The notes below the pieces were generated by a model. That model was not told the origin of the DNA and made no database searches. It was given only the letters and a program-made list of their open reading frames with translations. Shown here one piece after another: positions 1 to 30,404 of a stretch of DNA of 30,404 nt. How positions within the stretch are numbered: the first letter of the stretch is position 1; each line of letters opens with the position of its first letter. A program made the position numbers and the translations under genes. Origin of the DNA: a virus; the IMG/VR virus record IMGVR_UViG_3300037337_000047, positions 1-30,404 of that record. The stretch is one strand, 5' to 3'.

Positions 1-34
1 GACTTTTTTCTTTTCTTAAAAATTCGTGGTTCAT
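1..34 (-). CDS. 5' end of a small gene cut by the window edge (lysis region)
   Basis: An ATG at 34 lies 2 nt downstream of the holin stop codon and opens a frame reading MNHEFLRKEKS before the window ends. The tight spacing suggests a translationally coupled small lysis-cassette gene. The opposite edge of the window (30336-30404) carries the 3' end of a small lysine-rich gene that runs into the amidase. The two fragments may be one gene split at the window seam, but a direct join would put TAA in frame after one more codon, so at least a frame-correcting 2 nt (modulo 3) would have to be missing. Function unknown. Confidence 0.4.
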   Translation of the reverse strand, partial: MNHEFLRKEKS

Positions 35-36
35 AA

Positions 37-597
37 TTATTCGTTTTTAAATTCATTATTATCTTTGTCGACCAAATCTCTAAAATCACCTGAAGCTTTA
101 TAAAGGCCTAATTTTTCCATCCACTTTTTTGGCGGAAATTTTTCACCACTAACTATATAGATGTTTTCCCAGGCTGAAATCGCTGGGTACATAAACACAA
201 TTACCCTTGTAATAATTTTAAGCGAAGTTTCTAAAAATGTTGCTTCTTTTGTTAGATGCGAAAGCCCTTCGAAAAGAAATCCACCAGCAACTGCCAACGT
301 AAGTTTAAGCATCAGTCCAACCACGTTTCCTTTCAGTGTAAATGTTGGGCGGCCTTTGTCTGTTTTTGTAAACCAAACGTGCTTTATTGTGCCAAAAATA
401 TAATCTACCAAAATTGCACCCATAACTATAATTATGTAGTCCTGATTGTCTAAACCCCACTGAAACATTTTATCGTACGCCCAAATAAATGGCGTTATTA
501 TAACACTTAATTTAAAAGTTGCCAAAAGGGAGTAAGCATAACTATTGCCTGTGCATTTTAGCAATTGTTTTAAAAGGTAAATTGTAAATATTTTCAT
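37..597 (-). CDS. Putative phage holin, four membrane segments
   Basis: A protein of 186 aa with about four hydrophobic stretches (near residues 22-45, 54-76, 92-112 and 126-150) separated by short charged loops. It includes a DYIFGTIKH segment after the second helix, resembling the D-x-x-x-G motif of the toxin-secretion/phage-lysis holin group. The C-terminal tail is hydrophilic and charged. Holins form lesions in the inner membrane that release the endolysin. The position just after tail genes, and next to the amidase if the window ends join, fits lysis. The start is uncertain because the first 20 residues are weakly membrane-like and a later start could still keep all four helices. Inferred from topology and context. 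Confidence 0.65.
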   Translation of the reverse strand: MKIFTIYLLKQLLKCTGNSYAYSLLATFKLSVIITPFIWAYDKMFQWGLDNQDYIIIVMGAILVDYIFGTIKHVWFTKTDKGRPTFTLKGNVVGLMLKLTLAVAGGFLFEGLSHLTKEATFLETSLKIITRVIVFMYPAISAWENIYIVSGEKFPPKKWMEKLGLYKASGDFRDLVDKDNNEFKNE

Positions 598-621
598 CTA
601 ATAATTTTCGTTTAAATCCGT

Positions 622-672
622 TCAATACTTCCACGGATTGTTTTTTGTGAATAATTTAATAAACCATTTCAT
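622..672 (-). CDS. Possible 16-residue peptide (MKWFIKLFTKNNPWKY)
   Basis: The ATG overlaps the stop of the upstream gene as ATGA, and the frame encodes a cationic, aromatic 16-residue peptide before TGA. Such coupling is the rule for real genes in this window, and the peptide sits just before the holin. However, a 17-codon frame is short enough to arise by chance in AT-rich DNA. A small membrane-active lysis accessory is possible but unsupported. Confidence 0.2.
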   Translation of the reverse strand: MKWFIKLFTKNNPWKY

Positions 673-1010
673 TTGTCTAGTATTAATAGTTTTTTGACTT
701 GGTAAGCGTCTCGCATTGCGTTGTATTTCTGCATAACTTCAACAGGAATTTCAACTTGTCTTAAGATAAGTTTTTGAACGTACGGACTAATAAAAGCGTC
801 TATTTCGGTTTCTGTTTTTTGGCGTAAAGTTTCTATTTCGGTATTTTTAAAATTTAATATTTCATCTTTTGTTCCTAAAAAAATTTCAAAAATACCACCG
901 TCAATTAACCAATTATTGTAGGTTTTCCAAATATCTAATGTATCATCTTGAACTACTAGCAAATCACCCAAATAAATATTTCCTGTTAAACTTGATTTTT
1001 TGTAAGTCAT
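669..1010 (-). CDS. Hypothetical protein downstream of tail fibre
   Basis: A protein of 113 aa with no family recognised. The first half is rich in aromatic and beta-prone residues, followed by a charged helical stretch (about residues 55-75) and another helix near the C-terminus. Its ATG overlaps the stop of the tail-fibre gene by one base (TAATG), so the two are probably translated together. A tail-fibre chaperone or assembly accessory would fit this position, as these commonly follow fibre genes, but nothing in the sequence proves it. Confidence 0.6.
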   Translation of the reverse strand: MTYKKSSLTGNIYLGDLLVVQDDTLDIWKTYNNWLIDGGIFEIFLGTKDEILNFKNTEIETLRQKTETEIDAFISPYVQKLILRQVEIPVEVMQKYNAMRDAYQVKKLLILDK

Positions 1011-2485
1011 TATGATTGTCTTTTTATAGAGTGGTTAGTAAATTTCACGGAACTAATCATTGTGTCGGTTCCGTTGTTTCCCCATAATTGGAAAGCCAAG
1101 CCACACGCAGGTAAATTTGTGGTAGCCTCAGTTATTTCGCTTTCAATATTTAACTTTAAATTTTTAATTCTAAAATAAATGCTTGTTTGGTTAAAGAAAT
1201 TCCACATTTCTAAAATATAAATTTGGTCGCCTGCTTTTGGAAAATTAGCGCCTAAATTTATTTTTGTAGCTAATCCAGAACCATCATTGTGTATGATATG
1301 CAAATTAATATCACTGGGATCTGCACCAAATCCAATAGTATTAATCACAGTAGATGGGTTGACGTTACCAATTGAGCCCAAACTTTCGGTCAATCCAAAA
1401 AAGTTTCTTGAATTTGTCGAAAAATCTCCCCCCGCTTTTGCAGTACAATAAAAGCCAAGGGATGGTCTGCAAACTTTAATTTGCCAAATAAAAGCAGACG
1501 TACTTCCAGCTGTAGTAGTTGAAATTGCTCTTCTGTAATAAGAAGTGTCAAAAGGATTGCTACTGTACCCCGCATCAATGTTTTGACCAAGAAATTGCGG
1601 AGACCCAACGGCTGTCGGATTAACGTTGTATCCAACGTTGTTTATTGAATTTGGTGTAATTTGACTAAAATAAATGTCTCCTTTAAATTCGCTAAAAATT
1701 AATTCAGGACGTAAACCACCAACACCACTACCAACTTGACTAGTCCAAACCGTGCCGTCATAATTTCTTTTAATTTCAGTGCCAACGCCATAGTCCACCC
1801 CGCCAACTATTGCAACGCCACCAAGCACTCTAACTTCATAAAAGTTTCCTGCAACCGAACCAACAATATCAGTTATAGTTGCATTAGCTGTTACGTGTAA
1901 AATTTCGTTGTTTAAAGCGGTTGTATCGGTATCGACTAAACGCGGTATGTTTTGTTTACCGCTTATATCTATGCTAGCTCCGCCAAAAATCTGAAAGTCT
2001 GCCGCTACTGTTTGAAGTAGATTTATGCCGTAAGTGCCTCCAGGGGCAAGAAACAAATAGTTTTTAGCAACGCCGTTGTCGTTTGACGTTACAAGCCTGA
2101 TACCTAGCTCTTGACCTTGAATAACGTATCCATCATCTAAATTTACAACGTCTTGAATTTCCGCACTTCCAATACTGCCAACGTTTATAATTTGGGTTGT
2201 AGCTAGTCCAAAAATCGATTGTTTATTCTTTATAAAATCATCTGCTGTTTCATCGTTTTGAGCCATATCGGATTGCACGTTTACTTCTGCAAAATCCGCA
2301 ATATTTGCAAGTTTATCTTTTTCAGTTGTAGTATAATTTTCAGAGCTTAATCCTTTGCCTGTTTCTTTATCTACTTTGTTAGTAAATAAATCGGTAAAAT
2401 TAGCCTGAACTTTTATAAATGCAGCCCTTAATTTGTCTCCCAATCCATCGTTAGGCTCTGATACATTAAAATTTTCTTGTGCCAT
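1010..2485 (-). CDS. Tail fibre / receptor-binding protein
   Basis: A protein of 491 aa. The first ~35 residues (GDKLRAAFIKVQANFTDLF) match the start often seen in Bacteroidota phage fibre proteins. They are followed by a VDKETGKGLSSENYTTTEKDKL-type linker (about 37-60) and a DDFIKNKQ segment (near 82), also usual in these fibres. The middle is glycine- and valine-rich and beta-like. The C-terminal ~240 residues look like a globular lectin-like or carbohydrate-binding domain that could contact the host surface. The gene directly follows the connector gene with only 2 nt between. Receptor binding is inferred from family architecture. Confidence 0.75.
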   Translation of the reverse strand: MAQENFNVSEPNDGLGDKLRAAFIKVQANFTDLFTNKVDKETGKGLSSENYTTTEKDKLANIADFAEVNVQSDMAQNDETADDFIKNKQSIFGLATTQIINVGSIGSAEIQDVVNLDDGYVIQGQELGIRLVTSNDNGVAKNYLFLAPGGTYGINLLQTVAADFQIFGGASIDISGKQNIPRLVDTDTTALNNEILHVTANATITDIVGSVAGNFYEVRVLGGVAIVGGVDYGVGTEIKRNYDGTVWTSQVGSGVGGLRPELIFSEFKGDIYFSQITPNSINNVGYNVNPTAVGSPQFLGQNIDAGYSSNPFDTSYYRRAISTTTAGSTSAFIWQIKVCRPSLGFYCTAKAGGDFSTNSRNFFGLTESLGSIGNVNPSTVINTIGFGADPSDINLHIIHNDGSGLATKINLGANFPKAGDQIYILEMWNFFNQTSIYFRIKNLKLNIESEITEATTNLPACGLAFQLWGNNGTDTMISSVKFTNHSIKRQS

Positions 2486-2487
2486 AA

Positions 2488-2946
2488 TTAATAAAATTGA
2501 ATAACGTTAGTTTCTCTAGTGACTTGTTCGATTTTGTACTCTAGAATTGGATTTAACCTAATAAATTCCTTGAATTGCACAAACACATTATTTCCCAATT
2601 GGTTGTAAAGCGCTGATAATCGGTTAATTTCGTTTAAATCTGTCCTTTGTTCAGGTTTTATAATTCCGTTTTGGCTTATCTGGCTTGTGTTGATTGCAAT
2701 ATAATGACTGCAACTGAAATAAGCAAGCATAAATATTATGTATTTATCGTAAAATTCTAAATAAATGCCCGACAAAGTATTATTTTCAATATCCGTATTG
2801 ATTTTATTATACAAATCTACACCTAAAATCGGCAAAATATCGTTTGTTTGTGCGATAACTATAAAAGGTTTAAGTGCATCTGTATCAATATTTCCTGCAA
2901 AACTTGTTAATGCCGGTATGTCGTTTTCTGTTAGCCAAATTTTCAT
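2488..2946 (-). CDS. Putative head-tail connector protein (DUF6712-like)
   Basis: A mostly helical protein of 152 aa that begins MKIWLTENDIPALTSFAGNI. The N-terminus resembles Bacteroidota phage connector-like proteins (the DUF6712 type) that sit beside the portal, as gp6-like connectors do in other tailed phages. The segment TNDILPILGVDLYNKI followed by a long helical region with FYDKYIIFMLAYF fits that fold. It overlaps the portal stop by 4 bp, so coupled translation is likely. Assignment rests on gene order plus remembered similarity. Confidence 0.6.
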   Translation of the reverse strand: MKIWLTENDIPALTSFAGNIDTDALKPFIVIAQTNDILPILGVDLYNKINTDIENNTLSGIYLEFYDKYIIFMLAYFSCSHYIAINTSQISQNGIIKPEQRTDLNEINRLSALYNQLGNNVFVQFKEFIRLNPILEYKIEQVTRETNVIQFY

Positions 2947-4358
2947 ATCGTTGTGTCTATTTTAGGCTGTCCTAAAAGTCGAACAGCCGTTGGTTTATCA
3001 TATCCAAAAATTAAATCTAACATTGCAATGGCGCTTTCATACGTTGTTGTACCTGCACTATAAGAGCTTTGTATTTCAAGTAGTGCCTGCACTCCACCAA
3101 CCGACCCTTTTAGGCTCGCTTGCGCGTCTAAAGTCTTTTCGTCTAGTGAAATAGTATCCCCGTCAATCACTACGCTGTCAACTCTTGCCACATTTGTTGC
3201 AGTTGCAACTGAGTCTATTTTATCTAGTTCTGTTTCTTCTTCAAAATCCTTAAACCACGGTTTAATTGAAGCATCTATCAAGTCGGTAATTTGCTTAATT
3301 CCATCAACCCAATTTTGGCGTCGTGGATTAATTTTTTTACGGTAAAATATTTTTAAAGCCATTGAGTATTCGTCTGCATTATTTGAAAAACCGCCACCTT
3401 GATTATTACCACTAAATAATATATTCGGCATTCCGTGAGCGACTTTAATTTTTCGTTCAGCTTCCTCGGTAAAAAATGTAATGTTTTCGCTTAAATTTGA
3501 AGGTGGTATTTTATCAAATGTCACCGCTTCTTCAATTGAATCGTTAAATGATACAATTAATTTTGCGGTGTTTTTAGTACCTGAAACTCTATCACGGACC
3601 TTTTCCGCTTCGGATCTTGCTAATTCTGGTGTAGCTTGTCGACCTTGGTTATAATTAACGATTAATACATCGTGTGCGGAATTTTCAATGTAATTTGCAG
3701 CGTAATTGCCTACGCCACCTTCAAACTTTGCAAAAGGAATGCAACTAAAATAGTCTGGAACTGCAAAAAAAGGCTCCGATGTTGGCTGTCGGACTAAAAG
3801 TATTTCTAAGTTTTGACCTTCTGTATATTGATTTGTAAATCTTGGGTAAAGCTCGGGACGGTATCTTTGTTTATTGTCCCAATCGTAACTGAACCAATAT
3901 CCCTCAACTTCTAAAGAAAGTTGATTGTATCTTATTCCTAACTTATAAATCGGAATGTACTTTATTTTTAGCGGTGTTTTTGTTTGCTCATTCCAAATTA
4001 CTTGAACGGCAAAACCTCCATAAATTCCATCGTCTTTGCAAGTCAAAAGTACGTCCTCTGGAGACATGTATTGTTTTAAATTAACTTTTCCAACGCCTTC
4101 GTCAATTAAGCCTTCCCCGTACATATAAGTGCGGATGTCGTTTAATATTGAGCTATTAGTTGGGCTATCCTCGTACGCATCTTTATACGTAATATAGTTG
4201 GCGTTGTTTGTATTGTTTTTGCTATTTAAAATATAGTCAATGCCAACTCTCGGCTTTATATCAATCGGTTGGTAAACGCTAAACTTTTCAACTTTACTCT
4301 CAAAAGTAAAAGTTTGCAGTCCTTTATTTGTAAGTGAATCTTTCATTTTGTTCGGCAT
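2943..4358 (-). CDS. Portal protein
   Basis: A protein of 471 aa, within the usual portal size. Portal-like features are the substitution-tolerant N-terminus, YGGFAVQVIW (about 112-121) and IPIYKLGIRY (about 135). Next comes a central region with CIPFAKFEGGVGN, then AHGMPNILFSGNNQGGGFSN (about 310-330), close to the 'P-x-x-LfG' region of phage portals. The portal is the dodecameric ring at one capsid vertex through which DNA enters. The start at 4358 overlaps the upstream gene by 35 bp; a second ATG four codons later is an alternative. It is unusual that the portal follows capsid and tail-tube genes instead of terminase. Confidence 0.85.
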   Translation of the reverse strand: MPNKMKDSLTNKGLQTFTFESKVEKFSVYQPIDIKPRVGIDYILNSKNNTNNANYITYKDAYEDSPTNSSILNDIRTYMYGEGLIDEGVGKVNLKQYMSPEDVLLTCKDDGIYGGFAVQVIWNEQTKTPLKIKYIPIYKLGIRYNQLSLEVEGYWFSYDWDNKQRYRPELYPRFTNQYTEGQNLEILLVRQPTSEPFFAVPDYFSCIPFAKFEGGVGNYAANYIENSAHDVLIVNYNQGRQATPELARSEAEKVRDRVSGTKNTAKLIVSFNDSIEEAVTFDKIPPSNLSENITFFTEEAERKIKVAHGMPNILFSGNNQGGGFSNNADEYSMALKIFYRKKINPRRQNWVDGIKQITDLIDASIKPWFKDFEEETELDKIDSVATATNVARVDSVVIDGDTISLDEKTLDAQASLKGSVGGVQALLEIQSSYSAGTTTYESAIAMLDLIFGYDKPTAVRLLGQPKIDTTI

Positions 4359-4650
4359 AATTAAAATTTTGAATGTTTGTACCTGCTTTTAAAATTTGTA
4401 TTTTTCCCAAATAAAGAATCTCGTCACCTCTTTTTAATTCAAACTCAAATTTATCTAAAATTTTAAATTGAACGGGTTGCGTTGTTATTGTAATTTCTAA
4501 TTTTTGACCAACTGTAAAAGTAAACGCTGGAGTAATAGTTGTGCTTCCCGTTTCTTTTCGCAAAGTCAAAACCAAATTATCTAGCGCACTTGGATAAATT
4601 CTAGGTATCAATAAAAAAACTAAGGGAGTGTTCAAAAAAAGTACTTTCAT
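4324..4650 (-). CDS. Hypothetical virion-region protein
   Basis: A protein of 108 aa predicted to be largely beta-strand (LVLTLRKE, TFTFTVGQKLEITITTQP, FKILDKFEFELKRGDEILYLGKIQIL). It lies between the putative tail tube and the portal and overlaps the portal start by 35 bp in another frame. A head-decoration or head-tail-completion role would fit the beta content and position, but no family is recognised. The N-terminal hydrophobic run (MKVLFLNTPLVFLLIPRIYP) lacks a cleavage-like end and is more likely a buried strand than a signal peptide. Confidence 0.6.
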   Translation of the reverse strand: MKVLFLNTPLVFLLIPRIYPSALDNLVLTLRKETGSTTITPAFTFTVGQKLEITITTQPVQFKILDKFEFELKRGDEILYLGKIQILKAGTNIQNFNYAEQNERFTYK

Positions 4651-4667
4651 TTTATTTTTTGGTATAA

Positions 4668-4694
4668 AAAAAGCCGTAATTTCTCACGGCTTTC
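4668..4694 (-). terminator. Rho-independent terminator after putative tail-tube gene
   Basis: On the minus strand AAAGCCGT (4693-4686) pairs with ACGGCTTT (4677-4670) around an 8-nt loop and continues into a run of seven T. It follows the stop of the gene at 4712-5260 by about 20 nt. Downstream structural genes must be read by leak-through or from an unseen promoter. Confidence 0.8.
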
Positions 4695-4711
4695 TGTTTA
4701 GTATTTTAGAA

Positions 4712-5260
4712 TTATACTACTGCCTTTAATGCCGCTGAATATTCCACAAGTGCTGGTGCTGTAAGTAAATATTCTCTTGAAAAATCTGGCTCCATCGTTT
4801 GAAATGTAACCGTAAATCCGTTTAAATCTCCAATTGTTCCACCCGTTTGATCGTCAATAGTAATCGCCATTGCTCCATTTTGCGAACCTGCAACCGTAAT
4901 AGTTCCGTCTTTTCTCTCAATAAATAAAACGACTTCTCCGTCAAGTAATTTCTTAACATCAGTTACTGTTTTTACCGCATCAGATTTTGGCACGTTCAAT
5001 ATAATAGGTAAATTACCTGTAACTCCTTTACTTCTATTGTCTCCACCTGAAATTCCATTTTCTACATAGTTTGCTGTAGTAGCCTTTACTTCAAATCTCG
5101 CCAAACTTAACGCTGGAAAAGATGTCGCAATTTCAACTACGCCTGTCGAGGTTGTAGCTACCTTTGTAAGTGAATTAAAAACTCCAATTGATACCGCGTC
5201 TATTCCAGCTTGACCGCTTATACACGCTAATTTTCGTGAACCTCCTAATGTAACACACAT
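4712..5260 (-). CDS. Putative major tail tube protein
   Basis: A protein of 182 aa, rich in glycine, threonine and valine and dominated by beta-strands (VVLFIERKDGTITVAGS; MAITIDDQTGG; GFTVTFQTMEPDFSREYLL). The size and the pattern of a repeated beta-sandwich with a late F-x-x-x-EP segment fit tail tube subunits. The gene lies directly downstream of the major capsid gene, and both are followed by their own hairpin terminators, as expected for the two most abundant virion proteins. It could instead be a head-decoration protein. Function is inferred. Confidence 0.5.
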   Translation of the reverse strand: MCVTLGGSRKLACISGQAGIDAVSIGVFNSLTKVATTSTGVVEIATSFPALSLARFEVKATTANYVENGISGGDNRSKGVTGNLPIILNVPKSDAVKTVTDVKKLLDGEVVLFIERKDGTITVAGSQNGAMAITIDDQTGGTIGDLNGFTVTFQTMEPDFSREYLLTAPALVEYSAALKAVV

Positions 5261-5271
5261 ATATTTTTAGT

Positions 5272-5302
5272 TTAAAAAAGGGCGTATTTTCAACGCCCTT
5301 AT
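5272..5302 (-). terminator. Rho-independent terminator after major capsid gene
   Basis: Minus-strand AAGGGCGT (5300-5293) pairs with ACGCCCTT (5285-5278) around a 7-nt loop, followed by a run of T. It sits 10 nt past the capsid stop. It probably boosts capsid mRNA over downstream genes, and some read-through is needed to reach them. Confidence 0.8.
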
Positions 5303-5309
5303 TATTTAT

Positions 5310-6350
5310 TTACCCGTTGTACAAAACGTTTAGGTCTTGATTTGTAACGAAAGTGGTCATCATTTGTTGGTTTTTCAAAAAACGAGACTTAGCACCATTC
5401 GCCATTTGTCCAATTTCTAAAGAAGATAAATCCCCCGATAAGTCATTCAAAACTTTTAAGTGTTTCGGCATTGATGCGATTCTAAATCCTACTAATGGGT
5501 AGAATTTCACTTCGATTCCATTGTACGTAACTCTTTGATTTGCTCCTGCTGGATTCTCAATTAAAAAAGGCATTTGTTGAGAAACGGTAGCCAATTTATT
5601 AGCCGCTACAATTAATTGCAAATCCGTTAATGGTGCAAAAATGTATTTTGGTGCGCTAATTTTATTAATCACTTTTGATGGAAAACCTAAATAGATTTTC
5701 GCATATTCCGCGTCAATGTTTGAAGCCGTTACTGTTGTTCCGCCAACTTTGATATAATCTCCAAGTCCTGCGCCTGCTACTGCTTTTGAAAGCGAATCGT
5801 TGTAAAGCATCCTAACTGGCAAAGAGTCAAACAATGTAGTTGGCATTGCTGCCACTAATGTTTTTGCACCCGCAGAAATTGATCCTTGACCCGCTCCCGC
5901 AGTTAATGCTGCAATAGCTGTTTTTGTTGCGGCTGTTGCACCATTCCAAATTTTTGCGTCAACATCCTCCCCAATTGCGGGGATCACTTGAATTAAAACG
6001 TTTCTGTCAAATTCGTCCGAAATATTATTGATTGCACCTGGTGCCATCGACTCATCAAATCGAGTTCCTTTCAAACTTTCTTCATCAAAAGTATCGCTAA
6101 ATTCAATCAATGAAAGTGCTACTGGCGTACGTTGTACCGCTAAAGTAATTGAGCCGTCTGCTGTTACCGCATCGCTTGATCCCGCTTTCATCGTAACGCC
6201 TACTTTACTTTCGTAAACGTTTGCCCCCGATTTGAAGTTTGATTGAATGTCAATTAATCCTTCTTGAAAGGTCAAGGCGTCTTGATAAACGTATTCTTGA
6301 ATTTCGGCTAAGTCTTTTCTGTCCTTTATGCCTGTGTAAGTTACTGCCAT
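5310..6350 (-). CDS. Major capsid protein
   Basis: A protein of 346 aa with composition and order expected of an HK97-fold major capsid protein. It has an extended charged N-terminal region (about 1-40) and a beta-rich segment with ESKVGVTMKAGSSDAVTADGS. A helix-rich middle contains EFDRNVLIQVIPAIGEDVDAKI, similar to a spine helix. A late KYIFAPLTDLQLIVAANK region precedes the end. It lies just downstream of the protease/scaffold gene (9-nt gap) and just before a strong terminator, the normal setting for the most expressed virion gene. No cleavage site can be assigned by eye. Confidence 0.8.
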   Translation of the reverse strand: MAVTYTGIKDRKDLAEIQEYVYQDALTFQEGLIDIQSNFKSGANVYESKVGVTMKAGSSDAVTADGSITLAVQRTPVALSLIEFSDTFDEESLKGTRFDESMAPGAINNISDEFDRNVLIQVIPAIGEDVDAKIWNGATAATKTAIAALTAGAGQGSISAGAKTLVAAMPTTLFDSLPVRMLYNDSLSKAVAGAGLGDYIKVGGTTVTASNIDAEYAKIYLGFPSKVINKISAPKYIFAPLTDLQLIVAANKLATVSQQMPFLIENPAGANQRVTYNGIEVKFYPLVGFRIASMPKHLKVLNDLSGDLSSLEIGQMANGAKSRFLKNQQMMTTFVTNQDLNVLYNG

Positions 6351-6359
6351 AATTTCTTT

Positions 6360-7286
6360 TTATTTATTTTTATTAAATTGCATTTTTTCGTAATTACTCA
6401 TTTGAGCAAAAGTTTTCGGTTTTTCATTTGGCAAATTAACTATTGCTAATTTTTCAGCTTTAAAAACTGCTAAATCATTTATAACTTTTGCCTTTTCTGA
6501 TTTCATAGTTTCTAATGTTGCAGCATCCTCAACATCCTTTGCTTGCATCGTTGCAAGTTTTTCTTTAAGGTCTGCATTTTCTGCAACTACTGCATCATAC
6601 ATTGTTTGCAATTCAGCTAACGGATCGGCTGGTGCTTCGACTTCTGGCACTTCTGCCATATCTTCCTTTTCTTTATCATTCATCATAAATAGCGACTTTG
6701 CAACCTCTATGACCTCTGCTATAAAGGTCTTTTTTTCTTCTGTATTCATACTTATTTCTGGGTTAATTATTTCGTAATCTAAGAATGCTTCTAAACTTAT
6801 TCCATCTACTTCGCCTGTTTTAATAAAGTTTTCCCAGACGTCATCGTTTTCAATTTTAAACCCTAAAATCAAATCCCGCGCCTGAACGTCTTCCATCATT
6901 AACGTTTTGCTTTTGTCTAGTTCTGGATTTAAAACTATCCAACTTTCAATAGGGTAAACGTCCGTTATTGATTCATCTGAATGGTTTAAACTCATTTTCG
7001 CAAGCCCTTTATTATTGCTTTTGAAATAAGATTGTTGCATCTTTTCAACCTCCTCTGAATCAAAAGTAATGTAGCCCGGCTCGCCGTTTATATCTTTTCT
7101 AAATATTTCTTTATTTGGTCGCATCGCAACCGAATAGATAATTCTCTTTTCTTGATTTGCAAAAAACACGGGTTTGTTTGATTCATCGGCAAACTTTGAG
7201 AGTTTAGTTTCAACTGCCGCCCCAAGTACAATTGAAAAACAATTTACATCTGTACCCGCTTTTAATTTCGCTTTATAAACTTTCAT
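6360..7286 (-). CDS. Prohead protease (XkdF-like) fused to a scaffold-like tail
   Basis: A protein of 308 aa in two parts. Residues ~1-170 match the XkdF/S78-type serine protease layout: SLNHSDES with His102, PIESWIVLNPELDKSKTL (about 112-130), and GEVDGISLEAFLDYE with candidate nucleophile Ser164. Residues ~185-290 are acidic and coiled-coil (AELQTMYDAVVAENADLKEK and following), as in scaffolding domains. The product would chaperone capsid assembly and then cleave scaffold and itself inside the prohead. A terminator and a possible promoter lie just upstream, so capsid genes may form a separate transcription unit. Confidence 0.75.
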   Translation of the reverse strand: MKVYKAKLKAGTDVNCFSIVLGAAVETKLSKFADESNKPVFFANQEKRIIYSVAMRPNKEIFRKDINGEPGYITFDSEEVEKMQQSYFKSNNKGLAKMSLNHSDESITDVYPIESWIVLNPELDKSKTLMMEDVQARDLILGFKIENDDVWENFIKTGEVDGISLEAFLDYEIINPEISMNTEEKKTFIAEVIEVAKSLFMMNDKEKEDMAEVPEVEAPADPLAELQTMYDAVVAENADLKEKLATMQAKDVEDAATLETMKSEKAKVINDLAVFKAEKLAIVNLPNEKPKTFAQMSNYEKMQFNKNK

Positions 7287-7291
7287 AGATA

Positions 7292-7323
7292 CAAAGATTG
7301 TGTTATTGGTTTGTAAATATCAA
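7292..7323 (-). promoter_or_regulatory. Possible promoter for capsid gene cluster
   Basis: Minus strand shows TTG (7323-7321), a 21-nt gap and AATCTTTG (7299-7292), seven of eight matches to TAnnTTTG. It lies between the terminator at 7343 and the protease ATG at 7286. The -7 box is so close to the ATG that the mRNA would be nearly leaderless, which lowers confidence. Confidence 0.35.
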
Positions 7324-7335
7324 AATGTGGCACAC

Positions 7336-7361
7336 AAAAAAACCACTCGATTTGAGTGGGT
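7336..7361 (-). terminator. Terminator closing the tail operon
   Basis: CCACTC (7343-7348) and GAGTGG (7354-7359) form a hairpin, extended by A/T pairs. On the minus strand it is followed by seven T. It comes about 25 nt after the small gene at 7385-7525 and separates tail genes from capsid genes. Its core is 16/17 identical to the terminator at 29196-29212. Confidence 0.8.
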
Positions 7362-7384
7362 TTAATCTCCTTTCTTTTTAATGG

Positions 7385-7525
7385 TTAAGACTTCTTATTA
7401 AAATACAAAAACAATGCTTCACAAATAATTTCGCTAATCGAACACCCTCTTTTTTTGGCTTCTAAACGTAATTTTAAAACATACCACATTCTTGGATAAG
7501 CTACGATTCTATTTTCTTTTGCCAT
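7385..7525 (-). CDS. Small ribbon-helix-helix-like protein
   Basis: A protein of 46 aa whose ATG overlaps the tape-measure stop by one base (TAATG). After a short basic N-terminus, the stretch RIVAYPRMWYVLKLRLEAKK, then GCSISEIICEAL, looks like a beta strand followed by two helices, the pattern of small ribbon-helix-helix DNA-binding proteins. It is the last gene before the terminator at 7343 and could feed back on late transcription. The fold call is from pattern only. Confidence 0.55.
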   Translation of the reverse strand: MAKENRIVAYPRMWYVLKLRLEAKKRGCSISEIICEALFLYFNKKS

Positions 7526-9519
7526 TAGATTGAGTTTGAATTAATTTTATTATTATCCAATTGTTGCGCATCACTTACGTCTTTACTGACTACAAAAGCT
7601 TGGATTGGTGGTTGTGAATTTAGATTGTTTGCCACCGTGTTCCCGATTTGATTTTCGCTACTCGCCTGAAATGCTACTTGTGGAGTTGCGCCCGCTGCAC
7701 CTGCCCCTCTTGCTCCGCCACTTGTACCGCCACCGCCTTCAACTGAACCGCCACCTAATGACTGCAAAGCTTTTTTAGTAGATGCAATTGTACTTGCCAC
7801 CCCAATTGCGCCCTGTGCTGCATTTAAAGCAATTACAGGAATAGCACTTACTCCGCCAGTTGCAATTGCTTGCGGTGTAGCCAACGCACCAACTATAGAT
7901 GTGTTTGTTGCCGCTACTTGTTTTCCAACAGCAACTGCGCCCTCTGCAATCATTGCAGCCTTTTGTATTTTTTTACTTTTGCCGAATACCTGAGATAAAA
8001 ACGCGACTGCTTGACCGGCTAAATTTAGTCCTTGCTCTTGTATTTCTCTTTTTTGTTGAAGTTTAGCGCGTTCAATTTCAACTTCTTTATCAGCTAAATC
8101 TTTGGCAGCCGCAACCTTTTCCTCTGATTCTTTGTCAAATATAACTTTGTTTTCGTCAATTCTTTTTTGTGCTAAATCCCGCTCCAAAGTAGCGAACTTT
8201 TCAGCGTTTAAAATAGTGATACTTTCAATGTCAATTCCTTTTTGTTTTAGGATTTCAACCTCTTGATTTGCTCGTTCTTTTTGGCGTGCTAATTTTTGCT
8301 CTTCGGTTTTATCTAATAAATCCTCGTTTGCAATTCGCAAAGCTGTTTCTTTGTCAATTCCTTCTTTTAGTAATGCCAAACGTGCATCTTCAATTACTTT
8401 ATCGGATGCTGCTTTTGCAGCGGCTGCTTCTTTATCTAGTGCCTTTTGTTCGTTACGCAAGCTATTTGCGTTTGCAAGTTGCTCTGATTCTTGACCTGAA
8501 ATACGTTCATTTATATCTGAAATTTGCAATAAAGCCGCTGCCCTTTCATCTAGGTTCGCGCTACTTTTACCTTCTTGAGCAATTCTTAAATCTGAAACTG
8601 TTTTAGCTAAATTTGCTAAACGTAATTCTTCTAAAGATTGTTGCTTTAAAACAGCTGCGAGTTGTTCGTTTAATTGGGCTCTTTTTGCAATAGATAAATT
8701 ACTGTCATTGTCTCTTTTTTGCCGTATCTTTTCGGCTTTGTTTTGGAAGTCTAATTGTGTTTGTGCTGAAATACGTCTTGCATCTACTAACTTAGCTTCT
8801 GCGTCTGCAAGTTTTCCGCTTGCCTTTACATTGCTATCTACTGCATCTGTTAAAACTTTCAGTCCGTTCGCAGCAGCGTCTAAGCCTAAGGCTCGCAATC
8901 CTTTTTGTAAAAGCACGGATGTTGATAAAATTACATTTCCTGCTGTTTTAAAACTTTTAATTATATTATCAACTAAAAATGTAGCAACTGGTTCTAACAC
9001 TTTCAATAGTCCGCTAAATAATCCGCTAATAACCGCTAATCCTTTTCCGAATTTATCTCCGTTGGCTTCGGTACTAAAGAATGCTTTTCCCAATAATGCA
9101 ACCGCCCCCACTATGACTGCTAAAACCGCGCCTATTGGATTTGCGACAATAGCAAACATTTGAACAAGCAAAGCTTTAAAGCCACTAATTGCACCGCTTA
9201 TCGGGTTGTCTAATCCTTTTATATTTTCGCCTAAACTTTTTGTAGATTTTTCTGCCTTTTGTTGCGTGTTGCTTAGCTTTTCAACTTGTGATTTAGCTTC
9301 CTCCGTTGCGATAGACGCCTTTTTTTGTGCTATCTCTAAATTATTAATTTCTTCAACTGATTTACCCGTTGAATTTGCTAACGCTTCGTTCGCCTTTTTT
9401 AATTTAATTTCAGCTTCCTCAACTTTAATAGTAGCCGATTCTAACTTTCGAACTTCCTCGGCGGTTTTGTTTGCGTTAGTATCAAACTGTATCTTTATTT
9501 TTTGCTCTTTGTCTTCCAT
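7525..9519 (-). CDS. Tail tape measure protein
   Basis: A protein of 664 aa with a long coiled-coil N-terminus (about 5-95, rich in K, E, A). Next comes a hydrophobic block of about 50 residues (FKALLVQMFAIVANPIGAVL onward, about 112-150). A second long coiled coil spans about 230-500, and the C-terminus is glycine- and alanine-rich. This layout is typical of tape measure proteins, which set tail length and are ejected with DNA. At ~1.5 angstrom per residue it would give a tail of about 100 nm, consistent with a siphovirus. It is coupled to the upstream gene by an overlap at 9519. In canonical siphoviruses it precedes the distal tail proteins, whereas here it follows the likely hub proteins. 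Confidence 0.8.
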   Translation of the reverse strand: MEDKEQKIKIQFDTNANKTAEEVRKLESATIKVEEAEIKLKKANEALANSTGKSVEEINNLEIAQKKASIATEEAKSQVEKLSNTQQKAEKSTKSLGENIKGLDNPISGAISGFKALLVQMFAIVANPIGAVLAVIVGAVALLGKAFFSTEANGDKFGKGLAVISGLFSGLLKVLEPVATFLVDNIIKSFKTAGNVILSTSVLLQKGLRALGLDAAANGLKVLTDAVDSNVKASGKLADAEAKLVDARRISAQTQLDFQNKAEKIRQKRDNDSNLSIAKRAQLNEQLAAVLKQQSLEELRLANLAKTVSDLRIAQEGKSSANLDERAAALLQISDINERISGQESEQLANANSLRNEQKALDKEAAAAKAASDKVIEDARLALLKEGIDKETALRIANEDLLDKTEEQKLARQKERANQEVEILKQKGIDIESITILNAEKFATLERDLAQKRIDENKVIFDKESEEKVAAAKDLADKEVEIERAKLQQKREIQEQGLNLAGQAVAFLSQVFGKSKKIQKAAMIAEGAVAVGKQVAATNTSIVGALATPQAIATGGVSAIPVIALNAAQGAIGVASTIASTKKALQSLGGGSVEGGGGTSGGARGAGAAGATPQVAFQASSENQIGNTVANNLNSQPPIQAFVVSKDVSDAQQLDNNKINSNSI

Positions 9520-11594
9520 TAGTAGTTAAGTAATGTTAATTTAGTTTTGCCTGTTGTAATATCTATCGTTCCATCTACTATTGTAAATTTATTTTCGCCT
9601 ATTATAATATCATTTTCTAGCCTAAAATCCCGCACCTCGTTTGCGTTCAAATATAGCGTAAAATCTTGCTTCATTACATTTTGGTCAATGTATCTTTTTA
9701 TAATTTCAATATAATAGCGACTAAATAAATTATCTCGATATGCTACATTATTTTGAACTAAAACCGACCAAGCAAAGCTCTTATTGTCAGTTGTGTAAGG
9801 CAAAACTTCAATATAAGATGAAATGCTTTGCGTTTGTAAAGCATTACTTTGCAAAGAACTTTGAACACCAAATAAAGCGTTTAAAGGCTTGTTACCGTGT
9901 GAGTAAAATAAAACTAATTCGCCAAAGTTTGGCGTATAACGCGCTTCTCCACTGTCTAATATTTCTGGCTGTCCACCTTCGAATCCGTAAACGGTTGTAA
10001 CGTTTGTTCCTAGAATAGTTACGGGCGGAATAATTGTGAAATTAGTTTCAATTTTAAATTCTTTTGCGTTCTGTGGTTTTATTTCTGGAAAAGATGCTTG
10101 TCCGTAATCCTGACCAGCCCCAATTTTATAATCTACATTGCTTTTAAAGTTACTATCAGCGTGTTTAAAAATATAATAGTTGAAATCGTCCTGCGTTGAT
10201 TTTTCTACATCGGAAATATCCGCTACATACGTGACCTCTCTTTTATTTTCCAGAATATCCTGTGGCGTATAAAAAAATAAACTATCGTCGTCTGGATTAA
10301 CGTCTAAAATTGCAATGTTGAATGATTTTAAAAAGGAAGTTAAAAAATCAATTACTTTTACTTCTGGCAAAGATTTAATAAGGTCAATTTTTGAGCCGCC
10401 CATCAAAGCAAAATTATTGTTATTGGAAATTAAACTAATAGTTGATAATGTTGGTATATCCATTCTAAAACTTAAAACCGCATTATTCCAGCTAATCGCA
10501 TTCGTAAATTCTAAATTTATAAAATATTCTATTTCTAAATTTTGGTCAAAAAATAATGTTTCTATAAAAATTCCAATTTGTTCAGTTTCTTGTGTTAAAG
10601 TAAAAGTTTCTGTTTTAATTGGGAACTCTTCGCCAACTCTAAATATAGACATTGTGCAATCAGTTGTAGGTGCGGTTAAATAATTTATTCCTTGAAATAT
10701 AATTGATTGAGCTACTTTATCATTAATAACTCCCGCGCTACTTATTTTTACCTTCACACTATTACTTAAAGCAAAGTAATCAATTCTCATTCCAAGGCTT
10801 GCGGTGGTAGTTGCGTTTTGCGTTATAATAAATTTGCTTTGTGTTTTGCTTCCAAAGTTTTGACCCATACACCAAATGTAAGCGTCTTTATATTCCGTTC
10901 TGTTTTCGAGCGGTGCTACAATTTGCAACTGATATTTTTCTTTTATTAATTCTATGATTGTGCTAAATGAAATTGCTGGACGCAACTCATTTGCCTTTAA
11001 AACTTTGTTTGACGTAGGTAAATTTGTAGGATCAAAGAATACGTTATCTAACCCTGTGCCGTCTGCATTGTATTGTATCACTCGGTTAGTCGAGGCTAAC
11101 GGGATGAAGTATTTTATCGGGATTCCGTTAATATTATTTGACTGAACACCTGTTAGCAGTGATTTTACGGCTAACGGTGTCCAATTTATAATAAGACTAC
11201 CTAGTAAATCTATAGTGTCATCGCCTATTTTATCCTTTAAATTAGTTAAATTTGTAGCAAAACTTGCGGTTATAACAGATTGTTTACCCATTTTATATAC
11301 AATTTTCTCTAATTTTAACAGTCCAGTCTGATTTAAAATACTATTTACATATACTTTGGCACGTACTTTACGCAAATCAGAAGGCTTAATTACGTCTGTA
11401 TTTCCAAAATAACCTAAAGAATTAAGATTATTTGGAGTTGCGTCAAAGGTAAAGTTCAAAGAATAGGGAGAAAAAACTTTAGTAATCTCTTGCGTATCTT
11501 TAAAAGTATATCGCATTGGGATACTCTCATCTTTTATAAGGTCTAATTTGCTGTAATTTAAGCCATCGAGCGATACAAATACCTCTGTTATCAT
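9519..11594 (-). CDS. Putative tail hub / baseplate protein
   Basis: A protein of 691 aa, beta-rich throughout. It opens with MITEVFVSLDGLNYSKLDLI. A central GGSKIDLIKSLPEVKVIDFL stretch, then LTSFLKSFNIAILDVNPDD (about 425-465), recalls hub and distal tail proteins of Bacteroidota phages, as does the late 'YLNANEVRDFRLENDIIIGENKFTIVDGTID' type region (near 645-675) where strands dominate. The position is between another tail protein (4-bp overlap) and the tape measure. A role at the tail tip is inferred from size, order and composition; no enzymatic motif was seen. Confidence 0.55.
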   Translation of the reverse strand: MITEVFVSLDGLNYSKLDLIKDESIPMRYTFKDTQEITKVFSPYSLNFTFDATPNNLNSLGYFGNTDVIKPSDLRKVRAKVYVNSILNQTGLLKLEKIVYKMGKQSVITASFATNLTNLKDKIGDDTIDLLGSLIINWTPLAVKSLLTGVQSNNINGIPIKYFIPLASTNRVIQYNADGTGLDNVFFDPTNLPTSNKVLKANELRPAISFSTIIELIKEKYQLQIVAPLENRTEYKDAYIWCMGQNFGSKTQSKFIITQNATTTASLGMRIDYFALSNSVKVKISSAGVINDKVAQSIIFQGINYLTAPTTDCTMSIFRVGEEFPIKTETFTLTQETEQIGIFIETLFFDQNLEIEYFINLEFTNAISWNNAVLSFRMDIPTLSTISLISNNNNFALMGGSKIDLIKSLPEVKVIDFLTSFLKSFNIAILDVNPDDDSLFFYTPQDILENKREVTYVADISDVEKSTQDDFNYYIFKHADSNFKSNVDYKIGAGQDYGQASFPEIKPQNAKEFKIETNFTIIPPVTILGTNVTTVYGFEGGQPEILDSGEARYTPNFGELVLFYSHGNKPLNALFGVQSSLQSNALQTQSISSYIEVLPYTTDNKSFAWSVLVQNNVAYRDNLFSRYYIEIIKRYIDQNVMKQDFTLYLNANEVRDFRLENDIIIGENKFTIVDGTIDITTGKTKLTLLNY

Positions 11595-13087
11595 CGAATA
11601 TTGTTTATCTTATTATTAGTTTCATCTAGCTTAATATTATAATCAATTGCTATCCTATCATTTAGTCTTGTTTTACGTGTGAAATCTTCATCGGTTATAA
11701 CAACGGGGATTTGCTGGTGCGTTTTAAAGAATCCTATTGCGTCAGCCGTTATGCTTTGGCTGTCTATTGAAATATCTGTATTATCGATACTCACGACAGC
11801 GTTGTCAATGCTAATACCAACCGTTGTAACCAATTCTAAATCCCCTTTAAAATTAATCAAATAAACTATTGGACTATAAATCAATTCCTCAATTATAGAA
11901 GTCATATTTTCTTCTAACGACCCCGTATTTATAACATACGACTGCTCCGCATCTATCAAAGTGATTTGCTTTGAATGAACAAAAGTATTGTCAACTTGCG
12001 ATGGGTCTCTATGCGAAATGTTGCTGATTGTTCGGTTTGCTTTTACGCTTGCTGTTTTTTTGCCGTGAGGCGTAAATGTTTCCCAAAGTCCTAATTTGTT
12101 TATAAAAATAATTAAACACGGATCTAGTGTGCATCGTAATTTTGTTGGCGTTAATGGAACGTAATTTATAACATTTGAAGTTGTAGCTTCCGCAACTGTT
12201 CGGGTAAAATTAAAAGTTTGATTAAAATAATTGTGGATCTTTGGATTGAACCATTTTTCGACTGGCACGATAAAACCGCTTGCGCCGTAATTTTCGACGC
12301 CGTTATTTCCAATTAAATTTTGCTCGTAATTCCATCGATAACCCAACGTACAAAAGAAGGTATTTGTATAACGACTTGTTTGAGTGCCATCAAAATTAAT
12401 TGAAATTACTTGTGCTTGAATAAATACTCCTTGGTTTGTGATTGCAGCGGGTGCCGCTCGATTGTATGCAAACTTTGGTTTTATATACGGTTTTATTAAA
12501 TCTGAAATTTCTAGTGAAATATAATTATCTAATTGACTAACTTTATCTTTTCTTAGAATTACAGTCGGCTGATTAATGACTTTAATTTGTAATCCATCCC
12601 AAATGTAAAGATTTACAGTTACGGATTTTGTTAAAATTGTAGCAGCCTCTCGAATAAATAAAGGGCTGTTAATTAATTTAACTTTGCTTTCGTTGTCAAT
12701 CAGTGTACGAACATCTAATGGTAAAATTGGTGGTACGGGTGCAACGTCTGGTACTGTAACGTTTGTGATTGTAAAACTAAATCCACTTGTAAATTCGACA
12801 TTACTTGCGTTAAAACCTTTGTAGCTCGTAATATTTATGTTTGCTAATTTGCCCTGAAAGGTAAAAGAAGATGAACCTGTAATTTGAGCGGTAAATAAAT
12901 TACCGTCAAATAAAGCGTTTGTAACAAAATAATTATTAAATCCAGTTGCTGACAATGAACCTGCTGTTTGATTAGTAACAGATATTTGATTTGGAATACC
13001 CGTAATTATATCAGTGAAATAAATAATAAACTTCGACAATGATAATATCACTGCCGCGTGATTTATCGCAATTTTCTTAACTATCAT
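11591..13087 (-). CDS. Putative tail structural protein
   Basis: A protein of 498 aa with high Asn, Thr, Ile and Val and alternating beta-strand patterns. A curious near-repeat, GISIDNAVVSIDNTDISIDS (about 430-450), contains three SID units at roughly 7-residue spacing. This is followed by a tail ending NNKINNIR. It overlaps the downstream hub gene by 4 bp (ATGA) and the upstream neck gene by 11 bp, so it belongs to the tail-assembly unit. It may be a distal tail or baseplate component. No specific family is recognised. Confidence 0.5.
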   Translation of the reverse strand: MIVKKIAINHAAVILSLSKFIIYFTDIITGIPNQISVTNQTAGSLSATGFNNYFVTNALFDGNLFTAQITGSSSFTFQGKLANINITSYKGFNASNVEFTSGFSFTITNVTVPDVAPVPPILPLDVRTLIDNESKVKLINSPLFIREAATILTKSVTVNLYIWDGLQIKVINQPTVILRKDKVSQLDNYISLEISDLIKPYIKPKFAYNRAAPAAITNQGVFIQAQVISINFDGTQTSRYTNTFFCTLGYRWNYEQNLIGNNGVENYGASGFIVPVEKWFNPKIHNYFNQTFNFTRTVAEATTSNVINYVPLTPTKLRCTLDPCLIIFINKLGLWETFTPHGKKTASVKANRTISNISHRDPSQVDNTFVHSKQITLIDAEQSYVINTGSLEENMTSIIEELIYSPIVYLINFKGDLELVTTVGISIDNAVVSIDNTDISIDSQSITADAIGFFKTHQQIPVVITDEDFTRKTRLNDRIAIDYNIKLDETNNKINNIR

Positions 13088-13382
13088 AATTTCCTGTTAT
13101 TTGGTCTAATATTTCTTTTACTACTAAATTTATAGTTTCATCTACATTATTATTTATTGCAACTTCCAACTCGTTAGGGTTTTGAAATCTACCATAAAAT
13201 ACTTGTGCAACTGTCAATACAGTGTCAGGCTTCACCATATAATTGACGGAATCCCTTAAACGCCCCGTGTCAACTCTTGAGTTATTCCTAGCTTGTTGGA
13301 AAACCTTTTCACCTAATTCGTTTAACTGTGCCTTAATTATCTTATCGGCATCAATCTGCTGTTTAGTCCTTCTTTTTGCCAC
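13077..13382 (-). CDS. HK97 gp10-like neck/tail-completion protein (copy 2)
   Basis: A protein of 101 aa containing RVDTGRLRDSVNY (about 36-48), the hallmark 'vDTG.Lr.Si' motif of HK97 gp10-like head-tail joining proteins. It follows a basic N-terminal helix. It overlaps the upstream relative (13363-13737) by 20 bp and the next gene by 11 bp. Two gp10-like genes in a row are unusual. They may be diverged duplicates or one may have become a stopper or tail-end subunit. The motif is clear; the exact role is inferred. Confidence 0.65.
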   Translation of the reverse strand: MAKRRTKQQIDADKIIKAQLNELGEKVFQQARNNSRVDTGRLRDSVNYMVKPDTVLTVAQVFYGRFQNPNELEVAINNNVDETINLVVKEILDQITGNYDS

Positions 13383-13737
13383 GGATTCTATTTAATAATG
13401 AAGTAACTGCTGTCGTGCTACTTCTGGTTATTGAATCAATTATTTTTCTAGTTGAGTTCCTACCCGTTTGAGTTACTCCGACCTCATAAGTTCCGCCTCC
13501 AAATTCAGTGTAAATAATTTTCCACTTGACCCCCGACGGCATTAACCGCCTTGCATTTGCTTCTAGCTTTGAATTTTTTCCAAACTGCCCGTAATAAAGC
13601 ATTCTAAAAATAACCTGCTCACGAACATAAGTAAAAGATATAGACCGTTTTAACGCTCCCGTATCAACTCTTGCTGTTGACTTTGATTGGTCAATTATGC
13701 TTTGTGCAACGGCTCGTATGCCTGCCTCATCTAACAT
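13363..13737 (-). CDS. HK97 gp10-like neck/tail-completion protein (copy 1)
   Basis: A protein of 124 aa with ARVDTGALKRSISFTYV (about 22-38), matching the HK97 gp10-like motif, and a glycine-rich YTEFGGGTYEVGVTQTGRNS region near 77-96. The C-terminus is basic. gp10-like proteins complete the head-tail interface. The downstream gene carries the same motif, making a tandem pair. It overlaps the gene upstream (13731-14174) by 7 bp, which suggests coupled translation. Confidence 0.7.
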   Translation of the reverse strand: MLDEAGIRAVAQSIIDQSKSTARVDTGALKRSISFTYVREQVIFRMLYYGQFGKNSKLEANARRLMPSGVKWKIIYTEFGGGTYEVGVTQTGRNSTRKIIDSITRSSTTAVTSLLNRIRGKKKD

Positions 13738-14174
13738 CCTGAACCTAAATTTGCTATTGCTAAATCTATTGTTATTTGATGACCGTCTAAACTATTTTGA
13801 TTATACCTTTTAGAAACTGAATTTTGAAACAATTGTATGTTGAATAGAAAATTATTACTTTGCATTTGATTTAAAAATCTAGTTATTACAGCTGATGTTT
13901 CTCCTAAATTGTCAATTAAATTCGTGTCTAATTGTAATTTACTGTCTGTTTTTTGCGGGCGGATATCTCGCTGCTGAACAACTGTAATTAAATACGTTGC
14001 AATGATGACATCTTCTCTAGTTTCATTTTCTAAATAGTCGATGTTGACTAAACAATAGATGTTTTCTTTGTTGTTGTCCAAGTGTTTTGTTTCAACTAAA
14101 GTAATGGTATTAACCAAAACGTTTTCGTTAAACTTTTCAACTAAAAAATTCGTTAATAAAAATAGTTCGTTCAT
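13731..14174 (-). CDS. Hypothetical neck/tail protein, possible tail terminator
   Basis: A protein of 147 aa. The N-terminal half has alternating hydrophobic strands (NVLVNTITLVETK, YCLVNIDYLENET, VIIATYLITVVQQRD) and the C-terminal half ends with GHQITIDLAIANLGSG, resembling the alpha/beta layout of tail terminator proteins. Its place immediately before two gp10-like genes is where tail terminators often sit. The family itself was not recognised, so this is an inference from position and fold-like pattern. Confidence 0.5.
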   Translation of the reverse strand: MNELFLLTNFLVEKFNENVLVNTITLVETKHLDNNKENIYCLVNIDYLENETREDVIIATYLITVVQQRDIRPQKTDSKLQLDTNLIDNLGETSAVITRFLNQMQSNNFLFNIQLFQNSVSKRYNQNSLDGHQITIDLAIANLGSGC

Positions 14175-14179
14175 AAGTT

Positions 14180-14260
14180 TTACCTGTTTCTATATATTTT
14201 AGCTAAACCAATTATAGTTATTCCTATTGTTAATCCAATTACAAAATCTATTATTTGCAT
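14180..14260 (-). CDS. Small single-pass membrane peptide
   Basis: A frame of 26 aa, MQIIDFVIGLTIGITIIGLA then KIYRNR, essentially one transmembrane helix with a positively charged end. It fills the only gap between two structural-region genes and starts 9 nt after the upstream stop with a typical A/T-rich leader (AAATTATG). Length alone is not convincing, but the clean hydrophobic helix and basic anchor argue for translation. Role unknown; superinfection or lysis effects are possible. Confidence 0.5.
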   Translation of the reverse strand: MQIIDFVIGLTIGITIIGLAKIYRNR

Positions 14261-14269
14261 AATTTAGTT

Positions 14270-14752
14270 TTATTTTAAATTTTCAACCGTTCTTTTTCTC
14301 AATAAATATTCGCTCCAAAATAAAAAGTATTTCGTTTCATAATCAAACACAACTTTTGGGCTAACAGATTCAAAGATAGCACAAAGATAAACCATTTCGG
14401 TATAACCACCGTAAGTTAGTGAAAAGTTTTCTCTTTCCATACTTCCTTGACTTATTTCGCTCGTGTTGGCGAACTGTGGCGGGTTGTATATCCACGGAAA
14501 ATTAGCTTTAACTTCATCGGCTTCTTGAATGTACAAAGCAACCGTGTAAACAATCACGAACTCTGGAATCGTCAAAAACCAAAGGCGAGGCGTTACGGTT
14601 GCTTTTATAAATGCTTTATCATCCTCATCTTTAATAAATGTTTCAAGATCTATAAATCTTCCTGCATTTTTAAATGATACGTCTACCTTAAAGAAGATTT
14701 TGATAATCAAAAACAACTTTAAGCTTCTCAATGTTTGTTTCTGCATCTCCAA
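14270..14752 (-). CDS. Hypothetical protein downstream of terminase
   Basis: A frame of 160 aa with many aromatic residues (IPEFVIVYTVALYIQEADE, FPWIYNPPQF, YGGYTEMVYLCAIFES). The first ~22 residues overlap the preceding gene by 65 bp and are unlike the rest, so the true start may be later, perhaps at a TTG codon near 14710. It lies in the run of small genes between terminase and neck genes and may be a virion or head-completion protein. No family recognised. Confidence 0.6.
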   Translation of the reverse strand: MEMQKQTLRSLKLFLIIKIFFKVDVSFKNAGRFIDLETFIKDEDDKAFIKATVTPRLWFLTIPEFVIVYTVALYIQEADEVKANFPWIYNPPQFANTSEISQGSMERENFSLTYGGYTEMVYLCAIFESVSPKVVFDYETKYFLFWSEYLLRKRTVENLK

Positions 14753-14870
14753 ATAATTCTTTTAAAGTTTCTTTTTTTCTTAATTCTTTTTTCTCGAGCT
14801 TTCGATATTCGGTTTTTAAATACGGAAAAAATCTACGTAAATGTGTACGTGTTGTTTCTTTTGCTGTCAT
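14688..14870 (-). CDS. Small basic helical protein downstream of terminase
   Basis: A protein of 60 aa, strongly basic and helical (RRFFPYLKTEYRKLEKKELR), with a more acidic C-terminal half (GDAETNIEKLKVVFDYQ). The start codon overlaps the stop of the upstream 42-aa gene as ATGA. Such small charged proteins beside terminase may assist packaging or bind nucleic acid, but the function is unknown. Confidence 0.55.
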   Translation of the reverse strand: MTAKETTRTHLRRFFPYLKTEYRKLEKKELRKKETLKELFGDAETNIEKLKVVFDYQNLL

Positions 14871-14995
14871 AATTTATCTATTAATTTTAATACGGCTTTT
14901 GCGCTTATCATTATTCTTTTTTTTTCTTCATCAACTATTAAATTAATGACGATAATTCCATCAATTACTTTTGCATCAATTATTTTATCTTTCAT
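14867..14995 (-). CDS. Small hypothetical protein between terminase and structural genes
   Basis: A protein of 42 aa beginning MKDKIIDAKVIDGIIVINLI, followed by VDEEKKRIMISAKAVLKLID. It reads as two or three beta strands and a C-terminal helix. The ATG comes 33 nt after the terminase stop with an A-rich leader, and its TGA overlaps the next ATG. This coupling supports a real gene despite the length. No function can be assigned. Confidence 0.55.
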   Translation of the reverse strand: MKDKIIDAKVIDGIIVINLIVDEEKKRIMISAKAVLKLIDKL

Positions 14996-15028
14996 AATAG
15001 TATTATTGTTTTTCCGTTATGGGATTTC

Positions 15029-16297
15029 TCATAACAGCATTGGTGTTTTGCGTGATATTTTTATAATAGCTGCGTATCTAAATGCATCTATTGCGTGATT
15101 AAATTGGTCAATCGGTTCGTCCTTTTTATTGTCCGACCATTTATAATTATTTAGTTCAAATATAAGGTTTTTTGATTCAGGCGTAACAATTAACTCATAA
15201 TTTAAAATGCTCATTATTGAATCTCTAATCTTTGGCTTTTCGCACGGCTTTATATTCAATCCTCTATTTGCCAAATCCTTAATAAACATTTTCGCCTGAC
15301 TGTCGCACCATATACGACTATGTCCTACAATTGGTTTAATCGCATCTACAATGGTATCTGGTATCTGATTTGATTTGTAAAAAACTTCCTGCAAGTAGAT
15401 TTTCTTTTGCTTTTTGTCAACCGATACTTTTACAACTGCAGTACTATCATTGTAGCCTACATCCATACCAAAAGTATCTTCGTACTCCGTTGAAACAAAT
15501 TCGCCTATCTCATAATCAAAAACAACGCCTTCTGCCGTGTCTCTGAACGCTCCTAAAACAATATTTTTGTACTCCTTGTACCCTTTGATTATTTTCTTGC
15601 TTAAATCAGCTCTTTTGTCTTTTTCAGTTTCTAAATACAACTCATAAAGCAAACGCAAACTTTCGTAATCCTCCCAATTCGAGGGTGACATATTTTCTTT
15701 GCCGTTGTCTAAATAGTTTGTATGAATGTACATTATTTTACCTATAACCCCGTTAAATCCTTCTGGTATAGTTTTGTACCATTGTTCGTACATCCAATGG
15801 GTTTTAGTAGGTGGATTAAAAACAATCATTGAGATACCTTGCAAATCAGTCGCACGGACCGAACGTTTAACTTTTTTCCATTCGTCGTAATTAGTCAATT
15901 CTTCACCTTCCTCTGTTATAAACATAGAATAGTCTTCCAATGATTTTAACTTTGCCGTTTGCGTTCCTACGCTTGTTTTCTGACCAGTAATTGATATTAA
16001 TCCTTTATTGTGTTTGGTTTTGTAGTCATTGTTAGCAAAAGTAAATTCATCTTCAATTCCTAGCAATTCCATACGGTTATCTAGTGCTAAAGTTATTGAG
16101 CGGTCTGTAGAAGACATAGTTTGTCTTGTAAATAATATACGGTGGTTGTAATCTGCAGCTGCTAAAGGCACAAAACAAGTAACTGCAAAAGTTTTTCCGC
16201 TGTCACGACCACCTGAAATAAGAACGGTATCTACTTCTGGATAGATACCGTTTAAAAGTTCAAATAATGGATGATATTTTTTTGAAAAGGTTATCAT
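15029..16297 (-). CDS. terL: Terminase large subunit (PBSX/Terminase_3 type)
   Basis: A protein of 422 aa, normal for this family. The ATPase half has Walker A GGRDSGKT (29-36) and Walker B with catalytic acid MFITEEGEEL (125-134). The nuclease half has GMDVGYND (277-284, Asp279), WCDSQ (330-334) and HAIDAFRYA near 405, the expected RNase-H-like acidic residues. It drives ATP-dependent packaging of DNA into proheads and cuts the concatemer. The start overlaps the small-subunit stop by 4 bp. In this genome the portal lies 11 kb further downstream, unlike the usual terminase-portal pairing. Confidence 0.95.
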   Translation of the reverse strand: MITFSKKYHPLFELLNGIYPEVDTVLISGGRDSGKTFAVTCFVPLAAADYNHRILFTRQTMSSTDRSITLALDNRMELLGIEDEFTFANNDYKTKHNKGLISITGQKTSVGTQTAKLKSLEDYSMFITEEGEELTNYDEWKKVKRSVRATDLQGISMIVFNPPTKTHWMYEQWYKTIPEGFNGVIGKIMYIHTNYLDNGKENMSPSNWEDYESLRLLYELYLETEKDKRADLSKKIIKGYKEYKNIVLGAFRDTAEGVVFDYEIGEFVSTEYEDTFGMDVGYNDSTAVVKVSVDKKQKKIYLQEVFYKSNQIPDTIVDAIKPIVGHSRIWCDSQAKMFIKDLANRGLNIKPCEKPKIRDSIMSILNYELIVTPESKNLIFELNNYKWSDNKKDEPIDQFNHAIDAFRYAAIIKISRKTPMLL

Positions 16298-16563
16298 TTT
16301 TTTATAAAAACAATCGGTTGCCTTACTGTGGTTTTAATTTCGCCTTGCATTTCAATTGCTTTTAAAGTTGGTAGGCAAAATTTAGCAAGTTCAATGGTGT
16401 ATTTGATTCTTTCGACTTCTTTTAAAGCGTCAAAATCAGCTTGTAGCTTTGTAATATTATTTTCCACAAGCAATTGGAACGCATCCCGAATAGATTTGTT
16501 TTCTTTGTTTGGCGTTCCTTTAATTCGTCCGCCTTGTTTAATTTGTCCTTTAGGTGCTGCCAT
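16294..16563 (-). CDS. Putative terminase small subunit
   Basis: A protein of 89 aa with the N-terminal signature GGRIKGTPNKENKSIRDAF (about 11-29), common in small phage proteins preceding the terminase large subunit. The rest is helical (LLVENNITKLQADFDALKEV, ...LAKFCLPTLKAIE). Small subunits recognise packaging sites on DNA. It is shorter than classic TerS proteins and has no obvious canonical helix-turn-helix, so the name relies on the motif and the 4-bp overlap with terL. Confidence 0.7.
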   Translation of the reverse strand: MAAPKGQIKQGGRIKGTPNKENKSIRDAFQLLVENNITKLQADFDALKEVERIKYTIELAKFCLPTLKAIEMQGEIKTTVRQPIVFIKK

Positions 16564-16591
16564 ACTACTCTAATCTACCTTAGTTTACGCT

Positions 16592-16807
16592 TTAATTACA
16601 TTTTACAATTCTTCTACTTACATATCCTGGTTCGTAAAACTCAAATAACAATTTACCGTCTTCGCTACAATCATCGCCGTAATAGTAAGTTTCCCCGTTA
16701 GGCACGTCGTTAACGTAAGTCACGGAGTTACAATCACATTCCGTCTTTAGATCTTCTGTTGTGCAACTTGCCAGTGCAATTGCAAAAATAAATAGTATTT
16801 TTTTCAT
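16592..16807 (-). CDS. Phage-encoded lipoprotein
   Basis: A protein of 71 aa using the ATG at 16807, which overlaps the upstream stop as ATGA. A longer in-frame start at 16861 would lie inside the upstream gene and destroy the signal peptide. Residues 1-15, MKKILFIFAIALASC, form a textbook lipoprotein signal with lipobox L-A-S-C. The mature part has four more cysteines (24, 26, 47, 70), likely two disulphides, and a tyrosine-rich middle. It should be exported and lipid-anchored. Phage lipoproteins of this size often block superinfection by masking receptors (T5 Llp is an example), but that role is inferred here. Confidence 0.7.
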   Translation of the reverse strand: MKKILFIFAIALASCTTEDLKTECDCNSVTYVNDVPNGETYYYGDDCSEDGKLLFEFYEPGYVSRRIVKCN

Positions 16808-17082
16808 AACATAAAAATTAAATATCCTAATATTGCAAAGATAACGATTAAAACTATACAAATTGCAGCTATCTTTTCGTTCCGTTTTTCTTCTGCTTTT
16901 ATTTGAGATACAATAGAATCTTCATAATCTAATTTGTACCAAAAATCATAACCTTCCTCTGTTTTTTCCCAATAAAAAGCATCAGCTAAATTGTCTGTTA
17001 ATTTATCAAAATATATGTGTTCGTTTTTTTGATACTCCAAAGCTTTGCGTTTTTGAATTGCTGGTAATTCTGATATTTTCAT
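16804..17082 (-). CDS. Small membrane protein with C-terminal anchor
   Basis: A protein of 92 aa. Residues 1-50 include DNLADAFYWEKTEEGYDFWY, a pattern resembling small phage proteins of the 'F-W-x-K-T-x-E-G-x-x-F-W' kind. Residues ~70-92 (IAAICIVLIVIFAILGYLIF) form a single transmembrane helix at the extreme C-terminus. It would be a tail-anchored inner membrane protein with its N-terminal domain in the cytoplasm. It is coupled on both sides by ATGA overlaps, to a ribbon-helix-helix gene upstream and a lipoprotein gene downstream. Function unknown; acting with the lipoprotein in exclusion is possible. Confidence 0.65.
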   Translation of the reverse strand: MKISELPAIQKRKALEYQKNEHIYFDKLTDNLADAFYWEKTEEGYDFWYKLDYEDSIVSQIKAEEKRNEKIAAICIVLIVIFAILGYLIFML

Positions 17083-17222
17083 AACTTTTCGTTTTTAACT
17101 AAATTTTCAATTACTTGTGTTTTTGATATATTTTTATCTTCTGATAATTGCTTTAGCTTATCCCGACAATCTTTAGAAAGTCGGAATGTGGCTAAATGCT
17201 TTTCTGTTGGTTGTTTGCTCAT
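17079..17222 (-). CDS. Ribbon-helix-helix DNA-binding protein
   Basis: A protein of 47 aa. HLATFRLSKDCRDKLKQLSE followed by DKNISKTQVIENLVKN fits a beta strand with alternating residues (ATFRL) and two helices joined by a short NIS turn, the CopG/Arc-type ribbon-helix-helix fold. Such proteins bind DNA as dimers. It is the second gene behind the promoter at 17442, whose -33/-7 spacer carries a perfect dyad (17445-17460), an obvious candidate operator for this protein. Starts TAATG and ends ATGA, coupled to both neighbours. Confidence 0.7.
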   Translation of the reverse strand: MSKQPTEKHLATFRLSKDCRDKLKQLSEDKNISKTQVIENLVKNEKL

Positions 17223-17398
17223 TATGCTTCTATAATATCAAAATAACGTCCCTTTCTAATTTCTGCGTGAACGGTACAATCATTTACCCAAGAGTTTCCT
17301 GCATTTGTAGCGTCTTCTTTAGTATTGTAAGTTTTGCCGTTTGCATTATTCATTTCTTGTCCGTAAACTTTTCTAATAATTTTAAATGTAGTTGTCAT
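17222..17398 (-). CDS. Small hypothetical protein, first gene of late operon
   Basis: A protein of 58 aa: MTTTFKIIRKVYGQEMNNAN, then GKTYNTKEDATNAGNSWV and a short beta-like C-terminus. It begins about 35 nt downstream of a strong promoter with leader GGAATTATG and overlaps the ribbon-helix-helix gene by one base. No family recognised. It is probably the first product of the leftward packaging/structural transcript. Confidence 0.6.
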   Translation of the reverse strand: MTTTFKIIRKVYGQEMNNANGKTYNTKEDATNAGNSWVNDCTVHAEIRKGRYFDIIEA

Positions 17399-17434
17399 AA
17401 TTCCTATATTTTTGTTTTAGCGTTATTGCTGATA

Positions 17435-17484
17435 CAAATCTACGAAATGTATTTACATTTTCAATACTTTGGAAGTGTTAAAGT
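17435..17484 (-). promoter_or_regulatory. Late-operon promoter with dyad operator and shared upstream motif
   Basis: Minus strand has TTG (17464-17462), a 19-nt spacer and TAGATTTG (17442-17435), a full match to Bacteroidota TTG/TAnnTTTG promoters. The spacer holds the dyad AAATGTATTTACATTT (17445-17460), a likely repressor site. Just upstream, ACTTTAACACT (minus, 17484-17474) is shared with two other promoters at nearly the same distance. It drives the small-gene/terminase/tail operon. Confidence 0.75.
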
Positions 17485-17520
17485 TTAATTTCTCAATAAG
17501 CCTGTATTTATTTTTTGGTT

Positions 17521-17874
17521 TCATATTAATTTTTTAAATTCATCTAGTGATCGAATCAAAATGTAATAATGCCCGAATTCCAAAACTCTACTTTCAAACT
17601 CTTTTTGGCTTTCGCTTTGGATTCCTTTGTGAGTTTTTAATTCTACAAATATCACTTTATTTTTCAAAATTAATATTAAATCAGATACTCCGGCCAAAAC
17701 TCCCATTCCTATAAATTTACTATTGTTTCTGGTCGCTTCGTTTGGAACGCAGAAAATTAAAATATTATTCAATTTACAATAATTGACAATCTCTTTTTGG
17801 ATTGTCGCTTCGGACTTTTTGCCTAAACATTGAAGCTGCGATATGGTCTTTTTTTTAATATTTTCTAATTTCAT
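17521..17874 (-). CDS. VRR-NUC domain nuclease
   Basis: Using ATG 17874 the protein has 117 aa. A longer frame reaches 17919 but those 15 codons lie over a copy of the iteron, so the shorter start is preferred. Numbered from the longer frame, it shows SEATIQKEIVNYC (36-48), GVLAGVSDLIL with Asp80, and IFVELKT with Glu93 and Lys95, the D...ExK core of VRR-NUC/Holliday-junction-resolvase-like nucleases of phages. Such enzymes can trim recombination or replication intermediates before packaging. It lies between the iteron region and the late promoter. Confidence 0.8.
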   Translation of the reverse strand: MKLENIKKKTISQLQCLGKKSEATIQKEIVNYCKLNNILIFCVPNEATRNNSKFIGMGVLAGVSDLILILKNKVIFVELKTHKGIQSESQKEFESRVLEFGHYYILIRSLDEFKKLI

Positions 17875-17881
17875 GTTAAAA

Positions 17882-18147
17882 TGTTTACTTTTAGTGTTTT
17901 GTAAGTTATTGATTTTCAACGAATGTTTACTTGTAGCCTTGTTTACTTTTGTTTTTCAAACTTATTTCTATAATGTATATAATATGTCATTATGTGTGAT
18001 GTGTGTGTATTTATGCATTTCTATAAGGTTAAAGTTAATATTTATAGGCTACAAGTAAACATTAATACCTTAACCCTTATATCCATTGGCAAAAAACGTG
18101 TTTACTTTTAAAATTTTAAAAGTAAACAAAAGTAAACAAAGTAAACA
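17882..18147. other. Candidate replication origin: AAGTAAACA iterons and palindromes
   Basis: A noncoding stretch of about 270 bp between the nuclease and the primase-helicase gene. The 9-mer AAGTAAACA occurs eight times: on plus at 18053, 18120, 18130 and 18139, and on minus at 17882, 17924, 17940 and 18099 (leftmost bases). Two copies form a perfect 30-bp palindrome (18099-18128) and two others lie in an 18-bp inverted repeat (17922-17939 with 18046-18063). The space between is extremely AT-rich. Iterons plus palindrome beside the primase-helicase are typical of phage origins; a multi-site operator is the alternative. Confidence 0.6.
17957..17964 (-). promoter_or_regulatory. Possible -7 box inside iteron region
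   Basis: Minus-strand TAAGTTTG fits TAnnTTTG and would make a transcript into the nuclease gene through three iteron copies. No TTG lies at the usual distance upstream, so an activator would be needed. It may give the iteron-binding protein a second role as regulator. Confidence 0.3.
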
Positions 18148-18148
18148 T

Positions 18149-20341
18149 TTAAAACGGGACTTCTTGTGTCTCCTGGACCTTTTGAAAATCGTTTTTCTTA
18201 AATAATCTGTACCCTTTTTTTGTTTTTGAGCCAATACGCTGCATTTTTAATTCCATTTTATGTTTTACACAAATTCTTTTGATGTCGTATTTTGTGGCTT
18301 TATAAGAAAATTGCACGTTCATTTCGTTGCAAATTTCGCCTTGGTTTAAAATAACTTCATCGTTATGGTCTTCGGTTTGCTCGAACGAATAACGGCTAAA
18401 AAACAGATCTTCTGAAACCTCAATTTCTAAATTTTGCAATGTATTTTGATTCAAATAGTCAATGTCTTCTTTTGAAAAAATACGAAATTCAAAACCTTTT
18501 AAATATAAATCATGTGCGCATTTCAAAAGCGCATCTTTATCAAATTCCACCGCTTCGCTATATTTTACACTTTCAAATTCAACAGGAATCACCCTCCTAT
18601 TACCTGTTTCATCCTTTAGTACGCTCTTTTCGTTAGTCGTGCCACATAACATAGTCCTACGCTTCAAATCTACGTCTAAACGCCCGTATGGAAGCCTGAC
18701 TGTTATTTTGTTTTTCTCTGTAATTTTTTTAAAATTCTTAACGTCTTTGTGCGCCATTCCTCCAAATTCATCATTTAGCATAATCATAGACGTAGCCATA
18801 CGTTTTAGCACGTCTTTTCCACCCTCTTCCATACTTTCATCAATAAAGTATCTTCTTAATTCTTTGGGAAGCATATTTCTAAAAAAAGAAGTCTTACCGC
18901 TAGCTTGTTGACCACATAAAACCAAAACTAAAGGGCTAACTTCCTCGTGGTCATTTGGACTTATCCAGTTGTGGATGGCGCCAACGAGCCATTTTTTTAA
19001 CGCCCAACGATTAAACTCGTTGTAAGGTAAAATTAAATCTGCATATTTATCTATTTCATCGCCTTGGGCAGTGGATGTGTTGTTTTTAAAATAATCCTCT
19101 ATTGGTTGGTAGGTTTTAGCTTGCGAATTAAAAATTAATTGCGAAATATCGGTTGCGCTTACTTTAAAATCAAAATATTTCTTTGCGTGAATAGTAATTG
19201 AATTTATAATCTCATCATTCACCGGTTGCCCCTCAAATTCGTACTGTTGATTAAATCCATTTTTTGCAATTATGTAGTTTTCTTTTATGAACAAATCAAG
19301 TTTTACCGTATCATTTTCTTCATTATCTATGTTCTTTGCAAAGTTTTCTTTAGAGTCGATTAGCTGCTTAATGAACGCTTCATCGGTTGTTGTAGTGCCT
19401 AATATCTTAAGCGTTTCAATCACGCCTGCTGGTGTCATTATTTGACTGTTTGCTTTGCCGACTGCTACTCGTTTTATAATTTCTTTGCTTATAGGCGAAT
19501 ATAGTTCTATTCCAGCTGCCTTGGCGTGGTAGTAGAAAGTTGAAATAGTAATGCTTCCGCCTTTGCAAAATTTAGCGTATTGTCTTTCTATTCGGGAAGG
19601 CTCGTATTTTGTGCCATTTTGGCAAATAGTTTTAAAATATGTAAGTCCTGCATCTCCAAAATGCGAACCAATAGCAAAACCAATTTCGCAAAATTTTTGA
19701 TAGTCATCTTGGCAAAGGTCAATTCCTTTACTTTGGATTTGGTCCATAATAAAACTAAAGTCATCTTTTGCAAAGTAGAATGTTTCTTTTTTGACTTTTT
19801 TTGCTGGTGCTTTTTTTGCTTTAAAAGTTGCAGCGTTAGGGTTCTGGAAAATATCAAAATCATAAGAAATATAACGCAAACGTGATTTGTCCTTGCAACT
19901 TTGGTCGACGTCTACATCAAAAGTATCTGAATAATACTGCGCAAGTCCGTAAAACGACTCCAAAAATACATCTGGATTAATCTTTACAAAAACTACAAGT
20001 CCAGTTCCTGATACCGAACGATTAGAGCTAAAGGTGTATTTGTCTGCATCAATTCTTTTGCGTAATTCCGTATGAACATCGCAATCAATATCTAGTAAAA
20101 TCAACCCGTTCATTTCGTCAATATTAGCTACCGAACGGCTGTTTTGTTTCATTGTGCAACTACCAGTAATTGCAGGAAGTTTGCTTTTTATTTCGGTGTA
20201 CTTTTTTTTGTCTGACTTGTTTGCTCTGGCTTCAAAAATTAAACTTTGATGATCTCCATTTTTAACGAGCTCTACATATTTTGCAAAATCAATACTGATA
20301 TTGTCTTTATCGTTGTGGGTTTTATATTTTGAGAATATCAT
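18149..20341 (-). CDS. Primase-helicase: BT4734-like domain fused to VapE-type ATPase
   Basis: A protein of 730 aa. The N-terminal part (about 1-170) has GLILLDIDCD (79-88), SVSGTGLVVFVK (109-120) and CKDKSRLRYISYD (149-161), matching the BT4734/VirE-N type domain of Bacteroidota mobile elements with primase-like catalytic acids. Next is a PriCT-like helical part (about 190-280). The C-terminal virulence-associated-E ATPase has Walker A GQQASGKTS (477-485), Walker B MIMLNDEF (519-526) and CGTTNEKS (566-573). It probably initiates and primes phage replication. The adjacent iterons support an initiator role. Preceding gene ends 6 nt away. Confidence 0.85.
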   Translation of the reverse strand: MIFSKYKTHNDKDNISIDFAKYVELVKNGDHQSLIFEARANKSDKKKYTEIKSKLPAITGSCTMKQNSRSVANIDEMNGLILLDIDCDVHTELRKRIDADKYTFSSNRSVSGTGLVVFVKINPDVFLESFYGLAQYYSDTFDVDVDQSCKDKSRLRYISYDFDIFQNPNAATFKAKKAPAKKVKKETFYFAKDDFSFIMDQIQSKGIDLCQDDYQKFCEIGFAIGSHFGDAGLTYFKTICQNGTKYEPSRIERQYAKFCKGGSITISTFYYHAKAAGIELYSPISKEIIKRVAVGKANSQIMTPAGVIETLKILGTTTTDEAFIKQLIDSKENFAKNIDNEENDTVKLDLFIKENYIIAKNGFNQQYEFEGQPVNDEIINSITIHAKKYFDFKVSATDISQLIFNSQAKTYQPIEDYFKNNTSTAQGDEIDKYADLILPYNEFNRWALKKWLVGAIHNWISPNDHEEVSPLVLVLCGQQASGKTSFFRNMLPKELRRYFIDESMEEGGKDVLKRMATSMIMLNDEFGGMAHKDVKNFKKITEKNKITVRLPYGRLDVDLKRRTMLCGTTNEKSVLKDETGNRRVIPVEFESVKYSEAVEFDKDALLKCAHDLYLKGFEFRIFSKEDIDYLNQNTLQNLEIEVSEDLFFSRYSFEQTEDHNDEVILNQGEICNEMNVQFSYKATKYDIKRICVKHKMELKMQRIGSKTKKGYRLFKKNDFQKVQETQEVPF

Positions 20342-20347
20342 AATTTT

Positions 20348-21415
20348 TTAAATTTTAGATAACCATTGTTGGTAAATGTTTGATGCTATTTGCGCTGTCA
20401 TAACTGGAGGTACTGACATACCTATAAGATATGATGACTTGTTCTCTAAAAAATTATAATCTTTTGGAAAACTTCCGGTATTGCAATATTCATTTTTGCT
20501 TATTCTTATTGGCAAATCAAATTGAATATCACACCCTTTGCTTACAACGGTTGGGAAAACTTTATCTTTATGTATTATTTTTGTGTTAAAGTCTGATGTT
20601 TTACCATTAATTCTTTCGGTTATTTCTCCAAAAGAACTGTCTGATTTAATTCTTTGCAACCACCTTTTATAAGTTAATTTTTCTTTATTTATTGGTTTTC
20701 CTAAATTATCTGCATATTCTCCAAATTTAATTTTCTTTTCATTAAAAAACATTTGTATTTTTGGAATTTCAGTAAACATATCTGCAAAATGCAAAAATTG
20801 TGTTGCTAAATCTTTTCGTAAACAAATAAAGAAAACTCTTTCACGTCTCTGCGGAACTCCCATTTTTGAAGCATCTAATAAAAAGTGTTGACAATAATAA
20901 CCAGCTTTATCAAATTCTGCATAAATTTTACGAACGTAGGCTTTAGCTTCCCCCATAAGTAAACCTTTTACATTTTCAGCAACTACAACTTTAGGCTGCA
21001 ATTCTTTTGCTAAATCAATAAAATCAAAAAATAAAGTATCTAAAACCTGTTCAGCTAGACCTTCTCTAAATACCTTTTCTTTGCCCCAATCTTTTTTTCT
21101 ATTTCCAGCCATACTAAAAGAGCTGCATGGCGGCGAACCGTCTAAAATATCAAGGTTATAAAGTTCTTTTGGTAAATCTTTCCTTTTTGCAAAAGTCGTA
21201 ATGCTTTCTAAAAATGAAAATTTAGGATTGTGATTTTCTTTGTAAACATCAATCATTTTTTTATCAATATCATTATGTCCAATAACATCAAACCCTGCTA
21301 ATTTGTAACCCATTGTAGAGCCACCACCGCAAGCAAAACAACTAAACACTTTCCCTTTGTCTTTTGTGAAATTTGCATCTTTTAAATTCCAATTATAATT
21401 AAATTCTGTTTTCAT
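20348..21415 (-). CDS. C5-cytosine DNA methyltransferase
   Basis: A protein of 355 aa with motif I SCFACGGGSTMGYKLAGFD (25-43), motif IV SPPCSSFS with catalytic Cys97, motif VI AENVKGLL (146-153), motif VIII QRRERVFFI (189-197) and a C-terminal motif IX-X region ending GMSVPPVMTAQIA. The catalytic set is complete, so it should be active. No restriction endonuclease lies beside it, so it probably protects phage DNA from host enzymes. It is 2 nt from the second methyltransferase and both genes share an identical 19-bp start region. Confidence 0.9.
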   Translation of the reverse strand: MKTEFNYNWNLKDANFTKDKGKVFSCFACGGGSTMGYKLAGFDVIGHNDIDKKMIDVYKENHNPKFSFLESITTFAKRKDLPKELYNLDILDGSPPCSSFSMAGNRKKDWGKEKVFREGLAEQVLDTLFFDFIDLAKELQPKVVVAENVKGLLMGEAKAYVRKIYAEFDKAGYYCQHFLLDASKMGVPQRRERVFFICLRKDLATQFLHFADMFTEIPKIQMFFNEKKIKFGEYADNLGKPINKEKLTYKRWLQRIKSDSSFGEITERINGKTSDFNTKIIHKDKVFPTVVSKGCDIQFDLPIRISKNEYCNTGSFPKDYNFLENKSSYLIGMSVPPVMTAQIASNIYQQWLSKI

Positions 21416-21417
21416 AA

Positions 21418-22236
21418 TTAAAACAATATAGGGTTAATTTTTTCTAGCTTTGATTTGCAATATCCCAATTCTCGAAGCTCTTTCTTATCTGTTTTATTAG
21501 AATCAATTAATCTTTTTGCGTCCTTAAAAAAATCTTTTTTGATTTCAAAACCAAAACTTTTTCGTTCTAAATTTTCACAAGCGATTAAAGTAGTCCCGCT
21601 ACCAGCGCAAGGGTCAATCACTACATCGCCTTTGTCGCTAAAAATTGAAATTAAATTTTCTAAAACTTTAATTGGCTTTTGTGTTGGGTGTACTTTTTCT
21701 GTTTCTGTATCTCTAAACCAATCAAGGCAATTCATAACCATTTTACCGTTATTGTTAAATTTTGGTAGTTTGTCACGATACAAAATTACTGCATATTCGC
21801 AATTTCCAACTACTCTCATATTTGCTTTTAAAACTTGTGCTGAAAAGTTTTTACGAAATACTAAATTTATGTATTTATTCAATCCGTATTTTTTAGCTTT
21901 TTCGATTAGTTCAAATTGTTGTTCAAAGGCACAAAATACAATCATGCAAGGCGCTGCACCTTTTTCTTTTGGTTCGGGCCTTAACATTGTAGAGCAAAAG
22001 TGTAAAAATTCTGAAATTCTAAAATCTTTGTCCGTGTCAAAAAATTCTTTTCCTGCAAGTTTGGATTCTCCGTTTTTATGGTCTCCATTTTCATACCAGC
22101 TTGGATTGGAAGCATAAGCGTTTATTCCTAAATTGTAAGGAATATCCGCAATTATTAATTGCGCTTTTGGAACTGCATATCTTTTGTAGTTCTGGAAATG
22201 GTCGTTAAATAAGTTAGGCTTAAATTCTGTTTTCAT
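21418..22236 (-). CDS. Adenine-N6/cytosine-N4 DNA methyltransferase (beta class)
   Basis: A protein of 272 aa with catalytic motif IV DIPYN at 31-35 ahead of the AdoMet-binding motif I DPCAGSGTT at about 208-216. This order defines the beta class of N6/N4 methyltransferases. HPTQKP near 184, typical of the family, lies just before. DIPY instead of DPPY is a tolerated variant. Base specificity cannot be read by eye. Overlaps the helicase gene by 4 bp and precedes the C5 enzyme, so the pair probably gives double modification as anti-restriction. Confidence 0.9.
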   Translation of the reverse strand: MKTEFKPNLFNDHFQNYKRYAVPKAQLIIADIPYNLGINAYASNPSWYENGDHKNGESKLAGKEFFDTDKDFRISEFLHFCSTMLRPEPKEKGAAPCMIVFCAFEQQFELIEKAKKYGLNKYINLVFRKNFSAQVLKANMRVVGNCEYAVILYRDKLPKFNNNGKMVMNCLDWFRDTETEKVHPTQKPIKVLENLISIFSDKGDVVIDPCAGSGTTLIACENLERKSFGFEIKKDFFKDAKRLIDSNKTDKKELRELGYCKSKLEKINPILF

Positions 22237-23801
22237 AAGTATTTGTTTTTCAGTTTTGTTAATAATATTTTCTTTTGTTGTGCATAAGTTCTGTTTGCTT
22301 TGCTTTCTAAATCCGAGCGTATAATTGCTAAATAACCGCTTTTTAAGTGAGTTGTAAAGACACGCTCAACTCCACCCGTTTTGTTTCTTTCAAATTGATT
22401 TTTATCCACATTTTTAAAAAGCCTAAAAATTTGCTCGTTTAAAACCTTTAAAGCAAAGAACTTATCTTTATTTTCTGAATAGCGAATTATCTTTTTAATG
22501 TCAATATCTACTTTATTAACCTGCACCGCAATTCCTGAATCAATTAAAATCTCTTTTATTTTGCAGTTATTGTGGTTGCAGGATTTGCAAATACATTGAC
22601 GCTCTGGCATTAGTTCTCCGCAATTATCGCACTCTTTTAACATCTCTTCTGGAGCTTCTTTTTTTGCTTTATAATCGTCTTTTCCCCAAAATAATTTTTC
22701 CCAGTCAAATTCGTCTGACCACTTTCCAAGGCGTGAAATATTATTTCCCCCATCAATTACAATAAATCTATCTTTAAATATTTTATCTGTTGTTCTGGAT
22801 CCACGCCCGACAATTTGAATCCATAAAGATAAGGATGATACGCGTCTGCTTACAATTATACATTCAACATCGGTTACATCAAATCCTTTAGTAAAAACTC
22901 CGACATTAAATAATATCGCTTCACGAGTATTTCTGAATTTCTCTACAACATCTGAACGGTTAAAATCCGTTTCGTTTACGCTATCATACATAAAGCAATT
23001 TGGCACGCCTGCTTCTACGAAAATATCGTAAATGTATTTATTTAAAGTTGTGTTTTGCGTGAAAATCATTGTTTTTTTGCCTTGGCAGTAATGCTGGTAA
23101 TTTGCCAAAACATCCATTTGATAAACTGCATCAAATACCTCACCTGCATTTGATACTTCGCCAAATTTATCAAAGCTAAATGAATCCTCATCAATTGGTA
23201 TAATGTAGTTTTCATCCGGAACTAAAAAACCCTCTTGAATTAATTCCTGAATGGGAATACCGACTATAATGTCATCGAAAATTTCTGAAAGTGCAAAGTC
23301 TTTTATGAACTCAATTGCATTAGGAAAAGGTGTTGTAAACATTTCTTTGACTTCTGGATCATAATAGTAATTATCTTTTCGATTGCTTACTGGTGTGGCC
23401 GTAAATCCTAGTAATTTACACTTAATTAGAGGTAAAAGCACCTCATATTGAATAATATGGCACTCGTCAATTATCACTAAATCAAAATCAGATATTAAAT
23501 CTGGTTGCTTTTTTAATCGGCTTTTTAGCGTTTGCACCATTGAAACCACAATTTTATTTGCAGGAAAAGTTTTATCTTTTGCTTCAAATGTAGCCCCGTT
23601 GTCAAAGTGTTTAGCAGTTTGGCCAACAAGCTCACGACTGTCTACAAGTATCAATACGCGCCCTCTGTATTGCTTGGCAAGGGTCGTGAAAATTACAGTT
23701 TTGCCACCGCCAGTTGCTAACTGGATAAGTATTTTTCTGTTTTCGTTTACCGCAATCGCATCTAGGATTGTTTGCTGGTAGTGGTAAGGTTGGTAATTCA
23801 T
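22233..23801 (-). CDS. SF2 DEAD/DEAH-type helicase with zinc cluster
   Basis: A protein of 522 aa with motif I ATGGGKT (29-35), Ia region VLILVDSRELVGQ, motif II DECH (112-115), motif III GFTATP (about 132-137), a motif V-like TKGFDV and motif VI QIVGRGSR. A cysteine cluster (CDNCG, then CICKSCNHNNC, about 388-415) should bind zinc. The order matches UvsW/RadD-like phage helicases that unwind recombination or replication forks. It starts downstream of the structured RNA at 23810-23902, so its expression requires read-through of that terminator. Confidence 0.9.
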   Translation of the reverse strand: MNYQPYHYQQTILDAIAVNENRKILIQLATGGGKTVIFTTLAKQYRGRVLILVDSRELVGQTAKHFDNGATFEAKDKTFPANKIVVSMVQTLKSRLKKQPDLISDFDLVIIDECHIIQYEVLLPLIKCKLLGFTATPVSNRKDNYYYDPEVKEMFTTPFPNAIEFIKDFALSEIFDDIIVGIPIQELIQEGFLVPDENYIIPIDEDSFSFDKFGEVSNAGEVFDAVYQMDVLANYQHYCQGKKTMIFTQNTTLNKYIYDIFVEAGVPNCFMYDSVNETDFNRSDVVEKFRNTREAILFNVGVFTKGFDVTDVECIIVSRRVSSLSLWIQIVGRGSRTTDKIFKDRFIVIDGGNNISRLGKWSDEFDWEKLFWGKDDYKAKKEAPEEMLKECDNCGELMPERQCICKSCNHNNCKIKEILIDSGIAVQVNKVDIDIKKIIRYSENKDKFFALKVLNEQIFRLFKNVDKNQFERNKTGGVERVFTTHLKSGYLAIIRSDLESKANRTYAQQKKILLTKLKNKYL

Positions 23802-23809
23802 AATATTTT

Positions 23810-23902
23810 AAAAAAGACAAAACCCCTAAAGAGCTACTACACATCTTTAAGGGTTTGTCGTTAGACTTTCGTCCAATATCTTAACGCAAGTAGTAGATTG
23901 CT
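23810..23902 (-). ncRNA. Putative three-hairpin small RNA with loop-loop contact
   Basis: A perfect -7 box (TATATTTG, 23913-23906) is followed about 4 nt later by a segment forming three hairpins. Hairpin 1 is GCAA/TTGC with loop TCTACTAC (23901-23886). Hairpin 2 is CGTTA/TAACG plus GAC-GAAA-GTC (23886-23859), a GNRA-capped stem. Hairpin 3 is a 16-17-nt near-perfect stem (23859-23844 with 23832-23816) followed by six T, a terminator. Loop 1 CTACTAC (23896-23890) is fully complementary to GTAGTAG in loop 3 (23840-23834). No coding frame is seen. It could be a free sRNA or a leader that attenuates the helicase operon. Confidence 0.55.
23816..23859 (-). terminator. Terminator/attenuator hairpin upstream of helicase gene
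   Basis: Minus-strand GACAAACCCTTAAAGA pairs with TCTTTAGGGGTTTTGTC around an 11-nt loop and is followed by six T (23815-23810). It stops transcription 9 nt before the helicase ATG, so it must be bypassed for helicase-operon expression. The loop's pairing with hairpin 1 offers a control point. Confidence 0.8.
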
Positions 23903-23905
23903 GGA

Positions 23906-23913
23906 CAAATATA
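23906..23913 (-). promoter_or_regulatory. -7 box of the small RNA promoter
   Basis: TATATTTG on the minus strand matches TAnnTTTG. No TTG was found 17-23 nt upstream. Instead the 10-bp palindrome TTCACGTGAA (23929-23938) lies about 16 nt above it, within the end of the upstream gene, and may bind an activator in place of the -33 element. Confidence 0.5.
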
Positions 23914-23924
23914 AGAAAAATTTT

Positions 23925-24113
23925 TTACTTCACGTGAATGTTTGACGTAAATTTTAATAATGTTAAATAATTCTCTTCGCTAAAAACTTCTAGTCGTGTT
24001 TTGCATTTTCTTTTTCTGAATGCCCCGTAAGGCATTCCAATGACTTCTGCAGCACGTTTACCTGACATTCCTAGTGTAGCGGTTAGGGATTGTATTTTAT
24101 CGTTTGGAGTCAT
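23925..24113 (-). CDS. Small helix-turn-helix-like protein
   Basis: A protein of 62 aa. The central GMSGKRAAEVIGMPYGAFRK stretch (about 15-34) looks like a helix-turn-helix, with AAEVIGMPYGAFR as turn and recognition helix. The C-terminus carries a short helical segment. It sits immediately upstream of the small RNA and could regulate it or the helicase operon. Its ATG is only 1 nt after the upstream stop. DNA binding is inferred. Confidence 0.55.
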   Translation of the reverse strand: MTPNDKIQSLTATLGMSGKRAAEVIGMPYGAFRKRKCKTRLEVFSEENYLTLLKFTSNIHVK

Positions 24114-24114
24114 A

Positions 24115-24330
24115 TTAGTAGTTTAGCATTATTGATTTTTTCATAGACGCAATCCTGCAATCCGCTCTTAATTCCCTAACTAATTTAGAACCGCCTACTT
24201 TGTCAAAAGTTGATTTTTCTAATTGATTTTCTAAAATTGCTCTCTCGCTTCTGAATCCCTTTTCAGTTAAAAATTCCATTAAACCTGTGTGCGTTGTTCT
24301 TGTAATTGTAAATCCGTAAGATGTTGTCAT
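24115..24330 (-). CDS. Hypothetical small protein
   Basis: A protein of 71 aa. It opens with a short beta-like segment (MTTSYGFTITRTTHTG), followed by a charged helical region (LMEFLTEKGFRSERAILENQ) and a basic C-terminus. No family recognised. It lies in the second gene position behind the 24717 promoter and next to the helix-turn-helix gene, so it is likely an early accessory protein. Confidence 0.55.
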   Translation of the reverse strand: MTTSYGFTITRTTHTGLMEFLTEKGFRSERAILENQLEKSTFDKVGGSKLVRELRADCRIASMKKSIMLNY

Positions 24331-24343
24331 AATTTTTGTTTTT

Positions 24344-24362
24344 AAGGGGCTTTTACACCCCG
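24344..24362 (-). terminator. Weak GC hairpin between small genes
   Basis: GGGG (24346 region) and CCCC (24357 region) can pair around a loop of about 8 nt in an otherwise AT-rich gap. The minus side continues TTAAAAA, without a clean T run, so it is more a stability or processing element than a true terminator. Confidence 0.3.
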
Positions 24363-24373
24363 ATTGTTTTTAA

Positions 24374-24658
24374 TTATATTTGATTCTCCATCCAAGTTAA
24401 AATAACTTCTGAATCCTCTTCTTGAAAGTTGTAATTTTCTCCAAACAAAGAAACTAAATTACTTTGTGATACTGATTCTTCGCAAAGATGATTGTCTAGT
24501 TTATTTTGAACGTGTGCAGTGATTGAGTTATCTTTACTCCAAAGTCTTAACATTAAAAAACCTTCTGAAGTATCGCACATTTCAATTCCTGTTTCGATTA
24601 TTTCTAATTTTTCGCTTCTTGATAATTTGCTCCAGTTTTTTGATAATTGAGTTTCCAT
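24374..24658 (-). CDS. Hypothetical protein, first gene after promoter 24717
   Basis: A protein of 94 aa, acidic (many E and D in the C-terminal half, NYNFQEEDSEVILTWMENQ) and helical in the N-terminus (LSRSEKLEIIETGIEMCDTS). Small acidic early phage proteins sometimes mimic DNA or inhibit host factors, but no such family is recognised here. It begins about 50 nt behind the transcription start predicted from the 24717 promoter, with leader AGAAATTATG. Confidence 0.6.
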   Translation of the reverse strand: METQLSKNWSKLSRSEKLEIIETGIEMCDTSEGFLMLRLWSKDNSITAHVQNKLDNHLCEESVSQSNLVSLFGENYNFQEEDSEVILTWMENQI

Positions 24659-24709
24659 AATTTCTATTTGTTTGAGTTTGCCGTGTAAATCACTTCCTTA
24701 ACTCTTGTA

Positions 24710-24758
24710 CAAATATACGGAACAAAAGTGTTCCAAAATGTTAATGCAGTGTTAAAGT
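24710..24758 (-). promoter_or_regulatory. Leftward promoter with dyad operator and shared upstream motif
   Basis: Minus-strand TATATTTG (24717-24710) is a perfect -7 box. TTG at 24736-24734 is 16 nt above it. The spacer holds the dyad GGAACAAAAGTGTTCC (24719-24734), ideally placed for a repressor. ACTTTAACACT (minus, 24758-24748) lies 36 nt upstream of the -7 box by its centre, as at 17442. It should drive the genes from 24658 leftward. Confidence 0.75.
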
Positions 24759-24769
24759 TTTAAAACAAA

Positions 24770-24795
24770 AAAAGCCAATCATTTCTGACTGGCTT
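24770..24795 (-). terminator. Terminator of early operon
   Basis: Minus-strand AGCCAGTCA (24794-24786) pairs with TGATTGGCT (24781-24773), one G-T pair, 4-nt loop, then seven T. It lies about 55 nt after the stop of the gene at 24849-25088 and separates the recombination block from the promoter at 24717. Confidence 0.8.
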
Positions 24796-24848
24796 CCTAA
24801 CTTTAAAACAAAAAAATTAAACTATGAAAAAACAAAGATAGTGAATTA

Positions 24849-25088
24849 TTACATTGTATCGTTAAAATCTTTTCTAATAATTGTTTCAATCTTTTTGACC
24901 ATATCATTAAAATACGTGGTTTTCTGAACTGTAGATGTATCTGCGATGCTGTCTATAAACTCCTCGCAAAACTTTACCTGTTGCAGCATCTTTTTGGAAG
25001 TCAGTTTTAGCTGGTCGTAAATCTCTAGTTCAATCATTTTAATGCAAACCAGCTGATGCATTAGTTGGTGTTTTTTATTTGGATTCAT
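24849..25088 (-). CDS. Hypothetical helical early protein
   Basis: A protein of 79 aa, almost wholly helical. The first half has hydrophobic heptads (HQLVCIKMIELEIYDQLKLT) and the second half is amphipathic (KFCEEFIDSIADTS, MVKKIETIIRKDF). It is coupled to the upstream gene by a 4-bp overlap. A small coiled-coil dimer is likely. Role unknown. It is the last gene before a terminator. Confidence 0.55.
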   Translation of the reverse strand: MNPNKKHQLMHQLVCIKMIELEIYDQLKLTSKKMLQQVKFCEEFIDSIADTSTVQKTTYFNDMVKKIETIIRKDFNDTM

Positions 25089-25315
25089 AATTCCTTTAGT
25101 TTTAAAAATTCATCAAAAGTTACAACCGTTTTTGTCTTTGATTTCGATCGTATGTAAAAATCCATATCAGATTCGAATTTCTGAAAATAACATTCCATAT
25201 TACTTCTAATTAATGATCTTTCGTTTTTCCAAATCTGCAATCCTGTTGCTAGTTCTTGGATTTCTTGAATTGTAAGAATAGTGCAATCTACTTGTGTGTT
25301 GTTTATTGTGTTCAT
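25085..25315 (-). CDS. Hypothetical early protein
   Basis: A protein of 76 aa with a helical middle (IQEIQELATGLQIWKNERS) and a C-terminal part mixing basic residues and a short helix (KTVVTFDEFLKLKEL). No family recognised. Its start overlaps the upstream gene by 4 bp and its end overlaps the next gene by 4 bp, so the three small genes at 24849-25542 are translated as a unit. Confidence 0.55.
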   Translation of the reverse strand: MNTINNTQVDCTILTIQEIQELATGLQIWKNERSLIRSNMECYFQKFESDMDFYIRSKSKTKTVVTFDEFLKLKEL

Positions 25316-25542
25316 TTCTCTTTATTTAAGCGTGAATTAATTATCAAATATTTACCGTCTTTTGAAAAGTAGAAACTACTTCTAAAAACTTGTAAAAATT
25401 TGTAGTTTTTTATTCTGATAAAATTTTTTTCTGAAATAATTAAGGGCCTTATTTTGCTTTTAATTTGAAGCCTTGAGCATCTTATTCTTATGCCTTTATC
25501 TGTCATTTTAAGCATTTTTGCAACTTCTGATATAGTGTACAT
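25312..25542 (-). CDS. MerR/excisionase-like helix-turn-helix protein
   Basis: A protein of 76 aa. The first 26 residues (MYTISEVAKMLKMTDKGIRI onward) match the start of MerR-like/excisionase helix-turn-helix domains (HTH_17 type), where a T/S-I-x-E-x-A-x-x-L pattern leads into the recognition helix. The rest is basic and beta-like. With no integrase in the window, it is more likely a small transcription factor than a true excisionase. It stands alone between the SSB gene and two unknowns. Confidence 0.6.
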   Translation of the reverse strand: MYTISEVAKMLKMTDKGIRIRCSRLQIKSKIRPLIISEKNFIRIKNYKFLQVFRSSFYFSKDGKYLIINSRLNKEK

Positions 25543-25555
25543 AGTTGTTTAAATT

Positions 25556-25578
25556 AACCCCCTAAATTAATAGCGGGT
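25556..25578 (-). terminator. Possible weak terminator after SSB gene
   Basis: Minus-strand AACCC and GGGTT can pair around an AT-rich loop shortly after the stop of the SSB gene. There is no continuous T run behind it, so partial termination or a stabilising 3' structure is the most that can be claimed. Confidence 0.3.
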
Positions 25579-25587
25579 TGTTAGTTT

Positions 25588-25956
25588 TTAGAATGGCAAA
25601 TCGTGGTGTTCGCTTTCTTCTGCAAAAGTTTGAGGTTTAGCTTGACTTGCTGGTGCGGTGTTTGTCGGGTGATTTGCGGAAGTTACGTTTGTACTTTCAA
25701 TTTTCCAACCTTGAATAGTGTTAAAATAAACCGATTCTCCTTGCGGGTTTACCCATTCTCTCCCCCTTAAATTTATACTTACTTTTACTTCTTGACCTAC
25801 TTTGTAATTATTTAGAAAATCGCATTTATCCTGCACAAATTGTACTGTAATATGCTGTGGATATTGTTCATCTGTGGTTAAAATTACATTTTGACTTTTA
25901 AACGTTCCTTTTTCAACCACTTTTTGAATTGCTTTAATTTTTCCTGCTACTTCCAT
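25588..25956 (-). CDS. ssDNA-binding protein (DUF3127-like)
   Basis: A protein of 122 aa. Residues ~1-90 form an OB-fold-like set of strands (AGKIKAIQKVVEKGTFKSQN, PQHITVQFVQDKCDFL, GQEVKVSINLRGREWVNPQG). They are followed by a flexible Q/T/A/P linker and an acidic-hydrophobic tip EHHDLPF, the classic partner-recruiting end of SSB proteins. This matches DUF3127 proteins of Bacteroidota phages that replace SSB. It should coat single strands during replication and recombination and recruit proteins by its tip. 1 nt separates it from the YqaJ exonuclease gene. Confidence 0.8.
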   Translation of the reverse strand: MEVAGKIKAIQKVVEKGTFKSQNVILTTDEQYPQHITVQFVQDKCDFLNNYKVGQEVKVSINLRGREWVNPQGESVYFNTIQGWKIESTNVTSANHPTNTAPASQAKPQTFAEESEHHDLPF

Positions 25957-25957
25957 T

Positions 25958-26578
25958 TTAAAATTGTTTATTATTAATTAAATACTCTACGAATTCATTT
26001 CTCAAATTAACCGCTTCTATAATTCGGCTTTTTATTAGTTTAATTCTTATTTCGTCTCTTTCAACAACTATTTCATGCCACATTTCAATTCCATTATAAA
26101 TAATGTAGTTGAAAAAATAACATTTTTTAGAATTACTACACAACATTTGCATCTGCATCTGGTCAATGTAAAATTTATCAATTGCTTTTATTCCGCTTCT
26201 GACGATGTGAAAGAACTTTTTGGGCTTTGGACATTTTATCTCTAAAATTGCATCGTTGCCAACATTTCCATCTGGCGACGCTCCAGCATCTTCGCCAAAA
26301 GGATAAAAATAACTTTCTTTCACCTCAATAAAATCAAGTTCTTTAATTTCTTTAAACTTATTGAATGCCAACGGCTCTAAATCAATGCCTCTTTGCATAT
26401 CAAATGAAACAAAACTATCCTCTTCATTTAGTCCGAAAACTATTTCGTTTGCCTTTTCTTCAATGTAAGATTCGCCTGTCAATCCTAGCCCTTTAACTCC
26501 TAAAAGTTCACTTATTCTCGAAGCGGTAAACCTACCTTTCCGAGAATCGAACCACTCTTTACTCCGTTGCTTTTCCAT
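25958..26578 (-). CDS. YqaJ-family recombination exonuclease
   Basis: A protein of 206 aa starting MEKQRSKEWFDSRKGRFTAS, the typical YqaJ opening (WF..R.gr.taS). MQRGIDLEPLAF has Glu68, GASPDGNV has Asp103 and ILEIKCPKP has Glu113 and Lys115, the catalytic residues of the lambda-exonuclease-like PD-(D/E)xK fold. A QMQMQML segment follows, as in family members. It would chew 5' ends to make 3' single strands for annealing. It overlaps the upstream gene by 20 bp, so the two probably act together. Confidence 0.9.
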   Translation of the reverse strand: MEKQRSKEWFDSRKGRFTASRISELLGVKGLGLTGESYIEEKANEIVFGLNEEDSFVSFDMQRGIDLEPLAFNKFKEIKELDFIEVKESYFYPFGEDAGASPDGNVGNDAILEIKCPKPKKFFHIVRSGIKAIDKFYIDQMQMQMLCSNSKKCYFFNYIIYNGIEMWHEIVVERDEIRIKLIKSRIIEAVNLRNEFVEYLINNKQF

Positions 26579-27059
26579 ATTCTAAATATTTTTTATAAAT
26601 TTCGTCCGTAATTGTGTAGGACTTTTCAATTTGCTCTTTTGTTGCGTTGGCTTGTTTTGCTTTATCAAAATTAGCTTCTGTAAACGATATTTTTACTTTT
26701 GTCTTTGGTTGTATTGGCTTAATCCTAATGCCGCCTACAACCTCGCCTTTCATCTTTACATTAACATCTAAATACAATTCAATGTGCACAAGTTTCCAGT
26801 CTTCGACAAATGGACTGCCACCGCAAAATGTTTTTATTTGCTTTGCGTTTGTCGAATTTAAAACCAACGGCTTTATTTTTTCAACAAAATACGCAATATT
26901 GAAATCCCCTTTTTTTCCTGCAACAGAAACCCCGTATTCCTGTTTTACTTGTTGAATTGTAAAAATTAAAGGTTTTTTTTGTTCGATAAAATCTTCTAAA
27001 TCTGCGCTCCCTAAATGGTCGGATTTTGCTACTGCTCGATAGTGGTGTTTCGCTTCCAT
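26559..27059 (-). CDS. Putative recombination partner of the YqaJ exonuclease
   Basis: A protein of 166 aa. Its N-terminus (MEAKHHYRAVAKSDHLGSAD, followed by LEDFIEQKKPLIFTI) and a middle with FCGGSPFVEDWKLVHIELYL (about 83-103) recur in Bacteroidota phages beside YqaJ and SSB genes. The C-terminal half is strand-rich and ends with a helix. It may be a ssDNA-annealing or replication protein occupying the place of RecT/Erf, but it lacks any motif known to me for those families. The coupling with the exonuclease is the main support. Confidence 0.5.
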   Translation of the reverse strand: MEAKHHYRAVAKSDHLGSADLEDFIEQKKPLIFTIQQVKQEYGVSVAGKKGDFNIAYFVEKIKPLVLNSTNAKQIKTFCGGSPFVEDWKLVHIELYLDVNVKMKGEVVGGIRIKPIQPKTKVKISFTEANFDKAKQANATKEQIEKSYTITDEIYKKYLEYGKATE

Positions 27060-27063
27060 AATA

Positions 27064-27225
27064 TTAATAATTTTTGTTTAAGTTCGATAATGGTTTGTTG
27101 AAATTTGGGTCGTAAATTATAACCTCTATTTCCTTTGCAGTTGCGTAAAGCAGTTCATTTAACCGCTTTAATTCCGCTTCTAACGCTTCAATTCTTAATT
27201 TTTGGTATTCTATGACATTATTCAT
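27064..27225 (-). CDS. Small coiled-coil protein
   Basis: A protein of 53 aa: residues 1-30 (YQKLRIEALEAELKRLNELL) show clean leucine/isoleucine heptads, followed by a short beta-like VIIYDPNFNK segment. Its ATG overlaps the preceding stop (ATGA). It is too short for many gene finders, but the coupling and coiled coil support translation. It may dimerise with the upstream coiled-coil protein; function unknown. Confidence 0.6.
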   Translation of the reverse strand: MNNVIEYQKLRIEALEAELKRLNELLYATAKEIEVIIYDPNFNKPLSNLNKNY

Positions 27226-27647
27226 AAAGCATTCATTTTAGCTTTTAACAAATCAATTTCTTGTTGCAATGCTATTTTTGATTGCTTGCTGGTTTTTTCT
27301 TTAAAAACTGCCTTTTGAATCTCATCTGTTTTAATAGATAAATCTGAATTTTCAAAGTAGCCTAAATAAGTGAAAAAATTTAAAGAAATTTCTCCAAAAT
27401 TTAATTCGCACGATGCATCTCCTATTCTAGTAACCTCATAATTTCCATCTGTTAATTTTTGATGAATCGAGGCTTTGACGAAATCTAAACAATTTCTAAG
27501 GTTAAAACTTACTCTCGGGATGTTGCCAATATGCTCTTCTACAATTAGCGCATCTTCCCTATCTAATTGTAAATAAACGTCGTCAAAGTTTTTTACTCTG
27601 GGCGTTTCGTTTGCTGGCGACATAAAGTCTAAGTGATCTGATTCCAT
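27222..27647 (-). CDS. Hypothetical first gene of leftward early operon
   Basis: A protein of 141 aa from ATG 27647. A longer in-frame start at 27713 would lie upstream of the promoter's -7 box (27679-27672) and is rejected. The first part is acidic (MESDHLDFMSPANETP), the middle is strand-rich (GNYEVTRIGDASCELNFGEI) and the end is a coiled coil (SKIALQQEIDLLKAKMNAL). As the first product of the early transcript it may be regulatory, but no family is recognised. Confidence 0.65.
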   Translation of the reverse strand: MESDHLDFMSPANETPRVKNFDDVYLQLDREDALIVEEHIGNIPRVSFNLRNCLDFVKASIHQKLTDGNYEVTRIGDASCELNFGEISLNFFTYLGYFENSDLSIKTDEIQKAVFKEKTSKQSKIALQQEIDLLKAKMNAL

Positions 27648-27671
27648 AATATTAATATTTATTTGTTTTGA

Positions 27672-27724
27672 CAAAAATACAACTAAATAACCTTTCAAGG
27701 TATTTTTTAACATACTTTAACACT
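27672..27724 (-). promoter_or_regulatory. Early leftward promoter and operator region
   Basis: Minus-strand TTG (27698-27696), 16-nt spacer, TATTTTTG (27679-27672). The dyad ACCTTTCAAGGT (27690-27701) covers the TTG. ACTTTAACACT (plus strand, 27714-27724), also found upstream of two other promoters, sits between this and the divergent promoter. TTAACA elements repeat at about one helical turn. It drives the recombination genes. Confidence 0.7.
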
Positions 27725-27743
27725 TTAATATTGAATTCGGTTG

Positions 27744-27751
27744 TACCTTTG
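27744..27751 (+). promoter_or_regulatory. -7 box of the repressor/cassette promoter
   Basis: TACCTTTG fits TAnnTTTG, 17 nt before the repressor ATG, followed by an A-rich leader typical of the group. There is no TTG at normal spacing; ACTTTAACACT (27714-27724) overlies the -33 position and could let the repressor control its own gene. Confidence 0.6.
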
Positions 27752-27767
27752 AAAAAAAAAAACAATT

Positions 27768-27983
27768 ATGAATTTACTAAAATTATTGATACAGGCGTCT
27801 GGATTAAATCAGAAAGAATTTGCACAAAAAGTCGGTCGAAATCCCGCTCATATTAGCCGTCAAAAAATAAATGGCGGAAATATGACTTTTGAATCTTTAC
27901 TGGAGTACGCCCAAATAGTTGGTGTATCTGAATTGAATTTTAATTATAAAAACGTAAAAGTAAAAGTAATTTTTAAAATGTAA
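27768..27983 (+). CDS. Cro/CI-type helix-turn-helix repressor
   Basis: A protein of 71 aa. LNQKEFAQKVGRNPAHISRQ (about 13-32) is a clear Cro/CI (XRE) helix-turn-helix, with QKEFAQKVG as helix 2 and NPAHISRQK as recognition helix. The rest has two further helices and a short strand-like tail, so it is a small Cro-like dimer with no protease domain. It lies opposite the early operon with divergent promoters in a 120-bp gap, the standard switch geometry. The cassette genes behind it are on the same strand. Confidence 0.8.
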   Translation: MNLLKLLIQASGLNQKEFAQKVGRNPAHISRQKINGGNMTFESLLEYAQIVGVSELNFNYKNVKVKVIFKM

Positions 27984-27988
27984 ATATT

Positions 27989-28384
27989 ATGACAACAGAT
28001 AGTTATATCAACAAAAATGTTCAAATTACCAATTGGAAGTTTAATTTTTTTGACTTTGAGGGTTCAAATGAAGCACAAGACCCGCAATGCGTGCAAACGA
28101 GTGTTATGACCAGTTATTACTTGGTTAAATATTATGGTGGAAGTTATGAAGATAGTTTTGATGTTGTTCTTTTTGCTACAAGTAAAAAAACAACAGCTAC
28201 TAAATATTGTACCAAATTTAACAAAATTTTAAAAAAATGGAAAGACTATTATAAGCAATTTGAGACGCAAAAATACGGAATAATGACTTGGATAGCTGAT
28301 GAATACATCAACACTAAGTTTGAAAGATGGAATAAACTTAATAAAATAAGCAAATGTTGTTACGTAGAAGTTTTGGTTAGATAA
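27989..28384 (+). CDS. Unknown protein, possible first cassette
   Basis: A protein of 131 aa beginning 5 nt after the repressor stop, so it is co-transcribed. It has a mixed beta/alpha pattern (VQITNWKFNFFDFE, YYLVKYYGGSYEDSFDVVLF) and a basic helical part (KYCTKFNKILKKWKDYYKQF). It contains several aromatic residues and four cysteines but no motif I recognise. It is followed by the first attC-like site (28399-28477). A cassette origin is inferred from that site only, as its own 5' boundary is not marked. Confidence 0.6.
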   Translation: MTTDSYINKNVQITNWKFNFFDFEGSNEAQDPQCVQTSVMTSYYLVKYYGGSYEDSFDVVLFATSKKTTATKYCTKFNKILKKWKDYYKQFETQKYGIMTWIADEYINTKFERWNKLNKISKCCYVEVLVR

Positions 28385-28398
28385 TTAGTCATAAATAA

Positions 28399-28477
28399 TA
28401 GATATACGCAAGTTCTTGCGAAAGATAAACACGAATTAACCACATATTTTGCCATTGCTTTCAAACCGATGTTGTGC
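28399..28477 (+). repeat. attC-like site 1
   Basis: It begins TAGATATACGCA with hairpin CGCAAGTTCTTGCG and includes TTTTGCCATTGCTT (28447-28460), as in site 2. It ends with GTTGTGC (28471-28477). That last element is the cleavage-end-like core; its complement GCACAAC starts site 2, as expected if the sequence between came in as one circular cassette. Confidence 0.5.
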
Positions 28478-28510
28478 GGTGGTGCTTTTAACAATTAAAA
28501 ATATAAAATT

Positions 28511-28726
28511 ATGTCAAAAAGAAAATATTCAAAAATGTCTGATAAAGTTAAAATCACACATTACGAATGCACAAATAGAAAGTGTAAGTGGCAAGGAATG
28601 GATGAGCAAAAGGGAACTCAATATTTAGAAAATGGATTTACAGAATTAATTTGCCCTAAATGTTGTAAAAATGAGTTTTATGGATTACTTCCATCTTATG
28701 TAGATTCTCTTTCTGAAGTTTCGTAG
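28511..28726 (+). CDS. Zinc-ribbon protein (cassette gene)
   Basis: A protein of 71 aa with C20-x4-C25 and C48-x2-C51 and a further Cys52, a four-cysteine zinc ribbon interrupted by a loop of about 22 residues. The N-terminus is basic. Such folds often mediate nucleic acid or protein contacts. Specific function is unknown. It has its own A-rich leader (ATATAAAATTATG) but no promoter. It is flanked by attC-like sites 1 and 2, so it may be a transferable cassette. Confidence 0.6.
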   Translation: MSKRKYSKMSDKVKITHYECTNRKCKWQGMDEQKGTQYLENGFTELICPKCCKNEFYGLLPSYVDSLSEVS

Positions 28727-28732
28727 CATCTC

Positions 28733-28864
28733 GCACAACGTTTCGCAGCTATAAGCAGTGGTAAAATACGGATGCAGATATTTTCGGCTAAATATAAACG
28801 CCTTGCGAAACGAGATTATGAACTTAAAACAAAACTTTGCCATTGCTTATAACTGCTGTTATAT
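28733..28864 (+). repeat. attC-like site 2
   Basis: It starts GCACAAC (28733) and ends GTTATATG (28858). Two nested arms of 21 nt (28745-28765 and 28836-28856) are complementary at 18 positions, with two further G-T pairs. A second 9-bp pair (28739-28747 with 28804-28812) competes at the base. About 130 nt long, within the range known for attC sites. Imperfect stems, as here, are typical of attC recognised as folded single strands. Confidence 0.55.
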
Positions 28865-28900
28865 GATGTACGGATTATTAATAACTAAATATATTAAAAA

Positions 28901-29140
28901 ATGAAATTAGACGATATAGCTAATTTATTGGCTGAAAAAATAAACCAAGCTCACTATATAAAACATTATTTGAACAATGTATTTATAGAAGGTTTTCAAA
29001 AAGGAGCAGAAGGAAGCGACTCTTTTGCTATTGCTTTTTATGAATGGAGGTCAACGTGTTTGATTAAAAACATCGACCAATATACAAACAAAGAAGCTCT
29101 TGAAATGTACAAAAAAAATCTTATGAAAACGAAAACGTAG
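28901..29140 (+). CDS. Unknown small protein (cassette gene)
   Basis: A protein of 79 aa, largely helical. It opens MKLDDIANLLAEKINQAHYI and later holds FIEGFQKGAEGSDSFAIAFYEW and a basic end (MYKKNLMKTKT). No family recognised. It is preceded by an A-rich leader (TATTAAAAAATG) and flanked by attC-like sites 2 and 3. It is the last gene before the convergent terminator at 29189. Confidence 0.55.
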   Translation: MKLDDIANLLAEKINQAHYIKHYLNNVFIEGFQKGAEGSDSFAIAFYEWRSTCLIKNIDQYTNKEALEMYKKNLMKTKT

Positions 29141-29188
29141 TATATCATATAACTAGTAGATATACGCATAAACTTGCGTTTTTAACAC
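29141..29188 (+). repeat. attC-like site 3 (probably shortened)
   Basis: CATATAAC (29146-29153) is complementary to the GTTATATG that begins this cassette (28858). TAGATATACGCA (29157-29168) is identical to 28399-28410, and CTTGCG follows at the same 16-nt distance in both. The right half seen in sites 1 and 2 is missing; the convergent terminator starts instead. Confidence 0.4.
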
Positions 29189-29222
29189 AAAATAACCACT
29201 CAATTTGAGTGGTTATTTTTTT
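29189..29222. terminator. Bidirectional terminator between cassette array and lysis gene
   Basis: Two 15-nt arms (29189-29203 and 29205-29219) are fully complementary with a single-base centre, and runs of T occur on both sides (plus: TTATTTTTTT). It ends the rightward cassette transcript and the leftward lysis transcript. Its core CCACTCAATTTGAGTGG differs from the terminator at 7343 by one base. Confidence 0.85.
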
Positions 29223-29839
29223 AACGTCAAAATCGGAATTGAATATCCGACAAAGTAGTTTTTTTGATTATCTATTGAAACAGAAAAATTATTAATGAAA
29301 ATATTTCCTTTATAAATAAATCCATCAAAATTTTGATTATTTCCAATTTCTGCACCAGCTCTCAAACTAAAATAAGGTTGTTTAATTTTTATTGGAACTT
29401 CTGTTTTTCTTGCTTTAATTTTATAGTTTGGTGTAATCTCTTGAACTTCACCACGAACTATTCCTTCGATATTTAACTCCAAAAACTCATCATCAAACTT
29501 GGTCGAAAACTTACTTATTGCAATTGCTTTTTGATATAGTAAAACTTTGTTTATGGAATCGACAATTAAAAACTGTTTCATTAAAATACTGTTTTCGTAT
29601 TTGAGTTCAGCGTTCAATGGATTTACTTTTACAACTGTTTTACCTTTTAAATAAACAGTATCGTGTATGATATCTGCATTAGGTTTTTGACCTATAAATT
29701 GTCCTTTTATTTCAGGCGTTTTTACAGTTACAAATTTAGGCCCTGGACTGCAAGTTTTAAACATAACAACCAAAAATAAAACAACCCACCCGGTCCATTT
29801 GAACCAGTTTGGAATTACTATTGAATTTGTTTGTATCAT
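29213..29839 (-). CDS. Membrane-anchored lysis-associated protein (possible spanin analogue)
   Basis: A protein of 208 aa with one N-terminal membrane helix (WTGWVVLFLVVMFKTC, about 15-31), then a long periplasm-facing part. Segments PEIKGQFIGQKPNADIIHDT and VYLKGKTVVKVNPLNAELKY resemble an N-anchored protein type seen in Bacteroidota phages near lysozymes. The C-terminal half is beta-rich. Start overlaps the amidase stop by 4 bp, so it is last in the lysis transcript. A spanin-like job in breaching the outer membrane is inferred from topology and position only. Confidence 0.55.
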   Translation of the reverse strand: MIQTNSIVIPNWFKWTGWVVLFLVVMFKTCSPGPKFVTVKTPEIKGQFIGQKPNADIIHDTVYLKGKTVVKVNPLNAELKYENSILMKQFLIVDSINKVLLYQKAIAISKFSTKFDDEFLELNIEGIVRGEVQEITPNYKIKARKTEVPIKIKQPYFSLRAGAEIGNNQNFDGFIYKGNIFINNFSVSIDNQKNYFVGYSIPILTLKK

Positions 29840-30339
29840 TTGTAAATGTCTTTAAGTATTTCGGCATATTTTGAATGGCACTTAAAAAGCAAAGCCTCTT
29901 TGTTATCGCCAAAAAACGGCTCTAAAATTATGCAAGGTGCGTTAATTGACTTTAAAAATAAACCACCTCTATCAGATTCAATCTTAGATTTTGCACCACG
30001 AGGAGTTGTCCCGTATTCTTGCACTATTCTTGCGGTAAACATTTCGGCAAAGCGTTGCCCTTTTACGCTGCCTTGAAAATATAAAGCCTCGCAGCCGTTG
30101 GCGATAGCGTTGAATGAATTGAAATGTAGCTCAATTACTAGGTCGTATTTTTTAGCGTTTATTCGATTAGAAAGATCCGCTATCTTAGTAGAATAACCGC
30201 CTTTTGTATCTCTGAAATAAGTATCAAAACCTATTAATTTTGCAACTTCTGAATTATACGCAAATTCGCTTTGTTTAAGCAAATTAGAAAATGCGCCTTG
30301 TTCTATTTTGTCGTGTCCAACTACTATTGCTACTTTCAT
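29836..30339 (-). CDS. N-acetylmuramoyl-L-alanine amidase (Amidase_3) endolysin
   Basis: A protein of 167 aa with the zinc-binding set of Amidase_3: His9 in VVGHD, Glu25, His72 in ELHFNS, and the catalytic-type Glu140 in ILEPFF. It lacks a signal peptide and a separate cell-wall-binding domain, so it is a single-domain enzyme that needs the holin to reach peptidoglycan, where it cuts the amide between muramic acid and the stem peptide. Its ATG overlaps the stop of the partial gene at the window edge. Confidence 0.9.
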   Translation of the reverse strand: MKVAIVVGHDKIEQGAFSNLLKQSEFAYNSEVAKLIGFDTYFRDTKGGYSTKIADLSNRINAKKYDLVIELHFNSFNAIANGCEALYFQGSVKGQRFAEMFTARIVQEYGTTPRGAKSKIESDRGGLFLKSINAPCIILEPFFGDNKEALLFKCHSKYAEILKDIYK

Positions 30340-30404
30340 TCTATTTCTTTTTTTACTTTTTTATAAAATCCAATTATCTCTTTAATTTTACTGAAAATAT
30401 TAAA
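30336..30404 (-). CDS. 3' end of a small lysine-rich gene cut by the window edge
   Basis: The last 22 codons before TGA read FNIFSKIKEIIGFYKKVKKE then IE, an amphipathic basic helix, and the TGA overlaps the amidase ATG as ATGA. The coupling supports a real lysis-cassette gene. It may be the missing end of the fragment at 1-34; a frame-correcting gap of 2 nt modulo 3 would be needed. Confidence 0.5.
   Translation of the reverse strand, partial: FNIFSKIKEIIGFYKKVKKEIE

Follow-up and report, generated by a model that had tools for sequence, protein, structure and literature searches.

A putative replication origin beside the vapE gene of a Flavobacterium-type tailed phage, with iterons that switch together with the predicted wing of the proposed initiator

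The stretch of DNA analysed here (hereafter the window) is a 30,404-bp virus record from IMG/VR of unknown completeness, and "whole genome" counts given below cover this record only. Between a nuclease gene and the gene for a VapE-type primase-helicase it carries a short segment dense in copies of one word, AAGTAAACA, and the question is what this segment does and which protein reads it. An initial annotation had proposed an origin bound by the VapE-type protein or by a host initiator. Our analysis indicates that positions 17882-18147 very likely serve as the replication origin in a tailed phage of the Flavobacterium type, with VapE as the binder; binding and origin firing are both inferred, in the absence of binding or replication data. 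The features of the locus are as follows.

17882..18147, no strand: putative replication origin, eight AAGTAAACA in two groups flanking an AT-rich core, with equivalent arrays in relatives
17882..17890, minus strand: iteron AAGTAAACA, nuclease-proximal arm (exact word search)
17924..17932, minus strand: iteron AAGTAAACA, within the 18-bp inverted repeat (word search and complementarity)
17932..17938, plus strand: TGTAGCC word in the inverted repeat, where TGTAACT-class relatives have a TGTAACC iteron
17940..17948, minus strand: iteron AAGTAAACA (exact word search)
17959..18026, no strand: AT-rich core, limits approximate, kept similar within the window's clade as the iterons vary
18047..18053, minus strand: TGTAGCC word, partner of 17932-17938 (comparison with TGTAACT-class relatives)
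18053..18061, plus strand: iteron AAGTAAACA, within the 18-bp inverted repeat (word search and complementarity)
18099..18107, minus strand: iteron AAGTAAACA, left end of the 30-bp palindrome (word search and complementarity)
18120..18128, plus strand: iteron AAGTAAACA, right end of the 30-bp palindrome (word search and complementarity)
18130..18138, plus strand: iteron AAGTAAACA, 10 bp past iteron 18120..18128 (exact word search)
18139..18147, plus strand: iteron AAGTAAACA, adjoining the vapE stop codon (exact word search)
17521..17874, minus strand: VRR-NUC-like nuclease ORF, downstream of the putative origin (domain scan), without covariation with the iterons
18149..20341, minus strand: VapE-type primase-helicase of 730 aa, the proposed initiator, with BT4734-like_N, PriCT_2 and VapE-like domains and structure matches

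The array itself and its position are observed directly. The word occurs exactly eight times in the record, four times per strand and always inside 17882-18147, whereas 100 dinucleotide shuffles of the window averaged 1.04 copies, the highest count being 4. Outside the segment the record holds no exact copy (many of them would have counted against an origin) and solely one-mismatch words, of which there are 29 in all against 25.4 expected, i.e. the chance level. The structural claims of the initial annotation all held: eight 9-mers within 266 bp, four per strand and none elsewhere in the window; a 30-bp palindrome (18099-18128, halves 18099-18113 and 18114-18128) and an 18-bp inverted repeat (17922-17939/18046-18063), both 100% complementary; and a location between the nuclease and primase-helicase genes. 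GC skew, which it had suggested as a check, follows the coding strand without a sign change at the array and is uninformative either way.

Read on the minus strand, the array begins at the vapE stop codon and ends 7 bp ahead of the ATG of the VRR-NUC-like gene. Two listed ORFs overlap it, one at 17843-18058 on the plus strand and the other a TTG-started extension of the nuclease ORF; no support for either as a gene was found. No RNA family was detected in the window with Rfam. Genes for a ResIII helicase, a YqaJ recombinase and a DUF3127 protein lie near vapE, and those on the other side of the array probably encode the terminase and structural proteins, as read from the ORF list and translations. 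Directly upstream of vapE (20348-22236) are two adjacent genes of 355 and 272 aa, which from their translations only might encode DNA methyltransferases. By VapE, its nearest relatives in culture are Flavobacterium phages.

Two details of the repeats are clarified by comparison with relatives. The 30-bp palindrome consists of an inverted iteron pair with an AT-only spacer in between, and relatives of the same or a close word class have an inverted iteron pair with a different spacer at this place, so that what is conserved is probably the inverted pair and not the palindrome. The two TGTAGCC words make up the inner portion of the 18-bp inverted repeat; origins of the window's class (AGTAAAC) have one TGTAGCC per arm, placed symmetrically at the TGTAACC position of the TGTAACT class. 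As a suggestion only, these words might be remnants of a former iteron word.

Related loci were gathered through VapE protein scans and alignments, yielding 77 distinct loci; a near-DNA search of phage records had given no match, hence the use of tblastn and IMG/VR. Among the 70 with enough sequence downstream of vapE, 53 feature a repeated 7-mer just 3' of the gene (p<=0.01 relative to Markov-resampled sequence), and in several loci without a significant word a gene is inserted there and the array appears once the insert is omitted. Weak or mixed arrays are seen in some relatives (L056, L058, L061, L069, L075, L110). The words differ by lineage and, when oriented, have a common core GTA[A/G] with variable flanks: AGTAAAC in the window's class, and TGTAACT, GGTAAAA, GGTAACA, TGTAACC, TGTAATA, TGTAATG, TGTAATT, GGTAATA, GGTAAGG, GGTAACC, GGTAACT and GGTAGTG among the others. 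The AT-rich core between the arms is conserved within clades, and stays similar throughout the window's clade, in which five words are in use. Conservation of the architecture and switching of the word are thus both shown.

A search for a tandem pair of the window's word returned 18 viral contigs, of which the 4 with at least 8 copies encode a VapE with the same C-terminal domain; the remaining 14, with 2-3 copies, encode no VapE with that domain, and most of the two-copy contigs were set aside as unrelated chance matches. Scans of genome contigs found nothing with query A1 and one Flavobacterium MAG with query A2. The layout was not traced past about 45% identity, since Nonlabens phage P12024L shows no more than a weak TGTAAT-like set 3' of the primase gene and Cellulophaga phage phi46:1 has no gap at that place. 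One relative, L014, encodes a chimeric VapE (5970-8135), about 39-52% identical to that of the window in its N-terminal third and about 85-100% in its C-terminal half, with a wing and iterons of the L004 type.

Clues on how VapE might read the array came from its predicted structure. A Pfam scan of the protein detected VapE-like, BT4734-like_N and PriCT_2 domains, a sub-threshold DUF5906 and nothing else; the Rep_3 and RepA_N domains typical of iteron plasmid initiators were absent. An AlphaFold model of the window protein, built with 58 sequences (mean pLDDT 76.6), predicts that residues 661-715 form a strand-helix-helix-strand-strand winged helix (pLDDT about 80), of which the hairpin 699-715 is the part that covaries with the iterons (see below):

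18197..18361, minus strand: C-terminal winged helix, codons 661-715 (AlphaFold; strand 661-665, helices 667-677 and 684-693, strands 699-703 and 706-715)
18197..18247, minus strand: wing hairpin, codons 699-715, covarying with the word, residue 709 (K) giving the strongest single-column signal for iteron base 6

Among PDB structures, the model aligns with dsDNA-bound PriRep1 (7pds) over residues 340-719 with a Z of 13.7; this was also the sole convincing profile hit (E 1.6e-12; Foldseek 1.8e-9). The match to the SaPI5 primase-helicase (7om0) is much weaker, with a Z of 6.6 that is below the safe range on its own; structural matches of Z under 8 were not counted as evidence, and SaPI5 is mentioned as a weak match only.

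VapE difference in 14-residue segments was compared with iteron-word difference over 61 loci, with close pairs defined by an N-terminal difference below 20% (n=311); pairwise rho and p values do not come from independent pairs. Among close pairs the signal peaks at residues 694-714 (rho 0.71 and 0.66), every other listed segment reaching 0.43 or less, and the median partial rho over all segments is 0.02. No such relation to the word was found in close pairs for the VapE N-terminus (rho about 0), VRR-NUC (0.03) or the ORF upstream of vapE (-0.01). The wing hairpin is the only segment tested that tracks the word. Close pairs with the same word differ on average at 3.4 of 18 wing positions and those with different words at 8.2 of 18 (again non-independent pairs), whereas the N-termini differ about equally in both sets (73 vs 81 positions, p 0.14).

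A controlled test counted independent pairs on a tree built from VapE with the C-terminus left out, on which the word changes at least 24 times. In 7 of 7 independent pairs, lysine or arginine at residue 709 is accompanied by C at iteron base 6 (p=0.016), and a hydrophobic residue there by T in about 5 of 6, never reversed. Exceptions are F709 with G in two cases and the window itself, where K709 occurs with A rather than C at base 6, and therefore this trend does not amount to a full code. Our claim rests on close and independent pairs because per-column mutual information without phylogenetic control also gave high z values in columns outside the C-terminus.

Pairs of nearly identical proteins serve as natural experiments. 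VapE of L041 differs from that of L043 and L054 at 5 of 655 N-terminal residues and at 8 of 18 wing positions, with a change of word from TGTAATA to GGTAACC; L112 and L114 differ at 7 of 655 residues and 7 of 18 wing positions, with a change from TGTAATG to GGTAACT. A DNA comparison of L041 with L054 shows near-identity over the coding tail that follows the wing and over about 90 bp of the core, and differences in the wing and in both iteron arms; the same holds for L112 and L114, with tail and core nearly identical and wing and both arms different. That so many sites have changed together could be due to recombination with a donor sharing tail and core, as one possibility.

Other readings of the array were considered. 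It could be a packaging (pac-like) site bound by the terminase small subunit (gene 16294-16563, 1.3 kb away): the terminase genes are close, and TerS proteins can bind repeat arrays. Nevertheless, the window and L002 share all eight iterons although 72 of 88 aligned residues are different between the two TerS-region ORFs, and in 22 close pairs TerS distance does not follow iteron distance (rho 0.05, compared to 0.56 for the wing), which makes this reading very improbable. The array could also be an operator or promoter serving a phage regulator of the nuclease and late genes. The neighbouring genes are co-directional, the gap could hold a promoter, and initiators often autoregulate. Against this, among the segments tested the word is followed by the VapE wing alone, and a promoter and terminator scan was at chance (7 promoter-like matches vs 4.7 expected, Bacteroidota promoters not being modelled). 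An operator or promoter as such is therefore unlikely, and VapE binding could possibly regulate transcription in addition.

Many replicons use host initiators, and DnaA or a plasmid-type Rep of the host, the alternative binder of the initial annotation, might bind the array. This is very unlikely, as judged without a separate search for host DnaA boxes, because the word changes between phages nearly identical in other sequence: word and VapE wing switch in step where VapE is about 97-99% identical and the flanks nearly so. Finally, wing and iterons might correlate in the absence of any physical recognition, simply because a single recombination tract at the vapE 3' end carries both. They lie just about 50-350 bp apart, and in the L014 chimera C-terminal half and iterons are both of the L004 kind. 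However, in the L041/L054 and L112/L114 pairs the wing and both arms are different, with the intervening tail and core almost unchanged. Independent lineages pair a given kind of wing residue with one and the same base, and VRR-NUC on the far side of the array does not covary, so that a mere shared tract seems unlikely. An origin with VapE as binder remains the most likely reading because the wing tracks the word and near-identical pairs switch both. This part of the initial proposal is well supported by the arrays of relatives, the clade-conserved core and the wing covariation, though not by any binding or activity data.

The mechanism that we propose for VapE is carried over by analogy from SaPI Rep. 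SaPI Rep uses its C-terminal domain to recognise iterons that adjoin the helicase gene on the downstream side, and the isolated C-terminal domain of SCCmec Cch2 binds the putative Cch2 origin (PMC7581432). Likewise, the C-terminal winged helix of VapE, encoded by the adjacent gene, would bind the AAGTAAACA words, which the covariation supports in the absence of binding data. Copies of VapE would bind both iteron groups and assemble as hexamers, which would open the AT-rich core between the groups (a possible unwinding element) and then prime and unwind; hexamer loading, core opening and origin firing are all inferred. Recognition would be modular, the GTA[A/G] core being common to the family and the flanking bases being read by the wing hairpin at residues about 700-709; wing and iterons do switch together between lineages.

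The architecture is SaPI-like and as such already known. As in SaPI-type Rep/ori systems, the array adjoins the stop codon of the initiator helicase gene in the window and relatives (origin status being inferred), multiple short iterons flank an AT-rich segment, the helicase domain is related to that of PriRep1 and, on a weak match only, of SaPI5 Rep, and the helicase, like SaPI Rep and Cch2, has a C-terminal DNA-binding domain (predicted here). What is probably new is a phage family in which joint switching of reader and sites is visible, with origin and binding inferred. Unlike SaPIs, this is a tailed phage of Flavobacteriaceae, with many words in one family and wing and word switching between near-identical proteins; no comparable series is known to us for SaPI Rep, the primary SaPI-origin papers not having been covered. 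In geminiviruses, iteron positions are conserved and sequences diversified among close relatives, with sequence-specific Rep binding (PMC12548392). The VapE family similarly keeps the place of its iterons and diversifies the words among close relatives, but with a dsDNA phage and a helicase winged helix instead of a circular ssDNA virus and an unrelated Rep. The gene order primase, iterons, VRR-NUC is common to the window and the cultured Flavobacterium phages snusmum and mumin (Muminvirus), which differ in having GGTAACC/T iterons; mumin and mymlan carry a nuclease insertion. No origin is annotated in the stretches of the snusmum and mumin records that were examined.

Nucleases within the putative origins of relatives add a further aspect. 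T5orf172/GIY-YIG genes (PF10544/PF13455) were found at the following positions, and none is present in the window's array.

L043 (mumin), 5741-6301: T5orf172/GIY-YIG gene inside the origin
L009, 4692-5261: same
L014, 8205-8777: same
L010, 8470-9051: same
L083, 5737-6309: same
L124, 5736-6311: same

Phage snusmum has the same VapE C-terminus and word as mumin without the nuclease. In these nucleases the C-terminal domain shares homology with the VapE C-terminus (hhalign 98.9%, E 1.8e-17, vs 0.6% for the nuclease N-terminus), and their wing resembles that of the resident VapE beyond chance pairing (7 loci, permutation p 0.007, hand-aligned stretches). A scan with the nuclease also found homologues, mostly beside iteron-like arrays, near an unrelated initiator composed of DUF3987 and a C-terminal HTH (L141, L142, L143, L145, L146, L151, L153, L155, L156, L159). 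The catalytic domains of the two groups are about 59% identical, and DUF3987-side nucleases end in an HTH homologous to that of their initiator (99.1%, E 4.8e-19), with weak cross-comparisons to the other initiator type (0.7% and 41%). The domain type matches the initiator at 8 of 8 and 9 of 9 loci (Fisher p 4e-5); these counts were made by eye, and the test is uncorrected for relatedness. Many DUF3987-side nucleases adjoin repeated words such as TGTAAAC, TGTAAAG, TGTAACA or ACTATACA, and in L155 the initiator lies downstream.

Odn of phage ICP1 is a T5orf172 nuclease with the domain of a satellite initiator, and cuts the satellite origin in an iteron-dependent manner (PMC8263062, PMC10448857). 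As in Odn and Odn-like proteins, T5orf172/GIY-YIG is joined in relatives of the window to an initiator-like DNA-binding domain, and the defining combination of T5orf172 with a domain homologous to that of a replication initiator is present. Unlike for Odn, the gene lies inside or beside the phage's own origin, cutting is inferred only, and the domain corresponds to that in the initiator of the phage itself (a winged helix next to VapE, an HTH next to DUF3987) rather than to a satellite RepA_N. These nucleases might cut, home or drive word switches, all of which, including iteron binding and cutting, is inferred. A bolder reading, which on balance falls short of being probable, is that the iteron word is under diversifying selection from origin-reading nucleases: origin-resident T5orf172 nucleases with an initiator-type reading domain would cut rival phages sharing the word, and lineages would escape by a joint switch of wing and iterons.

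These observations suggest a rationale for the domain architecture, in that origin-resident nucleases carry the DNA-reading domain type of the local initiator, whichever type this is. Origins of phages like that of the window are unannotated in the records examined, and the array signature, just 3' of the initiator gene and with a word tied to the wing, offers a possible means of predicting origins of metagenomic phages. The family provides natural near-identical pairs in which the reader and all sites have changed, allowing direct testing of the specificity of initiators for their origins and of its evolution. If the bolder reading were true, the way in which wing residues pair with iteron bases would amount to a readable recognition code for the whole initiator family.

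Follow-up and report, generated by a model that had tools for sequence, protein, structure and literature searches.

An integron-like gene cassette array in a phage genome and related recombinase-linked arrays in Flavobacteriales chromosomes

Phage record and variable region

The window analysed here is the whole of the IMG/VR viral record IMGVR_UViG_3300037337_000047, 30,404 bases in length, which encodes portal, terminase, primase/helicase, methyltransferase, holin and endolysin proteins, together with a RecE-like exonuclease and SSB. A variable region lies between a Cro/C1-type HTH regulator and a 208-aa phage gene, and within it the stretch 28471-29153 consists of two gene units with complementary ends and one complete attC-like site joining them. 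A blastn search against INPHARED phages gave no match for the window, Rfam at the gathering threshold and ARAGORN gave none on it, and the PF00589 profile for tyrosine recombinases had no match anywhere in the phage record. The features of the region are given below, with scores from the covariance model R1, which was built from an alignment of 23 sites, all from other phage contigs.

27768..27983, plus strand: Cro/C1-type HTH regulator, left flank of the variable region (phrog_1373 E 5e-6, phrog_3 E 2e-5)
27989..28384, plus strand: 131-aa ORF with no assigned function, missing from the related phage contigs L043 and L045
28391..28420, minus strand: degenerate copy of the attI-like element, 80% identical to 29149-29178, with AAT replacing AAC
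28421..28470, plus strand: decayed 3' half of an attC-like site (site 1; R1 22.6 bits, E 0.016)
28471..28739, plus strand: cassette unit 1, GTT to AAC, with complementary ends; the same ends occur with other ORFs in L043, L045 and L009
28511..28726, plus strand: 71-aa zinc-ribbon-like ORF of unit 1 (sub-threshold zinc-ribbon matches only)
28732..28864, plus strand: complete attC-like site (site 2; R1 109.6 bits, E 4.9e-20)
28858..29153, plus strand: cassette unit 2, GTT to AAC, with complementary ends, adjoining the attI-like site
28901..29140, plus strand: 79-aa ORF of unit 2 (MKLDDIANLL...), with relatives in eight further viral contigs
29151..29186, minus strand: attI-like acceptor, reverse complement GTTAAAAACGCAAGTTTATGCGTATATCTACTA followed by GTT
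29213..29839, minus strand: 208-aa phage gene, right flank of the variable region (phrog_25644 E 2e-11)

The regulator is kept in L043 and L045 and the 208-aa gene in L043-L046. The 131-aa ORF is possibly a further acquired unit; the stretch 27976-28430, which contains this ORF and then the degenerate attI-like copy, has near-complementary ends (ATTATGAC / GTCATAAAT) and is possibly a third such unit. Profile comparison gave no confident family for either the 79-aa protein or the zinc-ribbon-like protein.

attC-like sites and cassette units

The original prediction placed three cassette recombination sites in this region, and the second of them is a complete attC-like site. It is composed of AAC at 28737-28739, a conserved G at 28740, stem arms at 28745-28765 and 28836-28856, and GTT at 28858-28860. 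The long imperfect arms that had been claimed for it pair at 18 of 21 positions, and in a scan for the attC shape (AAC, spacer, hairpin arms, GTT) it reached the best score in the window, 33, compared with at most 28, and mostly at most 19, in three shuffled 30-kb strands. The other two sites are of different kinds. Site 1 is a half-site, fused to the degenerate copy of the right-end element at 28391-28420, and its end at 28470 is common to L043. At site 3 the R1 search of the window gave no match and the attC body is absent: the unit ends at AAC 29151-29153 and the attI-like element follows directly. In all, a full attC, the half of another and an attI-like site are present in the window, and given the single complete attC the phage array may be partly frozen.

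The 3' half of site 2, used as a DNA pattern, led to three more viral contigs with similar sites in arrays, and R1 detected 34 sites at E < 1e-4 across eight other phage contigs, including the related arrays of L009 and L039 with eight each. The sites of this family have R boxes, an asymmetric spacer and a covarying stem, with conserved mismatches at the places where classical attC sites have extra-helical bases. The R1 alignment contains 18 stem pairs, 16 of which show compensatory double changes, and the G after AAC is conserved in 167 of the 171 sites of the family. An early genome-wide scan with one central attC motif had given 21 hits, of which those examined (L019, L021 and L030) were chance matches; the single motif hit of L012, in a non-array phage region, was also taken as chance.

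The complementarity of the unit ends, which had been read directly from quoted strings, was confirmed. All of these strings are present: GTTGTGCG at 28471-28478 is the exact reverse complement of CGCACAAC at 28732-28739, and GTTATATGATGTA at 28858-28870 is complementary to TATATCATATAAC at 29141-29153 at 12 of 13 positions. Across 149 units of the site family, complementarity beyond GTT/AAC averaged 8.9 of 12 nt, as opposed to 4.6 with shuffled partners (maximum 5.04 in 2000 shuffles).

Near-identical unit ends, GTTGTGCGATGGTGCTTTTAA ... TAGCATCTCGCACAAC, enclose different ORFs at 28471-28739 of the window and in L043 (1422-1824), L045 (9889-10187) and L009 (5752-6142), and the ends GTTAGCAAATCG ... 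AATGTTTGCTAAC in L009 and L013 likewise enclose different ORFs. From these comparisons, genes seem to have been exchanged inside fixed unit ends.

Site family in Flavobacteriales chromosomes

R1 was searched against 396 genomes from the order of Chryseobacterium, the Flavobacteriales, centred on the genome of L019 (Chryseobacterium shigense). It matched 149 of the 396 genomes, and 18 control genomes from outside Bacteroidota gave no match. In the chromosomes the sites are arranged head to tail in arrays, with as many as 25 in 20 kb. Duplicated cassettes within these arrays end at AAC junctions, and in L078 the copies run exactly from AAC to AAC. The 79-aa cassette protein of the phage was found in none of the 396 genomes, and this search accordingly revealed no direct sharing of a cassette gene between phage and chromosome.

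Some arrays contain other elements. IS110-family copies (Transposase_20 / DEDD_Tnp_IS110) lie inside attC-like sites, about 20 nt from GTT, in L075 (5833-7075, 10677-11919 and 13298-14540) and L076 (5792-7036 and 12575-13817); these insertions are much like those of the IS1111-attC group, which targets classical attC sites. The array of genome G249 with its surroundings (L073, 5667-19517) carries defence-like genes for an AIPR protein, Eco57I-type methylases and DUF4365.

Array-linked recombinase

Related tyrosine recombinases or their remnants were found at four of the first seven array ends examined; the recombinase beside the array of L085, which looks IS91-linked and unrelated, was left out of this count. 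Relatives of the 345-aa enzyme of L077 at E <= 1e-45 are present in 120 of the 396 genomes, and among PDB entries the sequence matches of this type of enzyme are XerA-like proteins and IntI4. Close relatives and sites occur together in 40 genomes, the recombinase alone in one, sites alone in 109 and neither in 246 (p 7e-18, an optimistic value, since the sampled genomes are related and their independence is overstated). At seven further loci, which were chosen for having enzyme and sites on one contig, the close-type enzyme was located in every case at the array end that the strand assignment of the sites (see Gene orientation) had predicted to carry the integrase. There, 673-1939 bp separate it from the closest site detected, and its gene points toward the array at all seven. 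More distant recombinases, of 40-43% identity, occupy the same array end, on the strand opposite to that of the main type, in L129 (genome G374) and L130 (genome G190), and recombinase subtypes probably exist.

In the original prediction, the phage array was perhaps loaded by an integron integrase of the host. Supply in trans by the host is probable on these sequence comparisons, but the likely enzyme is not a classical IntI. Against the TIGR02249 IntI model the array-linked enzymes scored 193.9-206.7 bits, below the cut-off of 265, whereas an IntI1 control scored 507.5; none of the 396 genomes passed that cut-off. In alignment with IntI1, about 31+10 residues, the IntI-specific insert near patch III, are missing from the array-linked enzymes, and this insert has been called necessary for integron function (PMC9668308, PMC8138268).

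These results bear directly on the possibility that the locus is a classical CALIN, whose standard attC cassettes are moved by a host IntI of a known class. The GTT/AAC boxes, the folded sites and the complementary-ended units would all suit it, and phage CALINs are known, one of them in a Polaribacter phage (PMC9892861). We judge it distinctly unlikely: the IntI model separates real IntI1 (507 bits) from an array-linked enzyme at about 205 that has no IntI insert, none of the 396 sampled genomes passes its cut-off, and the Polaribacter phage, P12002L, has no match to the site model.

attI-like acceptor

At about 20 chromosomal loci an attI core resembling ATATAAACAA or ATATATACTA, each followed by GTT, lies between the recombinase, on its 3' side, and the first cassette; one example, directly 3' of the recombinase, is GCGTATATATACTA, again followed by GTT. 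From 20 chromosomal integrase-linked attI sites a matrix was made that covers the 10 bases ahead of GTT. Applied to the window, it ranked the junction at 29153 (minus strand) first of 1278 GTTs, with 8.5 bits as against 5.8 for the next, and the counterparts of this junction likewise came out on top in L044, L045 (two), L118 (three) and L121. When aligned, the phage junctions have about 33 bases in common (GTTAAAAACGCA..TGCGTATATCTACTA) up to GTT and diverge from there with the first unit. The attI-like element is the same in L044, L045, L118 and L121 and the first unit is different each time. The end found in L010, L011 and L038 is related but weaker, TTATTTAC(T/G)A followed by GTT.

The right-end element also includes a small hairpin with T5 behind it and is often found ahead of a start codon, as would be expected if the repeats did not move and served the phage as terminators or as regulatory hairpins in between its small genes. 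That explanation is very improbable, given that the same sites and the attI core occur in long chromosomal arrays with an adjacent recombinase and that the genes at the same place differ between phages. An additional role of the right-end element as a terminator is possible.

In L118, a 105-kb viral contig, three attI-like copies are present at 8740-9920, two of which flank a stretch with no complete attC; the element is also the 5' leader of the genes that follow it.

Turnover among related phages

Relatives of the right-flank gene led to L043, L044 and L045, in which both flanks are kept and other genes lie between them. The 79-aa gene recurs in L010, L011, L037, L038 and L039, with other neighbours in each. 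Between the window and L011 the attC body is 100% and the unit 98.6% identical, and the 200 bases upstream are at about 51%, the level of unrelated sequences; the identity breaks at AAC 28737, and it spans 28737-29162 at 98.8% and then stops. On the other side, identity of the right flank with L044 and L045 begins at 29149 and 29148, respectively, which is the junction of unit and acceptor. The proposed comparison of related phages thus came out as the cassette reading had anticipated, L043, L044, L045, L010 and L011 sharing the flanks or one unit with the window, next to other neighbours and with breaks at the predicted boundaries. The PF00589 profile had no match in ten of eleven other phage records, several of which are fragments, and one weak match in the phage of L009.

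The main rival explanation is passive mosaicism, in which homologous recombination between phages at the hairpin sites and the right-end element would exchange the genes with no site-specific recombinase. Phages are mosaic, the attC bodies and the right-end element are alike between them and could serve as homology, and this phage has its own RecE-like exonuclease and SSB. Nevertheless, the breaks are located at AAC/GTT, beside GTT the right-end element agrees with the attI core of the chromosomes, and each unit has matching ends, which homologous recombination does not require. We therefore regard passive mosaicism as unlikely.

Gene orientation

The identity breaks at AAC, the G after AAC in 167 of 171 sites and the position of attI on that side identify the strand of the R1 model, and with it the plus strand of the window at site 2, as the equivalent of the canonical bottom strand; in classical attC sites the conserved G after AAC is on the bottom strand (PMC2727003). 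The same three observations ruled out a functional R' at the GTT arm, as was considered earlier. As judged by these junctions, the mobile unit is the attC body plus the downstream gene, and the recombining arm is the AAC arm, on the left in the orientation of the window.

In the phages, all 28 genes between sites are on the model strand and read toward attI. In the chromosomes, 149 of 172 cassette genes are on the opposite strand and read away from attI (model strand to other strand, 28:0 in phages vs 23:149 in chromosomes, p 2e-20). Since the model strand corresponds to the bottom strand, the cassettes of the chromosomes have the canonical order of a gene followed by attC, and the phage cassettes are gene-reversed. 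Because they are read toward attI, the phage genes are probably expressed from the repressor side and not from an integron promoter at attI; transcription of the array by the repressor promoter, which is on the same strand, is plausible.

Proposed mechanism

On the strength of these comparisons we consider it very likely that the phage carries a small cassette array belonging to an integron-like system of the Flavobacteriales, probably served in trans by a host recombinase. The array runs from the attI-like acceptor (29151-29186, minus strand) through unit 2 with its attC-like site to unit 1 with the decayed site. Circular cassettes would be cut out and inserted by a tyrosine recombinase from the host; the folded single-stranded attC-like hairpin would recombine, at AA^C / G^TT, with either the acceptor or another attC, and each inserted piece would comprise an attC body and a gene. 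By this route the phage could swap small accessory genes with no recombinase of its own, and phage transcription from the regulator/repressor side would read them. The sequences themselves establish the sites, the acceptor, the unit ends, the turnover at exact junctions, the orientation rule and the chromosomal arrays with their neighbouring recombinase; from these we infer the action of the recombinase, its work in trans on phage DNA, the use of a folded strand and the expression of the genes. The 109 genomes that have sites and no close recombinase match count against this explanation, as does the lack, in the recombinase, of the domain held necessary for IntI activity (PMC9668308).

The wider proposal, to which we give moderate credence, is that a second kind of integron, whose integrase has no IntI-specific domain, is widespread in Flavobacteriales, and that phages with an orphan attI and a separate pool of reversed-gene cassettes trade small genes by means of the host enzyme.

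Relation to known systems

The system resembles integrons, such as those of class 1 and the Vibrio cholerae superintegron, in its head-to-tail sites with one or few genes per unit, its G^TT/AA^C boxes, the complementary unit ends, the conserved G after AAC, the hairpin with three interrupted stem positions, and the attI-like site and integrase at one end. It differs from them in a recombinase with no IntI-specific insert, in stem interruptions that are mismatches (C.A at 5, G.T at 11 and 14) and not extra-helical bases, and in an integrase gene that points toward the array; the phage version, moreover, has no integrase and reversed genes. With regard to integron membership, the chromosomal arrays have tandem cassettes in the same orientation and attI beside the integrase, and their enzymes lack the IntI domain. 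The system is thus, by its sequence features, integron-like in its working, yet it falls outside the IntI definition. Treponema-type integrons have an integrase that is co-oriented with the cassettes, and their IntI proteins carry an extra domain; the system described here is similar in that its integrase gene is directed at attI and the array, and unlike them as to the extra domain. The NCBIfam family NF040815 (recomb_XerA_Arch, 'site-specific tyrosine recombinase/integron integrase') is also close, as the close-type array-linked enzymes score 218.6-221.5 against its cut-off of 220, but it is no more than a family name, and the literature searched describes no array or attI with it.

Among phages, the original prediction of a CALIN-like array with no integrase stands as regards the cassettes and the absent integrase, while the attI-like acceptor makes the locus more than a CALIN. 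A CALIN is taken to have at least two attC sites and no integrase; the window has one complete attC and a half-site, and no PF00589 match. The phage CALINs of Qi et al. 2023 (PMC9892861), which include that of Polaribacter phage P12002L, are likewise integrase-less attC clusters, but P12002L has no match to this site family, and the accessible part of that article describes neither an integrase-less attI-like acceptor in phages nor junction-exact turnover between related phages. Phage cassette arrays are already known; an integrase/attC/attI type of this kind and an integrase-less phage attI are apparently new, no earlier account of them having been found in the open-licence literature.

Integrons are thought to be rare in Bacteroidota. 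The accessible parts of two articles list the phylum among integron carriers with no detail (PMC8618304, PMC9668308), and the one complete integron that IntegronFinder 2.0 named in Bacteroidetes proper is that of Salinibacter (PMC9024848). In the present sample, over one third of the Flavobacteriales genomes have integron-like sites, and these are linked to a recombinase that falls outside the standard IntI criteria. Should the system prove functional, cassette recombination can do without the IntI-specific domain, and the descent of integrons from Xer-like enzymes can be put to the test. For phages, a docking site with no enzyme of its own is a possible route for the quick exchange of small accessory genes, whose reversed orientation would make them readable by phage transcription.

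A complete copy of integrase plus array is present on a plasmid of Chryseobacterium sp. SNU WT5 (L122, NZ_CP041688.1), so the bacterial system may itself be mobile. The cassettes on this plasmid are interspersed with a group II intron and an IS110 transposase.
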